Assembly: GCA_021813725.1 (NCBI GenBank)
Contig: JAKAJN010000014.1
Coordinates: 1 to 40,318, forward strand
Length of the DNA: 40,318 nt
Reading direction: 5' to 3'
Source of the DNA: a bacterium
GTDB taxonomy: Bacteria; Gemmatimonadota; Gemmatimonadetes; Gemmatimonadales; Gemmatimonadaceae
How positions within the stretch are numbered: position 1 is the stretch's first letter; each line of letters starts with the position of its first letter. The notes beneath the pieces were generated by a model. It had not been told where the DNA came from, did not search any database, and was given only the letters and a program-made list of their open reading frames with translations. The translations under genes and the position numbers were made by a program. Below are positions 1 to 40,318 of the stretch, piece by piece.

Positions 1-637
1 GAAACCGGCCAATGGACCGTTCGTGCAGCGTGCGGGGCGGGTCGAGCGACAGCAGGCCCGCATTCACCGCGATCCGATTGTCCTCGACCACGGCCTCGGC
101 GGTCGCCGTGCCGTCCACGACGACCCATTGTCGGGGGAGCGACCCGCGCCAGTCGATCCACACGACGGATCGTGCGGCATCGTCGCTGATCCACCGCCCC
201 CAGCGCAGCTGGTCAATCGGGAGTTCCCACGGCGGGATCGACATCCGCATACGCTCCACGTAGCCCGTGCCTTGCCAAATGGCGCCCTCGCGTTCGAAGC
301 GAGCGTGGGCCGCCGGTACCAGACACTCCCAGACAATCGTGCCGCGCGGATCGTCGAGCAGCGTGATGGCCGTGCCGGTGCTCGTCGCGTCGTGGACCGT
401 GGCCACGCCAAGCCGCGGCGACTGCCAGGTGACGCCCTGCTCCGACTGCACCGGCGCGGGGACGCTGCGCACGCTCGACCGCTCGTCGGGCGCCTGTCCG
501 TGCGCGTACCGCGTGAGGTTGTGCCACGTGATGTGGACGCCGTGCCAGCTCAGCGCCGCCCAGTACGCAATGGCGGCGGCGCCGTCCGCTTCCACGGTGT
601 CGAGGTACCATTTGACGAGCTCGAACTGTTCAGGCAC
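1..637 (-). CDS. CrtC/AttH-like hypothetical protein (3' end outside window)
   Basis: I see 212 codons of an open frame that runs off the left edge, so the C-terminus is missing. The start is GTG at 637; no ATG lies in frame between the upstream stop (671-673) and this codon, and a GGAG sits about 5 nt before it. The protein is Trp-rich with short beta-type segments and contains GTGYVERMRMSIPPWELP and LRWGRWIS. This resembles the lipocalin-like fold of the hydroxyneurosporene synthase (CrtC)/AttH group, in which a G-x-GY stretch and a WGR stretch recur. No carotenoid gene is nearby, so I do not assign an enzyme activity. No signal peptide is seen. It lies 33 nt behind the S9 peptidase gene on the same strand and may be co-transcribed with it. 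The family assignment is from memory of motifs and is tentative. Confidence 0.6.
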   Translation of the reverse strand, partial: MPEQFELVKWYLDTVEADGAAAIAYWAALSWHGVHITWHNLTRYAHGQAPDERSSVRSVPAPVQSEQGVTWQSPRLGVATVHDATSTGTAITLLDDPRGTIVWECLVPAAHARFEREGAIWQGTGYVERMRMSIPPWELPIDQLRWGRWISDDAARSVVWIDWRGSLPRQWVVVDGTATAEAVVEDNRIAVNAGLLSLDPPRTLHERSIGRF

Positions 638-670
638 GGTCTCCGCCGACGTTGAGTTGGCGTGCGCTCC

Positions 671-2746
671 CTAAGGTACCACCGGCGGGGTCAGCGTGTA
701 GCGCGTGATCCAGTCGCGCTCGCGCTGCATGCGGTCGAGCTGGTGGTAGTACTCCTGAAAGCCGTGGCCCTCGCGCGGGTAGAACACCAGCTCCACCGTC
801 TTGCCGCGGTCCTTCAGGGCGCGGTAGAACTCCATCGGCTGGCCAATCGGCACGCGTTCGTCGTTGCCGCCGTGCAGGATGAGCAGCGGCGTCGTGATGC
901 GATCGCTGTAGCTGATGGCCGACCGCTCCATGTAGAACTTGGTGTTCGGGTTCACGAGCGATCCGTCGTACTGCGGCATCCCGTTGAAGAAGGTGTTGAT
1001 GTACCCTGGGATGTCGGTCGTGCCGGCCATCGAGAGCAGCGACGGCAGGCCCGCGCCCATCATCGCGGCCTTGAATCGCCCGGTCTGCGAGACGACCCAC
1101 GACGTCATGTAGCCGCCGTAGCTCCACCCTTCGAACGCCATCTTGGTGGAGTCGGCGATGCCGCGCTGAATCAGCGCATCCACGCCCGTCATGATGTCGC
1201 GGTAGTCGCCGCCGCCCCAATCGGGAATGTTGCCGCGCATCCACTTCTCGCCGTAGCCGGTGCTGCCGCGCGGATTGGGATACAGGATGGCCCACCCCTG
1301 GCCGGCCCACGTCTGACCGGGGCCCGTGCCGCCCTTGAATCCGTTGGTATGCGCGCCGGTCGGTCCGCCGTGCGCCGAGACGAGGAGGGGAACCTTGGCG
1401 CCGCTCGCATAGCCAACCGGCTTGAGCAGCACGCCCTCGACGGGCTGGCCATCCTTGCTCTTCCAACTCACGACTTCCGATGCGCCGAGGGCGACGTCGG
1501 CCAGCCAGGCGTTGGTGTCGGTCAGGCGACGCGGCGCCCCGGCCGCGTCCAGCGCGTACACCTCGGCGGGCCGGGTGGGTGTGTCGAGTACGACCGCGAC
1601 GCGGCGCCCATCCTTGCTGGCGGAGTAGCCCTGCACGAGCGTCTCGCCGAGGCGCTTCTCGTAGGACTTGGTGGACAGCGTGTACTCGTAGAGCGACTGA
1701 TAGACATGATCGCTTGCGGTGAACGAGAGGCGTGCGCCGTCGGCCGACCAGCGTACCGCGCCGGCGCTCACGTCAAACGCCTTGCTGCCGTGGTTGGTGA
1801 GGACTCGGGTCGCCAGGTCGTACGTGACAATGACCGCGTTGCGAATGGTGCGGGGCGGAATGCCGTCCTTGTGCGGTGGCCATTCCTGCGGGCTCGTCGT
1901 GAACGCCAGCGTCTTGCCATCGGGGGAGAACTGCGGCGTGGTTTCCACGTCGTGCTGCGTGGTGATCGCCTGCACCTGCCGCGACGCCACGTCCACGACG
2001 TAAGCATCGCGCCGTTCGTCGCGCACCATTGGCGAGGGCGAGGCATCGTAGGCAATCAGGGTGCCGTTGGGCGACCACGACGGCGTGCCGCGGACGGTGA
2101 ACGCACCGCTCGTGATCTTCGTCGCCTTGCGGGTGTCGAGGTCGGCCACCCAGATGTGCGCGAGCCGGAAGTCGCCTTCATAGACCTTGGCGTCATCGCG
2201 GCGCCGCGTGCGCGCCTCGGCGTCGCGCGTCAACGAGTCCGTCGTCAGGAAGGCGATGCGCGTGCCGTCCGGGCTCCATGCGTACGCCCCCACGCCGTCG
2301 CGCGCCGTGGTCAGCTGCGAGGCCTCGCCTCCATCGGCGGGAAGGATCCAGAGTTGGGGGCGCGGCGCGTCGTCGCCAGTGCCGGCGCCTCGCGCGCTCA
2401 CGAACGCGATGCGCGAGCCGTCCGGTGACCACTGCGGGTTTGATTCGCCGCGCTCGCTGAAGGTCAGCTGGCGCGCGGCGCCGCCGGAGGTGGACACCAC
2501 CCACACGTGCGACCGCCGCTCGTGACGATCGCCCAGGGCGGTGTCGCCGCGTGCCGGGTTGGCGTTGGGGTGCTCCCACCCCGTCACCGTGTAGAGCACG
2601 CGATCGCCCGCCGGCGACATGGCAACGCCGCCCACCGCCTTCAGCCGCATCACGTCGTCGGAAGTCATCGGCCGCTTGGCCTGGGCGAGCGCCGCAGCGG
2701 GAAGGAGCGCGATGGCGATGAGAAGGCGTGCGGGCAGGCGGGGCAT
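671..2746 (-). CDS. exported S9 family peptidase (prolyl oligopeptidase / acylaminoacyl-peptidase type)
   Basis: A 691-residue serine peptidase that would cleave short peptides outside the cytoplasm. I chose ATG 2746 because it gives a clean Sec signal peptide (MPRLPARLLIAIALL..., ending ALAQA) and has GGAG about 9 nt upstream; a longer frame to 2914 adds only an unlikely Arg-rich stretch. Residues about 25-430 hold repeated SPDG/WSPDGT blades of a TolB/PD40-like beta-propeller. The C-terminal alpha/beta-hydrolase domain has the nucleophile in GWSYGGY (Ser542), the acid in GGNDERVP (Asp629) and the base in EGHGF (His661), so the triad is complete. The length fits DPP4/acylaminoacyl-peptidase relatives. 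It is divergent from cydA across a 206-nt gap (2747-2952) that must hold both promoters; I could not pick them out with confidence. Confidence 0.93.
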   Translation of the reverse strand: MPRLPARLLIAIALLPAAALAQAKRPMTSDDVMRLKAVGGVAMSPAGDRVLYTVTGWEHPNANPARGDTALGDRHERRSHVWVVSTSGGAARQLTFSERGESNPQWSPDGSRIAFVSARGAGTGDDAPRPQLWILPADGGEASQLTTARDGVGAYAWSPDGTRIAFLTTDSLTRDAEARTRRRDDAKVYEGDFRLAHIWVADLDTRKATKITSGAFTVRGTPSWSPNGTLIAYDASPSPMVRDERRDAYVVDVASRQVQAITTQHDVETTPQFSPDGKTLAFTTSPQEWPPHKDGIPPRTIRNAVIVTYDLATRVLTNHGSKAFDVSAGAVRWSADGARLSFTASDHVYQSLYEYTLSTKSYEKRLGETLVQGYSASKDGRRVAVVLDTPTRPAEVYALDAAGAPRRLTDTNAWLADVALGASEVVSWKSKDGQPVEGVLLKPVGYASGAKVPLLVSAHGGPTGAHTNGFKGGTGPGQTWAGQGWAILYPNPRGSTGYGEKWMRGNIPDWGGGDYRDIMTGVDALIQRGIADSTKMAFEGWSYGGYMTSWVVSQTGRFKAAMMGAGLPSLLSMAGTTDIPGYINTFFNGMPQYDGSLVNPNTKFYMERSAISYSDRITTPLLILHGGNDERVPIGQPMEFYRALKDRGKTVELVFYPREGHGFQEYYHQLDRMQRERDWITRYTLTPPVVP

Positions 2747-2952
2747 TCGGTGGCTCCAGTCGGTGGGGGCGATCGAGTGTTGACGCTGTGGAGGGACACG
2801 GCCGCGCCAAAGCGCGACACCGCGAAATTGCGGCGGACGCCCTTCGCACCGCCAGTGCCGGCCCGCGTGGAGAGGACTCGCGCGCATCGGGCCGACGGCG
2901 GAGATTTGGATCACGGCTGCAGGTGCGGCCTCACCATTCGCAAGGTCGTCGC

Positions 2953-4305
2953 ATGAGCGATCCGCTCTTCTGGCATCGGCTGCAGTTCGGCTTCACCATC
3001 ACGTTTCATTACCTCTTTCCGCAGCTCACGATGGGGTTGGCCCTGCTCATCGTGATCATGAAAGGCGTGGCGCTGCGCACGGGGAGCGCGGAGTGGGCGT
3101 CGGCGGCGCGCTTCTGGGTGCGCGTCTTCGGCCTCGCCTTCGCGATGGGCGTGGTGACGGGCATCCCCATGGAGTTCCAGTTCGGCACGAACTGGGCGGC
3201 ATTCGCGGCGCAGACCGGCGGCGTGATCGGGCAGACGCTCGCGATGGAGGGGATCTTCGCGTTCTTCCTGGAGTCGTCGTTCCTCGCCCTGCTTCTCTTC
3301 GGCGAGCGCCGGCTGGGGCCGCGCTGGCACTTCGCGACCGCCGTCGCGCTCTTCGTGGGAAGCTGGCTATCGGGGTGGTTCATCATCGCCACCAACGCGT
3401 TCATGCAGTATCCGGTGGGGCATGAAATCGCCGCGGACGGCACGATGCACATCGCCAGTCTCACGGCGATGCTGTTCAGTCCGTGGACGCTCACCGAGTT
3501 CTTCCACAACCAGATGGCATCGGTGGTGACCGGGGCGTTCGTGATGACGGCGGTGGCGGCGTATTGGACGCTGCGCGGCGAACATGGCGCGGGGGCGCGC
3601 ATCTCGTTGCGCACCGGAGTTCCCGCTGCGCTGGTGGCCTCGGGGCTCGTGGCGTTTCCGACGGGCCACGTGCAGGGGCGGCTGGTCGCCGAACACCAGC
3701 CCATCGCGCTGGCGGCCATGGAGGGGCGCTTCGAAAGCGGACCGCGGGCCCCGCTCGCGATGATCGGCCAGCCGAACGTGGCGGAGCGCAAGCTCGACAA
3801 CCCGATCGTTCTCCCGGCAATGCTGTCGTGGATCGCCTACGGTGACTTTTCGGCGAACGTGCGAGGCCTGTCCGATTTTCCTGAGCACAACTGGCCGACC
3901 AGTATCGAACTGCTGTACTACTCGTTCCATATCATGGTCGGGTTGGGCACGCTGTTCATTCCGCTGATGGGGCTGGCGCTGCTGCTTCTCTGGCGCGGCC
4001 GCCTCGAACAGTCGCGCTGGATGCTCTGGGCGCTGGCCCTGGCGTTTCCGTTTCCGTTCATCGCGACGACGGCTGGCTGGATGAGCGCCGAACTTGGACG
4101 CCAGCCGTGGCTCGTGTACGGGCTGCTGCGCACCGCCGACGGCGGTTCGCCGACGGTGCACGCCGGCGAGACGCTCTTCACCACGCTCGGCTTCGCCGGG
4201 CTGTACTTCGTGCTGGGCGTGCTCTTCCTCGGACTCGTGGCGCGCGAAGTGTCGCACGGTCCGTCGGGCGCACCGTCCGCCGGCTCCGCCTACGGGGAGG
4301 GCTGA
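2953..4305 (+). CDS. cydA: cytochrome bd-type oxidase subunit I
   Basis: A 450-residue polytopic inner-membrane subunit that carries the haems of bd-type quinol oxidase and reduces O2 to water. ATG 2953 begins MSDPLFWHRLQFGF, and an AAGG lies about 8 nt upstream. Haem ligand positions known from E. coli CydA are visible: His19 (b595), His185 and Met328 (b558), with Glu99 and Glu107 in AMEGIFAFFLESS. The Q-loop is short. Glu257 is kept in the quinol site, but the usual Lys252 is Ala252 (QPIALAAME), and the Arg of the RIM motif before the haem Met is His326 (SFHIMVG). The late GWMSAELGRQPW motif is intact. It is followed after 2 nt by cydB, so the two are co-translated. No cydX-like small subunit or cydDC is in view. 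Family assignment is firm; quinol use should be treated as probable because of the two changed residues. Confidence 0.95.
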   Translation: MSDPLFWHRLQFGFTITFHYLFPQLTMGLALLIVIMKGVALRTGSAEWASAARFWVRVFGLAFAMGVVTGIPMEFQFGTNWAAFAAQTGGVIGQTLAMEGIFAFFLESSFLALLLFGERRLGPRWHFATAVALFVGSWLSGWFIIATNAFMQYPVGHEIAADGTMHIASLTAMLFSPWTLTEFFHNQMASVVTGAFVMTAVAAYWTLRGEHGAGARISLRTGVPAALVASGLVAFPTGHVQGRLVAEHQPIALAAMEGRFESGPRAPLAMIGQPNVAERKLDNPIVLPAMLSWIAYGDFSANVRGLSDFPEHNWPTSIELLYYSFHIMVGLGTLFIPLMGLALLLLWRGRLEQSRWMLWALALAFPFPFIATTAGWMSAELGRQPWLVYGLLRTADGGSPTVHAGETLFTTLGFAGLYFVLGVLFLGLVAREVSHGPSGAPSAGSAYGEG

Positions 4306-4307
4306 CC

Positions 4308-6338
4308 ATGCAAACGCTCTGGTTTGCGCTGGCCGCCGTGATGGTGGCGATCTACGTGGTGATGGACGGTTTCGATTTCGGCGCCGGCGCCCTGCACCTG
4401 TTCGTGGCGCGCCGAGACGACGAACGCCGCCAGGTGATGCGCGCCATCGGACCGTTCTGGGACGGCAACGAAGTTTGGCTGCTGGCCGTGGGCGGCGTGC
4501 TGGTGATGGCCTTTCCCAAGGTGCTGGGCGCCGCATTGTCCGGGTTCTATCTCGCCATCATGATGGTGCTCTGGGTGCTCATTCTGCGCGGCATTTCGCT
4601 CGAGTTTCGGTCGCACCTCCCCGACGCGCTGTGGCGGCAGTTCTGGGATGCGACGTTCGCCGTGGCGTCCACGCTCGCGCCGGTGCTGCTTGGCGCGGCG
4701 CTCGGCAACCTGGTGCGCGGAGTCCCGCTCGACGTGGACGGTTGGTTTGCGCTGCCGCTCTTTGCCTCGTTCTCTCCCAGCGGCGCACTCGGCATTCTCG
4801 ACTGGTACACGGTGCTGGCGGGGGTGCTGGCCTGGGTGGCGCTGGCCCACCACGGCGCGCTCTTCCTGGCGTGGAAGACCGACGGGGCGGTGCGCGAGCG
4901 CAGTCTCGAGGGAGCGCGCTGGCTGTATCCGGCCATGCTTATGCTGTGGATGGTGACGACGGTGGCGACCGCGTGGCTCGTGCCGGAGCTGTTCGACGCG
5001 CTCGTCCGCCGGCCCGTGGCGTGGTTTGCCGCGCTGGTCGCGGTGGGCGGACTCGTCGGCACGGGTGCCCTCCGCCAACGCGGGCGCGACCTGGCGGCGT
5101 TCATCGCCTCAGGCGCGTTCCTGCTTGGCATCCTGGCTGCGACCGCGGCCAGTGCGTATCCCGTGATGCTCCGGGCCGTGGGCGATGCGGGGCGCTCGCT
5201 CACGGCGTTCAACTCGGCGTCGAGCGATCATGCGCTGGCGACGGGACTATGGTGGTGGCCGGTGGGCTTCGTGCTCGCCATCGGCTACGTGGCGCTTCTC
5301 TTTCGCGTGCACCGTGGGAAGGTGGAGAGGGCGGGCGCGCGCTCCATTACCGGCCTGATCGCCCCGCTTGCCTTCCTGCTGTTGCCGACGACCGCGGACG
5401 CGCAGAGCGGTGCGCCCGTCCTGCGCTGGTTCAAGGGGAACACGCACACCCACACGATCAACAGCGACGGCGACTCGTCGCCCGACGACGTGGTGAAGTG
5501 GTACAAGGAGCATGGCTACCAGTTTCTCGTGCTCACCGACCACAACGTGCTGACGAGCGTTGAGGGATTGAATGCGTTGTACGGGCTCGACGACAAGTTC
5601 CTCGTGATCCGCGGCGAGGAAATCACCGACACGTTCAAGCAGAAGCCGATTCACATCAACGGACTCGATGCGCAACGACTCATCGAGCCGCAGGGCGGGG
5701 CGAGCGTGCTGGAAGTCATCCAACGCGACGTGGATGCCATCCGCGCCGCCGGCGCGGTGCCGCACATCAACCATCCCAACTTCGGCTGGGCCATCACGGC
5801 GGAAGACCTGAGGCAGGTCCGAAACAACCGCCTGTTCGAGATCTTCAACGGTCACCCGATGGTGAACAACCTCGGGGGAGGGGGCGTGCCGGGGCTCGAG
5901 GAGGCGTGGGATGCGATCCTCACGAGCGGGGTCACGCTCTACGGCATTGCCGTCGATGACGCGCACCATTTCAAGCGTCCCGACGACCGCACGGCCTCGC
6001 GCCCGGGGCAGGGGTGGGTGGTGGTGCGCGCGGAGCGGCTCGACGCCCGGTCGCTGCTGGCGGCCTTGGAGCGCGGCGACTTCTATGCCAGCACCGGCGT
6101 GGAACTCAGCGACTATCAGGTCACGAAGGCGGCGATGACCGTGACCGTGCGGCGGACCGGCTATAGCAAGTACCGCATTCAGTTCATTGGCCATGGCGGC
6201 AAACTGCTGCAGGAATCGCTCGCGAGCCCGGCGACGTACACCTTCCGCGGTGACGAAGGGTACGTGCGCTCGCGCATCGTCGAGTCGAACGGATTGATGG
6301 CATGGACGCAACCCGTGCGCGTCGGGGTGTCGCCCTAA
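4308..6338 (+). CDS. cydB: cytochrome bd oxidase subunit II fused in frame to a CehA-type PHP metallohydrolase
   Basis: One uninterrupted 676-codon frame. Residues 1 to about 342 are a full-length CydB (MQTLWFALAAVMVAIYVVMDGFDFG..., eight predicted membrane helices), the non-haem partner of CydA. After a basic stretch (RVHRGKVERAGAR) comes a hydrophobic segment at about 346-362 ending TADAQ, which looks exactly like a Sec signal peptide with a possible cleavage after Ala365. Residues about 370-676 are a PHP domain with a complete metal set: His380/His382 (NTHTHT), Asp411-His412 (LTDHN), Glu437-Glu438 (RGEEIT), His486/His489 (HINHPN) and Asp550/His553 (DDAHH). The basic stretch suggests a cytoplasmic CydB C-terminus, so the extra helix would put the PHP domain in the periplasm. 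GTG codons at 5307 and 5322 could be internal starts, but neither has a good Shine-Dalgarno sequence. The substrate of the PHP part is unknown. Confidence 0.9.
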   Translation: MQTLWFALAAVMVAIYVVMDGFDFGAGALHLFVARRDDERRQVMRAIGPFWDGNEVWLLAVGGVLVMAFPKVLGAALSGFYLAIMMVLWVLILRGISLEFRSHLPDALWRQFWDATFAVASTLAPVLLGAALGNLVRGVPLDVDGWFALPLFASFSPSGALGILDWYTVLAGVLAWVALAHHGALFLAWKTDGAVRERSLEGARWLYPAMLMLWMVTTVATAWLVPELFDALVRRPVAWFAALVAVGGLVGTGALRQRGRDLAAFIASGAFLLGILAATAASAYPVMLRAVGDAGRSLTAFNSASSDHALATGLWWWPVGFVLAIGYVALLFRVHRGKVERAGARSITGLIAPLAFLLLPTTADAQSGAPVLRWFKGNTHTHTINSDGDSSPDDVVKWYKEHGYQFLVLTDHNVLTSVEGLNALYGLDDKFLVIRGEEITDTFKQKPIHINGLDAQRLIEPQGGASVLEVIQRDVDAIRAAGAVPHINHPNFGWAITAEDLRQVRNNRLFEIFNGHPMVNNLGGGGVPGLEEAWDAILTSGVTLYGIAVDDAHHFKRPDDRTASRPGQGWVVVRAERLDARSLLAALERGDFYASTGVELSDYQVTKAAMTVTVRRTGYSKYRIQFIGHGGKLLQESLASPATYTFRGDEGYVRSRIVESNGLMAWTQPVRVGVSP

Positions 6339-6339
6339 C

Positions 6340-6353
6340 ACCCGCGCGCGGGT
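6340..6353. repeat. 14-nt perfect palindrome after the cydB-PHP gene
   Basis: The sequence acccgcgcgcgggt starts one base after the stop codon of the cydB-PHP frame and can fold into a GC hairpin. It lacks a T-tract, so it may be a weak or Rho-assisted terminator or may have no function. The rest of the gap to 6460 shows no gene. Confidence 0.3.
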
Positions 6354-6460
6354 TCCCAATGGAGACTTGTCCTTTAGATTGGAGGAGTTCCGCAGGCCCA
6401 CGCTCGACCATTCCGGGGTGACGGCGCTGTTGCCGTTGCCGTCGGCCGACGCCTGAGACC

Positions 6461-6985
6461 ATGACCGATCCGCAACCGCTCGATCTTGCGACGCCGCTCC
6501 CCGATCATCCGCCGGGAGCCATTCTCCGCTGCGATTGCGATGTGCTCGGGGTGCTCGTCACCCACGACTGGCGCAAGCTCATCGCCATCAAGCCGATCAG
6601 CGCGGGCAAGCGCATCTTCACCGTCATTGGACGCGAGACGCCGATCCCGACGCGCTTTTCCATCCAGGTCGGACCGTCGCTGCACGTCGACCAGGACGAG
6701 GCGCACGATCCCGCCGAAGTGGTGCGCCGCTACTTCTGGCGCTACATGGATCATGCGTGCGATCCGGCGACGCTGATCCGGAATCGCTTTGTGATCGCCC
6801 GACGCGACATTGCCCCCGGCGAGCCGGTCACCTTCAACTACAACACCACCGAGTACGACATGGCGGAGCCGTTTCGCTGTCACTGCGACAGCGCGCTCTG
6901 CGTGGGGCTCGTGCGCGGCGCCCGCTATCTGCAGCCCAATCAGCGCGCGCTCATCGAGGAGTGGCTGGCCGACTACCTGCGCTAG
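6461..6985 (+). CDS. SET-domain protein (putative lysine methyltransferase)
   Basis: A 174-residue cytoplasmic protein with one small SET domain, the SAM-dependent lysine methyltransferase fold. The N-SET strand region is VLVTHDWRKLIAIKPISAGK. The core has YMDHACDPATLIRNR, where the usual NHxC/S-x-PN motif is altered to DHACDPAT, then GEPVTFNYNTTEYDM, the GE-x(2)-F-x-Y hallmark. A post-SET-like Cys cluster follows in FRCHCDSALC. ATG 6461 has no strong Shine-Dalgarno sequence. The stop overlaps that of the convergent SGNH gene (shared bases 6982-6985). Bacterial SET proteins of this size are known but mostly without defined substrates, so I do not name one. The changed Asn (Asp in DHAC) is in the SAM-binding segment and may affect activity. 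Confidence 0.85.
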   Translation: MTDPQPLDLATPLPDHPPGAILRCDCDVLGVLVTHDWRKLIAIKPISAGKRIFTVIGRETPIPTRFSIQVGPSLHVDQDEAHDPAEVVRRYFWRYMDHACDPATLIRNRFVIARRDIAPGEPVTFNYNTTEYDMAEPFRCHCDSALCVGLVRGARYLQPNQRALIEEWLADYLR

Positions 6986-7758
6986 GGCCTGGCGAGCGCG
7001 GCCGCGATGGCCGCCTCGGCCAACGGCGCCATCAGGCGATACCCCGCTTCGTTCGGATGTACGCCGTCGGTGGAGAGTGACGCGGGAAGACCGCCGCGCG
7101 CGTCGGCCATCGCCGAGTGGTAGTCCAGGAACACCGCGCCGGAAGATTGGGCATACTGCTTCATCCAGGCGTTCAGCGCGATAATCTTCGGCGCCGGTTC
7201 GAGTCCGCGCTTCCACGGATAGTCAAAGACGGGCAGGACCGAGGCAAGCACGACGCGGATGCCGTGTGCCGTCGCGAGCTCGGTCATGGCGCTGAGGTTG
7301 TCTTCGATCATCGCGAGCGTGGACGGTCCCGTGTTGCCGGCGATGTCGTTGGTTCCGGCGAGAATGACGACCACGCGCGGCTGCAGTGCGACGACATCCT
7401 GATGGAAGCGCACGAGCATTTGCGGCGTGGTTTGCCCGCTGATGCCGCGGCCGACGTATGGCTTGCCCGGAAACATCGCCGGGAAGTACTTGGCCCACGC
7501 GTCGGTGATGGAGTTGCCGTAGAAGACCACGCGCGGCTCGCCAGGGGCGGGCGCCCTGAGCGAATCGTTGGCGGCGCGATATCGGTGCAAATCGGCCCAG
7601 TCGTTGCGCAGCCGGTCGAGCGCCATGGAGTCGCGGCGCGCGCGCGTCGCGTCGGCGTTGGCTGCGGCGCGGGCAGGGGCCGGGGCCGCAGCCGGGGGCA
7701 AGTGCGGTGTGCACGCGGCGAGCAGCGCAAGCACCGGGATGAGACGAAGCGTGGGCAT
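6982..7758 (-). CDS. SGNH/GDSL-family hydrolase, lipoprotein
   Basis: A 258-residue esterase/acylhydrolase-type protein predicted to be anchored to a membrane by a lipid. From ATG 7758 the N-terminus is MPTLRLIPVLALLAAC, a signal peptide with lipobox LAAC (Cys16); the frame can be extended 16 codons, but that would bury the signal. Block I is FYGNSITD with nucleophile Ser83, block II has the Gly in GRGISGQTT, block III is AGTNDI, and block V is DGVHPN with Asp231 and His234. All four SGNH residues are therefore present. The Ala/Pro-rich linker after the lipid Cys is typical of a tether. It lies 69 nt behind asnB on the same strand and may be read from that transcript. The natural substrate cannot be told from the sequence. 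Confidence 0.9.
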   Translation of the reverse strand: MPTLRLIPVLALLAACTPHLPPAAAPAPARAAANADATRARRDSMALDRLRNDWADLHRYRAANDSLRAPAPGEPRVVFYGNSITDAWAKYFPAMFPGKPYVGRGISGQTTPQMLVRFHQDVVALQPRVVVILAGTNDIAGNTGPSTLAMIEDNLSAMTELATAHGIRVVLASVLPVFDYPWKRGLEPAPKIIALNAWMKQYAQSSGAVFLDYHSAMADARGGLPASLSTDGVHPNEAGYRLMAPLAEAAIAAALARP

Positions 7759-7827
7759 GCCAGTGAAACTACCGTCCATCACCATCCCCGGCATCCCGCA
7801 CGGCATGCTGTTCCCGGCGCCCCGCCC

Positions 7828-9531
7828 CTAGCCCTTCGCATACGCCTGGTCATGCACCCCGAGGACGGCTCGGCCGCTCGGATCAGCCATCTTGGCGAAC
7901 GCCGCATCCCATCGCAGGGCGGTCTCGGTGGAGCAGGCCACGCTGCGCTCCCACGGCACGCAGTTCACCGCCGTGGCGCTCGGGAAGTGGTGCTCGAAGA
8001 GCTGGCGGTACAAGTACGCCTCCTTCGTCTCCGGCGTCTTGACGGGAAACCGCTCCGCCGCGCCGCGCAGCATCGCATCCGACACCTCACGCTCGGCGTG
8101 CGCCTTGAGGCCGTCGATCCACGAGTATCCGACGCCGTCGGAGAACTGCTCCTTCTGACGCCACAGCACCTCGTCGGGGATGGCACCCGTGAAGGCGTGG
8201 CGCAGGGGGTACTTCTCGATCGGCCGCGGGCGCGGCGCGTTGCGCGGGAGCTTGTGGTCCGGGTTCATCGCCATCGCGACGTCGAGGAACTCGCGATCGA
8301 GGAACGGCACGCGCACCTCCACGCCCCACGCCGCACCGGCCTTGTTGGCGCGCGCGCAGTCGTAGAGGTGCAACTTCTGCAGCTTGCGCACGCTCTCGGC
8401 GTGCAGTTCGGCCCCGTCCGGTGCCTTGTGAAAGTAGAGATAGCCGCCAAAGATCTCGTCGGCGCCCTCGCCGCTCAGCACCATCTTGATGCCCATCGCC
8501 CGGATCTTCCGCATCATCAGGTACATCGGCGTGGAGGCGCGGATGGTCGTGATATCGAACGTCTCGAGGTGATAGATCACGTCGGAGAGCGCGTCGAGCC
8601 CTTCCTGCACGGTGAAGTGGATCTCATGGTGAATGGCGCCGATGGCCTCGGCGACGCGACGTGCCGGCGCCAGGTCGGGCGCGCCGTCGAGCCCCACGGC
8701 AAACGAGTGGATGCGCGGCCACCAGCTCGGCCCGGCATCGCCATCCTCGACGCGACCGTCGCGGTACTTGGCGGCGATGGAAGCCACCAGCGACGAATCC
8801 ACGCCGCCGCTGATGAGCACGCCATACGGGACGTCGCACATCAATTGGCGATGCACGGCCCCTTCCAGCGCGGCGCGCAGCGCGTTTGCGTCGTACTCCC
8901 CGGCGGGGACGTGGTCCGGCGCGGCCCACGCCGGTTCGTAGTAGCGCTGAAAGCCGCGCTCGGCTTCGTGCCCGAGGTAGAAGTGTCCCGGCGGAAACTC
9001 GCGAATCCGCTCGCAGTGTCCGGCCAGCGCCTTCATCTCCGAGGCCACATACAGGTGCTCGTGCCGGTCCCATCCCACGTACAGGGGGATGACGCCGATC
9101 GGGTCGCGTGCAATGAGGTACGTCTGACGCGCCGGATCGTAGAGAACGAACCCGAAAATGCCGTTCATCCGGTTGAGGAACTCACGGGGCGACTGCTCGT
9201 CGTACAGGTAGAGGATCACCTCGCAGTCGGACCGCGTCTGGAACTCGTGCGGCCGCGCGAGCCCGTGGCGCAGGGCCTGGTGGTTGTAGATCTCCCCGTT
9301 GACGGCGAGCACGGTACCTGTCTGACGGTCCACCAGTGGCTGGGCGCCGTGCTCGACGTCCACGATGGAGAGTCGCTCGTGGGCGAGAATCGCGCGCTCG
9401 TCGCTGAAGATGCCGCTCCAGTCCGGGCCGCGGTGGCGAATCTTGCGCGACAGCGCGAGCGCCTGACGGCGCAGCGCCGGCGCATCGCTGCGCGAGGGAT
9501 CGAGCCCAAGAATGGTGACGATGCCGCACAT
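7828..9531 (-). CDS. asnB: asparagine synthetase B (glutamine-hydrolysing)
   Basis: A 567-residue enzyme that makes asparagine from aspartate, ATP and glutamine-derived ammonia; E. coli AsnB is of similar length. ATG 9531 gives MCGIVTI, so after Met removal Cys2 is the N-terminal nucleophile of the class II glutaminase domain (about residues 1-190, with RHRGPDWSG and VNGEIYNHQ). The synthetase domain has the pyrophosphate loop SGGVDSSL and the SGEGADEIFGGY motif. A GGAG lies 7 nt before the start. Directly upstream is a strong terminator, then a short frame with seven Asn codons and a promoter (9546-9727). Expression is therefore predicted to be controlled by transcription attenuation sensing charged tRNA-Asn. 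The SGNH lipoprotein gene follows 69 nt downstream. Confidence 0.97.
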   Translation of the reverse strand: MCGIVTILGLDPSRSDAPALRRQALALSRKIRHRGPDWSGIFSDERAILAHERLSIVDVEHGAQPLVDRQTGTVLAVNGEIYNHQALRHGLARPHEFQTRSDCEVILYLYDEQSPREFLNRMNGIFGFVLYDPARQTYLIARDPIGVIPLYVGWDRHEHLYVASEMKALAGHCERIREFPPGHFYLGHEAERGFQRYYEPAWAAPDHVPAGEYDANALRAALEGAVHRQLMCDVPYGVLISGGVDSSLVASIAAKYRDGRVEDGDAGPSWWPRIHSFAVGLDGAPDLAPARRVAEAIGAIHHEIHFTVQEGLDALSDVIYHLETFDITTIRASTPMYLMMRKIRAMGIKMVLSGEGADEIFGGYLYFHKAPDGAELHAESVRKLQKLHLYDCARANKAGAAWGVEVRVPFLDREFLDVAMAMNPDHKLPRNAPRPRPIEKYPLRHAFTGAIPDEVLWRQKEQFSDGVGYSWIDGLKAHAEREVSDAMLRGAAERFPVKTPETKEAYLYRQLFEHHFPSATAVNCVPWERSVACSTETALRWDAAFAKMADPSGRAVLGVHDQAYAKG

Positions 9532-9545
9532 GAGACAACTCCAGG

Positions 9546-9585
9546 AAAAAGAAAAAACCCCCGATTCGCCGCGGCGAATCGGGGG
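9546..9585 (-). terminator. Rho-independent terminator / attenuator in the asnB leader
   Basis: Bases 9558-9585 form a 28-nt perfect palindrome (arms cccccgattcgccg and cggcgaatcggggg). On the minus strand it is followed by six T, one C and five T (9557-9546). It ends only 14 nt before the asnB start codon, so it cannot be an ordinary gene-end terminator for an upstream gene; it must be read through for asnB to be expressed. That position, with the Asn-rich frame just before it, makes it an attenuator. Confidence 0.93.
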
Positions 9586-9644
9586 TGGTCCGGAACTCGG
9601 GGTCGCTAGGACGCGCCCAAACCGGTCCACGCGCGATTCGCGCG
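9574..9644 (-). promoter_or_regulatory. competing RNA pairing (pause hairpin / antiterminator) in the asnB leader
   Basis: Within the leader frame, 9630-9644 reads cgcgcgattcgcgcg and can fold on itself as the early hairpin. Its core 9634-9641 (GCGAATCG in the RNA) is also complementary over 8 nt to 9574-9581 (CGATTCGC in the RNA), which is inside the 5' arm of the terminator. Pairing 1:2 and 3:4 gives termination; pairing 2:3 would prevent it. These pairings can be seen directly; the switching is inferred. Confidence 0.7.
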
Positions 9645-9692
9645 AGGATTCCGATTATTGTTGCGGTTCGACCGCAGGGCGATGCTGTTCAT
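9606..9692 (-). CDS. Asn-rich leader peptide of asnB (28 aa)
   Basis: A 28-codon frame, ATG 9692 to TAG 9606, ends 20 nt before the terminator hairpin. It has seven Asn codons (positions 2, 9, 11, 12, 13, 15, 19), including the run RSNRNNNRNPRANR. This is the design of classical amino-acid attenuators such as those of his, thr and leu, here matched to asparagine synthetase. No Shine-Dalgarno sequence precedes it, but the -10 box at 9699-9704 puts the likely transcript start on the A of the ATG, so translation would be leaderless. Stalling of a ribosome at the Asn codons would change folding of the downstream RNA. The gene is too short for usual callers. The function is inferred from position and composition. 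Confidence 0.85.
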   Translation of the reverse strand: MNSIALRSNRNNNRNPRANRAWTGLGAS

Positions 9693-9698
9693 GTGCGA

Positions 9699-9727
9699 AG
9701 GGTAGCCGGGCCGGAGCCGAAAGACAA
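9699..9727 (-). promoter_or_regulatory. predicted sigma70-type promoter of the asnB leader
   Basis: On the minus strand TTGTCT (9727-9722) and TACCCT (9704-9699) are spaced by exactly 17 nt. The -10 box ends 6 nt before the leader-peptide ATG at 9692, so the expected start of transcription coincides with the start codon. The -35 box overlaps the edge of the hairpin that closes the upstream MBL gene. Confidence 0.6.
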
Positions 9728-9755
9728 GCGGGACGGCGAGGTTGCCGTCCCGCTT
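9726..9755 (-). terminator. terminator hairpin after the MBL-fold hydrolase gene
   Basis: A 12-bp perfect stem (aagcgggacggc / gccgtcccgctt, plus-strand bases 9726-9737 and 9744-9755) with a 6-nt loop lies 24 nt past the MBL stop codon. The following minus-strand bases are T-rich (TTGTCTTTC) though not a pure run. It separates the MBL transcript from the asnB leader promoter, whose -35 it touches. Confidence 0.7.
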
Positions 9756-9779
9756 CTGCGTTTGCCGCCCGCGCGGCGG

Positions 9780-10745
9780 TTATGCAGTGAGCTCGTCGAA
9801 GGCGCTGCCGAGCACCCGTTCGGTCAGTGGACCGTGGTCGGGGAACCCTTTTAGCGGCTCCGTCACCTTCACGATGACCTCGCGCGGCTTGCCCGCCTTG
9901 ATCTCGCCGCGCACATACTCGAGCAGGGCCGTCAGGTAGTCGCGCTGCACCAGCAGGTCGGCGCGGTTGCCCGTCGCGGGGAAGTTGGCGCCGGCGTGGC
10001 CGAAAATGTAGATCGTGTCGGCCGGGTGGTCGGCCAGGATGCCCTCGAGGACCGTCGCCCATCCGGCGATGGACGAGCCGCCCGGGCGATCAATCACCGG
10101 CTGCCGCCGGTTGAAGATGAGGTCGCCGGCGTGCACGACATTGGCCTTCTCGAACGTGATGACCGCGTCCCCCCCGGTGTGGGCGGCGCCGTAGTACTTG
10201 AGCGACATCACCTCATCGCCCACCGGCTCGCGCCACGTGCTCTGGAAGAGGGTATCCGCATACACCTGCTGGTCCGGCGGCACGGGCGCCGGCGCTGGCG
10301 GCGCCCCGGGTGCCGGAGGCGGCGCGTTGCGTGCCGCCGCCACGGCCCGCTCGGCCGCCTCGCGCTGCAGGCGCGGCACATTGGCGTGGGCGAGAATCTT
10401 GCGTGCCGCGGGACGGAAGACGCCGTTGCCGCCGGTGTGGTCGCCGTGGTGGTGCGTGTTGACCAGGTAGTCGATGGTACGCGACTGCGTTCGTGCGTTG
10501 ACGGCATCCAGGCAGGTCTGCGCCGTGGCCGGGAACTGCGAGTCCACGACCACGACGCTCTTGGCGTCGATGTGCCAGCCGATGGTGCCGCCGCGCCCCG
10601 TGAAGGTGCCGACAGTGCCGCGGACGAGCGTCAGGAGGTCGGGTTGGCGTGGCGACGCGCCGGCCGCGAGCAGCGCGCGCCAGTCGAGCGCGGTCGCGGC
10701 GATGGCGAGGGCGGATGAGTGCAGGAATTGGCGACGGGTGGTCAT
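9780..10745 (-). CDS. Tat-exported MBL-fold metallo-hydrolase
   Basis: A 321-residue metallo-beta-lactamase-fold protein. ATG 10745 starts MTTRRQFLHSSALA, a twin-arginine signal (Arg4-Arg5) followed by a hydrophobic core and Ala-rich cleavage region; a start 7 codons earlier is possible. The main metal motif is H98-x-H100-x-D102-H103 (THHHGDHTGG). Further ligands are seen in AAHTGGD (His), HAGD (Asp) and FGHAG (His), so a two-metal site is complete. A Pro/Ala-rich insert interrupts the domain at about residues 134-156. Without its own strong Shine-Dalgarno sequence it may be weakly translated or leaderless; a TACAAT-like box is present at 10824-10829 on this strand. The substrate is not evident. 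It sits alone between the decaheme cassette terminator and the asnB leader. Confidence 0.9.
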   Translation of the reverse strand: MTTRRQFLHSSALAIAATALDWRALLAAGASPRQPDLLTLVRGTVGTFTGRGGTIGWHIDAKSVVVVDSQFPATAQTCLDAVNARTQSRTIDYLVNTHHHGDHTGGNGVFRPAARKILAHANVPRLQREAAERAVAAARNAPPPAPGAPPAPAPVPPDQQVYADTLFQSTWREPVGDEVMSLKYYGAAHTGGDAVITFEKANVVHAGDLIFNRRQPVIDRPGGSSIAGWATVLEGILADHPADTIYIFGHAGANFPATGNRADLLVQRDYLTALLEYVRGEIKAGKPREVIVKVTEPLKGFPDHGPLTERVLGSAFDELTA

Positions 10746-10885
10746 CGGGTGCGGTGTGCGGGGCACGGAGTGGGGTGCGGGGAGCAGCGGACCGCAGTGG
10801 TGAGGGGATCCGCCGGTTCACTCATTGTATCGCTCCCACGAGACACGCGCGAGCCGGGCGAGGACCACTCGTCGCCATTAAGCAG

Positions 10886-10913
10886 AGCGGCACCACCCGA
10901 AGGTGGTGCCGCT
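10886..10913 (-). terminator. hairpin terminator of the first decaheme cassette
   Basis: A 12-bp perfect stem (agcggcaccacc / ggtggtgccgct) with a CGAA tetraloop lies 21 nt after the stop of the first MtrB-like gene. The T-tract on the minus strand is poor (CTGCTTAATG). The hairpin after the second copy (14584-14613) has the same AGCGGCACC core. Confidence 0.7.
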
Positions 10914-10934
10914 CGGACCAGCCACTGCGTTGGT

Positions 10935-13283
10935 CTAGAACTTGTAGATCAGCTTCGCCACGGCGGTGCTGCCCGTGAACGGCCGGTTGCCGTACCCGGT
11001 GGTGATCGCGCCGAACGGATCCATGCGCGGCACGCCCGGGGTCACGTCGGTCGTCGCAAAGTCGACGATCTCGAACTTCTCGTACCGATAGCCGAGGCCG
11101 ATGCCCAGGTTGTCCTTGAACATGTGGCGCAGGTCAACCTTGAACTGCGACCAGGTGTTCGTGACGTTCGGCAGCGGGAGGAAGCACGATGCGACGCCTG
11201 GCGCGCACGCCCGGCCGTCGAGCGGATCGCGCAGCGCGATGTTGTCGGGATTCTTGAGCGCTTCGATGCGCGGGCCGGAGTAGGTGTACCCGAGGTCCGA
11301 GTCGCTGAAGTTGAACGCGAACCGCACGTCGGTCTTGGGCAGGGCCTGGATCAGGTCAAGCCAGACTCCGGCGTTCTTGACAGTCTCGTCGTTGTCGAGG
11401 AACCAGTCCCGCTTCGGGTCGTTCCAGCTGTTGTACGCGGACGTCGGGCTGTTCGGGTTGGCGTTGCGCGACTTCTGTGTGGACGACCACTGGTCCTGGC
11501 CGTACATCGCGCCGAACGTGACTTTGTCGGACGCATAGAAGTTGCCCGTCAGGCTGACCGACTGGTTGTCCGACTTCAGCAGGCCGAACGTGTGGCCTTC
11601 GCCATTGTAATCGTCGTTCTGCGTGCCGACGCTGAGGTTCAGGTCGAACTTGGACGACGGCGTGAGCCCGAACACCACCGAGCTCTTGACGCGATCGTAG
11701 TTTGCCTCGTCGAAGAAGCGCAGCCCGCCCTGGCCGCCGCCCTCCTCGATGTACTCGAGCGAGAAGCCCGAACCGACACGCCGCGTCGTCTCCACCAGCC
11801 CGCGCAGCGAGAAGTACTGGTTCTGGTACGCGTCGAGCGCCGTGCGGAACGTGTAGTCCGTCATGTCCGCGAACGCGCGATCGTTGCGCTTCACGTCATC
11901 GAGGATGTAGCCGAAGCGCAGCGCGGTGCCGCGACCCGGCAGCGAGAACGTGGCGCCCGTCTCCAGCGTGCTCTGCCGGATGTTGAGCCCCTCCGTCGCG
12001 GTGCCCGGCGAGTACTCCGGCACGGCGTCGAAGCGGACGTTGTACTCGCCGTTCCAGTGCGGCGTCACGTTGTCGTGATCGTTGAAGCGGTACTTCATGT
12101 CGAACGCGAAGTAATCGGTGGGGCGCGTGGCGAAGTTGACCACCGCGTTGATCCCGTCGACCTGCGCCTGCGCCGACGGCCGCGGCAGCTTGGCCAGGCC
12201 GGGGAAGTACGTGTAGGTCGCCGACTGCGCGATCTTCGTGTTCGTCGTGAACGGCAGGATGGCTTCATCCTGCGTCATGCGAACGATGGCGAACTGCCCG
12301 TTCAGCGTGGTGTGGTTCGGCATCTTGTACAGCGCCGTCAGGCGCAGCGTGTTCATCGCGCTGCTCGGCGCCATGGACATCCGGCCGAACGCCGCGCCGT
12401 TGCCGGTGACGTAGCCGCTGTTGTCCCACGGACCGCTCGTCTGCGACGTGGCCGGCTTGCCGCTGTCGTAGTCCGTCGCGCGCATCGGATTGTCAAACTC
12501 CAGCGCGGGGAGGTTCTGCTTGAAGAACGATCCCTGATACTCGGCGCGGATCATGCCGTATGCGCTCTTGGCGAGCTCGAGACCGGCGGTGATCTCGCTG
12601 ACGCTGTTGTCGAGCGTCATCGGCACGTTGGTCGCGTCGTTGAACGCGAAGGACGCGCCCCACGGCTGGTTGCCCGACTTGGTGCCGAACGTGTACTTGA
12701 AGTCCACCGTGGCGAACTCGTTCAGACGATACTTCGCACCGGCCCGCAGCGTATTGCGCTGGGCCGACATCGGGAACTCGGTGGCGATGGACCGGTAGAT
12801 GGACGCGGTGAACGGTAGCGACGTGCCAATACCCACCACGCCCGGCTCCTTGCTCTGCACGCGGGTGCGGAGCGTCTGGTCCAGCGTCCACTTGTTGTTT
12901 CCCGCGTCGCGATACGGCGTGAGGGTGTTGTATGCGTAGTTCAACGGTTGGCCATTGAAGCTCAGGTCGAACTTCGCCTTGCCAAACCGGTTGTAGTTGA
13001 ACGCAAACTGTTGATCGTTGTAGCCGACGTTGGCGGCGCTGAAATCATACGCCACTGCGTCGGTCTCCTTGCCGATGAGAATCTTGCTGGCGAGGCCCGA
13101 CTTCAGGTCCTCGTAGCGCTGGTAGCGGGCTTCGTCGCCCGTGGTGGTCGTGGCCCGGAAGCCGAGCTCCCAGGTCTGTTCCCAAGCCGGCTTTGCCGGC
13201 GCCGCCGCCTTCTGCTGTGCCCCCGCCACGCTGGCGGAAGCGAGCACGAGGAGCGCGGCCGAGAAAATGGTGCTAGTGCGCAT
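10935..13283 (-). CDS. MtrB/PioB-type decaheme-associated outer-membrane beta-barrel, copy 1
   Basis: A 782-residue protein with a Sec signal (MRTSTIFSAALLVLASASVA, cleavage near AGAQ) and a long series of alternating aromatic/polar beta-strand segments, ending in AKLIYKF with the terminal Phe common in outer-membrane barrels. Proteins of this family form a porin that sheathes a decaheme cytochrome so that electrons cross the outer membrane. The start at 13283 has GGGAGAGGGAG just upstream. It follows the decaheme gene by 17 nt, so the two form one unit. The N-terminal CxxC of Shewanella MtrB is absent; the only obvious Cys pair is late in the protein (ACAPGVASC). A second copy of the cassette is next door and very similar. 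Confidence 0.92.
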   Translation of the reverse strand: MRTSTIFSAALLVLASASVAGAQQKAAAPAKPAWEQTWELGFRATTTTGDEARYQRYEDLKSGLASKILIGKETDAVAYDFSAANVGYNDQQFAFNYNRFGKAKFDLSFNGQPLNYAYNTLTPYRDAGNNKWTLDQTLRTRVQSKEPGVVGIGTSLPFTASIYRSIATEFPMSAQRNTLRAGAKYRLNEFATVDFKYTFGTKSGNQPWGASFAFNDATNVPMTLDNSVSEITAGLELAKSAYGMIRAEYQGSFFKQNLPALEFDNPMRATDYDSGKPATSQTSGPWDNSGYVTGNGAAFGRMSMAPSSAMNTLRLTALYKMPNHTTLNGQFAIVRMTQDEAILPFTTNTKIAQSATYTYFPGLAKLPRPSAQAQVDGINAVVNFATRPTDYFAFDMKYRFNDHDNVTPHWNGEYNVRFDAVPEYSPGTATEGLNIRQSTLETGATFSLPGRGTALRFGYILDDVKRNDRAFADMTDYTFRTALDAYQNQYFSLRGLVETTRRVGSGFSLEYIEEGGGQGGLRFFDEANYDRVKSSVVFGLTPSSKFDLNLSVGTQNDDYNGEGHTFGLLKSDNQSVSLTGNFYASDKVTFGAMYGQDQWSSTQKSRNANPNSPTSAYNSWNDPKRDWFLDNDETVKNAGVWLDLIQALPKTDVRFAFNFSDSDLGYTYSGPRIEALKNPDNIALRDPLDGRACAPGVASCFLPLPNVTNTWSQFKVDLRHMFKDNLGIGLGYRYEKFEIVDFATTDVTPGVPRMDPFGAITTGYGNRPFTGSTAVAKLIYKF

Positions 13284-13300
13284 CTCTGTCTCCCTCTCCC

Positions 13301-14248
13301 TTAGCGTAGGAACGCTTTGCCGTTGGCGTTGTTCGAGCCGTGAATCTGCTGGTGGCAGTTCATGCAGGCCCGGCCGGTGATCCTGTTGGCGCCCGACGAA
13401 GTGCTGAGCACGAAGCCGTCATAGACGGTCGGCGGGTGGCGCGACGTCACGTGGCAGCGCTGACACAGGCCCGGCGCCTTGGCGACGAGCATGCGGTCGT
13501 TGTTCGACCCGTGCGGATCGTGGCAGGTGACGCACGAGTTGACGACCGGGGCGTGCTCCCACAGGAACGGACCGCGCTTCTCCTGGTGGCAACTCGTGCA
13601 GCTCTCGTTCACGTTCGTGCCGCTGCGGAGCAGGCGGACGTTCGCTGAGCCGTGGAGATTGTGGCACGACGAGCACTCCAACGCGCCCTCGCGTACCGGC
13701 ATGTGGTTGAAGCGGTTGACCTTGTTGACAATCGCCTGGTGGCAGCTGGCGCACAGCTTGGCCTGCGTAGCTTCCTTCAACTGCTTGTCGCCCTTGGGGC
13801 TGTGCACGCTATGGCACCTGACGCAGCTGACATTGCGCGCCTCATGCTTGCTGTTCGCCCAGAAGGCGTGCTCGCTCGAGACGTGGCAGGTGGTGCAGAC
13901 CGCGGAGGCTTCCCCCGCGCTCACCTTGTTGAACTGGAGCGGCTTCACCTTTTCCGGATCGTCCGCATGCTTGCTTCCCGGCCCGTGGCACGATTCGCAG
14001 CCGCGAGCGGCTGCCGGTGTGCGCGGGTCGGCGACCTTGAAGTGGAGCGTCTTGTCGCCGGCCTTGTTCTCGTGGCACCCCAGGCAGGTCTCCTGACCCA
14101 CGTAGGTCGCGCCCTCGGCCGCCGCCGGCTTGTTCTGTTGTGCTCCGGCCGAGGCGAAGGCAACCGCCCCGAGGAGCATCGCGCCTGCAAATCGGAACAT
14201 CGGCCCAATCGAGCGACCAACCATTCCTCGACGCGCGGTATCTGTCAT
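13301..14248 (-). CDS. DmsE/MtrA-type periplasmic decaheme c-type cytochrome, copy 1
   Basis: A 315-residue exported cytochrome with ten CxxCH haem sites, in order CLGCH, CESCH, CTTCH, CVRCH, CASCH, CSSCH, CTSCH, CVTCH, CQRCH, CMNCH. This is the number and spacing style of the MtrA/DmsE family. ATG 14248 has AGGAG 7 nt upstream and gives a signal peptide (MFRFAGAMLLGAVAFASAGA). The frame stays open to 14398, but that part looks non-coding. It would pick up electrons in the periplasm, or deliver them, through the partner barrel encoded 17 nt downstream. No extracellular MtrC-like cytochrome or DmsAB reductase accompanies it, so the direction and final partner of electron flow are unknown. Confidence 0.95.
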   Translation of the reverse strand: MTDTARRGMVGRSIGPMFRFAGAMLLGAVAFASAGAQQNKPAAAEGATYVGQETCLGCHENKAGDKTLHFKVADPRTPAAARGCESCHGPGSKHADDPEKVKPLQFNKVSAGEASAVCTTCHVSSEHAFWANSKHEARNVSCVRCHSVHSPKGDKQLKEATQAKLCASCHQAIVNKVNRFNHMPVREGALECSSCHNLHGSANVRLLRSGTNVNESCTSCHQEKRGPFLWEHAPVVNSCVTCHDPHGSNNDRMLVAKAPGLCQRCHVTSRHPPTVYDGFVLSTSSGANRITGRACMNCHQQIHGSNNANGKAFLR

Positions 14249-14459
14249 GGCACTCTCCTGAACTGCTGATGCAGAGGTGTTGAGCTGCATAATCCAATCG
14301 GAGGACGCCGAGTCACCCGAAGGATGACAGGCGATGCGGAAGTTGCTGATAAGAAAAGGGTTCCACAGTCGGAGGATCGCGAATTCTACGTAATCCATTT
14401 CCTGACGCGATTAAAGGATTATGCCATTTCGGGCATTTGGTAGATCAGTGCGGCGAAGT

Positions 14460-14490
14460 CGCTAACGCTTTATTGTAAAAGAGGTTAGCG
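14460..14490. promoter_or_regulatory. inverted repeat upstream of decaheme cassette 1 (possible operator)
   Basis: Two 7-bp arms, cgctaac (14460-14466) and gttagcg (14484-14490), flank 17 nt of AT-rich sequence about 210-240 nt upstream of the first decaheme start codon. The geometry fits a dimeric regulator site or a small hairpin. I cannot assign a regulator. Confidence 0.35.
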
Positions 14491-14583
14491 TCCATCATGA
14501 CGGGATGGCGCCCCACACTCCTGCTGGTGACCATACGTTTGGTCTGTCAGCGAACTGCAACGCCCAGTCCTCCGTACACGCAA

Positions 14584-14613
14584 AAGCGGCACCTCCGAGT
14601 GGAGGTGCCGCTT
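14584..14613 (-). terminator. Rho-independent terminator of the second decaheme cassette
   Basis: A 13-bp perfect stem (aagcggcacctcc / ggaggtgccgctt) with a 4-nt loop lies 44 nt past the stop of the second MtrB-like gene. On the minus strand the stem runs into CTTTTG, a short T-tract. Its sequence is related to the hairpin after copy 1. Confidence 0.8.
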
Positions 14614-14656
14614 CTGCTTGCGCGGTGCCGGGGGCTGAGCCCCGGCGCCGTCGGGA

Positions 14657-16999
14657 CTAGAACTTGTAGATCAACTTCGCAATCGCGGTGCTGCCCGTGT
14701 ACGGACGGTTGCCGTACCCGGTCGTGATGGCGCCGAGCGGATCCATGCGCGGCACGCCGGGGGTCACATCGGTCGTCGCAAAGTCGACGATCTCGAACTT
14801 CTCGTACCGATAGCCCAGGCCGATGCCCAGGTTGTCCTTGAACATGTGGCGCAGGTCAACCTTGAACTGCGACCAGGTGTTCGTGACGTTCGGCCACGGG
14901 ATGAAGCATGACGCAATGCCCGTTGCGCACGGACGGCTGTCGAGCGGATGCCGCAGCGCCGTGTTGTCGGGGTTCTTGAGCGCCTCGACACGCGGGCCGT
15001 AGTACGTGTACTCGAGGTCCGAGTCGCTGAAGTTGAAGGCGAACCGCACGTCGGTCTTGGGCAGGGCCTGGATCAGGTCGAGCCAGACGCCGGCGCTGGT
15101 GATCGTCTCGTTGTTGTCCATGTACCAGTTGCGCAGCGGGTCCACCCAGCTGTTGTACGCGGCCGTCGGGTTGTCCGGGTTGGCGTTGCGCGACTTCTGG
15201 TTGGTGGACCAGTTGTCCGCGCCGTACGTCGCGCCGAACGTGACCTTGTCGTTCACGTAGTAGTTGCCGGTGAGGCTGAACGACGTGTTGTCGTACTTGA
15301 GCAGGCCGAACTCATGGCCGTCGCCCGTGTACTCGTCGTTCATCGTGCCGACGCTGAGGTTCAGGTCAAACTTGCTCGACGGCGTGAAGCCGAGGATCAC
15401 GGAGCTCTTCAGGCGATCCATGTCGGCTTCGTCGTAGAAGCGAAGCTGGTGCTGGCCGCCGCCTTCCTCAATGTGCTCAATCGACAGCCCCGAGCCGATG
15501 CGGCGGGTGCTTTCGATGAGGCCGCGGAGCGAGACGTACTGGTTCTGGTACGCGTCGAGCGAGGCGCGGAAGGTGTAGTCCGTCATGTCGCTGAACGCGC
15601 GGCCACTGCGCTTCACGTCATCGAGGATGTAGCCGAACCGCAGCGCGGTGCCGCGGCGTGGCAGCGAGAACGTGGCACCCGTTTCGACGGTGCTCTGCCG
15701 AACGTCGAGTCCGTCGCTCGCCGCGCCCGGCACGTTCTCCGGCACGGCGTCGAAGCGGACGTTGTACTGGCCGTTCCACTCCGGCGTCACGTTGTCGTGA
15801 TCGTTGAAGCGGTACTTCATGTCGAACGCGAAGTAGTCGGTGGGACGCGTGGTGAAGTTGATCACCGCGTTGATCCCGTCGACCTGCGCTTCCGCCGACG
15901 GGCGCGGCAGCTTCGCCAGCCCGGGGTAGAAGGCATACGTCGCCGCCTGCGCGATCTTCGTGTTCGTCGTGAACGGCAGGATGTCGTCGTTCTGCGTCAT
16001 GCGCAGGATGGCGAACTGTCCGTTCAGCGTGGTGTGGTTCGGCATCTTGTACAGCGCCGTCAGGCGCAGCGTGTTCATCGCGCTGCTGGGCGTCATGCTC
16101 ATGCGGCCGAACGCCGGACCATTGCCGTTGGAATAGCCGCTGGGATCCCACGGGCCGCTCGGCGGCACCTTGCCGTTGTCGAAGTCGGTCGCGCGGAGCG
16201 GGCTATCCCACTCCATCGAGGCGAGGTTCTGCTTGAAGAACGACCCCGCATATTCGGCGCGGAACATGCCGTATTCGCTCTTGGCGAACTCGATGCCGGC
16301 GGTGATTTCGTTGACGCCGTTGTCGAGCGTCATCGGGAGCTCGTTTGCATTGCTGAACGCAAACGCGCCGGCGTACGGCTGGTTGCCCGACTTGGTGACC
16401 ATGCGGTAGCTGAAGTCCACGGTCGCGATCTTGTTGACCTGGTACTTCAGTCCCATGTCGAGCGTGTTGCGCTGGGCGGACATCGGGAACTCGGTGGCGA
16501 TCGAGCGATAGATCGAGGCCACGTTGGTCGCCGCCGTGTTGCCGATGCCGACGATCCCCGCTTCCTTGTTCTGCACGCGGGTGCGGAGCGTCGGGTCGAG
16601 CGTCCACTTGTTGTTCCCCGCGTCGCGATACGGGGTGAGGGAGTTGAACGCGTAGTTCAACGGCTGGCCATTGAAGTTCAGGTCGAACTTCGCCTTGCCG
16701 AACCGGTTGTAGCTGAAGTTGTAGGCCTGGTCGTCATACCCGACATTGGCGGCGCTGAAATCGTACGCCACCGCGTCCGTCTCCTTGCCGATCGCGATCT
16801 TGCTGGCGAGGCCGGACTTCAGGTCTTCGTACCGCATATAGCGGGCTTCGTCTCCGGTCGTGGTCGTGGACCGGAAGCCGAGCTCCCACTGCTGCTCCCA
16901 CGCCGGCTTCGCCGGCGCGGCCGCCTTCTGCTGCGCCTCCGCCACGCTGGCGGAAGCGAGCACGAGGAGCGCGGCCGAAATGATGAACCGAGTGCGCAT
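14657..16999 (-). CDS. MtrB/PioB-type decaheme-associated outer-membrane beta-barrel, copy 2
   Basis: A 780-residue paralogue of the protein at 10935-13283, co-linear over its whole length. Long stretches are identical by eye, including the last 20 or so residues around FATTDVTPGVPRMDP and YTGSTAIAKLIYKF. The signal peptide (MRTRFIISAALLVLASASVA) differs at only a few positions. Differences cluster in predicted loops, for example around the NTAATNVASIYRS region. The late Cys pair (PCATGIASC) is kept, and the N-terminal CxxC is again absent. GGGAGAGG precedes the start. It is encoded 16 nt after its decaheme partner. Like copy 1 it would form an outer-membrane electron conduit; the two may differ in partner or in expression. 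Confidence 0.92.
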   Translation of the reverse strand: MRTRFIISAALLVLASASVAEAQQKAAAPAKPAWEQQWELGFRSTTTTGDEARYMRYEDLKSGLASKIAIGKETDAVAYDFSAANVGYDDQAYNFSYNRFGKAKFDLNFNGQPLNYAFNSLTPYRDAGNNKWTLDPTLRTRVQNKEAGIVGIGNTAATNVASIYRSIATEFPMSAQRNTLDMGLKYQVNKIATVDFSYRMVTKSGNQPYAGAFAFSNANELPMTLDNGVNEITAGIEFAKSEYGMFRAEYAGSFFKQNLASMEWDSPLRATDFDNGKVPPSGPWDPSGYSNGNGPAFGRMSMTPSSAMNTLRLTALYKMPNHTTLNGQFAILRMTQNDDILPFTTNTKIAQAATYAFYPGLAKLPRPSAEAQVDGINAVINFTTRPTDYFAFDMKYRFNDHDNVTPEWNGQYNVRFDAVPENVPGAASDGLDVRQSTVETGATFSLPRRGTALRFGYILDDVKRSGRAFSDMTDYTFRASLDAYQNQYVSLRGLIESTRRIGSGLSIEHIEEGGGQHQLRFYDEADMDRLKSSVILGFTPSSKFDLNLSVGTMNDEYTGDGHEFGLLKYDNTSFSLTGNYYVNDKVTFGATYGADNWSTNQKSRNANPDNPTAAYNSWVDPLRNWYMDNNETITSAGVWLDLIQALPKTDVRFAFNFSDSDLEYTYYGPRVEALKNPDNTALRHPLDSRPCATGIASCFIPWPNVTNTWSQFKVDLRHMFKDNLGIGLGYRYEKFEIVDFATTDVTPGVPRMDPLGAITTGYGNRPYTGSTAIAKLIYKF

Positions 17000-17015
17000 C
17001 GCTGTGTCCTCTCCC

Positions 17016-17975
17016 TTAGCGTAGGAACGCCTTACCGTTGGCGTTGTTGGAGCCGTGAATCTGCTGGTGGCAGTTCAGGCACGAGCGGCCGGTGATCTTG
17101 TTCGCGTTCGACGAGTTCTGCGACACGAACTTGTCGTAGATCGTCGGCGGGTGACGCGACGTCACGTGGCAGCGCTGGCAGATGCCCGGCTGCTTGGCGA
17201 CCAGCATGCGGTCGTTGTTCGACCCGTGCGGATCGTGGCAGGTGACGCATGAGTTGGCGACCGGGGCGTGCTCCCACAGGAACGGACCGCGCTTTTCCTG
17301 GTGGCAGCTGACGCAGCTCTGGTCGATGTTGGTGCCGGCCTTGAGCATGCGGACGTTGGCCGAGCCGTGCACGTTGTGGCACGACGAGCAGGCCATCTTG
17401 TCCTCGCGGACCGGCATGTGGTTGAAGCGGTTCACCTTGTTGGCGATCGCCTGGTGGCAGTTGGCGCAGAGCTTGGCCTGCGACACTTCCTTCAGCTGCG
17501 GCTCGCCCTTCGGGCTGTGCACGCTGTGGCAGGTGACGCAGCCCACGTTGCGCGCCTCATGCTTGCTGTTCGCCCAGAAGGCATGCGCGCTCGTGCTGTG
17601 GCACGAGGTGCAGGCAGCCGAGGCCTCGACCGCGCTGACCTTGTCGAACTGCAGCGGCTTCACCTTCTCGGGATCGTCGGCGTGCTTGCTGCCCGGACCA
17701 TGGCAGGCCTCGCAGCCCTTGCCGCCCGCCGGGGTCCGCAGGTCCGCCGCCTTGGCGTGCAGTCCGCTGACCGCGACCTTTTCGTGGCAGCCGACGCAGG
17801 TCTCCTGACCCACGTAGGTCGCACCCGAGACCGCGGCGTCCGCCTTCGGCGCCTTCGCTTGGCCGCTCGCCGCGAGTGGCGCGAACGCCACCACCGCCGC
17901 GAGTGCGCTGCCCACGAGCCAAGTCAGCGGCCGCACGGAGCGAATGCCACTTCCTCGAACGTTGAAAAATTTCAT
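17016..17975 (-). CDS. DmsE/MtrA-type periplasmic decaheme c-type cytochrome, copy 2
   Basis: A 319-residue paralogue of the cytochrome at 13301-14248, with ten CxxCH sites (CVGCH, CEACH, CTSCH, CVTCH, CANCH, CSSCH, CVSCH, CVTCH, CQRCH, CLNCH) at matching spacing. ATG 17975 has a perfect AGGAGG 7 nt upstream. The signal peptide (about residues 15-40) differs from that of copy 1 far more than the mature part does. The C-termini are the same (GSNNANGKAFLR). It heads the second two-gene unit. Upstream, a 6-bp-arm inverted repeat (18073-18089) is a candidate regulatory site that I do not find in front of copy 1, hinting at separate control. Confidence 0.95.
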   Translation of the reverse strand: MKFFNVRGSGIRSVRPLTWLVGSALAAVVAFAPLAASGQAKAPKADAAVSGATYVGQETCVGCHEKVAVSGLHAKAADLRTPAGGKGCEACHGPGSKHADDPEKVKPLQFDKVSAVEASAACTSCHSTSAHAFWANSKHEARNVGCVTCHSVHSPKGEPQLKEVSQAKLCANCHQAIANKVNRFNHMPVREDKMACSSCHNVHGSANVRMLKAGTNIDQSCVSCHQEKRGPFLWEHAPVANSCVTCHDPHGSNNDRMLVAKQPGICQRCHVTSRHPPTIYDKFVSQNSSNANKITGRSCLNCHQQIHGSNNANGKAFLR

Positions 17976-18442
17976 GGCACCCTCCTGAGGTGCGCACACG
18001 AGTGAAAAGCGATTGCTCTCTACTCCCGGCGCAATCGCGCGTGCGATGCACCCGGGCGCCACTAATGTGTGAATGAGAGATAGTCTCATCTGTCGGGCGA
18101 GCGTCTAAAGTGTTGCGGGATGGATTTTTACAGTGGCTCAGGCATGTCCCTACGCAGGACTACCAGTCGCGACGCCCGAATTGGGGCCACTGCGTAGAGA
18201 GCGAAGTCAGCGCGCCGGCGAGGCGCGGCGGAACGCGCTGTTGGCCGCTGACTTGCAACGGCAAGGGTGCGAACGCGTCGTCCGGTCCGAGTGCCGGATT
18301 TCCCTCCAGTGCGTAGTTGCTTGCCTCACGCAATTTGTCCGTCCGAGGCACACCGACGCAGTGCAACCGTTGCCGAGCGACGTCGCTCACCACAGCTTGG
18401 CTCTGCCGCGGCTCCTTTTTCCTTCCCTCGTCTCCCGTCGCC
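17976..18442. other. 467-nt divergent intergenic region
   Basis: It lies between the second decaheme gene (minus) and the M28 peptidase gene (plus), so it must contain both promoters. I see no protein or RNA gene that I can support. Visible elements are the inverted repeat at 18073-18089 and a 14-nt palindrome, gagcgacgtcgctc, at 18375-18388, about 55 nt before the M28 start. Confidence 0.6.
18073..18089. promoter_or_regulatory. inverted repeat ATGAGA-N5-TCTCAT upstream of decaheme cassette 2
   Basis: The 17-nt element atgagagatagtctcat has 6-bp arms and lies about 100 nt upstream of the second decaheme start codon. The size and spacing suit a dimeric repressor or activator. I found no second copy elsewhere in the window, so no regulon can be proposed. 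Confidence 0.4.
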
Positions 18443-19987
18443 ATGCCACGCACGCTTCGCCTCCTCGCCATCACTGCATTGATGCTCGGCGTCACCGCTG
18501 CCTCGACCGACGATCCGATTGCCGTCAACTGGTCTGTCGTCGCCAGGATTCGCGAGGAAGGGCTGCAGCGCTCGCGCGTGATGGACTTCGAGTCGTACAT
18601 GACCGATGTACTCGGCGCGCGGCTCACGATGTCGCGCGACATGCAGCGCGCGCAGCAGTGGGCCGCCGCCGAGATGTCGCGCATCGGGCTCGTCAATGTC
18701 ACGCGGGAGCCGTTCATGGACTTCGGCGTCACGTGGGACAACGAGTACGTCTCGCTCCACCTGCTCGAACCCGACTACACGCCGATGACCGGCTACCCGA
18801 TCGCGCACACGAACGGCACGCACGGCAAGGTCACGGCCGAGGCGGTGCTGGTGGACCTGCAGTCGCGTGCGGACCTCGAGAAGTATCGGGGTCGGTTGCG
18901 CGACAAGGCGGTGCTCGTCACGCCGCCGGTGGCCATCAACACCGACGCCATGGCCGCCGGAACGCCGCGTCTCACCGAGACGGACCTCGCCGCACTGGAG
19001 CGCACGGTGATCGCGCCAGCGCGTCCGGCGCCGCCGCGCACGGTGCGCAACCCCGACGTGCTGACGGCGCTCGAGAAGGTGGAGTTCTACGCCGCCGAGG
19101 GCGTCGCGGTCGTGCTGCAGAGTGACGGAGGTGGCGTCGGATTCGTGCGCGGCTTCTCGCGCCCGGGATCGCGCGAAGACGGATGGTCGCGCGCCGGCAT
19201 GCTGGCGTCGCCGGCCATCGTGGCGGTGACGCCGGAGCATTACAACCGAATGTGGCGCCTCCTGGCCCGCGGCATTCCGGTGAAAGTCGAAGTCGAGGTG
19301 CGCAACCGCATCGGCGAGCGCGTCGAGCAGGCCGCCAACCTGATCGGCGAGATCCCGGGCACCGACCTCAAGGACGAGGTCGTGATGCTCGGCGCGCATT
19401 TCGACACGTGGCACGCCAGTCCGAATTCCAGCGACAACACCTCGGGCGTGGCGGTCGCGCTCGAGGCGGCGCGCATCCTGAAGGCCATTGGCGTGAAACC
19501 GCGACGCACCATTCGCGTGGCGCTCTGGAATGGCGAGGAACAGGGGCTCTGGGGCTCGCGCGCCTACGTGCGCACGCACTTCGGCTCGCCGCGCGACTCG
19601 CTGCACCCACCAACCGCGGCGCACGAGAAGTTCTCGGCGTACTTCAACCAGGACTATGGGGCAGGGCAGTACCGCGGCATCTACCTGCAGGGCAATGAAG
19701 GAGCACGCGCGATGCTCACCGCGTGGATGGCACCCTTCCGGGACTTCGGCATGACGACCGTCAGCAACCAGAGCGTGGGGAGCACCGACCACGTGCCGTT
19801 TGACGATGCGGGTCTGCCGGGCTTCCAGTTCATCCAGGACCGTCTTGCCGGCAGCGCCGGGCACACGAACCTCGACTATCTCGAGACGATCAACCCCAAC
19901 GACCTAATGAAGAACGCGGTGGTGATGGCGGCGTACGTGTATCACGCGGCGATGGCGGATCAGAGAGTGCCAAGGAAGAACAGATAG
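18443..19987 (+). CDS. exported M28 family metallopeptidase
   Basis: A 514-residue zinc aminopeptidase-type protein. ATG 18443 gives a signal peptide (MPRTLRLLAITALMLGVTAA); a longer frame to 18317 lacks protein-like sequence. A protease-associated-type insert occupies about residues 110-290 (region YPIAHTNGTHGK onward). The catalytic domain has His319 and Asp321 (GAHFDTW), bridging Asp331 (NSSDNTSG), Glu365-Glu366 (WNGEEQG) and a late His474 (GHTNLD), so the di-zinc site appears complete. It stands alone on the plus strand, divergent from the decaheme cassette, and probably has its own promoter. It belongs to the same set of exported hydrolases as the S9 and M20 proteins here. The exact peptide preference is not predictable. 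Confidence 0.93.
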   Translation: MPRTLRLLAITALMLGVTAASTDDPIAVNWSVVARIREEGLQRSRVMDFESYMTDVLGARLTMSRDMQRAQQWAAAEMSRIGLVNVTREPFMDFGVTWDNEYVSLHLLEPDYTPMTGYPIAHTNGTHGKVTAEAVLVDLQSRADLEKYRGRLRDKAVLVTPPVAINTDAMAAGTPRLTETDLAALERTVIAPARPAPPRTVRNPDVLTALEKVEFYAAEGVAVVLQSDGGGVGFVRGFSRPGSREDGWSRAGMLASPAIVAVTPEHYNRMWRLLARGIPVKVEVEVRNRIGERVEQAANLIGEIPGTDLKDEVVMLGAHFDTWHASPNSSDNTSGVAVALEAARILKAIGVKPRRTIRVALWNGEEQGLWGSRAYVRTHFGSPRDSLHPPTAAHEKFSAYFNQDYGAGQYRGIYLQGNEGARAMLTAWMAPFRDFGMTTVSNQSVGSTDHVPFDDAGLPGFQFIQDRLAGSAGHTNLDYLETINPNDLMKNAVVMAAYVYHAAMADQRVPRKNR

Positions 19988-20243
19988 CGAAACGGGGAGG
20001 AGGTGAAGGCGAAGGGACGAGGGTTGGGAGCGGGAACGAGGGGAGCGACCGCGTCCCTCGTCACTCGCCTCCACCCTCGTTCCGTCGCCTCCACGTCCGC
20101 CCCGTTCCGCAACCTCTCCTGTGAGGCCAACACTGACGCGGATGCCGGGCCTTTGCCCCACCACTCCCGCCTGACCCCTCCGTTAGTATGCCCCTGCGGC
20201 CGTCGAATGACAGCCGTGTTGGGCCAATGGAACGGGAAGGCTC
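19988..20243. other. 256-nt gap before the oxoacid oxidoreductase operon
   Basis: No gene that I can support lies here. A purine-rich then pyrimidine-rich stretch (about 19995-20105) can fold into a long imperfect hairpin, with arms around ggaggtgaaggcg and cgcctccaccctc. It may end the M28 transcript. The operon promoter is expected between about 20160 and 20240; I could not pick clear boxes. Confidence 0.5.
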
Positions 20244-20468
20244 ATGACCCTCGCCCCAGCAGGTTCCGCGCGCGCCGTCGACGCCCCGCAGGCGGGGACG
20301 GGCGTGCCCTGTCAGGTTGCGCAGTGTGACGGCGTGCCATGCGCCGAGGTGCGGGCCGACTGCGAGCACTGTGACCGCTCGACCAACACGCTCTGCGACG
20401 AGCATCGCGACGCCACGGGCGACGCCTCGCGCGAGTCCACCCGCGTACCCTCGATACCTCATGCGTGA
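20244..20468 (+). CDS. small Cys-rich zinc-finger-like protein at the head of the oxoacid oxidoreductase operon
   Basis: A 74-residue frame, ATG 20244 to 20468, overlaps the next gene's start by 8 nt, the same overlap style as the rest of the operon. It has Cys at 23, 28, 33, 40, 43 and 51. The segment CEHCDRSTNTLCDEH has the form C-x2-C-x7-C-x2-H, a plausible zinc site, and PCQVAQCDGVPC precedes it. Such Cys spacing is not expected in a chance frame. The first 20 residues and the last 20 look low in structure, so a later start is possible. I do not recognise the family. By position it could be an assembly or regulatory factor, but this is guesswork. Confidence 0.55.
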   Translation: MTLAPAGSARAVDAPQAGTGVPCQVAQCDGVPCAEVRADCEHCDRSTNTLCDEHRDATGDASRESTRVPSIPHA

Positions 20469-21054
20469 ACTCCGACTGCACGGCCGCGGCGGCCAGGGGA
20501 CGGTGATCGCCTCGAAGCTGCTCGCGGTGGCGCTCTTTCTCGAAGGCCGGGAGGTCCAGTCCTTCCCCATGTTCGGCGTCGAACGGCGCGGCTCGCCGGT
20601 CACGGCGTTTCTGCGCGTCGATGACGAACCGCTCAAACTGCGGTGCGAGATCGAGGCGCCCGATGAGCTCATCGTCCTCGACCCGACGCTGATCGACGCC
20701 ACGGACATCACGTCGGGCCTCAAGCCTGGCGGCCGCATCCTGATCAACACCGAGCAAGCGCCGGAGGAGTTTCCGCAACTGCTCGCGCGGGCGCACGTGA
20801 GCACGGTGGACGCCACTGGCATCGCGGTGCGCCACGGCCTCGGCGGCAAGGCGCAGCCCATCGTCAACACCGCCATCCTCGGCGCCTACGCCGCCGACAC
20901 GGGGCTGATCACAGTGGAGAGCATGGTGAACGCGATTCGCGAAGAGGTGCCAGTGCAGATCGACGCCAACATTGCGGCGGCGACGGAAGCGATGGGCGCC
21001 ATCCGCCACGCCGCGATGCGCGGCATGACTGCGCGCGAGGTGGCCCGTGCCTGA
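20461..21054 (+). CDS. 2-oxoacid:ferredoxin oxidoreductase, gamma subunit
   Basis: A 197-residue subunit of the pyruvate:ferredoxin oxidoreductase superfamily, which oxidatively decarboxylates 2-oxoacids to acyl-CoA. The N-terminal HGRGGQGTVIASKLLA motif and the FPMFGVERRGSPV stretch are diagnostic of the gamma (domain III) subunit. It begins inside the end of the small Cys-rich frame and ends with an 8-nt overlap with the next gene, so translation is coupled. The order here is gamma, FAD/ferredoxin subunit, alpha, beta. That order and the NAD(P)H module recall phenylglyoxylate dehydrogenase-type complexes as well as pyruvate enzymes, so the oxoacid is left open. Confidence 0.92.
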   Translation: MRELRLHGRGGQGTVIASKLLAVALFLEGREVQSFPMFGVERRGSPVTAFLRVDDEPLKLRCEIEAPDELIVLDPTLIDATDITSGLKPGGRILINTEQAPEEFPQLLARAHVSTVDATGIAVRHGLGGKAQPIVNTAILGAYAADTGLITVESMVNAIREEVPVQIDANIAAATEAMGAIRHAAMRGMTAREVARA

Positions 21055-22801
21055 GCCCATCACGACGACCGGCGGGGCGCGCGCCATTCCGCAGGTGGCG
21101 ATGAGCAGCACCTCGACGCTGCCGACGCACACCGGCACGTGGAAGTATCAGGTGCCGGCCTACCACGATCGCGTGGCCCCGTGCAATGCGCGTTGCCCGG
21201 TGGGGATCGACATCGAAGGGTACATGAACCTGCTCCGTCTCGGCCGCGTGGAGGATGCGCGCGACCTGCTGCTCACGGAGAACCCGCTGCCGGCGGTGAC
21301 GGGGCGTGTCTGCCATCACCCCTGCGAGAACGCGTGCAATCGTCGAACCCTCGATGGCGCGGTGGCGATCCACGCGGTGGAACGCATGCTGGGCGACCTG
21401 GCGCACCAGCACCCTGCGCCGACGTTTCGCGCGACGCCGCTGGCCGAGCGCGTGGCCGTGGTGGGATCGGGGCCGGCCGGACTCGCCTGCGCCTACCATC
21501 TCGCCCGCTTGGGCTATGGCGTCACGATCTTCGAGGCGGCCGCCGAGCCGGGCGGCATGCTGCGCCTCGGCATTCCCGCGTACCGTCTGCCTCGCGACGT
21601 GCTCGATCGCGACATCGCGCGCGTCGCGGCGCATGGCGTCGAAATCCGCTGCGGTGTGCGCGTGGGTTCCGACGTCGCGTGGGCGGAACTGACGGCAACC
21701 TTCGATGCCGTCTGCGTCTCGACCGGTGCGCACACGAGTCGCGCGCTCGGCGTCCCGGGAGAGGAGCTGCCCGGCGTGCGCCCCGGGCTCGCCTTCCTGC
21801 GCGACGTCAATGCCGGAAGGCGTCCCGACCTCGGGCGTCATGTGGTGGTGGTCGGCGGTGGCAACACGGCGATGGATTGCGCGCGATCCGCGCTGCGCCT
21901 TGGCGCCAAGGTTACGGTCGCCTACCGGCGCACGCGCGAGCAGATGCCGGCCATCAAGGAGGAAATCGAGGACGCCATGCGCGAGGGGGCGGAGTTCGTC
22001 TTCCTGGCCAATCCGGTGGAGTTCACGGCGCGCGACGGCCACGTGCAGGCGATGGTGTGCGAGCGGATGGCGCTGGGCGAGCCCGACGCGAGCGGTCGCC
22101 GGCGCCCGATGCCGACCGGCGAGACCTTCACCCTCGCCGCCGACACCGTCCTTACAGCGATCGGCGAGTCGTCGGCGTTGACGCAGTTCTTCGCCGACGT
22201 CGAGGGTTCGGACGCCGGGTTGCGCGTGGACGCGCTCGGCGGCACGACGCGCGACCTGCTGTATGCCGGCGGCGACGTGACCGACCTCGAGCGCACGGTG
22301 GCCGACGCGCTCGGCGCCGGCAAGCGCGCGGCGATCGGCATTGATCGACACCTGCGGCACCACAAGGGAGACACCGCGGAGCTCAACGCGCTGCGCTTTG
22401 CGCAGGGCAATCTGAGTGCGGCGCGGTGGATGGGCCGCGACCCGATTGTCCGCACCGCACCGGTCAACGAGGTCGTGACGGCGGACGACGTGAACTTCAC
22501 GCAGTTCCGCCGCCGGCCGCGGCACGCCGATCCGCACCTGCCCAGTGCGGCGGCGGTGCAGGGGTTCGACGAAGTGAACGCGGGGCTGCCGGAGGCGCTG
22601 GCGATGGACGAGGCGCGTCGCTGCCTGAATTGCGGCGTGTGCACCGAGTGCGACGTCTGCCTGATCTTCTGCCCCGATGCGGCGATCTCGCGCGCCGAGG
22701 GGGGCGCGTACGTGATTGCGATGGATTACTGCAAGGGATGCGGCATCTGCGCCGCCGAGTGCCCACGGGGGGCGATCACCATGTCGCAGGACCGGCCATG
22801 A
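21047..22801 (+). CDS. NAD(P)H/FAD oxidoreductase with ferredoxin domain (GltD-like subunit of the oxoacid oxidoreductase)
   Basis: A 584-residue electron-transfer subunit. From GTG 21047 (GAGGTGG just upstream; ATG 21101 is an alternative), residues 46-97 hold the GltD-type N-terminal cluster Cys46, Cys50, Cys89, Cys93 and Cys97. The FAD-binding VVGSGPAGLACAYHL lies at about 139 and a NAD(P)-binding VVVGGGNTAMDCA at about 265. The C-terminus is a two-cluster ferredoxin, with Cys532/535/538/542 and Cys562/565/568/572, plus an extra Cys526/Cys529 pair. It would link clusters of the alpha/beta/gamma core to NAD(P)+, so the complex may make NAD(P)H directly rather than only reduced ferredoxin. 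It overlaps both neighbours (8 nt and 4 nt). Confidence 0.9.
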   Translation: MPEPITTTGGARAIPQVAMSSTSTLPTHTGTWKYQVPAYHDRVAPCNARCPVGIDIEGYMNLLRLGRVEDARDLLLTENPLPAVTGRVCHHPCENACNRRTLDGAVAIHAVERMLGDLAHQHPAPTFRATPLAERVAVVGSGPAGLACAYHLARLGYGVTIFEAAAEPGGMLRLGIPAYRLPRDVLDRDIARVAAHGVEIRCGVRVGSDVAWAELTATFDAVCVSTGAHTSRALGVPGEELPGVRPGLAFLRDVNAGRRPDLGRHVVVVGGGNTAMDCARSALRLGAKVTVAYRRTREQMPAIKEEIEDAMREGAEFVFLANPVEFTARDGHVQAMVCERMALGEPDASGRRRPMPTGETFTLAADTVLTAIGESSALTQFFADVEGSDAGLRVDALGGTTRDLLYAGGDVTDLERTVADALGAGKRAAIGIDRHLRHHKGDTAELNALRFAQGNLSAARWMGRDPIVRTAPVNEVVTADDVNFTQFRRRPRHADPHLPSAAAVQGFDEVNAGLPEALAMDEARRCLNCGVCTECDVCLIFCPDAAISRAEGGAYVIAMDYCKGCGICAAECPRGAITMSQDRP

Positions 22802-23958
22802 AGAAAGTGATGGTGGGCAACCACGCCGTCGCGTGGGGCGCACGCCTCGCGCGCGTCGAGGTGATCTCGGCGTATCCGATCACGCCGCAGACGCAGGTGG
22901 TGGAGAAGTTGAGCGAGATGTGCGCCGACGGCACGCTGCCGGCGCGGTTCATCAAGGTGGAGAGCGAGCACTCGGCGATGGCGGCGGTGATCGGGGCGAG
23001 CGCCACCGGGGTGCGCGCCTTCACGGCGTCCAGCTCGCACGGCCTGCTGTACATGCACGAGATGCTGCACTGGGCCGCCGGCGCGCGGCTGCCGATCGTG
23101 ATGGCCGACGTGAACCGCGCCATCGGGCCGGGATGGAACATCTGGACCGACCAGAACGACAGTCTCTCGCAGCGCGACACCGGGTGGGTGCAGCTGTATT
23201 GCGAGACGAACCAGGAAGTGCTCGACACGACGATCATGGCGTTCAAGCTCGCCGAGTCGTTGAACGTGCCGGTGATGCTGACGCTCGACGGATTCTACCT
23301 CTCGCACACGGCGGAGCCGGTGGAGGTGCCGGACCAGGAGCTGGTGGACCGCTTCCTGCCCAAACGAGAGGCGTCATACAAGCTCGACGTGGACGAACCG
23401 CACGCGTTTGGCGCGTTGGTGAAGCCGGACGCGTACATGGAGATGCGGTGGCTGCAGCAGGAGGCCCTGCAGAAGGTGCCCGCGGCGCTCGACGCCATCG
23501 AGCGGGACTGGCGGCGGATGTTCGGCCGCTCGTACGGTGCGCTCGAGGCGTACCGCGCCGCCGACGCCGAGCTGCTGCTCGTGACGAGCGGGACGGTGAC
23601 GAGCACGGCGCGCGCGGTGGTGGACGCGCGCCGCGCCGCGGGCGAACGCATCGGCCTGCTCAAGGTGAAGATGTTCCGACCGTTTCCCACCGCGCTCGTG
23701 CGCGAGGCGCTGCGCGGCGTGCCGCGCGCGGCGGTGCTTGATCGCAACATCTCGCCGGGGCACGGCGGCATCTTCGCCGAAGAACTCCGCTCGGCGCTCT
23801 ACGACCTGCCGGACGGCGAGCGGCCCGAACTGTTCGGGTTCGTGCTCGGACTCGGCGGACGCGACATCACGCCGGCCGTCATCGAGGACGTGATCGAACA
23901 GACGCGGGCCGGACTCCGGCCGACGCGAGAGGACCTCTGGGTGGGAGTGAATCCGTGA
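22798..23958 (+). CDS. 2-oxoacid:ferredoxin oxidoreductase, alpha subunit
   Basis: A 386-residue subunit with the alpha-subunit opening MKKVMVGNHAVAWGA and the ISAYPITPQTQVVEKL motif, then KVESEHSAMAAVIGAS, the segment that places a catalytic Glu near TPP. Domain II follows from about 260 (LLLVTSGTVTSTAR) and ends in DRNISPGHGG. The start overlaps the previous stop as ATGA (22798-22801), and the end overlaps the beta gene as GTGA. With gamma and beta it completes a heterotrimeric core like the archaeal-type pyruvate enzymes. Confidence 0.94.
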   Translation: MKKVMVGNHAVAWGARLARVEVISAYPITPQTQVVEKLSEMCADGTLPARFIKVESEHSAMAAVIGASATGVRAFTASSSHGLLYMHEMLHWAAGARLPIVMADVNRAIGPGWNIWTDQNDSLSQRDTGWVQLYCETNQEVLDTTIMAFKLAESLNVPVMLTLDGFYLSHTAEPVEVPDQELVDRFLPKREASYKLDVDEPHAFGALVKPDAYMEMRWLQQEALQKVPAALDAIERDWRRMFGRSYGALEAYRAADAELLLVTSGTVTSTARAVVDARRAAGERIGLLKVKMFRPFPTALVREALRGVPRAAVLDRNISPGHGGIFAEELRSALYDLPDGERPELFGFVLGLGGRDITPAVIEDVIEQTRAGLRPTREDLWVGVNP

Positions 23959-24863
23959 GCCAGCTGCGCATCAACGACCTCATTCCTGACAACCGGCTGG
24001 TCACCTCGGGGCATCTCGCGTGCCCCGGCTGTGCGGCACCGCTCGGGATGAAGCTTGCGCTCAATGCGCTCGGGCCGAACACGATTGTGGTGATGCCGGC
24101 GAGCTGCTTCACAATCATCGCCGGGCCATGGCCGCAGAGTTCGCTGCAGGTGCCCGTGTTCCACACCGCGTTCGCCACGGGCCCCGCGGTCGCGAGCGGG
24201 GTGCGCGCGGCGCTCGACATGCAGGGGCAACACGACACCAACGTGCTCGTCTGGGTGGGCGACGGCGGGACGTTCGACATCGGCCTGCAGTCGCTGTCGG
24301 GTGCGGCGGAGCGCAACGAGAACATGATCTACGTCTGCTACGACAACGAGGCGTACATGAACACGGGCATCCAGCGCTCCTCGGCGACCCCGTGGGGGGC
24401 GTGGACGACCACGACGCCGGCGCAATTTCCCGAGGCGTCGCCCAAAAAGGACATGCTCGGCATCATGGTGGCGCACGGCATTCCCTACGCCGCGACCGCG
24501 ACGCCGGCCTATCCGGCGGACCTCGTCGCCAAGATCACCAAGGCGAAGGCGATGCACGGCATGCGCTTCATTCACCTGCTGTCACCCTGTCCGCCCGGGT
24601 GGAAGTGCGGGGACGACGAAGGGCTCGAACTGGCGCGGATGGCTGTGCAGAACCGTGTCTTCCCCATGCTCGAAGTGGAGCACGGCACGCGCTGGCGGCT
24701 GACGATGGAACACGCCGGCGACCCAGTGGAGCCGTATTTGCGGCGTCAAGGACGGTTTCGCCACTTGAGCGCCGAACAGGTCACGCACATTCAGGCGCAG
24801 ATTGACGTGCGTTGGCAACAGTTGATGCGTCGCATGGAGGCCGAGGCGCTGGCGTCGGTCTGA
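23955..24863 (+). CDS. 2-oxoacid:ferredoxin oxidoreductase, beta subunit (TPP- and 4Fe-4S-binding)
   Basis: A 302-residue subunit starting at GTG 23955 (MSQLRINDLIP). Cys23 and Cys26 (LACPGCAAP), then Cys51 after 24 residues, and a Cys in CPPGWKC match the pattern for the proximal 4Fe-4S cluster of the beta subunit. The TPP/Mg motif is GDGGTFDIG...CYDNEAYMNTG. It is the last gene of the operon; a strong terminator follows 16 nt after its stop. The complex is cytoplasmic and usually oxygen-sensitive, which is notable beside a bd oxidase in the same window. Confidence 0.95.
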   Translation: MSQLRINDLIPDNRLVTSGHLACPGCAAPLGMKLALNALGPNTIVVMPASCFTIIAGPWPQSSLQVPVFHTAFATGPAVASGVRAALDMQGQHDTNVLVWVGDGGTFDIGLQSLSGAAERNENMIYVCYDNEAYMNTGIQRSSATPWGAWTTTTPAQFPEASPKKDMLGIMVAHGIPYAATATPAYPADLVAKITKAKAMHGMRFIHLLSPCPPGWKCGDDEGLELARMAVQNRVFPMLEVEHGTRWRLTMEHAGDPVEPYLRRQGRFRHLSAEQVTHIQAQIDVRWQQLMRRMEAEALASV

Positions 24864-24878
24864 TGGCGAGGGAGTGCG

Positions 24879-24920
24879 CGGTCCGGATGCGTGGGAGCGC
24901 ATCCGGACCGTTTGTTTGTG
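24879..24920 (+). terminator. Rho-independent terminator of the oxoacid oxidoreductase operon
   Basis: A 13-bp perfect stem (cggtccggatgcg / cgcatccggaccg) with a 6-nt loop spans 24879-24910 and is followed by tttgtttgtg. It lies 16 nt after the beta-subunit stop and closes the operon. The remaining gap to the gdhA start at 25093 should hold the gdhA promoter; a tttaccttata stretch at about 24965-24976 is a weak candidate. Confidence 0.92.
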
Positions 24921-25092
24921 CCGCACGGCGCGGCCCGCGACGCGCTTCCTCCCCCTGCGCCCGACTTTACCTTATAGGGGGATGGCAACTTCCCTGTCAC
25001 CCTCCGGCCCGCCGCCGGGATATTCTCCAAGGCAGCAGTTCGCCCCGTCACCACCGCGCTCTTCGGAGCTCTTCATACAGGAAGCGAACCAC

Positions 25093-26493
25093 ATGACCGC
25101 CATACCGCCGCGCGACGCGCGCACGCTCACTCAGCTCAAGAACCTGACCGGCAAGGCCTATGTCGCCGCCGTGATGGAGAAGGTCGTCGCGCAGAATCCG
25201 GCCGAGCCCGAGTTCCACCAGGCCGTGCACGAAGTCGTTGACTCGCTGAGTCTCGTGCTCGATCAGCATCCCGAGTACAAGGCCGCGCACATCATGGAGC
25301 GGATGATCGAACCGGAGCGGGTGATCCTGTTCCGCGTGCCGTGGGTGGATGACCACGGCGAGATCCAGATCAATCGCGGCTTCCGCATTGAGATGAACAG
25401 CGCCATCGGCCCGTACAAAGGCGGCCTGCGCTTCCACCCGTCGGTGAACCTCGGCATCCTGAAGTTCCTCGCCTTCGAGCAAGTGTTCAAGAACTCGCTC
25501 ACGACACTGCCGATGGGCGGCGGCAAGGGCGGTTCGGACTTCGACCCGAAGGGGAAGAGCGACACGGAAGTGATGCACTTCTGCCAGAGCTTCATGACGG
25601 AGCTCTTCCGGCACATCGGTGCGAACACCGACGTGCCGGCGGGCGACATCGGCGTCGGCGGTCGCGAGATCGGCTTTCTGTTTGGTCAGTACAAGCGGCT
25701 GAAGAACGAGTTCACCGGCGTGCTGACGGGCAAGGGACTCAACTGGGGTGGCTCGCTCATTCGGCCGGAGGCGACGGGCTTTGGCGCGGTGTACTTCGCG
25801 CAGGAGATGCTCGCCTCGAAGGGGACGGACTTCCAGGGCAAGCAGGTTGCCGTGTCGGGCTTCGGCAACGTGGCGTGGGGCGCCGTGAAGAAAGTGGGCG
25901 ACCTCGGCGGCAAGGTGGTGACCATCTCGGGACCGGATGGCTTTGTGCACGATCCGGACGGCATCGCCGGCGAGAAGTGGGAGTTCATGTTGAAACTGCG
26001 CGCGTCGGGGCAGGACGTCGTCGCGCCGTACGCCGAGAAGTTCAAGGGGGCCACCTTCCACGCCGGCAAGCGCCCGTGGAGCGTAAAGGTGGACGTGGCG
26101 CTGCCGTGCGCGACGCAGAACGAACTCGACGGCAAGGATGCGGCGGAGCTGGTGAAGAACGGCTGCGTGGCGGTGGTGGAAGGGGCCAACATGCCGAGCA
26201 CGCCGGAGGCCGTCGAGGCGTTCCAGAAGGGCGGCGTGATGTTCGCCCCCGGCAAGGCCGCCAACGCGGGCGGCGTGGCGGTGTCGGGGCTCGAGATGTC
26301 GCAGAACAGCATGCGCTACAACTGGTCGCGCGAGGAAGTGGATGCCAAGCTGCACGGCATCATGAAGAGCATCTACAAAGCGTCGAGCGAGGCGGCCGCG
26401 GCGTACGGCACGCCGGGCAACCTGGTGAACGGTGCGAACATCGCCGGCTTCCTCAAGGTGGCGAACGCGATGATGGACCAGGGCGCGGTGTAG
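25093..26493 (+). CDS. gdhA: glutamate dehydrogenase (hexameric class I, probably NADP-dependent)
   Basis: A 466-residue enzyme that interconverts glutamate with 2-oxoglutarate and ammonia. ATG 25093 (MTAIPPRDARTL) has AGGA about 11 nt upstream; the frame is open to 24874, but that part overlaps the terminator and is not coding. The substrate domain has the catalytic-Lys loop PMGGGKGGSDFDPKGKS and GPYKGGLRFHPSVN. The nucleotide domain has VAVSGFGNVAWGA. The length and the KGGSDFDPKGKSD signature are those of bacterial GdhA-type enzymes, which are mostly NADP-specific. It follows the oxoacid operon but has separate terminators on both sides, so it is a single-gene unit. Confidence 0.96.
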   Translation: MTAIPPRDARTLTQLKNLTGKAYVAAVMEKVVAQNPAEPEFHQAVHEVVDSLSLVLDQHPEYKAAHIMERMIEPERVILFRVPWVDDHGEIQINRGFRIEMNSAIGPYKGGLRFHPSVNLGILKFLAFEQVFKNSLTTLPMGGGKGGSDFDPKGKSDTEVMHFCQSFMTELFRHIGANTDVPAGDIGVGGREIGFLFGQYKRLKNEFTGVLTGKGLNWGGSLIRPEATGFGAVYFAQEMLASKGTDFQGKQVAVSGFGNVAWGAVKKVGDLGGKVVTISGPDGFVHDPDGIAGEKWEFMLKLRASGQDVVAPYAEKFKGATFHAGKRPWSVKVDVALPCATQNELDGKDAAELVKNGCVAVVEGANMPSTPEAVEAFQKGGVMFAPGKAANAGGVAVSGLEMSQNSMRYNWSREEVDAKLHGIMKSIYKASSEAAAAYGTPGNLVNGANIAGFLKVANAMMDQGAV

Positions 26494-26518
26494 GACGCGG
26501 CGATCCGGGCAGTCCGGG

Positions 26519-26552
26519 AGCGCGGGGTGGGCGGATGCCACCTCGCGCTTTT
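26519..26552 (+). terminator. Rho-independent terminator of gdhA
   Basis: The stem agcgcggggtgg (26519-26530) / ccacctcgcgct (26538-26549) pairs over 12 bp with one G-U wobble, with a 7-nt loop and a tttt run ending at 26552. It lies 25 nt after the gdhA stop. Confidence 0.85.
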
Positions 26553-26563
26553 ACATTGACGAC

Positions 26564-26591
26564 AGACGGGAGACGGGAGACGGGAGACGGG
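26564..26591. repeat. four tandem copies of a 7-nt repeat (agacggg)
   Basis: The heptamer agacggg occurs four times head to tail, with a partial fifth (agacc) after it, in the gap between gdhA and the next gene. It ends about 65 nt before the GTG start at 26657. Short repeats like this can change copy number by slippage and alter promoter spacing; nothing in the sequence proves that here. Confidence 0.9.
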
Positions 26592-26656
26592 AGACCGACA
26601 ACCGGAGATGGGCTAGGCGGTACGGGGGACGCGACGACGGTCAGCGCGGAGGGCGC

Positions 26657-29626
26657 GTGAGCGAGCGAGAGCAGGTGACGAAACTAGACGACGCCCTGCC
26701 GTCGGAGCTGTTCCAGGACCTGATGCCGTATCGCGTGCAGGACATCCTGCTCGTGTCGAGTCTCTACGACGCGTTCACGCTGCAGGAGGACGGCCGGCTG
26801 AACGAGCTGGTGATGCGCGAGTTCGTGGACCTGGACACACATCACACGCCGCACATCACGCACGTGTCGAGTGGCGCGGAGGCGGTCGCCAAGGCCAAGG
26901 CGCAGCGCCAGTTCAACCTGGTGATCACGACGATCAATCCGGGCGACATGGACGCCACCGAGCTGGCGCGGCGCCTGGCCGAGGCCGGCCTCGACGTGCC
27001 GGTGCTGGTGCTCGCCTATGATCACCGCGAGTTCAAGGACTTCGAGTCGCGCGCCGACCTGTCGCTCATCGACCGCTGCTTCATGTGGCAGGGCGATGCG
27101 CGGATCCTGCTGGCGATGGTGAACTACGTCGAAGACCAGCGCAACGTCGCGCACGACACGGCAACCACCGGGGTGCGGGTCGTCCTGCTCGTCGAGGACA
27201 GCATGCGGTTCTACTCGTCGCTGCTCCCGGTGGTCTACACCGAGATCATCCGGCAGGCGGCCAACGCGCTCGGCGACGGCAGCAACCTCTCGCACAAGCT
27301 GGTGCGCCTGCGCGCCCGCCCGAAGATCCTGCTCTGCACCTCCTACGAGGAGGCGTGGGCCCAGTGGTCGCACTATCGCGAACACGTACTGGGTGTCATC
27401 ACGGACGTGGAGTTCCCCCGTGGCGGCGCGCTCGCGCGCGATGCCGGGTTCGCGCTCGCCCGCGCCATTCGCGAGGAGGCGCCCGACGTGCCGGTGCTCC
27501 TGCAGTCGGGCCGGGCGGAATATTTCGCCAAGGCGGCCGAGCACGGGCTGCCGTTCGTGCTGAAGGGCTCTCCGACGATGCTCCACGAACTGCACGGCTT
27601 CATCGTGGAGCATTTCGCGTTCGGCGACTTCGTCTTCCGGCTGCCGGACGGTCGTGAGGTGGAGCGCGCCGCCGACCTGCGCGAACTCGAGGCAAAGGTC
27701 GCGACGGTGCCGGCCGAGAGTCTGGTCTACCACGGCGAGCGCAATCACTTCTCCACCTGGTTGGCGGCGCGCGCCGAGTTTGGCGTGGCACACCGGCTGC
27801 GGGCGCAGCGCGTGTCGGACTATGGCTCGCCCGAGGAGTTGCGCAGTCGGCTCATCGCCTCCATCGCGGAGTACCGCAATGACCAGGCGCAGCTGCAGGT
27901 GGGGGACTTCGATCGCGAGGTGTTTGACGCCGCCGTGCCGTTTTTCGAGCGCATCGGCGGCGGGTCGATTGGCGGCAAGGCGCGCGGGCTGGCGTTCGTG
28001 CGCCGGCTGGTTGGTTTGTACGGCGTGAATCGGCGCTACGACGGCGTGCAGGTGGGGGTGCCGCCCGCGGTCGTCATCGGCACCGACGTCTTTGATCGTT
28101 TCCTGGCCGACAATGACCTGCTCGAGATCGCGATCCACGGCACGGAGGACGCCGAACTGCTGCGGCGGTTTCTCGCCGCGCGGCTTCCCGACGATGTGCT
28201 GGCGGACCTCGATGCGTTCCTGAGGCAGGTACGGTGGCCGCTTGCCGTGCGCTCGTCGAGTCTGCTCGAGGACTCGCAGTACCAGCCGTTCACGGGCGTG
28301 TACGAAACGTTCATGCTGCCGAACCGGCACCCCGACCATGACGAGCGGCTGGCGCGGCTCGTCGAGGCGGTGAAGCGCGTATACGCGTCGACCTTCACGC
28401 ACAACGCCAAGGCCTACCTTCGGGCGACGCCGTACCGCCTGGAGGAGGAGAAGATGGCGGTCATCATCCAGAAGATCGTGGGGGCGGAGCACGGCCCGCG
28501 TTTCTACCCCGATTTCTCCGGCGTCGCGCGTTCGTACAACTTTTATCCCGCCGCGCCGCTCAGCGCCGAAGACGGTGTGGCGGCGGTGGCGCTGGGACTC
28601 GGGCGGGCCGTCGTGGAAGGTGGGCGCGTGCTGACGTTCTGCCCGAAGGCGCCACGCAACATCATTCAGTTCTCGTCGGTCAGCGACATCCTCGCCAACT
28701 CCCAGCGGTCGTTCTGGGCCGTGGACTTCGCGGGCGAGGACGACGGGAGTGGTGCCGAGGCGGGCTTCCGCGAGCGGAACTACGATCTCGATGTGGCCGA
28801 GGAAGACGGCACGCTGCGTGCGCTCGGCTCGACTTATTCCTCCGAGAACGATGTCATCTACGACGGCCTGTCGCGCCCCGGCGTCCGCCTCGTGAGTTTC
28901 GCACCGATCCTCAAGCACGGCGCCTTTCCGCTCGCGCCGCTGCTCGCCGACCTCGTCGCCATCGGCGCGGGCGGGATGAATCGTGCGTGCGAGATCGAAT
29001 TCGCCGTGCGCCTCGCGCAGCGCCCGGGCGAGCCGCACGAGTTCGGGTTCCTGCAGCTGCGGCCGCTCGTGCTGTCGCGGGAGATGCACGACCTCGACCT
29101 CTCGACCGTAGATCCCGCCACCGTGCTCTGCCGCAGTCCGCGCGTGCTCGGCGACGGCGTGATCGATCATCTGCGCCACGCTGTCGTGGTGGACTTCCAT
29201 CGCTTTGACCGCTCACAGACGCGAGAGGCGGCGCGCATCATCGCCGGGTTCAACGCCGATCTGCTGGAGCGGGGCGAGCCGTACTTGCTGATCGGGGTCG
29301 GGCGGTGGGGCTCGGCCGACCCGTGGCTTGGCATTCCCGTGCGGTGGGACGAGATCTCCGGTGCACGCGCAATCGTCGAGGCCGGCTTCCGCGACTTTCG
29401 TGTGGCGCCGTCGCAGGGGAGCCATTTCTTCCAGAATCTCGTGTCATTCCAGGTCGGGTACTTCACGCTGAACCCCGAGTTCGGCGACGGATTCGTCGAC
29501 TGGGAGTGGCTCTCCGCGCAGCCGGCGATGGCGGAGGAGGGGCACGTCCGGCTGCTCGAATTCGAGAGTCCGCTCACCGTGCGCATGAACGGCCGGCGCA
29601 GTGAAGGCGTAATCCTGAAGCCGTAG
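26657..29626 (+). CDS. double receiver-like plus PEP/pyruvate-binding (PPDK_N) domain protein
   Basis: A 989-residue cytoplasmic protein starting at GTG 26657 with GGAGGG 5 nt upstream. Residues about 25-150 look like a response-regulator receiver (ILLVSSLYDAF), but the phospho-acceptor position is Thr92 (VITTINPGD). A second receiver-like domain at about 178-330 (VVLLVEDSMRFYSS) keeps an acceptor, Asp250 (VITDVEFP), and has an insertion. From about 434 (GGGSIGGKARGLAF) through PLAVRSSSLLEDS at about 530 to about 830 it resembles the ATP-grasp N-terminal domain of PEP synthase and pyruvate phosphate dikinase. I see no swivelling His domain and no PEP/pyruvate barrel, so it is not a complete PEP synthase. 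A signalling or kinase-like role is possible but unproven. Confidence 0.8.
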   Translation: MSEREQVTKLDDALPSELFQDLMPYRVQDILLVSSLYDAFTLQEDGRLNELVMREFVDLDTHHTPHITHVSSGAEAVAKAKAQRQFNLVITTINPGDMDATELARRLAEAGLDVPVLVLAYDHREFKDFESRADLSLIDRCFMWQGDARILLAMVNYVEDQRNVAHDTATTGVRVVLLVEDSMRFYSSLLPVVYTEIIRQAANALGDGSNLSHKLVRLRARPKILLCTSYEEAWAQWSHYREHVLGVITDVEFPRGGALARDAGFALARAIREEAPDVPVLLQSGRAEYFAKAAEHGLPFVLKGSPTMLHELHGFIVEHFAFGDFVFRLPDGREVERAADLRELEAKVATVPAESLVYHGERNHFSTWLAARAEFGVAHRLRAQRVSDYGSPEELRSRLIASIAEYRNDQAQLQVGDFDREVFDAAVPFFERIGGGSIGGKARGLAFVRRLVGLYGVNRRYDGVQVGVPPAVVIGTDVFDRFLADNDLLEIAIHGTEDAELLRRFLAARLPDDVLADLDAFLRQVRWPLAVRSSSLLEDSQYQPFTGVYETFMLPNRHPDHDERLARLVEAVKRVYASTFTHNAKAYLRATPYRLEEEKMAVIIQKIVGAEHGPRFYPDFSGVARSYNFYPAAPLSAEDGVAAVALGLGRAVVEGGRVLTFCPKAPRNIIQFSSVSDILANSQRSFWAVDFAGEDDGSGAEAGFRERNYDLDVAEEDGTLRALGSTYSSENDVIYDGLSRPGVRLVSFAPILKHGAFPLAPLLADLVAIGAGGMNRACEIEFAVRLAQRPGEPHEFGFLQLRPLVLSREMHDLDLSTVDPATVLCRSPRVLGDGVIDHLRHAVVVDFHRFDRSQTREAARIIAGFNADLLERGEPYLLIGVGRWGSADPWLGIPVRWDEISGARAIVEAGFRDFRVAPSQGSHFFQNLVSFQVGYFTLNPEFGDGFVDWEWLSAQPAMAEEGHVRLLEFESPLTVRMNGRRSEGVILKP

Positions 29627-29746
29627 TCGTGTTGTCGCGGTCCCGCATGGAGCGGCGTGCACGCGACGGCCGTGTGATTTCCCGTCGGGGCGGCTCGTGC
29701 ACGCGGCACGGCGCCCGTCGCGGTTGATCGCGGTATCTTTCCGCGC

Positions 29747-31195
29747 ATGCCAGACCTCCTCGACACGCGCCTTCCCTCCGCGGACAACGCGAGCCTCGAA
29801 TACACACCGGCGCAGATGGCCGCGATGGGAGAAGCCGTCGTCGCGCGCGCGGTGCAGCATCTCGCCTCGCTTGACCGCCAGCCAAGCCGTGGCGACGTGG
29901 ACGCCGCTGAACTCTGCCGCGCGCTGCGCGAGCCGATTCCCGAGACGGGCACGCCACTCGGGCCGGTGCTGGATCATCTCTTCGACGAGTTGATTCCCCG
30001 CTCGTTCACCACGCCGGGGCCGGGATATCTTGCGTACATCCCGGGTGGCGGCGTGTACCCGGCGGCGCTCGCCGACTTCATTGCCGACACGACGAACCGG
30101 TACACGGGCGTCTGGCAGGCGTCGCCGGCGCTCGTGCAGCTCGAGGCCAACGTGCTCGACTGGTTGCGCGACTGGATGGGTTTCCCCCCGGGCGCCAGCG
30201 GCCTGCTGACGTCGGGCGGCTCGATGGCGACGCTCAATGCGATTCTGTGCGCGCGCGAACGCCACCTCGGGACGGAGATTCGCCGCGGCACGCTCTACGT
30301 CTCCGATCAGGGACACCACTGCATCGAAAAGGCGGCCAAGCTGGCCGGCATCTTTCACGACCGGGTGCGACTGGTTCCCTCCGACGCGGCGTTCCGCATG
30401 CGCACCGACACGCTGGCGGCGATGATCGCGGAGGATCGGGCGGCCGGTCTGCAGCCGTTCCTCGTGGCGTCGTCGGCGGGGACGACCAACACCGGCGCCG
30501 TAGATCCACTCACCGACATTGCCGACTTGTGCGCGCGCGAGGCGATGTGGCACCACGTGGACGGCGCCTACGGCGCCTTCTTCCATGCCGTGCCGGCCCT
30601 GCGGCCATTGCTCGACGGTCTGCCGCGCGCCGATTCGCTGACGCTCGATCCACACAAGGGGATGTTCCTGCCGTACGGAACGGGCGCGCTGCTGGTGCGC
30701 GACGGTGAGGCGCTGCGCGCCGTGCACGCGGCCACGGCGGGGTACCTGCCGGCGCAGCAATCGGAGTTCTACGATCCGAGCCAGTATGGCCCCGAGCTCT
30801 CCCGCGGATTCCCGGGACTGCGGGTCTGGATGGCGCTTAAACTCGCCGGCGCGGCGCGGTACCGCGCGGCGATCGCGGAAAAGCGCGATCTCGCGGTGTG
30901 GGCGGCGGAGCGCGTGGCGCGCATTCCGGGCGTCGTGATGGACGCCTGGCCGCAGCTCTCCCTCTTCGCCTTTCACCTTGAGGGATCCCGCCTGACGACG
31001 CTCGACGCGCAGAACGCCGCCACCGCCGAGTTGATGGAGCGGGTCACGAGGCGCGGTCGTGTCATGCTCACGGGCTGCACGGTCCAGGGACGGCACCTGG
31101 CCCGAATCTGCGTGCTGAGCTTCCGCACGCGGCGTGCGGAGATGGAGGCCTGTGTGAGCCAGATCACCGACGAGACGCGCGACCTGCTCGCATAG
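29747..31195 (+). CDS. PLP-dependent group II decarboxylase (aromatic-L-amino-acid decarboxylase type)
   Basis: A 482-residue fold-type I PLP enzyme that would decarboxylate an amino acid to an amine. The cofactor Lys304 lies in LDPHKGMFLPYG, the normal place for the family, preceded by WHHVDGAYGAFF with the pyridine-binding Asp. GLLTSGGSMATLNAI and SSAGTTNTGAVDPL are further family motifs. The length fits bacterial AADC-like proteins. ATG 29747 has no Shine-Dalgarno sequence; tatctt ends 8 nt upstream, so a leaderless transcript is possible, though no good -35 is seen. It is 120 nt after the preceding large gene, and the gap shows no clear terminator. The true substrate could be an aromatic amino acid, glutamate or another; the sequence does not decide. 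Confidence 0.9.
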   Translation: MPDLLDTRLPSADNASLEYTPAQMAAMGEAVVARAVQHLASLDRQPSRGDVDAAELCRALREPIPETGTPLGPVLDHLFDELIPRSFTTPGPGYLAYIPGGGVYPAALADFIADTTNRYTGVWQASPALVQLEANVLDWLRDWMGFPPGASGLLTSGGSMATLNAILCARERHLGTEIRRGTLYVSDQGHHCIEKAAKLAGIFHDRVRLVPSDAAFRMRTDTLAAMIAEDRAAGLQPFLVASSAGTTNTGAVDPLTDIADLCAREAMWHHVDGAYGAFFHAVPALRPLLDGLPRADSLTLDPHKGMFLPYGTGALLVRDGEALRAVHAATAGYLPAQQSEFYDPSQYGPELSRGFPGLRVWMALKLAGAARYRAAIAEKRDLAVWAAERVARIPGVVMDAWPQLSLFAFHLEGSRLTTLDAQNAATAELMERVTRRGRVMLTGCTVQGRHLARICVLSFRTRRAEMEACVSQITDETRDLLA

Positions 31196-31310
31196 TCCCG
31201 GGATCGTCCCCCCGGCCTCCCCTCGTGGTGACACTTCTGACGTGCTGCGGGTAATACCTCAGTAGTGGGATGCCTAGTACTTAGATACTGCCTTTCCCCC
31301 CGGAGGTTGT

Positions 31311-31697
31311 ATGCGTAGCAAGGCGAAGCAGGCAGCGGTGCTTGCCGGACTGGCTGTGGTCGTCGCGTGCGGTGGAGGCGGCTACTCGCCGACGTCGCCG
31401 AGCGGCGGCTCCTCGAATACGCCGGGCACGCCCACCACACCCGCGGCCAACGAAGTCATCGCCACCACATCGAACACCTTCTCGCCCTCCACGCTCACCG
31501 TGGCCAAGGGCACAACGGTCACCTTCACGTTCCAGGGCACCCAGCACAACGTGAACTTCGCCAACGTGGCTGGCGCGCCCTCCAACATTGGCAACACCGC
31601 CAATGCCGGGGTGCAACGGCTGTTTGCGACGGCCGGTACGTTCGGCTACGACTGCAGCCTGCACTCGGGGATGACGGGGAAGGTGGTCGTCAACTAA
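31311..31697 (+). CDS. cupredoxin (plastocyanin-like) lipoprotein
   Basis: A 128-residue blue-copper protein with a lipoprotein signal (LAVVVAC, Cys20), a Ser/Pro/Thr-rich tether, then one cupredoxin domain. The copper ligands are His79 (GTQHNV) and Cys115, His118, Met121 in DCSLHSGM, the normal type 1 set. ATG 31311 has CGGAGG 5 nt upstream. Anchored at the cell envelope it would carry single electrons, possibly for an oxidase or denitrification step, but no partner is adjacent. Its stop overlaps that of the convergent glpK over 31694-31697. The upstream gap contains short near-palindromes (around 31276-31289) that may be regulatory. Confidence 0.93.
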
Positions 31698-33181
31698 CCC
31701 GGAACGTCCCAGCGCTTGGCGCGCTCCAGTGCCTTGCGCCAACCGGCGGCGAGCGTCCTGCGCGCCGCCGGTCGCATCTGTGGCGTGAAGCGGCGGTCGA
31801 CCTGCCATTGGCGGGCGATCGCCGCCTGGTTTGCCCAGAAGCCGACGGCGAGTCCGGCGAGATAGGCGGCGCCTCGCGCCGTCGTCTCCGCCACCGTCGG
31901 GCGCACGACCGGCACGGCAAGCACGTCGGCCTGCATCTGCATCAGCAGGTTGTTCGCGCTGGCCCCGCCGTCCACGCGCAGCTCGCGCAGGCGAATGCCG
32001 GCATCCGCCTCCATCGCCTGGAGCACATCCATCACCTGCAGCGCGATCCCCTCGAGCGCGGCGCGCGCAATGTGCGCGCTCGTGGCGCCGCGCGTGAGAC
32101 CGACAAGGGCGCCTCGCGCATACGGATCCCAGTGCGGCGCTCCGAGCCCGGCGAAGGCGGGGACCAGATAGACCCCGTGCGTGTCGGTGACCGAGGCCGC
32201 CAGCGCCTCGACCTCCGCCGCCGACCGGATGATGCCCAGTCCGTCGCGCAGCCATTGCACCACCGCGCCGGCAATGAAGATGCTTCCCTCCAGTGCGTAC
32301 TCGGTGCGCGCACCAATCCGCCACGCGACGGTGGTGAGCAGATTCCGCTTCGACGCGATGGGCTCGGCGCCGGTGTGCATCAGCAGAAAGCAGCCGGTGC
32401 CATACGTGTTCTTCACCATCCCCGGGCGCGTGCAGACCTGTCCGAACAGCGCGGCCTGCTGATCGCCGGCGATGCCGGCGATGGGGATGGATCCGCCGAG
32501 CAGGGTGGTGTGGCCATAGATCTCGCTCGATGAGCGCACCGCGGGGAGCATTGCACGCGGCACCCCGAACAACTTGAGCAAGCCATCATCCCAGTCACCG
32601 CGCCGGATGTCGTACAGCATCGTGCGCGAGGCATTGCTTGCGTCGGTGGCGTGCACCGCTCCACCGGTCAACTTCCAGAGCAGCCACGAGTCCACGGTGC
32701 CAACGGCGAGCGCACCGGCCGCCGCGCGGGCGCGCGCGCCGGGGACGTGACGCAGGATCCACTGCAGCTTCGTCGCCGAGAAGTACGCATCCACCACCAG
32801 GCCGGTCTTGCGCCGAATCATGCGGTCCAGGCGCTGCCGCCGGAGCGCGTCGCATTGCGGCGCCGTGCGGCGGTCCTGCCAGACGATCGCGTTGCAGATT
32901 GGCTGGCCCGTCTCGCGATCCCAGACAACCGTGGTTTCGCGCTGGTTGGTGATGCCAATGCCGGCGATATCCGACGCGGCACACCCGGCCTTCTGCATCA
33001 CCTCGACCGCGACCCCGAGCTGCGTGGCCCAGATGTCATTGGGGTCGTGCTCGACCCAGCCCGGCTTGGGAAAGTGCTGCGGAAATTCCTTCTGCGCGAC
33101 CGCCACGACGCTGCCGGCGCGGTCGAACAGGATGGCGCGCGACGAGGTGGTGCCCTGATCGAGGGCAAGGATGTATGGCAT
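31694..33181 (-). CDS. glpK: glycerol kinase
   Basis: A 495-residue FGGY-family kinase that phosphorylates glycerol to sn-glycerol 3-phosphate using ATP. ATG 33181 ([20 protein letters not shown]) has GAGG 5 nt upstream; the frame extends to 33406 but without protein-like sequence. Family motifs seen are [24 protein letters not shown], the [12 protein letters not shown] phosphate region, NTYGTGCF, and the late [18 protein letters not shown]. The length equals that of well-studied GlpK proteins. No glpF or glpD is adjacent, so glycerol uptake and oxidation genes must be elsewhere. It is convergent with the cupredoxin gene and divergent from the M20 hydrolase, with a 168-nt gap holding both promoters. 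Confidence 0.97.
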
Positions 33182-33349
33182 GCAACCTCGGTTGCCGCGC
33201 AGCGCGGCGTGCGGGATGTCGCGAATGTACGCGGGGGACGGACACACCGCGACCGCGACAACTTGCGAGGATGGAGTCGGCGAGGGCATGCTTTGGGCTT
33301 CGCCCGGCCGTGGTTCCCACGGCGCTCCACCATCTTCGAGGTTCGCCCC

Positions 33350-34792
33350 ATGCGTCGCGTCGCCCTTGCTCTCGTGCTGCTTCCCGCGCTGCGCCTCGGT
33401 GCGCAACGGACGCGACCCGCTGATCCATCAGCCGGTCTCATCGCGTCCATTGATGCGCGTGCCGCGCATTACACCGACGTGGAACAGCAGATCTGGCGGT
33501 TCGCCGAGGTCGGCTACCAGGAAGTGCAGAGCAGTGCGCTGTTGCAGAAAGAACTGGTCGCGGCGGGATTCGCCGTGAAGTCCGGGGTGGCGGGTATCCC
33601 GACGGCCTTTGTGGCAGAGTATGGAAGCGGCAAGCCGGTGATTGGAATTCTCGGCGAGTTCGACGCACTTCCCGGGCTCTCGCAGGACTCCGTGCCGGTG
33701 CAGCGCCCGCTCGTTGCCGGCGCCGCTGGCCACGGCTGTGGACACCATCTGCTCGGCACCGCCTCCCTGGCGTCGGCGGTGGCACTCAAGGAGTGGATGA
33801 TTGCGAACCGCATTCCGGGTACGCTCCGCTTCTACGGCACGCCCGCCGAGGAGGGTGGCGCGGGCAAGGTGTATATGGTGCGTGACGGACTCTTCGATGA
33901 CGTGGATGCGGTGATTGCCTGGCATCCGGGCGATCGCAACGGAGTGATGGGCATCAGCTCGCTCGCCAACATCTCGGGCAAGTTCCGCTTTCACGGCATC
34001 AGCGCGCACGCCGCTGGCGCTCCCGACGTGGGGCGCTCGGCGCTGGATGCCGTGGAGGCCATGGATGCCATGGTCAATCTCATGCGCGAGCACGTGCCGC
34101 AGGAGACGCGCATTCACTATGTGATCACCAACGGCGGACGTGCGCCCAACGTGGTCCCCGATTTCGCCGAGGTGTACTACGTGGTGCGGCACCCGGACAT
34201 GCGCACGCTGGACCAGATCTGGGGACGGGTCACGGACGCGGCCAAGGGCGCGGCGCTGGGCACGGGCACCACATATGACCTCGCGATCACCGGCGCGGTA
34301 TACAACCTGCTCGTCAACCAGACGCTGGCGAAGGTGCAGCAGCGGGCGCTGGAGCGCGTTGGCGGCTATCGCTACACGGACGCCGAGCGGTCGTTTGCCG
34401 AGACGTTGCGCGCGGCGCTGCCGGCGACGTCCGTGCCGCTCGAATCAGTGCAGCAGGTGCAGCCGCTCGCCTTCGCGCCGGGCGCGATGTCGGCCTCGAC
34501 GGATGTGGGTGACGTGAGCTGGCGGGTGCCGACCGTGCAGATGGACGCGGCAACCTGGGTGCCCGGGACGCCGGCGCACTCATGGCAGGCGGTGGCGGCT
34601 GGCGGCATGTCCATTGGCAGCCGGGGAATGCTCGTGGCCGCGAAGACGATGGCCATTACCGGTGCGGAACTCTTCACCAGCCCGGCGACGCTCGCCGCGG
34701 CCAAAGCCGAGCTGGATGCGTCGCGCGGGCCAAGTTTTGCGTACCGCACGCGTCTCGGCACGCAGAAACCCGCGCTGGACTATCGCAAGTAA
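33350..34792 (+). CDS. exported M20 family amidohydrolase (aminobenzoyl-glutamate utilisation B-like)
   Basis: A 480-residue metallo-amidohydrolase. ATG 33350 gives a Sec signal ([19 protein letters not shown]), with GAGG about 9 nt upstream; an open frame to 32651 overlaps glpK antisense and is not used. Metal and catalytic motifs are [30 protein letters not shown] and the dimerisation-domain SAHAAGAP. The pattern is that of the AbgB/amidohydrolase branch, which removes an N-acyl group from an amino acid. The export signal is unlike cytoplasmic AbgB and suggests scavenging outside the inner membrane. It is convergent with the phosphoesterase gene (52-nt gap). Confidence 0.92.
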
Positions 34793-34844
34793 CCGGCGCG
34801 GTCGCGGCTGTCGTGCGCGGTTGTCTGCGCGGCTGGCACCGCCG

Positions 34845-37598
34845 CTAACGCTGCGGCGCCCGTCGGTCGTCGCGATCGCTCCGCTCCTGGCGTTCGTCGT
34901 CGGTCAGATGGATGCTGAGCGGAAAGAAGACCGCTCGCCGCACGCCCGGGTAGGGTACATCCCAGCCGCGCGCGTCGTGCCACAGTATTTCGTTGAGGGC
35001 GCCGGACGGCGCGGCATCGGGTTCCGAGAAGTTCATTCGGCCGCTGGCCAGCGCACCGGCGCGACGCGCCTTCGCGAACGGTCCCGTGATCGCGCCGACC
35101 TTCACGTTCACCTCGTCCAGCGGCTGTGAAGGCGTCAATGCGGTGAATGGCCGGTAGTCGGGACGCTCTCCGGCGCCAAGGAAGCTCGCACGCATATCGG
35201 TGGCGACGAGGTCAAACATCGAGAGCGCCGGCACGCCGAGCATCAGCTCGATGGTCTTCACCATCGATGGCTGGCTGTAGAACGTGCTGTCCACGGTGCC
35301 GCGCCGCGCGAAGGGACTGGCCACCAGCGCCACCGTGCGATGTCCGTCCACGTGGTCGACGCCGTCCTGCGCGTCGTCCTCGACCACCAGGATCGCCATC
35401 CGGGGCCAGAAGGAGGAATGGCTGAGCCCCTCGACAACCTTGCCGAGCGCCAAGTCGTTGTCGGCGACGCACGCCTTGGGTACGCACCACCCGGCGCTCG
35501 TCCCCATGGTGTGATCGTTGGGCAAGATGACCATCACCAGATTCGGCATCTGCTTCGCGGTCTCCCACTCGCGCAGGTGGTCGAGAATGACCTCGGCCTT
35601 CGCCACGTCCGGCACGCCCATCGTCCAGCCGGGATACTCGCGCACAAGCACGCGGTCGAGCGACGGGATGTCACTGCGCGTGTTGTAGAGTGCGCCGAGG
35701 CGCCGGCGGAAATGGCCGACGGGGAGCGTGTCGCGTCGCAGCCATTCCGCCAGCACGTCACGCGCCACGCTGGACTTCTCGCTGCGCGGCGACGGCGCGT
35801 ACTCGCCGAAGACGGTAACGGACTTGCCGAGTCGCTGTGCGGCCTCCCAGAGGAATCCGCCGTTCGAGTAGGCGAGCGGATCCTCCCCTTCGCTCGGGTA
35901 ACTGCGCCCATAGTAGAGCGGCCAGTACGGATAGTCCGTCTCGTTGGCCTGCGTGAGCCACTGATGCCCGTCGGCGCTGTTGCCGCCGCTGGCAAAGAAA
36001 TGGTCGAGCGTGACGAATTGTTCGGCGAGTGCGTGGGTGTTGGGCGTCACGTCGCGCCCGTACATCACCAGCGACGGATCGCCCGCGCCGCGGCCGAGCG
36101 CGCCGAGCACCTGGTCGTACGTTCGATTCTCGCGGATGATGAAGACGACGTGCTCGATGGGGCTCGGTTCGCCGGGACGTTCGGGGACGGGGCGCGCGGC
36201 GACTTCGCGGCGCGGAGCCACGTCGCGTGCCACCTCACGCGAGAGGGTGAGGCGGTTGTTCTGCGCGACGCTGGTGGTATAGCCCTGCCGCTGTGCGGCC
36301 GTTGGCACCGCAATGACGTTGACCGAACCGCGGTTGGCGTGCACGTACCCGCCCCGCGCCCCCGGATGTCCCGCGGTCGCGCCGCGTCCTGAGCCAACAC
36401 CGAGCAGCGTGCCGACGGCGAGCATCGAGCCGTCCGCGCTGACGTCGAGGGACGTCGGGTACCATCCGGTGGGGATCAGTCCGAGCAGCGTGGCCGCCGC
36501 GGGATTGCCGTCGCGGACGTCATACATCGCCACGGCGTTGATGCCGCCGAGGGCGACGAAGAGCGTGTGCCCGTCGGGAGAGAGCGCCACCGCCGTGGGG
36601 GCTAGCCCGACGAGCCGTTCGTGGAACGGCGTGATGCGCAAGGTGCCCACCGCGACCGCGTCGTGCGTGTCGATGACCGTGATGTCGTCGGAGTTGCCGT
36701 TGGCCACATAGAGGCGGCCACGCGGCTCATCCCACGCGAGCCCGGTCGGGTGCAGTCCCGCCGCGATGCTCGCCGTAATCTGGCGCGTGAGCAAATCGAC
36801 GCGCACCACGCTGCCGCGCTCTGCGATGCCGCGGGCATCCACACGCACGGCTTCGGCGCGCGGGTCGCAACATTGGCGGGCTGCACGGTCGCCGCTCGAC
36901 GGCTTGGGGCCACCGAAGACGCTCACCCAGCTTGTCGATCCGTCGCCGCTCGTGACACTGGCAACCGGCAACACGCCGAGCGCGACGCCGCCAAGCGGCG
37001 AGCCGTCGTCGGCGTCAAAGATGGCGAGATGATCGTTGGCCGGGAGCGGGACGACGACGGGGCGGTGCCCCGCGGCGTTGCGGCGTTTGGCGACCGACGG
37101 CGCGCCGGCGAGATAGTCGCCGATCGAATCGGAGCGGAACGCCACTGCCGACGCCGACGGCGTCGAGTCGGTCGCAGGCCTGACACTCGTGGTGCGAAAG
37201 GCGCGCAGTTGGGCGATGACGCGCGCCCCCGGTCGTTCCGCTTCTCCCGGCAGGCGGTTCGGGGACGGGAGGCGGCCGATGCTGGTGACGAACGCCTGGT
37301 TGGTGACCGGATCGAACGCGACGCCCTGCACGCCGGCGCGTCCGTCGTACGCGCCGTGCGCCACCACGCGGTTGGTGATCCAGTTCAGCTGGTACGCACC
37401 GCCGGGCGCGGCAACCCACAGCGTGCCAGTGCGATCGCCGAAGCGCACGCCGCCGACGCGGCCGGTGAAGACGGACTGGAAGCCGGCGGGCGTCACGCGC
37501 TGATCGGTGGCGATGACGCCGGAGTCGGGAACTTCACGACGGGGGAGTGACGGCGCGGCGGCGCGCGCTTGTAGCGCGAGGGCGAGCGGAATGAGCAT
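34845..37598 (-). CDS. YncE-like beta-propeller fused to an alkaline phosphatase-superfamily phosphoesterase
   Basis: A 917-residue exported protein. ATG 37598 begins MLIPLALALQARAA, a short signal peptide; no Shine-Dalgarno sequence is seen. Residues about 30-420 carry YVTN-type propeller blades (for example RLYVANGNSDDITVID and PTGWYPTSLDVSADG). Residues about 490-880 are a phosphoesterase domain of the phospholipase C/acid phosphatase type, with VVFIIRENRTYDQVLG, NTHALAEQF and DGHQWLTQANE. Such bifunctional proteins are known in several phyla, and their substrates are poorly defined. It probably acts on phosphate esters in the periplasm or outside. It is divergent from the TsdA-like cytochrome gene across 110 nt. 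Confidence 0.9.
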   Translation of the reverse strand: MLIPLALALQARAAAPSLPRREVPDSGVIATDQRVTPAGFQSVFTGRVGGVRFGDRTGTLWVAAPGGAYQLNWITNRVVAHGAYDGRAGVQGVAFDPVTNQAFVTSIGRLPSPNRLPGEAERPGARVIAQLRAFRTTSVRPATDSTPSASAVAFRSDSIGDYLAGAPSVAKRRNAAGHRPVVVPLPANDHLAIFDADDGSPLGGVALGVLPVASVTSGDGSTSWVSVFGGPKPSSGDRAARQCCDPRAEAVRVDARGIAERGSVVRVDLLTRQITASIAAGLHPTGLAWDEPRGRLYVANGNSDDITVIDTHDAVAVGTLRITPFHERLVGLAPTAVALSPDGHTLFVALGGINAVAMYDVRDGNPAAATLLGLIPTGWYPTSLDVSADGSMLAVGTLLGVGSGRGATAGHPGARGGYVHANRGSVNVIAVPTAAQRQGYTTSVAQNNRLTLSREVARDVAPRREVAARPVPERPGEPSPIEHVVFIIRENRTYDQVLGALGRGAGDPSLVMYGRDVTPNTHALAEQFVTLDHFFASGGNSADGHQWLTQANETDYPYWPLYYGRSYPSEGEDPLAYSNGGFLWEAAQRLGKSVTVFGEYAPSPRSEKSSVARDVLAEWLRRDTLPVGHFRRRLGALYNTRSDIPSLDRVLVREYPGWTMGVPDVAKAEVILDHLREWETAKQMPNLVMVILPNDHTMGTSAGWCVPKACVADNDLALGKVVEGLSHSSFWPRMAILVVEDDAQDGVDHVDGHRTVALVASPFARRGTVDSTFYSQPSMVKTIELMLGVPALSMFDLVATDMRASFLGAGERPDYRPFTALTPSQPLDEVNVKVGAITGPFAKARRAGALASGRMNFSEPDAAPSGALNEILWHDARGWDVPYPGVRRAVFFPLSIHLTDDERQERSDRDDRRAPQR

Positions 37599-37708
37599 GC
37601 CGAGAATTGAGGCCGAGCGCCGCGGTTCGGGAAGTGCGCGGCTACTCTGGTGCGACAGCGGCCCCGCGGACAGTTTTCGGCATCCTCCATCGATCTCGAG
37701 GTCAGGTC

Positions 37709-38623
37709 ATGCGACAGGCTGTGGGGCAGGCGAGGAAAGCGCGCGGTCGCGGCGCGGCGCGGATTGGCGTCGTGGCGGCGATCGTGCTTGTGGCGGCGTG
37801 CGGCGGTGCGGGTGAGAAGGCCGCCACCCCGGTGGCCGCGGCGCCCGACACCATCCTTCCGGTTCCCGCGGAATCCCTGCTGACGCAGGATTCCACCTCG
37901 CGCTCGATTCTCCGCGGGATGGCACTGCTTGTCGCCACCAAGGACTCGCTCCCCCGGCACGTGGGGAATGAGCTGCACTGCACGTCCTGCCATTTGAACA
38001 AGGGGCGAAAGCCGTTCGGCAATCCGCTCGTGGGCGTCACCAACCGCTATCCGTCGCTCTGGGCGCGCACGGGAACGACGGTCACGGTCGAGGATCGCAT
38101 CAACGACTGCTTCCGCCGGAGCTTGCACGGCACGCCGCTCCCCGCCGGCAGTGCGGAGCTGCGCGACATGGTGGCGTACCTGACCTGGTTGTCCAAGGAT
38201 CTGCCCTCCGGCCAGCACAAGGGGCTCGGCGTGGATTCCATCCCGCTCATCTCGCCCGACACGATCCGCGGCAAGACACAGTTCGCGATGTACTGCTCGC
38301 GATGCCACGGCGCGGAAGGGCAGGGTGGCAAGAACCTCGGGGTGCAGCATCCGGGACCGCCGCTCTGGGGTCCGCACTCCTGGACCATTGGCTCGGGGAT
38401 GGGGCGCCAGCGCATCGTCTCCGCCTTCGTGCACCATCACATGCCGTTCGATGCCCCCGGGTTTGTGGCCGATTCGATTGCCAACGACGTCGCCGGGTTC
38501 ATCATTTCGCGGCCGCGCCCGGACTTTCCGGGCAAGGAACTCGATTGGCCGAACGGGGATGCGCCGGACGATGTGCCCTATGCCACCAAGGCGAAGTCCA
38601 AGGGAGCGGCGCCGCGACAGTAG
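37709..38623 (+). CDS. TsdA-like diheme c-type cytochrome, lipoprotein
   Basis: A 304-residue envelope protein with lipobox VLVAAC (Cys31) and two haem sites, Cys91/Cys94/His95 (CTSCH) and Cys196/Cys199/His200 (CSRCH). The segment NPLVGVTNRYPSLWAR, then RINDCFRRSLHGTPLP, resembles thiosulfate dehydrogenase/tetrathionate reductase TsdA. There the Cys of the NDC motif (here Cys134) is an unusual axial haem ligand. ATG 37709 has GAGG 8 nt upstream. TsdA proteins are mostly soluble and periplasmic, so lipid anchoring is a difference. No sox genes are near. The TsdA likeness is from memory of motifs; a general diheme electron carrier is the alternative. A long hairpin follows the gene. Confidence 0.82.
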   Translation: MRQAVGQARKARGRGAARIGVVAAIVLVAACGGAGEKAATPVAAAPDTILPVPAESLLTQDSTSRSILRGMALLVATKDSLPRHVGNELHCTSCHLNKGRKPFGNPLVGVTNRYPSLWARTGTTVTVEDRINDCFRRSLHGTPLPAGSAELRDMVAYLTWLSKDLPSGQHKGLGVDSIPLISPDTIRGKTQFAMYCSRCHGAEGQGGKNLGVQHPGPPLWGPHSWTIGSGMGRQRIVSAFVHHHMPFDAPGFVADSIANDVAGFIISRPRPDFPGKELDWPNGDAPDDVPYATKAKSKGAAPRQ

Positions 38624-38642
38624 CCGCGTCTCGATGCTGACC

Positions 38643-38674
38643 CACGCGCCCGGCGCTCCAGCGCCGGGCGCGTG
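38643..38674 (+). terminator. long GC hairpin after the TsdA-like gene
   Basis: A 15-bp perfect inverted repeat (cacgcgcccggcgct / agcgccgggcgcgtg) with only 2 nt between arms starts 19 nt after the stop codon. There is no T-tract (gcattcgcac follows), so it may stop transcription with Rho or protect the mRNA 3' end. Confidence 0.6.
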
Positions 38675-38784
38675 GCATTCGCACCGCGCCGGGAGCGTCT
38701 CCTGAACCGTGCGTTCCTGTTGTGCGACGGCGAAGGCGCCTATCTTGAAGGCACCATGCGTCGCTCCCCCACTCTCGATCGTCC

Positions 38785-39318
38785 ATGACCGGCAAGCAGC
38801 CCAGTGGCCCGCGTCGCCGGCGCCCGCGTCGCGGCAAGGCGCGCAGTGCCTATGCGGCCGCGCCGAAGGTGACGTTGACGTCGCACCCGACCGGCCGTGC
38901 GGCGTACAACGACACACGGCAGTGGCTGCTCGAGCAGCACGGCCCCGTGTGCGCGTACTGCGAGCGCGCGGTGCCGGAACGGACCATCACCCTGGATCAT
39001 GTGACACCGCGGCGCGGGCAGACGGCCTACGACCGGCGCGACAACCTGGTGCTCTGCTGCCGCGCGTGCAACGCGGCCAAGAAGGACCAGGCGATCCTCG
39101 CGTTCCTGCTGGGCAACCGCAAGCGCGTCGTGGCGCTCTACAAGTACGGTCAGCACCTCAGTCACCAACTGGTCGAGATGGTGAAGGACCTCCTCCCGCC
39201 CGGGGAGCGCCCGCCGCTGCCGTCGGCGCACCGGCGCAAGGGTGCCGCGCGTCGCAAGAGCGCGGCCGAGATCTTCGGCGAGCTCGGATACGGGGCGTCG
39301 CCCTATCGCGACGGCTGA
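38785..39318 (+). CDS. HNH endonuclease-domain protein
   Basis: A 177-residue protein with a basic N-terminal tail (about 25 residues rich in Arg/Lys) and a zinc-bound HNH nuclease motif: CAYC, LDHVTPRRG (catalytic His), DNLVLCCRACN. This is the McrA/HNH fold used in many DNA-cutting or repair proteins. A C-terminal basic region follows (HRRKGAARRKSA). ATG 38785 overlaps as ATGA the stop of a 10-codon frame (38756-38788) that has GAAGG upstream; this could act as a coupled mini-frame or be chance. No methylase or toxin partner is adjacent, so a restriction or defence role is not supported. Confidence 0.88.
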   Translation: MTGKQPSGPRRRRPRRGKARSAYAAAPKVTLTSHPTGRAAYNDTRQWLLEQHGPVCAYCERAVPERTITLDHVTPRRGQTAYDRRDNLVLCCRACNAAKKDQAILAFLLGNRKRVVALYKYGQHLSHQLVEMVKDLLPPGERPPLPSAHRRKGAARRKSAAEIFGELGYGASPYRDG

Positions 39319-39366
39319 CACGCCGAGCGTGCTGCCCTTCGCCGACCGACACCGCGCGGGCCGCTC

Positions 39367-40318
39367 GTGACCGCGTCCACTGACTTCGACTGGATCATCA
39401 TCGGCTCCGGCTTCGGCGGCAGTGTCTCCGCGTTGCGGTTGAGCGAGAAGGGCTACCGCGTGGCGGTGCTGGAAGCGGGGCGACGCTACGCGGACCACGA
39501 GTACGCGGAGAGCAGCTGGCAGCTTCGGCGATGGCTCTGGGCACCGTCACTCGGCCTGCGAGGCATTTTCCGCCTTACGCCATTCCGCGACATCTTCATT
39601 GCGAGCGGCACCGCGGTTGGCGGAGGGAGCGCGGTCTACGCCAATACGCTCTATCGGGCCAAGACGGCGTTCTTCGACCACCCGCAGTGGCGGGACCTCG
39701 CCGACTGGGCGCGCGAACTGGCGCCGCACTATGCCACCGCCGAGCGGATGCTGGGGGTGCAGACCGTGCCGTTCGACTCCGCGGCGCAGGCGCTGCTCAA
39801 GGCCACCGCCGACCATTTCGGCGTGGCCGACACCTTCACCCGCACCCCGGTCGGCGTCTTCTTTGGCGCGGCGGGCGAGGAGGTGCCTGATCCGTACTTT
39901 GACGGCGCGGGACCGCCGCGCACCGGGTGTACGCGCTGTGGCAGCTGCATGGTGGGCTGTCGCGAAGGGGCCAAGAACACCCTGCTCAAGAATTATCTCT
40001 GGTTTGCGGAGCGGCGTGGCGCGACGATCTTCCCCGAACACGCGGTGGTGGATGTGCGTCCGATCGGTGCCGCCGACGGCGGGGAAGGATACGTCGTCAC
40101 CACCGAGCGCCCAGGGGCCTGGTTTCGGCGGCAGCGCCGCACCTTCACCGCCCGCGGTGTCGTCTTTGCGGCGGGCGCCCTCGGCACCGGCGAACTGCTG
40201 GCGTCGCTCAAGCACGGTGGGTCACTGCCGCGCATCAGCGACCGGCTCGGCGACCTGGTGCGCACGAACAGTGAGTCCATCCTCGCCGTGTCGCTTACCG
40301 ACGACGCGTCGAAGCCAT
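39367..40318 (+). CDS. GMC-type FAD oxidoreductase with ferredoxin-like Cys motif (3' end outside window)
   Basis: About 317 codons of a flavoprotein that runs off the right edge. GTG 39367 starts just before the FAD-binding WIIIGSGFGGSVSALRL (GxGxxG) and a second cofactor motif, SGTAVGGGSAVYANTL, typical of GMC and cholesterol-oxidase-like enzymes. No clear Shine-Dalgarno sequence is seen. An insert carries Cys188-x2-Cys191-x2-Cys194-x3-Cys198 (CTRCGSCMVGC), the spacing of a 4Fe-4S ferredoxin site, which is unusual for a flavin alcohol oxidase and suggests an iron-sulfur electron path. Since the C-terminal catalytic His region is outside the window, activity cannot be judged. Substrates may be sterols or other alcohols. 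Confidence 0.9.
   Translation, partial: MTASTDFDWIIIGSGFGGSVSALRLSEKGYRVAVLEAGRRYADHEYAESSWQLRRWLWAPSLGLRGIFRLTPFRDIFIASGTAVGGGSAVYANTLYRAKTAFFDHPQWRDLADWARELAPHYATAERMLGVQTVPFDSAAQALLKATADHFGVADTFTRTPVGVFFGAAGEEVPDPYFDGAGPPRTGCTRCGSCMVGCREGAKNTLLKNYLWFAERRGATIFPEHAVVDVRPIGAADGGEGYVVTTERPGAWFRRQRRTFTARGVVFAAGALGTGELLASLKHGGSLPRISDRLGDLVRTNSESILAVSLTDDASKP

Follow-up and report, generated by a model that had tools for sequence, protein, structure and literature searches.

The window, that is, the whole analyzed stretch of 40,318 nt from a member of the Gemmatimonadaceae, carries on its minus strand the gene asnB (7828..9531), which encodes a glutamine-hydrolysing asparagine synthetase B of 567 aa and is preceded by a GGAG motif at 9542-9539. 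The product scored 822.8 bits against NF006949 (cut-off 499) and 741 bits against the structure 1ct9, an asparagine synthetase B that we take to be the E. coli enzyme. Further upstream lies an MBL-fold gene, for which an intrinsic terminator was identified from the sequence (9728..9753, minus strand; a 26-nt hairpin of −22.2 kcal/mol). The T-rich tail of this terminator overlaps the −35 element of the promoter described below (9722-9753, minus strand). According to the original prediction, asnB is preceded by a ribosome-mediated asparagine attenuator composed of a promoter, an Asn-rich short frame, an early hairpin and a terminator, and inspection of the sequence and scans recovered all of these elements on the minus strand upstream of asnB, in the claimed order.

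The promoter-like pair (9699..9727, minus strand) consists of TTGTCT at 9727-9722 and TACCCT at 9704-9699. The 17-nt spacing is as claimed, but the match to the consensus is weak (7 of 12 positions), and a stricter scan found no promoter in the window upstream of the leader. The leader peptide ORF (9606..9692, minus strand) comprises 28 codons, MNSIALRSNRNNNRNPRANRAWTGLGAS, from the ATG at 9692 to the TAG at 9608-9606, and indeed contains seven Asn codons, at positions 2, 9, 11, 12, 13, 15 and 19. Codons 9-15 (N-R-N-N-N-R-N; 9648..9668, minus strand) are the putative control codons, at which a ribosome would permit the antiterminator in the ribosome-position model described below. The early hairpin, CCTCGCGCG-AAT-CGCGCGTGG (9627..9647, minus strand; found by folding and in the sequence), lies directly 3' of the Asn run and is termed the protector or pause hairpin here. 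The intrinsic terminator (9557..9586, minus strand), found by a terminator scan and by folding, has the loop CGCG and 13 bp rather than the proposed 14 bp, because with a 14th pair, the loop would shrink to 2 nt. It is followed by the near-pure T-tract TTTTTCTTTTT (9546..9556, minus strand), the end of which, at 9546, is separated by 14 nt from the asnB ATG at 9531, as had been stated; the distance from the leader stop to the asnB start is 74 nt.

Immediately downstream of the Asn run, the leader contains a segment that is complementary to the terminator 5' arm. The 8-nt pairing of 9641-9634 with 9581-9574 given in the original prediction is exact, but it forms only the core of a longer, imperfect helix. 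According to folding with a masked ribosome, the antiterminator pairs 9622..9641 with 9574..9593 (both minus strand), and the part of its 3' strand from 9586 to 9574 is the terminator 5' arm. The upstream region combines a short ORF in which codons for the pathway product are clustered and a predicted terminator before the structural gene, and this gene belongs to the biosynthesis of the presumed sensed amino acid, asparagine. The 148-nt leader RNA folded better than all 200 of 200 dinucleotide shuffles (z = −4.29). The terminator alone was not above chance, with one terminator found by a simple scan of an 801-nt stretch and 0.8 expected. The real test of whether the arrangement is more than a chance occurrence is its conservation in relatives.

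To the loci of relatives, phylum labels were assigned via named centre loci (L001, Gemmatimonadetes; L004, Geothrix; L034, Citrobacter; L037, Polyangia; L009, Mycobacterium; L030, Planctomycetaceae). A script recorded intrinsic terminators at most 150 nt from asnB that were preceded by a frame ending before the terminator and containing at least three Asn within eight codons. Such a dense Asn frame was present in 18 of 19 terminator-bearing asnB loci of Gemmatimonadota, in 28 of 32 of Acidobacteriota and in four of six of other groups, altogether in 50 of 57, counted before the Pseudomonadota family described below was added. These are not independent cases, as many are close kin and a few loci were counted twice: the upstream sequences of L001 and L087 are identical, one genome yielded both L178 and L004, and L115 and L210 represent the same place. 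Only one of 77 control terminators had a dense Asn frame; the controls were all other terminators in the Gemmatimonadota and Acidobacteriota loci and in the window, not limited to places close before genes, and a qualifying frame of any kind was present in 42 of them and lacking in 35. Two loci with one and three Asn codons (L136 and L139) were counted as weak, and in L138, L186, L187 and L196 only two Asn codons are clustered. Relatives that retain the terminator but lack the Asn frame had been named as the finding that would speak against an attenuator; the opposite was observed, and the relatives thus support the attenuator reading.

Altogether, the predicted leader layout is common to relatives in three phyla, namely, Gemmatimonadota, Holophaga-type Acidobacteriota and one family of Pseudomonadota. 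Among Gemmatimonadota, 68 of 395 genomes had an asnB match at the cut-off, and the upstream DNA of 66 of these was scanned (G186 and G251 were left out, as the match begins inside the gene). One leader type is shared by all seven closely related asnB genes from within the genus, including that in the window (L081, L084-L089). Eleven further Gemmatimonadota carry unlike Asn leaders, for example, MRATGCTLNNNNNRNPRTLCARAGCDV and MPVSARNRNNNSRNPLSTRSRGPGRLLP, together with other terminators (L104, L109, L119, L135, L137, L138, L140, L142, L144, L147 and L148). Two loci in which the script had missed the terminator were added by eye, L106 with an imperfect hairpin and L210 with a terminator about 230 nt from the gene. 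Two large genera of the class, g70 and g74, have asnB without a leader in every genome examined. Among Acidobacteriota, 42 of 396 genomes had an asnB match. The window-type leader is present in Holophaga-type genomes, including Geothrix fuzhouensis SG12 (L004); shorter leaders occur in L194 (MPSASVNFANNNPPPGWSW) and L196 (MTFVLANVASNHPPPGWSR), and further ones in L204 and L205.

Matches were obtained in 32 of 299 genomes of Pseudomonadota, with a leader close to the gene in four of the 30 loci examined. The family of one of these carriers (L263) had matches in 70 of 119 genomes, and an Asn leader with a terminator was present in all 29 loci of this family that were examined besides L263, 26 of them in new genomes and three (L360, L364 and L368) in genomes of the earlier Pseudomonadota set. 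Our guess is that this family is the Xanthomonadaceae/Lysobacteraceae. No Asn leader with a terminator was found in 27 of 28 Myxococcota loci, in 20 of 21 Actinomycetota loci (nearly all with a distant asnB of about 40% identity, and four with a badly placed start) or in eight of eight Planctomycetota loci, these being the numbers of loci examined, nor in 72 loci of other groups, one of which offered just 91 nt of upstream sequence. Where an Asn frame lacked a usable terminator (L234 and L253, among others) or the terminator was more than 150 nt from the gene (L246 and L265), the frame was taken as a chance occurrence.

Mapped onto a tree of 79 AsnB proteins (quick method, with 24 forks left open), the leaders fall, by our reading, into at least three separate clades, with at least nine changes between presence and absence; gain and loss of the leader are in general indistinguishable in this tree. 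The Holophaga-type asnB of L190 has neither leader nor terminator, and this looks like a loss, because a TTGACG promoter-like element is now located directly before asnB; perhaps this locus represents a natural deletion of the attenuator.

In alignment A1, which comprises 33 leaders (32 distinct) from Gemmatimonadota and Holophaga-type Acidobacteriota, gaps within the ORF always span 3 or 6 nt, and those after the stop codon span 1, 2 or 4 nt. Judging from the aligned sequences, selection maintains the reading frame of the leader, which is conserved as a protein. Both Asn codons are used in A1 (AAT 91 times, AAC 48 times), pointing to selection at the amino acid level. The protector hairpin was paired in 256 of 256 cells in 32 distinct relatives, a nearly invariant region in which a version slid by +2 still pairs at 86.3%, and the antiterminator helix was paired in 97.4% of the alignment cells. 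The compensatory changes that the original prediction had suggested looking for were absent or uninformative in A1 and A2, because the helices hardly vary, but were found in the Pseudomonadota alignment A3. There, the antiterminator was 90.2% paired, slid versions reached 21-45%, and five two-sided changes were counted, a number attained by one of 500 shuffles; the terminator was 98.2% paired with 16 two-sided changes (0 of 500 shuffles). The early hairpin was only 71.7% paired in A3 and is deleted in L373, L374 and L377; thus, it is not essential in these Pseudomonadota leaders. The motif RANNRAW in the Pseudomonadota leader L256 resembles RANRAW in the group A leaders of Gemmatimonadota and Holophaga-type genomes; both are encoded by a hairpin with one or two Asn codons in the loop, by shared descent or by convergence.

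We folded transcripts of 23 representatives that were truncated before the 3' arm of the terminator, masking the positions of a ribosome in the Asn run. For 17 of the 23, 9-12 bases of the terminator arm paired with the leader, and the pairing segments of leader and arm differ by lineage (GCGAATCGCGCGTGG/CCACCCCCGATTCGC, GGAGCCGC/GCGGCTCC and GATGCGGG/CCCGCATC). Terminator arms across the lineages include CCCCCGATTCGC, GCGGCTCC, CCCGCATC and CACCTGCC; as their letters differ, the complementarity has been re-made or kept despite the changes. Thus, alternative pairing with the terminator 5' arm recurs in lineages with different sequences, in the in silico folds as well as in A3. When the leader segment was shuffled, a level of 5% or below was attained in 11 of the 23 representatives and missed in 12; the antiterminators of L194, L196 and L137 were no better than chance in this test. 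A simpler test of the duplex between the leader and the bare terminator arm separated several leaders of group B and others from shuffles, but not those of group A (for L081, 109 of 500 shuffles were as good); it was replaced by folding with a masked ribosome since it does not consider the helix portion that lies upstream of the arm.

When the ribosome was moved codon by codon along 31 leaders, the antiterminator was permitted at 137 of 153 Asn codons vs. 372 of 709 other codons, and it was lost at a median of two codons past the last clustered Asn (range −4 to 9); in a circular-shift control, 0.05 or below was attained in only eight of the 31 leaders. In complete transcripts, the terminator prevailed in 20 of 20 folds. 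As the terminator wins once its 3' arm has been made, the switch must be kinetic, that is, timing decides.

A ribosome modeled at the leader stop codon left the antiterminator unblocked in five of five group A leaders and four of six group B leaders that were folded, removed it in L256, L135, L194, L205 and L138, and gave an intermediate outcome in L243, L250, L142, L144, L204 and L140. In those group A and B leaders, in which a ribosome at the stop leaves the segment uncovered, shut-off must rely on re-formation of the protector hairpin. A model of protector release, which asked whether region 2 is sequestered locally before the terminator arm emerges, yielded mixed results for 30 leaders: release at the last Asn was apparent in leaders of the same genus (L081, from 0.61 to 0.36; L088, from 0.67 to 0.10) but not in those of the Holophaga type, and sequestration was higher at the stop than at the last Asn in 16 of the 30. 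Given this mixed outcome, the OFF branch is marked as inferred below, and according to the models, there may be two variants of the OFF step.

Promoter-like pairs are present at a suitable distance in most leaders, that of the window itself being weak; no convincing promoter was recognized for L104, L119, L140 and L147. All six close relatives of the same genus have TTGACN at the −35 position. With +1 set seven nt after the best −10 element, the predicted +1 in the window is position 9692 itself, the position of the ATG, so that the leader mRNA would be leaderless. The leader start codon is predicted to lie 0-8 nt from +1 in the seven loci of the same genus, 0-1 nt in L243, L250, L256 and L263, 0 nt in L194 and L196, and 0-3 nt in L137, L142 and L144; the distance is 9-22 nt in the Holophaga-type loci, often with AGG in between. 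For several lineages, it is therefore predicted that the leader is translated from a leaderless or nearly leaderless mRNA.

In our opinion, the element in the window is very likely a ribosome-mediated transcription attenuator that ties the expression of asnB to the supply of charged tRNA-Asn. RNA polymerase would start at the A of the leader AUG or at an adjacent nucleotide, and the ribosome would begin on a leaderless or nearly leaderless mRNA. When Asn-tRNA is ample, the ribosome would pass codons 9-15; either the protector (9647-9627) would re-form or the ribosome would cover the following segment, the terminator (9586-9557) would form, and asnB would not be transcribed. When Asn-tRNA is short, in silico folding suggests that the ribosome would halt in the Asn run and cover the 5' arm of the protector, and the freed segment 9641-9622 would pair with 9593-9574, which would prevent the terminator from forming and allow transcription of asnB. 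Asparaginyl-tRNA synthetase (AsnRS) scored above the curated cut-off in 29 of the 30 genomes tested and in 26 of 27 leader-bearing genomes, the exception being G301, a genome that is 85% complete. The genome of the window encodes AsnRS as well. With AsnRS present, free asparagine can be charged onto tRNA-Asn and feed back, and the loop could be closed by charging of tRNA-Asn with AsnB-made asparagine. At asnS itself, no Asn leader with a terminator was found in 29 loci.

The leader peptide itself might also sense free asparagine or another small molecule and stall the ribosome, much as TnaC stalls it in response to tryptophan. In favor of this, most of group A has a conserved segment RA[ND]RAW, and many Pseudomonadota leaders contain RANNRA[RW]. 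However, RA[ND]RAW is encoded at the site of the protector hairpin, which can account for its conservation, and leaders of other lineages (e.g., L104, L135, L204 and L205) have the Asn run without this motif; peptide arrest appears improbable to us, even if it is the least improbable of the alternatives. The possibility that the leader senses arginine, or the general speed of translation, draws on the enrichment of arginine, which ranks second among the leader residues in this respect (96 of 561, 2.1-fold over AsnB proteins). The enrichment of Asn is 12.3-fold (104 of 561), a figure that is inflated because the leaders were picked by Asn density, but the controlled gene makes asparagine and the L194 leader has no Arg at all, and we rate sensing of arginine or translation speed as quite improbable.

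Control might also be exerted on the translation of asnB, by coupling or by release of the ribosome-binding site, instead of on termination, and the short distance between the leader stop and the asnB start and the GGAG just before asnB would suit such a mode. Against this, the hairpin in the window is followed by a near-pure T-tract and is located upstream of, not over, the asnB ribosome-binding site; the T-rich tails in the relatives are no independent proof, because they were used as a search criterion. Translational control instead of termination is highly improbable in our view. Finally, an ordinary intergenic terminator could have a random Asn-rich frame upstream, and a terminator is indeed expected about once by chance in a stretch of the length scanned. 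The frame, the Asn codons and the alternative pairing, however, recur in many genomes and several lineages, and the controls had such a frame only once; the probability of pure coincidence is practically negligible. Thus, transcription attenuation controlled by the Asn codons remains the preferred reading.

Leader-peptide transcription attenuators are familiar from the trp, his, leu, thr, ilv and phe operons of enterobacteria. The element in the window shares with them a short ORF rich in codons for the product, alternative antiterminator and terminator structures, and a biosynthetic gene downstream, but asparagine would be sensed, the target would be asnB, and the hosts are Gemmatimonadota and Acidobacteriota. 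Judged from sequence, it would be an attenuator of known mechanism, with a new amino acid specificity, asparagine, and in new phyla. T-box RNAs bind tRNA directly and have no leader peptide. Rfam 15 gave no match of any kind, to a T-box or a known riboswitch, at gathering score in the window and 17 representative loci. Poly-cysteine leaderless short ORFs of mycobacteria have reportedly been described (Canestrari, in 2020, by title); again by title, they resemble the present leaders in being short and leaderless and in containing a stretch of codons for the amino acid that is sensed, and differ in that this amino acid is cysteine.

A report on the mycobacterial ilvB1 attenuator mentions translation attenuation for cysteine genes, apparently the poly-cysteine case (PMC13236596). 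The ilvB1 attenuator itself, as presented there, likewise has control codons in a uORF, ribosome stalling that permits an antiterminator, and an intrinsic terminator, but it responds to branched-chain amino acids, has a 166-nt leader and belongs to another phylum (PMC13236596). Ribosome-mediated attenuation has also been proposed for uORFC-8-2 before cysS of Rhodobacterales, a conserved uORF with control codons that differs in the amino acid (cysteine), the gene (a tRNA synthetase gene) and the group (alphaproteobacteria) (PMC8632094). The T-boxes at asparaginyl-tRNA synthetase genes of Firmicutes are similar as sensors of tRNA charging that control a gene for charging Asn (PMC2494555). According to a study from 2010, leader-peptide systems had until then been found only in Proteobacteria and Actinobacteria, apart from the ermC leader and the cases in Firmicutes that the study itself added, and of the predicted acidobacterial attenuators, hardly any had been assigned a function (PMC2965389). 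No Asn or asnB leader appeared among the papers listed in searches of an open-access library; within this scope, the statement that no Asn leader peptide has been described held, and a search of PMC1262725 for Asn terms gave no occurrence.

We consider it likely that the leaders represent an asparagine-specific class of attenuators that has not been described before and has moved as a cassette with asnB among Gemmatimonadota, Acidobacteriota and one family of Pseudomonadota, with a leaderless leader mRNA in several lineages, and that they are the first leader-peptide attenuators assigned in Gemmatimonadota and Acidobacteriota. If this is true, asparagine joins the amino acids sensed by leader-peptide attenuation, and the mechanism extends to two phyla for which we found no assigned case and to leader mRNAs whose 5' UTR is short or absent. 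It would also predict the regulation of asnB in little-studied bacteria, one of which is a named Geothrix strain. The leader family is an addition that is absent from Rfam 15.

Two further observations concern other frames. The asnB gene of L263 (1501-3189, plus strand) has an antisense frame that is open over the whole gene and was matched at E < 1e-150 in 70 of the 119 genomes of the Pseudomonadota family; most likely, this frame is a by-product of GC-rich codon use. In the window, a protein with ten CXXCH motifs is encoded between two paralogues of the MtrB/PioB type of outer-membrane proteins (10935-16999, minus strand). The paralogues scored 153.5 and 173.2 bits against TIGR03509, both below the cut-off of 240.05, and the ten-CXXCH protein scored 249.6 bits against TIGR03508 (DmsE-family decaheme cytochrome), above the cut-off of 192.2; this region is a possible extracellular electron transfer module.
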